This document shows positions 1 to 12,886 of a stretch of DNA of 12,886 nucleotides, piece by piece (the first letter of the stretch is position 1; the number at the start of each line of letters is the position of its first letter). The notes under the pieces are model-generated. The model worked only from the letters and a program-made list of their open reading frames with translations, was not told the DNA's origin and did no database searches. The stretch is from positions 262,672 to 275,557 of the forward strand of contig JADLKH010000004.1 in the NCBI GenBank assembly GCA_015657435.1, read 5' to 3'. The position numbers and the translations under genes are program-made. The stretch is from Synergistales bacterium. GTDB taxonomy: Bacteria; Synergistota; Synergistia; Synergistales; 79-D21.

Positions 1-64
1 GAATATAATACCTTTATGAGGACGGGTTATTAGTAATTGTAAGTACTTATTGGTGCATATCGCA

Positions 65-180
65 TTAATATAATTTCCTTGCAAATAGCTTAATAGCGCT
101 TACTCTAAAGTTGTTGGTTTGGTTTTCCTTGAAATATATCTTTTCAAAGTGACCCGCTAACTGGTTATCAATAAACCCTA
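65..180 (-). pseudogene. Frame-shifted C-terminal continuation of the methyltransferase
   Basis: If one C is added to the CCCC run just before the annotated stop, the frame reads ELPPLGFIDNQLAGHFEKIY and goes on through NFRVSAIKLFARKLY to a TAA at 65-67. This restores a protein of about 186 residues. The ending, with an aromatic-basic strand and then a V-x-x-I-x-L-F-A-R-K strand, is the usual last strand of small SAM methyltransferases. That is why I read it as real protein and not chance. A sequencing or assembly error in a short homopolymer would look the same as a genuine mutation. Confidence 0.6.
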
Positions 181-621
181 GTGGGGTAATTCGTAGTAAT
201 TTCCACCTCTTGAGTCTATAGTTTCAAAAAGCAAGTACCCCCCCTCCTTTAAGCTACTTAAGAACAAGGGGAATATTTTGGCATTGAAGTAATGAATATT
301 AATAATCAGATCAACTGATTTTTCTTGGAAGGGCCAAGTTTCTTTTTCAAGGTCCATATATAGAGTCTCAAGTAAAGCGTTGGGATATTTGTCGTGTTTT
401 ACTTGTTCTATCTCTTTCAAGGCAACGATATAGTTATCTATACAGACGACTCTCCTGCTTAAAGAAACCAAAGGAAATGAATTCCTTCCAAACCCAGAAC
501 CAACATCGAGCACAAGACCATTTATTCCTTCCAATATTGGGAGGAATTTCTTTACAAGGAAGGAGGGGGTCATATCGAAAGGTTTCTTATGGATGGATTT
601 TCTGTTCACAATAAGAGCCAC
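178..621 (-). CDS. Class I SAM-dependent methyltransferase, frame broken near C-terminus
   Basis: The 147-residue product has a class I methyltransferase fold. Motif I is LDVGSGFGRN at about residues 37-46, followed by an acidic residue after the next strand (VVCID), a post-motif DLIINIHYF region and a late LKEGGYLLFET strand. It is the last gene of the Hxs operon, 15 nt after the stop of the small membrane-protein gene. The start is GTG at 621; GTG at 609 is an alternative and neither has a good Shine-Dalgarno. The product stops abruptly after GGNYYELPH, where relatives normally continue. In the -1 frame, coding-quality sequence continues to a TAA at 65-67, so one base appears to be missing in the CCCC run at 183-186. 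The substrate is unknown; position suggests the Hxs peptide or its maturation machinery, but that is inference. Family assignment is firm, function is not. Confidence 0.75.
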   Translation of the reverse strand: MALIVNRKSIHKKPFDMTPSFLVKKFLPILEGINGLVLDVGSGFGRNSFPLVSLSRRVVCIDNYIVALKEIEQVKHDKYPNALLETLYMDLEKETWPFQEKSVDLIINIHYFNAKIFPLFLSSLKEGGYLLFETIDSRGGNYYELPH

Positions 622-636
622 GCCTTAATAGCTTTT

Positions 637-834
637 TTAAAGGTAGAGCCAACTTATAGTTAGGATAGACAGTAAAACCAGGAGAGGGATGCAACATCCT
701 CCGCCAGTAACAGCCCTACCGACTTTCCTTTGCCTACCCGACTTCGTTAAAGGGATTTTTGTTGCCCTGCTTATGCGGGATTTTGCTGCCGAGATACCGG
801 CCAACCTTTTCCAAGAGAAGCCACCCTTATTCAC
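637..834 (-). CDS. Small basic protein with C-terminal membrane segment, Hxs operon
   Basis: This 65-residue product starts at GTG 834. A GGAGG lies 7 nt upstream, and the start codon overlaps the hxsC stop by 8 nt, which suggests translational coupling. A longer TTG start at 849 lacks such a site. The N-terminal two thirds are strongly basic, with KRLAGISAAKSRISRATKIP and then LTKSGRQRKVGR. A GGGCC motif follows, and then about 16 hydrophobic residues (IPLLVLLSILTISWLYL) to the C-terminus. This predicts a tail-anchored protein with a cytosolic basic domain, or a small peptide substrate. I do not recognise it as a standard Hxs component. Its place between hxsC and the methyltransferase points to a role in processing, export or anchoring, but that is inference. 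Confidence 0.7.
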   Translation of the reverse strand: MNKGGFSWKRLAGISAAKSRISRATKIPLTKSGRQRKVGRAVTGGGCCIPLLVLLSILTISWLYL

Positions 835-1981
835 TTCTCTCCCTCCCAATAGGGCCGATTGGTTTTATGTTCTCGCTCAAGACAATCGAGGTTGTGAACA
901 CTCCGCAACAGTGCTCTTTCTCTTGACAAGGCAAACAGGCGTCAACATAACTCTTCTTCCAAGATGAAATAGAGTCTTGAGCGAAGCACCACACATCTCT
1001 CGGCAGGAGACATTTGGGCACGTTATATATTGAGACGTTTATCTGGCGCCTGTGGAGGTGAAGAACCGCTTCTCGCAACAAACCCGCATACTCGGTTGGG
1101 TCAATCCTTATGGTATGGAGATTCTTAGCCGCATCCCCTGTATATTCCAACCCCATGAAGGCAACGTGAGAAACAAATGGGAGATTCCGATATACGAACT
1201 CTGCATAGTATGGGAGACGCTTGAAATTTTGGCGCATGATGACGAACCTTAGTTCGACCAACTGTTTGAAGCGGGTCAGGTTGTAAAGCCCTCGTATAAC
1301 TTGCCCGAATGATCCTCCTACTCCCACAATTTGATCATGGACGTCTTCCGTATCACCATCTAAAGAGACACAGAACAGAAGGTGCTTATTCTGTATCCCG
1401 ACTAACTGCCGTGTCATCTCAAAATCGGCAAATCGTCTTCCATTGGTAAGGATGGAGAGGGCGGCATCGGGGAACCTCCTTTTGCAAATAGAAAGCAAGT
1501 CCTTTAGTTGATCAAGCTCTAAAGTTGGCTCCCCACCGGTGAAACAGATCGTCGTTGTCTTAGGATTCACTAGAGAAAGAATTTGTTTGTTTTCCTGCCA
1601 AAGAGAGGGTTGCGGGTCAGGGTTAGGAGGTTGCGGACACATTATGCAACGGCAATCACACTTTTCTGTCACGAAAACAACATTTTGATGTGAGCCCTCT
1701 TCCCAAATTCTCAGTGCCCGCCCATCGGGATATAACTTGACGATGTCCCCATCCCGAAGCTCAGATAGCTCTTCGTAGGGAATCCCCGTAAGGCATGGTT
1801 TCCCTTCGGTTTTGCTTGGTGGCACTTCGCTACTCGTCAAAAGCCCTGTGTGTCCAAAGCCAAAGTGCGGCTCTTCTGAAGCTAAAATCGTCGGATTACT
1901 CCAAAGAGAGAGATAGGACCTCGAAACTTTTGCAACTACGGGGCTTGAAATATCGTGGGGTGTTCCCCATAAAGTTTTCAT
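827..1981 (-). CDS. hxsC: His-Xaa-Ser system radical SAM protein HxsC
   Basis: This 384-residue radical SAM enzyme has the [4Fe-4S]-SAM motif CxxxCxxC as C108-DCR-C112-IM-C115 inside VTEKCDCRCIMCPQP. The GGEP motif lies at about residues 149-152 (CFTGGEPTL). A Cys-rich C-terminus (CLLPRDVWC, then CLPCQEKEHCCG) probably binds an auxiliary cluster. The N-terminal ~100 residues form a separate domain that ends in a LRDGDIVKLYPDGRALRIWEE segment. The size and the pairing with HxsB are as expected for HxsC, the second maturase of His-Xaa-Ser systems. The ATG at 1981 overlaps the hxsD-hxsB stop as ATGA, with GGAGG 10 nt upstream, so the genes are probably translationally coupled. It presumably modifies the H-X-S repeats of HxsA together with HxsB; the chemistry is not established by the sequence. 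Confidence 0.9.
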   Translation of the reverse strand: MKTLWGTPHDISSPVVAKVSRSYLSLWSNPTILASEEPHFGFGHTGLLTSSEVPPSKTEGKPCLTGIPYEELSELRDGDIVKLYPDGRALRIWEEGSHQNVVFVTEKCDCRCIMCPQPPNPDPQPSLWQENKQILSLVNPKTTTICFTGGEPTLELDQLKDLLSICKRRFPDAALSILTNGRRFADFEMTRQLVGIQNKHLLFCVSLDGDTEDVHDQIVGVGGSFGQVIRGLYNLTRFKQLVELRFVIMRQNFKRLPYYAEFVYRNLPFVSHVAFMGLEYTGDAAKNLHTIRIDPTEYAGLLREAVLHLHRRQINVSIYNVPKCLLPRDVWCFAQDSISSWKKSYVDACLPCQEKEHCCGVFTTSIVLSENIKPIGPIGRERSE

Positions 1982-3774
1982 GAACGGATTGCCTCCAAAG
2001 GTTTACGGGTAATCCAGGACCAAAACACATCCATAACCCTCTCGTCGTTTTCTAAAAGGTACCCAAAAAGGAAATCAATGATCGCCATGTTCTTCATGCA
2101 AAATTCGCTCTCAGGTCTAAATCCGACCACATCTCCTGTCTCAACGTAGTAACGAACCGGATCTGCCCCGCAATAAGTCTGATAAGCGCATGAGGAACAG
2201 CCTGGAAGTATTTCCACACAGGATTTTGAGGTTAGTGATCTCAATTTATGCCCACCGAAAACTTCCTCAAAAGAATTCTCAAGGACGTTTCCTAGGAGAA
2301 ATTCCTTATCTCCAGTTCGAGCAAGCATCCTACCTTCATCGGTGGGATACACGCCCCCATCGTAATCGTAAATTGCCCCGCTTATTCCAGCCCCCGCTGG
2401 GGACTGAAGATCCATAAAGCCTGTCGCAAATGGTGTAAGGATCCGTGACAGAAGCAAAGTGGCGTAGTTCTCGGAGAAATACTCGCCCTGGAGGTTTCTC
2501 TCAAGGATATAGCGGAAGGCCTTTTTGTAAGCTTCAATAAAATCTTCCATAGGGTAACCAAGTGAAGCCATCTCCTCTCGGGCAAATCCGTAAGGATTGA
2601 GAGCCCGGAGGAATATTCCTTTGAAACCTAGACGAATATATTCATCTATGACCTCTGGAAGCTTATCTAGGTGATCCCGTGTGATTGTAAGGAGGGGAGA
2701 AGCAGCGCCCCTTCCCATAAAGTGGCGGGCAAGCGCTAGGTTTTCCGTAAATTTATCGTAACCACTCGAACCATCTCTCATCTTCCGGTGGAGGTCATGA
2801 AGGCTTTTGGGACCATCCAGGGATGTTGAGATTAACACTCCCTCTTTCTTGAGAAAAATGATCTTCTTTTCGTCTAACAAGGCCATATTAGTGCAGAGAA
2901 CAAACTCCAACTGTTTTTTTGCTTTCAAGTTGAGTTCTTTAGCATGGTGGACAATTTGAACGAGAACATCCCAGTTTATGAGGGGTTCTCCGCCTTGGAA
3001 TTCGATCTTGATCTCGGGAGAGGGAGATTCAAAGATCATGTTTACTGCGGCATCGGCAATTTGAGGAGACATATTTTGATATGTGTGTTTGTTTGTGATA
3101 TCAGAGCTTGAGGCGTGACAATAGTCACAGCGACAGTTACAATGCCCAGTCAAAACAACCATGTGAAGGGAAGTGAAATCCTTAAGAAAGGCTTTTCGAG
3201 TCCTCATTTTTGTGGAAAGCATTTCAATAGCCAATTCTAGATCCTGTCCTGCAATAAAGTTCTTGCTTTTAAGAAGGGTATAGGTGGGAGCTGATTTATC
3301 TAGGGATTTATTGAGGAGGTTGCCAAAGTCTTGCTTCGGGATGGCAACATACTCTCCAACGCAATTGACCAGAAGCATCTGGGAATCAGAAAGCCTCTTG
3401 AAGGAAAAGGGCAGGATGTTAAGACTCTGCTTTAGGGGATCTACTTTTTTTTTTACCTGGGAGAAGGCATGCTCGACAATCACATCTCGCATATGCCCGA
3501 ACTCCCTCTCTAGGTACAAACGTACTTGCTGGTCAATGGCTTCGTTCAGAAAGGAATTGACATCCTGCTTGGTCTTTTCGATAGATCCGCATTCTTTCGG
3601 TTTGAAGTGGATACCCACCATGGTGTCTTCCACAGGGAAAATCTTGATGATGTTGCCGCCCATAAACTTATAAGCTGCCGAAAAAACGGCAGCTTGTTCG
3701 TAAAATCCCTTATTCAGACGAACGAGGTATCCCTCGTCGTCTGTTGTGATATACGCCTCTTGATTTACAGACAT
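1978..3774 (-). CDS. hxsDB: HxsD-HxsB fusion: His-Xaa-Ser system radical SAM/SPASM maturase
   Basis: This is a 598-residue two-part protein. Residues 1 to about 105 match HxsD, a small partner protein normally encoded separately. They include the family signature region FLNEAIDQQVRLYLERE (about 75-91) and the following MRDVIVEHAF helix. From about residue 117 the protein is HxsB. An N-terminal LPFSFKRLSDSQMLLVNCVGEY section leads into the radical SAM motif C212-NCR-C216-DY-C219, then GGEP at about 261-264. The C-terminal SPASM-type Cys set (CVEILPGCSSCAYQTYC, then a late FC) would bind an auxiliary Fe-S cluster. The start is 22 nt after the hxsA stop with only a weak ribosome site, so translation may depend on the upstream gene. 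HxsB family members usually lack the first ~105 residues, which makes the fusion notable. Confidence 0.9.
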   Translation of the reverse strand: MSVNQEAYITTDDEGYLVRLNKGFYEQAAVFSAAYKFMGGNIIKIFPVEDTMVGIHFKPKECGSIEKTKQDVNSFLNEAIDQQVRLYLEREFGHMRDVIVEHAFSQVKKKVDPLKQSLNILPFSFKRLSDSQMLLVNCVGEYVAIPKQDFGNLLNKSLDKSAPTYTLLKSKNFIAGQDLELAIEMLSTKMRTRKAFLKDFTSLHMVVLTGHCNCRCDYCHASSSDITNKHTYQNMSPQIADAAVNMIFESPSPEIKIEFQGGEPLINWDVLVQIVHHAKELNLKAKKQLEFVLCTNMALLDEKKIIFLKKEGVLISTSLDGPKSLHDLHRKMRDGSSGYDKFTENLALARHFMGRGAASPLLTITRDHLDKLPEVIDEYIRLGFKGIFLRALNPYGFAREEMASLGYPMEDFIEAYKKAFRYILERNLQGEYFSENYATLLLSRILTPFATGFMDLQSPAGAGISGAIYDYDGGVYPTDEGRMLARTGDKEFLLGNVLENSFEEVFGGHKLRSLTSKSCVEILPGCSSCAYQTYCGADPVRYYVETGDVVGFRPESEFCMKNMAIIDFLFGYLLENDERVMDVFWSWITRKPLEAIRS

Positions 3775-3796
3775 TGTTTCTGGCTCTAGTTAGTAC

Positions 3797-4063
3797 TTAA
3801 TACGAGGAAGAATAATGGGACACGTGGGATCCATGAGATCCATGGGATCCATGCGACCCATGCGAATAATGCCATTGCGGTACTGCCGAATTCTCCTGAG
3901 AATCAACGATGGGTTGACCCAGCTGCAAATAAACAGGAGAATCTTTTGTCACTTTTTGAACATCGAGATCGCTTTGCGCTTGAGCTACCTGGCTCAAACC
4001 TACGATGGATCCTCCTGCGACGGCTATTCCCGTTAGGATCGAGGAGATGAGCTTTTTCTTCAA
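3797..4063 (-). CDS. hxsA: His-Xaa-Ser repeat precursor peptide HxsA
   Basis: This precursor of 88 residues is read from TTG at 4063. That start is chosen because GGAGG (4072-4076) lies 8 nt upstream, while the GTG at 4072 overlaps the ribosome site. Residues 1-29 are a signal peptide: MKKK, a hydrophobic core through GGSIVGLS, and an AQA cleavage site before Q30. A spacer of about 35 residues follows. Residues 65-85 are seven consecutive His-X-Ser triplets with X = Y, G, G, G, G, V, Y, and the protein ends in SSY. This is the hallmark of HxsA, the substrate of the paired HxsB/HxsC radical SAM enzymes. The repeats are encoded by near-identical CATGGATCC-like 9-mers, so the copy number could vary by slippage. 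The mature product should be exported. Confidence 0.9.
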   Translation of the reverse strand: MKKKLISSILTGIAVAGGSIVGLSQVAQAQSDLDVQKVTKDSPVYLQLGQPIVDSQENSAVPQWHYSHGSHGSHGSHGSHVSHYSSSY

Positions 4064-4071
4064 AAGAAGCA

Positions 4072-4076
4072 CCTCC
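4072..4076 (-). promoter_or_regulatory. Ribosome binding site deciding the hxsA start
   Basis: GGAGG reads on the minus strand 8 nt before TTG 4063. It overlaps the first base of the GTG at 4072, which rules out that GTG as the start and fixes the MKKK signal-peptide N-terminus. Confidence 0.75.
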
Positions 4077-4117
4077 AGATTGAGTTGGATATTAGATAGT
4101 TTAACCCAAGCTATGGT

Positions 4118-4146
4118 ATATTAAGCCTCTTGAAGCTTTTTGTCTA
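4118..4146 (-). promoter_or_regulatory. Candidate promoter of the hxs operon
   Basis: On the minus strand, TAGACA (4146-4141; 5 of 6 to TTGACA) is separated by 17 nt from TAATAT (4123-4118; 4 of 6 to TATAAT). The hexamers lie about 55-85 nt upstream of the hxsA start, in the AT-rich gap after the channel gene. A small AGGG-aaaa-CCCT dyad (4149-4160) sits just upstream. I saw no riboswitch-like structure here. Confidence 0.4.
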
Positions 4147-4287
4147 TCAGGGAAAACCCTATGTTCTGTCTGTTGTTTAAAGAGAGGTGTATGCTAACTA
4201 ATAGCTATCTTTTTGTTTCACGCTTCTCAATTCTTTGCCCAATAGGGACGTCCAAAATGGAAAAAATAGTCTCCTGCATAGCCACTG

Positions 4288-4995
4288 CTACGAATGTTTT
4301 TTTAGACTAGTTAGAACAGCAAAAACCTCCTCCAATTCTGCCTCTGTTAACTCTTCGAATCTTTCCAGTTTGCGAATAGCCACTTGGACATACTCATTCT
4401 TGCTGGTTTGCTTTTCTAGGGGGTCCGTAGGGGCAACGAAGTAGGAAGCTATTGTTCCAGTAAGAATCGAAATAAATCCGATACCTGCCAGCATGAGGAT
4501 GGAGGCGACCACTCGTCCTTCAGTGGAACCAGGAGAAATATCTCCATAACCGACAGTTGTGGTCGTAACAAAAGACCACCATAGAGCCTCCCCGAAACTC
4601 AGCTTTTCAAAATAACGGATAGCCACCGCCCCAGTAAGAACAATGGTCATGGTGAGCATAATGACATATTGAAAATTGTGTCTTTCCAGAAATTTTAAGA
4701 GGAATCTACAAGCTCTGGCAAAGTACGCAAGAAGACGAGCTACTCTTAGCACACGAAGGAGACGAAGCGCCCTTACACCTTTCAGCATTGAGTTAAATGG
4801 GAGGATGGCTACAAGTTCTATTATGTGACTACGAGCGTAGTTGGTCTTCGATTTGGCTTTCCAAAGTCCCCATACGTAGTCCACGATAAAAACGAGGTAT
4901 ATTACATTGTCCAATATAACGAGGAGTTTCCGGTTCATCTCTGAGAGTATCGCTTTTTCTCCGATTAGGAGTATGGCAACTGAGAGAAGGGCCAA
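4288..4995 (-). CDS. Voltage-sensor-type potassium channel (6TM ion channel)
   Basis: This is a 6TM K+ channel of the Kv/KvAP-like bacterial type. From TTG 4995 it has 235 residues. S1 is at the very N-terminus, and S2-S3 include LLVILDNVIYLVFIVDYVWG. S4 (about 72-94) has Arg at nearly every third position in RALRLLRVLRVARLL. S5 is QYVIMLTMTIVLTGAVA, the pore helix with selectivity filter is TTTTVGYGD (about 144-152), and S6 is VVASILMLAGIGFISILTGT. A charged C-terminal tail (RKLERFEELTEAELEEVFAVL) looks coiled coil. The frame stays open upstream to a TAG at 5074-5076 and reads QRLYDAIIAGLALL, which fits S1 better. The true start may therefore lie upstream, but no ATG, GTG or TTG is present there in frame. 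A 14-bp inverted repeat covers this start region. A functional link with the Hxs operon is not evident. Confidence 0.88.
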   Translation of the reverse strand: MALLSVAILLIGEKAILSEMNRKLLVILDNVIYLVFIVDYVWGLWKAKSKTNYARSHIIELVAILPFNSMLKGVRALRLLRVLRVARLLAYFARACRFLLKFLERHNFQYVIMLTMTIVLTGAVAIRYFEKLSFGEALWWSFVTTTTVGYGDISPGSTEGRVVASILMLAGIGFISILTGTIASYFVAPTDPLEKQTSKNEYVQVAIRKLERFEELTEAELEEVFAVLTSLKKHS

Positions 4996-5029
4996 TCCAG
5001 CGATTATTGCATCATATAATCGCTGGATT
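4994..5029. repeat. Perfect 14-bp inverted repeat over the channel gene start
   Basis: The arms AATCCAGCGATTAT (4994-5007) and ATAATCGCTGGATT (5016-5029) are exact reverse complements with an 8-nt centre. On the minus-strand mRNA the stem would enclose the TTG start codon at 4993-4995 and the codons upstream of it. It could sequester translation initiation or be an operator. It has no T-tract, so I do not call it a terminator. Confidence 0.7.
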
Positions 5030-5076
5030 TTGTTAAGATACGACGTTTCTTGAAGGTTCTCATCCTCTCTTATCTA

Positions 5077-5433
5077 AACCACATCCCTTCTTCCTAATCA
5101 TTTCATCTTACCTCTAAGTCCGTTCCCCGATCTAGAAAGCCTCAGTCCCACTTCATTGCACTAGAATCAAGAATCGTGCTCAAAGATTACCTAACCGCAA
5201 TTGTTTTTGGATTGTCTCTAATTTCCCTCAGAGGTGTCGAGACTTCAACGAAAAAAGAGAAAGGGAGAATATTTCTACCCCTTTCTCCTAAGTAGCTCAT
5301 ACCGTCACCAGTGATCGAAGCGAACCCCCCTATCTTTCGATAGCTTCTATTGCCTTCCCCAACCTATTCGCACGTGCCGCAGCACGCTTTGATTTGTCGA
5401 ATAATAGCCCGCCTTGTTGCTCATGGCTGGATA
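5077..5433. other. Intergenic region at the compositional junction
   Basis: I see no convincing gene in this stretch between the channel gene and the 114-residue protein gene. It holds the intrinsic terminator at 5251-5287, and otherwise AT-rich unstructured sequence up to about 5250. After that, base composition shifts to that of the mobile-element side. A minus-strand frame from about 5410 down to 5340 reads QQGGLLFDKSKRAAARANRL, which looks protein-like but has no start codon. It may be a decayed gene end. No tRNA or obvious att duplication was found. Confidence 0.5.
5251..5287 (-). terminator. Intrinsic terminator after the 114-residue protein gene
   Basis: GAGAAAGGG (5257-5265) pairs with CCCTTTCTC (5279-5287). 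On the minus strand the stem is followed directly by TTTTTT (5251-5256). It ends the minus-strand transcript that carries the excisionase-like gene and the 114-residue ORF. Confidence 0.75.
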
Positions 5434-5778
5434 TTAGTCAACGTCTTTGACCACGAAACGGCGTATCGTCATTTCTTTCGGTTCCGTCCAACCCCTGTTC
5501 CCGGCCTCATCAAGGATCTTGGTAATAGCTTCCCTATTCTCATTCAACCAGGTCTCGGATTGTGCGGGGCTCGTCCGGGGTTTGTCGTTCATGTTCCTTA
5601 TTGGTTCATACATCCAGACGGATCCGTTCGGGCATATCGCCATAGTACTTTTATCCGAGAACCCAAAGCCGCAGGGTTCCCCCTTCGCAAAAAGCCGCCG
5701 CATTTTCTCCCGTGTGCTCATCTCGATCATCTCTTCCGCCTCCAATTGTTTGGAATGGCGGCTGTATAATTGGTTCAC
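5434..5778 (-). CDS. Unrecognised 114-residue protein downstream of excisionase
   Basis: I do not recognise a family. The product is charged and soluble, with no signal peptide or membrane segment. Its parts are a helical N-terminus (EAEEMIEMSTREKMRRLF), a central short-strand region with CGFGFSDKSTMAICPNGSVW, and a helical C-terminus (TWLNENREAITKILDEAG). Two starts are possible. GTG 5778 overlaps the stop of a 35-codon upstream ORF as GTGA. ATG 5730 (98 residues) has GGAGG 8 nt upstream and would be the better stand-alone start. The gene lies after the HTH excisionase gene on the same strand and ends before a clear terminator. Mobile elements often keep small accessory or regulatory proteins at this position. 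Real gene likely, function unknown. Confidence 0.55.
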   Translation of the reverse strand: MNQLYSRHSKQLEAEEMIEMSTREKMRRLFAKGEPCGFGFSDKSTMAICPNGSVWMYEPIRNMNDKPRTSPAQSETWLNENREAITKILDEAGNRGWTEPKEMTIRRFVVKDVD

Positions 5779-5882
5779 AGCCGCTTACTAGCGCTTGCGG
5801 TTTGGGGTCGGTCCTGGTCCGCCACAGACGAAGGATCGACCTCTTCTTTTGTCCCCAGCTCAATCTTGTTTCTTCTTTTCAA
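5775..5882 (-). CDS. Possible 35-residue ORF bridging excisionase and 114-residue gene
   Basis: A TTG-initiated frame (5880-5882) encodes MKRRNKIELGTKEEVDPSS and a hydrophilic tail. It overlaps the 3' end of the excisionase gene and ends CTGTGA, so its TGA overlaps the GTG of the next gene by three bases. That arrangement is typical of coupled genes, and it is the main argument for reality. The ribosome site (GAAGAG) is weak and the protein is unrecognised. It may instead be a chance frame. Confidence 0.25.
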   Translation of the reverse strand: MKRRNKIELGTKEEVDPSSVADQDRPQTASASKRL

Positions 5883-6027
5883 CGAACTCTTCCAGATCTT
5901 TCAGCTCGATTCTTACCGATCTTCCTAGCCTTACACAGGCCAACTCCCCAGATTTCAGGTAACGCTGAATGGTCCTTTCGCTGAGCGACAGCATTTCCGC
6001 AGCTTCCTTTACGGTTAGCAATCTCAC
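5860..6027 (-). CDS. AlpA/excisionase-type helix-turn-helix protein
   Basis: This 55-residue MerR-like winged HTH belongs to the excisionase/AlpA type. The N-terminus RLLTVKEAAEMLSLSERTI is the classic opening strand, helix and recognition helix. It is followed by QRYLKSGELACVRLGRSVR, the wing, and a final DLEEFVEKKK helix. The length is normal for the family. The start is GTG 6027 with GGGGGGA 8 nt upstream; an earlier ATG at 6035 runs into a stop almost at once. It is divergent from the tyrosine recombinase across a 140-nt spacer. That matches the usual role: a recombination directionality factor and/or regulator of the element's excision and of the int promoter. The family assignment is strong, and the choice between excisionase and transcription regulator is open. 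Confidence 0.85.
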   Translation of the reverse strand: MRLLTVKEAAEMLSLSERTIQRYLKSGELACVRLGRSVRIELKDLEEFVEKKKQD

Positions 6028-6050
6028 ATCCGCATCCCCCCTTGCCTAAA

Positions 6051-6079
6051 AGTATAACATACGTGTCTTAATATGTCGT
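6051..6079 (-). promoter_or_regulatory. Candidate promoter of the excisionase gene
   Basis: On the minus strand, ACGACA (6079-6074; 4 of 6 to TTGACA) lies 17 nt before TATACT (6056-6051; 5 of 6 to TATAAT). The GTG start is 23 nt downstream of the -10 element. The -35 hexamer is inside one arm of the dyad at 6072-6105. Confidence 0.5.
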
Positions 6080-6105
6080 CTCTAGTCTTGACATGTAACG
6101 ACATA
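6072..6105. promoter_or_regulatory. Dyad operator between divergent excisionase and integrase promoters
   Basis: TATGTCGT (6072-6079) and ACGACATA (6098-6105) are exact inverted 8-mers, 18 nt apart. The left arm contains the excisionase -35. The right arm lies in the -35/-10 spacer of the integrase promoter. A dimeric regulator bound here could control both directions. Related ACGTGTC and GACATGT words lie nearby at 6061-6067 and 6090-6096. Confidence 0.5.
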
Positions 6106-6116
6106 AAGATTAGTCT
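6088..6116 (+). promoter_or_regulatory. Candidate integrase promoter
   Basis: A consensus TTGACA (6088-6093) is followed after exactly 17 nt by TAGTCT (6111-6116), a weak -10. Transcription would start near 6123, inside the hairpin at 6117-6148 and about 45 nt before the integrase ATG. Confidence 0.5.
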
Positions 6117-6148
6117 AAATGCAAGCAAAGAAACCTTTGTTTGCATTT
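6117..6148. repeat. 14-bp inverted repeat in the integrase leader
   Basis: AAATGCAAGCAAAG (6117-6130) and CTTTGTTTGCATTT (6135-6148) pair at 13 of 14 positions around a 4-nt AAAC loop. It ends 3 nt before the integrase ribosome site (GAAAGGGGG, 6152-6160). It could be an attenuating leader hairpin, an operator, or a recombinase-binding arm. Confidence 0.65.
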
Positions 6149-6167
6149 CTTGAAAGGGGGTCCGGTC

Positions 6168-7037
6168 ATGGAAAACATGACGGTTTACCAGGAGAACAGC
6201 CTCATTCCCGTCCAGGCTTCACACGATGAAGAAGTCCTGGCCATGTGGCTTCACGGCAAGGCCGCAAGGACCGCCACAGAGTACGGAAGGGAAGCTGGCC
6301 GGTTCATGGAGGCCATGGGAAAGCCTCTCCGCTCTGTCACCCTCTCGGATCTCCAGGGTTACGTTGACAGCCTGGACGTTGCCCCGGCCACTCAAGCCCG
6401 GACAATTGCCGCCATCAAGAGCCTGTTCTCGTTTGGAAGGAAGATAGGCTACCTTGCGTTTGATCCCGCTGCCGTGGTGCGTTCTCCGAAGCTGAAGAAC
6501 AAGCTAGGGGAAAGGATCCTCCCTGAAAGTGACGTGGTGCGGTTGATCGCCATGGAGAGCGACAAGAGGAACAGGGCCCTCCTGGTGTTCCTATACGCAA
6601 CCGGTGCTCGGATCTCCGAAGCCTGCAAGCTGACATGGGCGGATGTTCAAGCCCTCGATGAAGGGGCCGCAATCGTGACCCTGTACGGCAAGGGTGGGAA
6701 GACCCGGCATGTTCGCCTGGAAGCCCGTCAATGGGCTCCGGTTGAGGCCTTGAGGGGAGAAAACGCCCACGACGCTCCCGTGTTCCGTTCACAGAAGGGC
6801 GGGTTTCTCGACCAGTCCGCCATTAACCGGATAGTCCATGCCGCAGCTAAGAGGGCCGGGATCTCCGCTCCGGTCTCCCCGCATTGGCTCCGACACGCTC
6901 ACGTCTCCCATGCCCTCGATCATGGCGCACCCGCTCACCTTGTCCAGCAGACCGCAGGGCACGAAAGCCTGGCAACCACTTCCCGTTATGCCCATGCCCG
7001 CCCCGGTGAAAGTTCCTCCAGGTTCCTGGCTATCTGA
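6168..7037 (+). CDS. int: Tyrosine recombinase (XerC/XerD-like integrase)
   Basis: The product has 289 residues from ATG 6168, with GAAAGGGGG 7 nt upstream; a longer start at 6141 lies in the leader hairpin. The N-terminal SAM-like core-binding domain covers about residues 20-105. The C-terminal catalytic domain carries the full tyrosine-recombinase set. Arg148 is in YATGARISEA, a Lys is in the GKGGKTR hairpin (175 or 178), and His239-x-x-Arg242 is in PHWLRHAH. His265 is in AGHESLATTSRY, and the nucleophile is Tyr274. The length is that of Xer-type enzymes without the large arm-binding domain of lambda Int. It is divergent from the excisionase-type gene, so it probably integrates and excises the surrounding element or resolves multimers. 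A strong hairpin follows 11 nt after the stop, and then the palindrome array begins. Confidence 0.93.
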   Translation: MENMTVYQENSLIPVQASHDEEVLAMWLHGKAARTATEYGREAGRFMEAMGKPLRSVTLSDLQGYVDSLDVAPATQARTIAAIKSLFSFGRKIGYLAFDPAAVVRSPKLKNKLGERILPESDVVRLIAMESDKRNRALLVFLYATGARISEACKLTWADVQALDEGAAIVTLYGKGGKTRHVRLEARQWAPVEALRGENAHDAPVFRSQKGGFLDQSAINRIVHAAAKRAGISAPVSPHWLRHAHVSHALDHGAPAHLVQQTAGHESLATTSRYAHARPGESSSRFLAI

Positions 7038-7047
7038 CCCGCCGGCA

Positions 7048-7091
7048 CTAGGGGAATCTCTTAGGTAATCTTGCTTAAGGGATTCTCCTAG
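7048..7091. repeat. 16-bp hairpin after the integrase gene
   Basis: Arms 7048-7063 (CTAGGGGAATCTCTTA) and 7076-7091 (TAAGGGATTCTCCTAG) pair over 16 positions, two of them G-T wobbles, around a 12-nt centre. There is no T-tract, so termination is possible but not typical. With 16-bp arms and a 12-bp centre directly beside int, a recombination core site is an alternative. Confidence 0.6.
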
Positions 7092-7100
7092 TCACGATCT

Positions 7101-7176
7101 TTCCATGGGACTTTATCTCCCATGGGATTTTTTCTCCCATGCAACCCTCGCCCATAAGCCCCGTAAGGGCATGCCT
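7101..7176. repeat. 17-bp-period palindrome array, block A (CCCATGGG type)
   Basis: Five CATG-centred dyads have centres at 7105, 7122, 7139, 7154 and 7171, giving spacings of 17, 17, 15 and 17. The first two are CCATGG with flanking complementary bases. This is the same word that dominates block C, 1.6 kb away. No coding potential is visible. Confidence 0.75.
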
Positions 7177-7365
7177 GGATTGCAGAGGATGAATCACCTT
7201 ACCAGAAAAAGTCATGCCCGTCCTGTGGCGTATTCGTGCAAAAACGGCACTTTCGCTGATTTTGGCCTTTTCGGGAAGCCAGTATTTGCAACTGTTCCCA
7301 GACCCCCTATTTTTACCCGTCGTTTACCTCGAAAAAGATCATCTCCGGTCGATATGTCTAAAGTT
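7177..7365. other. Non-array interval between blocks A and B
   Basis: The 17-bp periodicity is not visible in this 190-nt interval. I see no gene. It contains a compound hairpin, GGGAA-gc-CAGT (7273-7283) pairing with ACTG-TTCCC (7291-7299) around a 7-nt loop, and a GTGC/GCAC stem with a 7-nt loop near 7238-7252. It may be decayed array sequence. Confidence 0.4.
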
Positions 7366-8334
7366 TCCCCATGAGGGGAAATGCTGCATGGGGTTTTTAT
7401 CCTCATGGTCATTTTTTGCCCATGGTCAGGATCTCGCCACGGTCTGAAAGTGGCCATGGTCTGATAACGACCAGGGCTGGCTACATATATGAGCTGGCTA
7501 CGAAGTTGATCCGGTTAAGAAATAAAGCCGGTTGCCAATTGGAGCCGGTTCAAAAATTGAGCATGTTCCTAAATAGAGCATGCGCTGATTGAAAGCATGT
7601 CCTGAAATGGAGCATGTCGAAACTCTGGACTGGTCTATACCTTGGACTAGTCGGAGGGTTGGACTACAGGAAGTAGCCTTGGAACGAAAACCGTACCGGT
7701 CACAGAACCGGACCGGGACGTAGAGAGTAACGGGACGCCAGAAGTACCGGAACGCAGAGAGGATCGGTCCGAAAAGAGTGCCGGCACGGATATAGCACCG
7801 GAACGTATATCGGACCAGGTCTTAAGGGCCACGTTTCCATCTCAGGCACCCCTGACAACCCGTCACCCCTGACAATTTGTCACCCCTGACACGGTGTCAC
7901 CCCTGACAAAACATCACCTCGGACTTTCTGTCCCCCCGGGCTCAAAGACCGACCGGGCAGAAAAACCGATAGGGCTTTAAGCCTATCCGGGCATAGAGCC
8001 CCCGGACAAATTGTCCGCCCGGACAGATTGTCCCATCGGACAAACAGTCCCCCGGGCAAAAATGCAACGGGAGGGCACTGGTGTCGTTTTGCCACTGGTG
8101 TTCTTTTGACACTAGTGTTCTTTTGCCACTGATGCTTTTGCGACACTGGTGTCATAACGACACTGGTGTATTTTCTGCTCCGGTGCACATTCCGCTCCGG
8201 TGCAGATTGTGTTCCGCAAAGGCGCCTGTTGGGAATTTCCACATGTTGGTTATTCCGACATGTCGAAAATACCAACATGTTGGAAAAATCTACATGTAGC
8301 TATAACCGACATGTCAGGAATTCACACACGTTGA
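7366..8334. repeat. 17-bp-period palindrome array, block B (about 57 units)
   Basis: Short dyad-symmetric words recur with centres almost exactly 17 bp apart, from 7371 to 8328. Runs of exact 17s include 7371-7473, 7512-7665, 7680-7918, 7937-7988, 8079-8215 and 8243-8328, with a few 15, 16, 20 or larger steps. The usual unit is a roughly 10-bp palindrome plus a 7-nt variable spacer. The palindrome changes block by block: CATGGTC; CCGGTT; GCATG; GGACTAGTC; ACCGGT or CCGG; GTCACCCCTGAC in five near-identical copies; CCCGGG; GGAC-N5-GTCC; CACTGGTG; CTCCGGTG; CATGT. Near 8256-8299 the units CGACATGTCG, CAACATGTTG and CTACATGTAG differ by paired, symmetry-keeping changes. A 17-bp period is not a multiple of three, and open frames inside do not look like protein, so I call it noncoding. 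Confidence 0.85.
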
Positions 8335-8349
8335 GCCCTCGATCTTGAT

Positions 8350-8690
8350 GGCCCTTTTTATGGGTCCAAATAATTCCTTCCCGTATATAAGGTTAGAAAA
8401 CTCCCCATAAAGGTTCGATTTAGCCCTATAGCTAATACTCCTAGCCGTTTATCCGCAATGCTTTTTATAGTTCGGAATATTTCACGGGCGGAACCGTGCC
8501 ACCCCTTTTTATCGTGCGGTAAAACTCCTTTTTATAGTGTCGAAAAAGTCCTTTTTTATCGTGGGAAATAACTCCACGATTCCCGAGAAATCTCTTTTTT
8601 ATCGTGCCGAAAAACTCCCGGAGGACTAGGCACAGCCCTTTTTTATAGCGTCAGGAAACTGCCTCTTTTTATCGTGGAAGAAAACTCCCC
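8350..8690. repeat. Origin-like iterons, about 22-bp period (TTTTTATcGTG)
   Basis: A different repeat interrupts the palindrome array. T5-6 AT words have their A at 8360, 8467, 8511, 8534, 8558, 8601, 8645 and 8671. Most spacings are 23-26 or close to multiples of 22 (43, 44, 44, 107). The consensus is roughly CTTTTTATCGTGnnGnAAAACTCC. The missing positions hold degenerate or inverted copies, such as CCACGAT at 8574-8580 opposite ATCGTGG at 8558-8564. TTATCCGCA (8449-8457) is one base from a DnaA box. AT-rich iterons at about two helical turns are typical of plasmid-type origins bound by an initiator, and no initiator is recognised in the window. Confidence 0.7.
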
Positions 8691-8705
8691 AGGTGCGCTT
8701 TATAC

Positions 8706-8902
8706 GCACATGTGATTCCCACGCACATGCACTTTCTGAGCACATGTGCGTTTTAGACCCATGGGTTTTTTACGCCCATGGGTGTAGGAGACCCGTGGGT
8801 GTTATCCACCCATGGGAGATATTATCCCAAGGGAAGAAAAGTCCCATGGGAGAAAAAGTACCATGGGATAAGGGATCCCATGGGAATATTTATCCCATGA
8901 TG
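8706..8902. repeat. 17-bp-period palindrome array, block C (12 units)
   Basis: Twelve units run without a phase error, with centres at 8710, 8727, 8744, 8761, 8778, 8795, 8812, 8829, 8846, 8863, 8880 and 8897. Each has a 10-bp dyad and a 7-nt spacer. The first three are GCACATGTGC-like and the rest CCCATGGG-like. The outer base pair changes from A/T (ACCCATGGGT) to T/A (TCCCATGGGA) across the block, which keeps the symmetry. The GGGT or GGGA half of one unit also complements the ACCC or TCCC half of the next across the spacer, so 5-bp stems with 7-nt loops are an alternative structure. A near DnaA box, TTATCCACC, falls at 8802-8810. Confidence 0.88.
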
Positions 8903-9006
8903 GCGTGTCGAGATAACGAGTAGCCCCTTCGGATTCGGAGTCAAGGAGTTCCCAGGTGCTACAAGAGAGGACCAAGGGGATGCTTACCGAGGTTTTCTAC
9001 GCTAAT

Positions 9007-9039
9007 AAAAAGGCAGGGAGCCGGCAAGAGCCCCCTGCC
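9007..9039 (-). terminator. Intrinsic terminator after the 443-residue protein gene
   Basis: GGCAGGG (9012-9018) pairs with CCCTGCC (9033-9039). On the minus strand the stem is followed by TTTTT (9007-9011). It lies about 55 nt after the stop of the 443-residue gene and separates that operon from the repeat array. Confidence 0.75.
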
Positions 9040-9092
9040 CTTGTCTTACTCTCTATCTCTCCAGCACTCCCGAACTACCATGCCCATCTTGC

Positions 9093-10424
9093 CTATGGCT
9101 TGGGAGGTATGACGAACGGTGCATCTCCGCTCACGGGCTGCTTCCTCTGGTTGGTGAGCAAATATATCTCTTTCCTGACAAACTCCTTCTGCTCTGGAGT
9201 CAGCATCCTGGTGCGTTCGAGCTGTGCAAGCGTATCCACAACCCCGAATTTTTCCACAGCGTCTTTTGTCACTTGCCTGAGATGTTCCTCGGAGTATTCT
9301 TCCTGCCCTCCGGTGGATTGCCGTGGAGACTTGCCGTAGAAATCGCTCATGGGATTCTCGAACACGAGTTGCCTTGCGTAATGGTAGGCCTCTGTGCCTT
9401 CCCCGTACTGGATTTTCAAGGCCTGGTCTAGCATATCCGGAGAGAAGTTCGGTTCTTTGGATGCGGTCTCCATCAGGCCGCCAAACCGTATCCCCATCTC
9501 CGTGCCGCCCATAATCATCTTGTAGATGGCATCTCTGTCCGAACGAGATAGGGGTTTGGGCCCTGCGTTGTCTCGATTGCTAAGGCTTGCCCGGTAATTC
9601 TCGTTCCCCTGGACGTACTTCGTTCTCTCCCACTGCTGGCCTTCACGATATCTTGTGTCGGGAGAAATGCCCCTGGCGTAATCCTGAGTAACTACCGCCT
9701 GGCCCGAATAGGGATTTAGCCCCACCAGAGTTGTTTTATTCCCCTGGTCGATCTGGCTCCATTTGAGATCCGGATAGGCGAATCTGAGCTGATCCGCTGG
9801 GACTTCCACCCCGTATTCCTTCATAGTGGGGTACAGGGCCAGCATCGCCTGACGGTTGCCCGTGGATACAGCTTCTTGCCACAACCCCGCCGCTCTTTGC
9901 TTTCCTTCGTATTGGCGCTGTTTTTCATCGGACTCCCTTTGAGATTGCGCTTCAGCCTGTCGAGTGTTGTAGATACTCATGGCTGTTGGCAACATCTGCC
10001 CTACGTCAACGCTCTTGTATTTCTGGGCCAGGGTAGCCATGCCCTGAAGGATTTCGTTAAGGTCCGGCTGATTGGAGGCCTGCCGCTGAACCGGCATTGA
10101 AGGTTGAAAGACCTTGGCAAACTGAGGAGTGTAGCCGTAGGCCTGGCGCTCTTCGGGTTCCGGCATAGAAGGGCTCGGTGTGGGGTGTGATAGCCAGGTC
10201 GATTGCGGTGCCTTCTGCTGATCGCTACCAAAACTCGAAAAGAGATCGCCCATGGCTTTGTCCTGCTGTTGCGACTGCTGGCCGTTGCCTAGCATGGAGA
10301 GAAAATCCCCCATCGCTTTGTGCGCCGACTCTGCGTTCTCCCGCTGTCTCTTTTTCTCTATCCCACGTACAACACCGCCCATGAAGTCTTCCCACCGGGT
10401 ATCCTTCGGAATATATATGGTCAT
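9093..10424 (-). CDS. Unrecognised 443-residue Gln-rich protein, possibly virion-associated
   Basis: The start is ATG 10424 with AAAGGAGGAG about 7 nt upstream. I do not recognise a family. The protein is hydrophilic, without signal peptide or membrane segment. The N-terminus MTIYIPKDTRWEDFMGGVVR leads into a helical, Gln/Ser-rich section. That section contains an internal duplication, KAMGDFLSMLGNGQQ and then KAMGDLFSSFGSDQQ (about residues 36-70). A Pro-rich linker follows. The middle is helical (about 120-190, with a charged QRESDEKQRQYEGKQRAAGLW stretch split by Gln). The C-terminal half contains SRSDRDAIYKMIMGG and ends in VIPPKP. Composition and layout recall phage internal virion or scaffold-like proteins, but no motif proves this. 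It is the last gene of the minus-strand run that begins with the TOPRIM/ATPase. Confidence 0.7.
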   Translation of the reverse strand: MTIYIPKDTRWEDFMGGVVRGIEKKRQRENAESAHKAMGDFLSMLGNGQQSQQQDKAMGDLFSSFGSDQQKAPQSTWLSHPTPSPSMPEPEERQAYGYTPQFAKVFQPSMPVQRQASNQPDLNEILQGMATLAQKYKSVDVGQMLPTAMSIYNTRQAEAQSQRESDEKQRQYEGKQRAAGLWQEAVSTGNRQAMLALYPTMKEYGVEVPADQLRFAYPDLKWSQIDQGNKTTLVGLNPYSGQAVVTQDYARGISPDTRYREGQQWERTKYVQGNENYRASLSNRDNAGPKPLSRSDRDAIYKMIMGGTEMGIRFGGLMETASKEPNFSPDMLDQALKIQYGEGTEAYHYARQLVFENPMSDFYGKSPRQSTGGQEEYSEEHLRQVTKDAVEKFGVVDTLAQLERTRMLTPEQKEFVRKEIYLLTNQRKQPVSGDAPFVIPPKP

Positions 10425-10455
10425 TGTCGCTCCTCCTTTAAAGTCAAATATGAAG

Positions 10456-10482
10456 GAGGGGACCCCTCACAGGGGTCCCCTC
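10456..10482. terminator. Strong intergenic hairpin, possible terminator
   Basis: GAGGGGACCCC (10456-10466) and GGGGTCCCCTC (10472-10482) form a perfect 11-bp GC-rich stem with a 5-nt loop. It lies between the 63-residue and 443-residue genes. The plus-strand side is followed by GTTTTAT. On the minus strand, where the genes lie, there is no clean T-tract. It may attenuate read-through into the 443-residue gene or protect the mRNA end. Confidence 0.55.
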
Positions 10483-10495
10483 GTTTTATCGTTGG

Positions 10496-10687
10496 CTACT
10501 TCGTTTTCCTGTAGACCGACAGGTTGACCCTAGCTCCGTCCTCGACCGTCACAGCTCCTCCTGTCGAGGCTACCAGTGTGGACTTTCCGCTTGCCGACGG
10601 TCCGATTTCCTTGCTCAGGTCAACCTTGATCGTGAGAATATCGCCGCAAACTTCCACTTCTACGTTCTTCAGAGTTCCTTCCAACAT
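10496..10687 (-). CDS. Conserved-looking 63-residue beta-rich protein
   Basis: The start is taken as ATG 10687, with AAGGAGG 9 nt upstream. An upstream in-frame ATG at 10717 would encode the ribosome site itself but overlaps the stop of the zinc-ribbon gene. The product reads as alternating strands: TLKNVEVEVCGDILTIKVDL, then SKEIGPSASGKSTLVASTGG, then a short strand ending NLSVYRKTK. The pattern of a DLSKxxGPSxSGK loop followed by xxASTGG resembles small hypothetical proteins I have seen in phages and prophages, whose function I do not know. The GPSASGKST string looks like a Walker A motif but the protein is far too small for a P-loop NTPase. Confidence 0.65.
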   Translation of the reverse strand: MLEGTLKNVEVEVCGDILTIKVDLSKEIGPSASGKSTLVASTGGAVTVEDGARVNLSVYRKTK

Positions 10688-10713
10688 AAAAATCATCCTC
10701 CTTATGGTTGAAT

Positions 10714-10965
10714 TCATACCTTGGAGAGTTCAAGCTGCCTTCTCCGAACCGACCGTTTGGTCTTTTCCTTTTCGGCCTGCCTTCGCTTGTACTCTCTTGT
10801 CGTGTAGCCAGGAACTTCCCCGTAGGGGATGACCTCCCCCTGCTCGTTAACCCATACACCGCACTTCTCGCACCAGGCCAAAGAGCAGGGAAGGGCATCA
10901 CACAACCATTGGTCACACTTCGGACAACCGTACGCAACAAGCGGAACATCGGCTGGTTTTTGCAT
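10714..10965 (-). CDS. 83-residue zinc-ribbon protein
   Basis: ATG 10965 has AAGGGG about 7 nt upstream and gives MQKPADVPLVAYG and so on. The frame stays open to a GTG at 11142, but the added 59 codons run through the ATTCGGAC repeats and look noncoding. A Cys pair CPKC (about residues 14-17) and a second pair CEKC (about 31-34), with two further Cys between them (LCDALPC), form a likely zinc ribbon. The C-terminal 35 residues are highly basic (YKRRQAEKEKTKRSVRRRQL), which suggests nucleic-acid binding. It lies between the TOPRIM/ATPase gene and the 63-residue gene on the same strand. Role unknown; a replication accessory or transcription factor would fit the context. Confidence 0.65.
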   Translation of the reverse strand: MQKPADVPLVAYGCPKCDQWLCDALPCSLAWCEKCGVWVNEQGEVIPYGEVPGYTTREYKRRQAEKEKTKRSVRRRQLELSKV

Positions 10966-11017
10966 CGGTATCCCCTTAGCGGCTTTCGATCGATGCGACC
11001 CGTGAGGGGGAGAAGCT

Positions 11018-11218
11018 GTCCGAATTGGCACAAAACCCTTGCGATAACTGAAATTGATTCGGACATGCCCCCTGTCCGAATGTCGTGCCAAAACTGTCCG
11101 AATTGAGGATTGGAGGTGAAGATTCGGACGTGATTCGGACACTATTCGAACACAATTCGGACACCCCCTTTGTCCGAATTGGACTCAGTAATACCAATAG
11201 ATTGAACCCTATTCGGAC
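11018..11218. repeat. Ten ATTCGGAC sites in direct and inverted orientation
   Basis: The 8-mer ATTCGGAC, or its complement GTCCGAAT, occurs at 11018, 11057, 11074, 11096, 11122, 11133, 11144 (one mismatch), 11155, 11172 and 11211. Two pairs form hairpins with 7-nt loops. At 11057-11081 the stem is 9 bp, and at 11153-11181 it is a perfect 11 bp (CAATTCGGACA/TGTCCGAATTG). The cluster covers the last codons of the TOPRIM/ATPase gene and the 176-nt gap before the zinc-ribbon gene. It looks like binding sites for a replication or partition protein, or an autoregulatory region. Confidence 0.75.
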
Positions 11219-12886
11219 AAAATTCCCCCTCTCTACCCCCTTCTGAATCCAATTCCTCCTCCAGACCGCTTATTTGGTATTGGCGGTTCCGGGTTGCCCC
11301 ATAGGCCGATAACCTTCCATCCTTCACCAGCCTGGGCAGGAGAGACTTCAACGCTCTCGCAGTGGTCAATCCTTCGGTCCACCTCTCCAGCATGCCCTTT
11401 GTAAACGGACGGCCATCGCCGTATTTCGTTTGGATAATGCCCCACAAGAGGGTTAGCCTGTCCACTCCCTGCGGGTCGTAATCCAGCTCGACATGCATCA
11501 GCACCGAGGGGAAGCCCGATGCATCCACCTCTCCATCCTCCAGGAAGAAGGCAAATGGTTCTATCGCCCTGAACCAGCTTTTCAGAACCCGTATAACGTG
11601 GGCCTTTTTGCCGTTCTCCTCATGCGCTTCCATTCCAATCAGATAACCGACCATCCTTTGAAGGACAGATGCCCCTACCGTGTCATGTTGGGTAAGAGGC
11701 ATGTTCGCCTCACTTCGTTTTGGCTTCCGTGCATGATGGGCCACCACGAAAGCCATGCCGTATTCCGCTGAAAGCCGGTTGCAGAACATGAAGATCGGCT
11801 TCATTGCGGTATTGTCGTTTTCCTCCTGGAGATGGAAGGCCGAGAGGGTGTCTAGGATAACAAGGTCTGGAGTGAATCCTTCGATGACGGTTCGCAAATT
11901 CTCTTGCCCTTCAGGAATGCCTAGATCAAGGCAGAGGCCGTCCTGTTCCACTTCCGACTTGTAGAGCACCTTGAAACAATCCCCTCGACTAAAGCCCGTT
12001 TGTCGAAGGCGAGCTTCAATCAGGCCCGGACCGAAGTCTCCCTCTAGAAACAGGACCTTCATGGGTCTGTCGTGCTCTGCGAGACCGTCCAGAATCTCTC
12101 CCCCAAGGGATAGATCACATGCCATGCGCAGGAGCAACCATGTTTTCCCTGCACCCGAATCCGCTGTCAGCACCGAGAGATATCCTCTAGGGAACAGTCC
12201 ACCGATCATCTCCGGCAGGACCCCCCCCGAAGCATCAGGCTCCTTTAAAAGGCTCATTAGCTTCGACCTCCGTTCCTCCCCCCATTCGGGGGCCTTCTCC
12301 ACAAGCTTTAAAAGTTCATCTTTCTTGTGGCCTGCTTGCAGCCAATCCGACACATCCCCCTTGTCGGGAAGATCGGGGAGAGAAACGATTTTCACCCGGC
12401 ACCCATGACCCTTCAGACAACGGGCAACCGATTCCCCATGCTTCCGCCCTGCTTCGTCGTTATCGGGCAAGATGATCACTTTCACGCCCTTGCCGAAGTA
12501 CTTGGCATGATCCTCGGTCCACTTCCCCGCTCCGCCGCTGTTGCAGGTTGCCGCTAAGCCCAAGGACATCAGGTTGTCCACGTCCTTCTCGCCTTCAGCG
12601 ATGAAGATGGTCTCGTTTCGATCCATTGCGGCCATCAATTCCACCAGGCGATAGGGAACATGTTTCACCCCATCCAGGTTCGGAATCCAGCCTCCTTTGC
12701 CATCGGGCCGTTCCTGGGAGAATCCCTTAGGTTCGTAGCGCACCACTCGAAAGAGGATGGTACCCGATTCATCCACATACCCGTAGGAAACAGCACGGGC
12801 CCTGTCCTTGCGCCTGGAGGACGGCACCGCTTGCCAGGATTCAGGGAGCGGCTTTGCGAGGGCTTCCGCTAGATCCCTCACGCCCC
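11142..12886 (-). CDS. TOPRIM plus RepA-type ATPase (primase/helicase class), N-terminus beyond window
   Basis: At least 579 residues are visible from a GTG at 12881, but the frame is still open at the window edge. Relatives carry an N-terminal CHC2-type zinc finger, so this is probably a partial gene. After a YGYVDESGTILFRVVRYEP segment comes a TOPRIM domain: EGEKD (about 96-100), GGAGKW, and DND (about 140-142). A RecA-like ATPase of the RepA/AAA_25 type follows. Its Walker A is ADSGAGKT (about 240-247), its Walker B is LVILDT (about 340-345), and VVAHHARK (about 379-386) fits a sensor or C-motif. The last ~100 residues resemble a winged-helix region (FTKGMLERWTEGLTTARALK). Such proteins prime and unwind DNA in phages, satellites and plasmids. 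The final ~30 codons run through ATTCGGAC repeats and may be a recent extension. Confidence 0.9.
   Translation of the reverse strand, partial: GVRDLAEALAKPLPESWQAVPSSRRKDRARAVSYGYVDESGTILFRVVRYEPKGFSQERPDGKGGWIPNLDGVKHVPYRLVELMAAMDRNETIFIAEGEKDVDNLMSLGLAATCNSGGAGKWTEDHAKYFGKGVKVIILPDNDEAGRKHGESVARCLKGHGCRVKIVSLPDLPDKGDVSDWLQAGHKKDELLKLVEKAPEWGEERRSKLMSLLKEPDASGGVLPEMIGGLFPRGYLSVLTADSGAGKTWLLLRMACDLSLGGEILDGLAEHDRPMKVLFLEGDFGPGLIEARLRQTGFSRGDCFKVLYKSEVEQDGLCLDLGIPEGQENLRTVIEGFTPDLVILDTLSAFHLQEENDNTAMKPIFMFCNRLSAEYGMAFVVAHHARKPKRSEANMPLTQHDTVGASVLQRMVGYLIGMEAHEENGKKAHVIRVLKSWFRAIEPFAFFLEDGEVDASGFPSVLMHVELDYDPQGVDRLTLLWGIIQTKYGDGRPFTKGMLERWTEGLTTARALKSLLPRLVKDGRLSAYGATRNRQYQISGLEEELDSEGGREGEFCPNRVQSIGITESNSDKGGVRIVFE

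Follow-up and report, generated by a model that had tools for sequence, protein, structure and literature searches.

How can a run of palindromes keep its spacing and its self-complementarity while the letters of the palindromes change? The question is raised by a 12,886-nucleotide stretch of a Synergistales genome (herein the window). The source genome (2.68 Mb in six contigs) has Synergistaceae bacterium UBA5827, of the order Synergistales, as the nearest named relative found. Within the window, about 2 kb separate the gene for an Xer-like tyrosine recombinase (6141 through 7037, plus strand; up to 298 amino acids) from a convergent gene for an orphan protein of 443 amino acids (9093 through 10424, minus strand). 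No gene was recognised in this interval, which holds a main array of dyads (block A), a set of iteron-like repeats, and a second array (block B). Our analysis suggests that the shape of the array is kept rather than its letters, through either a copying process or a selected fold.

Geometry of the array

Block A (7346 through 8320, no strand assigned) consists of 57 imperfect dyads with a period of 17 bp. An indel-tolerant chain search places their centres between 7354.5 and 8311.5, with 46 of the 56 steps exactly 17 bp; the preliminary description, which gave about 57 palindromes at this spacing, was right on both counts. The chain's score of 54.4 compares with a maximum of 8.4 among 25 dinucleotide shuffles and with 11.5 for the next best of the periods tried (13 to 23.5). 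One run within block A has an unbroken-chain score of 15.8; the best unbroken chain elsewhere in the source genome reaches 11.4 at any period and 8.3 at period 17 (415,001 bases in 21 stretches). The dyad-score autocorrelation of positions 7366 through 8334 is 0.329 at lag 17. Across 300 dinucleotide shuffles of the same segment its mean is close to 0 (SD 0.032), and it never exceeds 0.085 at lag 17, or 0.123 when all lags from 10 to 60 are considered. The excess of dyad symmetry over shuffled controls on which the preliminary description had staked its claim is therefore present. By autocorrelation, the recombinase gene and part of the 443-residue protein's gene (9093 through 10100) are without a lag-17 dyad signal.

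The array had been placed at 7366 through 8334; it continues past 8334, and further units lie at 8710 through 8898 and at 7101 through 7141. The former make up block B (8702 through 8906, no strand assigned), which is of the CACATGTG / CCCATGGG type and keeps exactly 17 bp over 11 clear units and one weak last unit. Its lag-17 autocorrelation is 0.50 (shuffle maximum, 0.23) and its unbroken chain scores 21.3. The latter are three CCCATGGG-type units at 17 bp on the plus strand, downstream of the recombinase gene; the first two (7101 through 7127) form a terminator after that gene, with a 10-bp stem and a T6 tail. Between blocks A and B lie the iteron-like repeats of about 23 to 25 bp (8503 through 8690, plus strand; CCTTTTTATCGTG type).

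An origin of the array in faulty assembly is extremely improbable. The source assembly is indeed in six contigs and 85.6% complete, but the units differ from each other, the array lies inside a contig of 730,718 bases, and collapse or expansion of repeats would not create retained pairing between changing arms.

The dyads are real and mostly imperfect, which corrects the preliminary description: 218 of the 342 arm cells of block A pair with their own partner, a figure that is favoured because the chain was chosen for own pairing. The 52 units with a contiguous centre (40 in block A, 12 in block B) have 5-bp arms, with pairing of 0.79, 0.88, 0.65, 0.67, and 0.58 at positions 1 through 5 outward; further out, pairing falls to about 0.3, which leaves a free spacer of 7 nt. 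Centres vary among CATG, CCGG, CTGG, and CTAG. The palindromic word does not, however, change completely, as had been claimed: of 39 contiguous-centre units in block A, 36 have C at −2 and 37 have G at +2, giving a near-constant C-N-N-G, while every other position carries at most 0.63 bits. From about 7842 to 8052 the contiguous centre is lost, and 13 units around 7842 through 8044 pair mainly at positions 3 through 6 (0.77 to 0.92); this sub-block, with its arms further out (7850 through 8053, no strand assigned), is of the GACAnnnTGTC / GTCAnnnnTGAC type.

The carrier element and its sister

The recombinase resembles XerC and XerD, with scores below the cut-offs of those families. It shares 45 to 54% identity with the best 12 of 3437 plasmid records and the top two of 579 phage records, collections that consist of plasmids and phages only and so do not imply that the family is confined to them. 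A partial match of 51% lies on a chromosomal contig of another Synergistales genome, and no close relatives were found in viral contigs. Just upstream of the gene, a 28-bp inverted repeat (6119 through 6146, plus strand) is the probable 11-6-11 core site of the enzyme. Its arms agree at 10 of 11 positions, a level matched by 1 of 200 shuffles of the upstream stretch (12 of 200 for the site in the sister element described below). The upstream stretches of 10 plasmid and phage relatives give best arms of 9 to 11 of 11 in five and of 7 to 8 of 11, the shuffle level, in the other five; two sites (L488 and L496) stand clearly above shuffles, three are marginal, and five are at chance. Core site and recombinase together may constitute a multimer-resolution system. 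At these relatives' 10 plasmid and phage loci no dyad chain scores above 9.4, except at L497, where the chain of 21.2 falls in a pentapeptide-repeat gene; no link between the array and the recombinase was thus found.

Two further genes bear on the nature of the element: one for an excisionase-type helix-turn-helix protein (5863 through 6045, minus strand; TIGR01764, above cut-off) and one for a primase-helicase with Toprim and AAA_25 domains (11142 through 12881, minus strand), whose frame continues past the window. From these and the recombinase we infer a plasmid-like or phage-plasmid-like replicon held in the chromosome; its ends were not found in the source genome. The 443-residue protein forms a single cluster, itself, among 2722 candidates, and has no relative in viral contigs. 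It has one weak match in 1 of 100 other genomes, on a contig (L009) that has only a plain direct repeat.

Elsewhere in the window, positions 827 through 4072 encode a His-Xaa-Ser peptide system in which the radical SAM maturases HxsB and HxsC score above their cut-offs; an HxsA-like precursor, below its own cut-offs, terminates in a GSH repeat. Words of the ATTCGGACA type recur in 11030 through 11220, some of them in an 11-bp tandem repeat (11122 through 11164), around where the primase-helicase gene has its 3′ end and the next frame its 5′ part. At L004:7320-10913, outside the window, a gyrB-like gene has an in-frame insertion that by eye resembles an intein.

One close sister of the element was found (L030), integrated at a tRNA-Val gene and equipped with a second integrase. 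The two align over 6118 through 7346 of the window (84%) and again from 10496. Between the aligned parts, only the iteron-like repeats and one CCCATGGG stretch match the sister (E 1e-3), and the 443-residue protein has no counterpart there. At the corresponding place after its recombinase gene, two CCCATGGG units, likewise 17 bp apart, and a T run are present in the sister. Its iteron-like repeats (L030:13070-13210) are conserved in inverted orientation, although the surrounding DNA does not align. The search of relatives for arrays at the same locus, which the preliminary description had called for, gave none in this one sister: the array is absent, and the best dyad chain there scores 7.9. 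The array thus occupies an interval in which the two elements, the only ones found, are unlike each other. By eye, two perfect palindromes 17 bp apart stand at the start of the sister's variable region (L030:14641-14700), possibly by chance.

These comparisons bear on the idea that arrays A and B are part of a replication origin or packaging region. They lie on both sides of the iteron-like repeats at 8503 through 8690, which the sister conserves, and the element has its own primase-helicase; the sister, however, retains those repeats without the arrays. We regard this explanation as quite improbable. More generally, a sister that lacks the array argues against an essential role as centromere, origin, or packaging region.

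Drifting letters and persisting pairing

Pairing in block A depends strongly on which arms are brought together. Permuted right arms pair at 114.6 ± 8.4 cells, against 218 for a unit's own arms, and exchange of right arms with units 1, 2, 3, and 5 away gives 191, 165, 154, and 119 paired cells. In the 50 of 57 units that stand in unbroken runs of at least four, direct similarity falls from 0.69 at 17 bp to 0.37 at 136 bp (eight units). In the same units inverted similarity starts at 0.676 for the core and 0.645 for the spacer and is down to about 0.44 at a distance of five units. Complementarity between arms therefore declines with distance much as direct similarity does. A clear example of drift lies at 8260 through 8312, where one position reads GC, AT, TA, and GC across successive units.

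Neutral tandem duplication alone was rejected as the source of this pattern. Its simulated inverted similarity is flat with distance, at about 0.48 when direct similarity is 0.70 (highest of 40 runs, 0.62), and at long times it drops to 0.21 to 0.27, below the observed values. The claim that geometry outlasts sequence is in this respect supported, and because plain duplication fails to give distance-dependent complementarity, pairing seems to have been restored repeatedly. Simulations with selection for core pairing and simulations with inverted copying both retain inverted similarity, and the former fit about as closely as the latter; neither alone fits all the numbers. With inverted copying only, adjacent pairing is too high (0.73 to 0.91) and decay is faster than observed, so that direct duplication has to be added. 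The two models are not separable by these simulations. The preliminary description had taken the kept property to be a selected one, serving an RNA, ssDNA, a centromere, packaging, or a dimer target; that the property is retained stands, whereas its selection does not follow, since mutational copying could also retain it.

The reading that we favour, and hold tentatively at somewhat less than even confidence, is that template-switch (quasipalindrome) correction together with tandem duplication maintains the tract, the interval between the convergent genes being a variable one. In Escherichia coli, template switching has been documented as a process that perfects quasipalindromes (PMC7202029), and a role for it in the creation and upkeep of hairpins that show compensatory changes has been proposed (PMC8794818); for the array, the process is read from the pattern of letters and not from an observed event. 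The tract would be a self-correcting chain of alternately complementary arms of 4 to 5 nt, about 8.5 nt apart. Short palindromic units, possibly derived from a terminator such as the one at 7101 through 7141, would have been multiplied by tandem duplication to give it its length. As the comparisons above show, arms remain complementary to their neighbours on either side while the letters drift off over five to eight units. During replication, the nascent strand would at times fold onto a nearby inverted arm and copy it, which would restore complementarity and transmit spacing and pairing, not letters. The tract would be tolerated where it stands, as the interval between the recombinase gene and the convergent gene differs between the two known elements, and two-way termination of transcription would be a plausible side effect or a co-opted use.

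The distribution of defects agrees with template switching: 103 of 300 cells are unpaired in cores and 91 of 264 in spacers (50 even-centred units), equal rates that are expected if neither dyad is privileged. The sister without an array at the locus also counts in its favour. Against it stands the C-N-N-G centre, which varies much less than the rest of the arm, a feature that would not be predicted from blind copying. Compensated double changes from one unit to the next count against it as well. Cores have 11 of them, a number reached by 101 of 2000 shuffles (null, 5.9 ± 2.5), and spacers have 5, at the null level of 5.5 ± 2.5; this borderline lean to the core dyad favours selection. So does a slight excess of G-T over A-C mismatches (36 and 22; permutation P of 0.07 for the difference and 0.02 for the ratio; 27 and 21 with runs counted once), a weak hint at pairing in a plus-strand RNA.

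The last two observations would be expected of a selected string of hairpins in RNA or ssDNA, in which the fold would be what counts: between the convergent genes it might serve as an insulator or a two-way terminator, for instance, or it might belong to a structured RNA. Folding lends this explanation further weight: as RNA, the two strands fold far better than the 20 shuffles made of each (z of −8.8 and −7.8), and as DNA the minus strand reaches z −5.3. Terminator-like sites number 15 in 5300 through 10600, where 6.3 ± 3.1 are expected, and 7 of the 15 fall in the two arrays, which hold nearly 70 units. Yet the two strands fold about equally well, a search of the window with Rfam 15 gives 0 matches at the gathering score, and the sister lacks the array. 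In addition, pairing in contiguous-centre units is strongest at the central positions (0.79 and 0.88), which would fall in the loop of a core hairpin and could serve as stem bases only if hairpins span spacers. We consider a selected hairpin string the main alternative, though less likely than not; the data do not separate it from template switching, and some of them lean toward it.

Symmetric sites in double-stranded DNA offer another account, in which the units would be candidate sites for a dimeric binding protein in an operator, centromere, or nucleoid array. Sharp 10-bp dyads, the near-constant C-N-N-G centre, and AT-rich spacers would suit such a protein, and the element encodes a helix-turn-helix protein of excisionase type. 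Several features fit poorly: the rest of the word changes (CATG, CCGG, CTGG, and CTAG centres), around 7842 through 8052 the contiguous centre is lost and the pairs move outward, and spacer dyads are paired as often as core dyads. The array is, moreover, missing from the one sister, though recombinase and primase are common to both. An array of dimer sites is improbable.

Relation to known repeats and occurrence elsewhere

The array has a fixed period and neighbours more alike than distant units, and in this it agrees with tandem repeats and minisatellites and counts as a tandem repeat. It differs from them in that units eight apart share 37% of arm letters while the dyads persist. Tandem Repeats Finder splits block A into six short separate pieces; because an ordinary repeat finder breaks it up, the repeat type may be under-reported. 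Coding tandem repeats with a 25-residue unit also have dyad-symmetric tandem units and are linked to mobile elements in some taxa, but the 17-bp unit of the array cannot keep a reading frame. Like the REP elements described in PMC3733652, the array is made of short extragenic palindromes; REPs are described there as 20- to 40-bp repeats in many copies per genome, whereas the array is one tandem block whose units share little sequence. In the passages of PMC7202029 and PMC8794818 on which we draw, quasipalindrome template switching is treated for RNA genes or individual inverted repeats and not for long arrays in tandem.

Three other assignments were rejected. In a CRISPR array the units would not drift as these do (direct similarity from 0.69 to 0.37), and the free spacer is only about 7 nt; a Pfam scan of nine window proteins gave no Cas families. 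Plasmid iterons are ill matched by units without one recognisable word, and the separate repeats at 8503 through 8690 fit that class better. Core sites of Xer or other tyrosine recombinases do not account for the array either, the best core-arm match within 7355 through 8900 being only 8 of 11.

Tandem repeats and quasipalindrome correction have both been described before, and the long drifting array is a novel form built from them; none comparable appears in the titles and abstract openings of the open-access papers listed. Self-correcting inverted-arm arrays may form a new repeat class, a possibility that we put forward with considerable reserve, in which local inverted copying during replication would transmit spacing and pairing while the palindromes drift through sequence space. 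Its members, as found so far, would be one long array in a bacterial mobile element and short ones in viruses. Where paired bases change in a compensatory manner, a selected RNA structure is the usual conclusion; with nearly seventy adjoining units, an array of this kind would make it possible to ask whether complementarity can persist through mutation alone, without selection.

Searches for similar sequence gave little. Four CATG at 17 bp and the GACA/TGTC pattern each match only the source genome among 185 Synergistota genomes, and 50,697 phage and 72,556 plasmid records contain nothing that matches 7366 through 8900 at the nucleotide level at E 0.01. Viral contigs in IMG/VR contain stretches of four CATG at spacing 16 (57), 17 (35), and 18 (at least 120), which shows no preference for a 17-bp period among viral CATG repeats. 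Of those analysed further (56, 35, and 80, respectively), two arrays at each of the three spacings combine pairing beyond CATG with a mean unit identity below 0.85. Other viral scans returned 12 stretches for the CCCATGGG pair, 72 for GACA/TGTC, and, at spacing 17 alone, at least 120 for four CCGG. A dyad-chain scan gave 122 chains in 469 sequences, among which were several overlapping copies of the window; by eye, many of the chains are AT-rich, GC-rich, or coding stretches or plain tandem repeats.

Three viral contigs, picked by eye and without a shuffle control, carry arrays whose words change while the dyads persist: L066 (period 17, 10 units, 43 of 60 cells paired), L124 (period 16, 13 units, 53 of 78), and L125 (period 16, 10 units, 42 of 60). 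Compared with block A they are much shorter, use other words, and have few adjacent compensated changes; in L066 such changes occur only at the last, doubtful unit. L066, a phage contig, has three tandem palindromic arrays (849 through 1002, 3490 through 3560, and 4500 through 4640); the two that lie between genes have period 17, and the one within an open frame has period 15.
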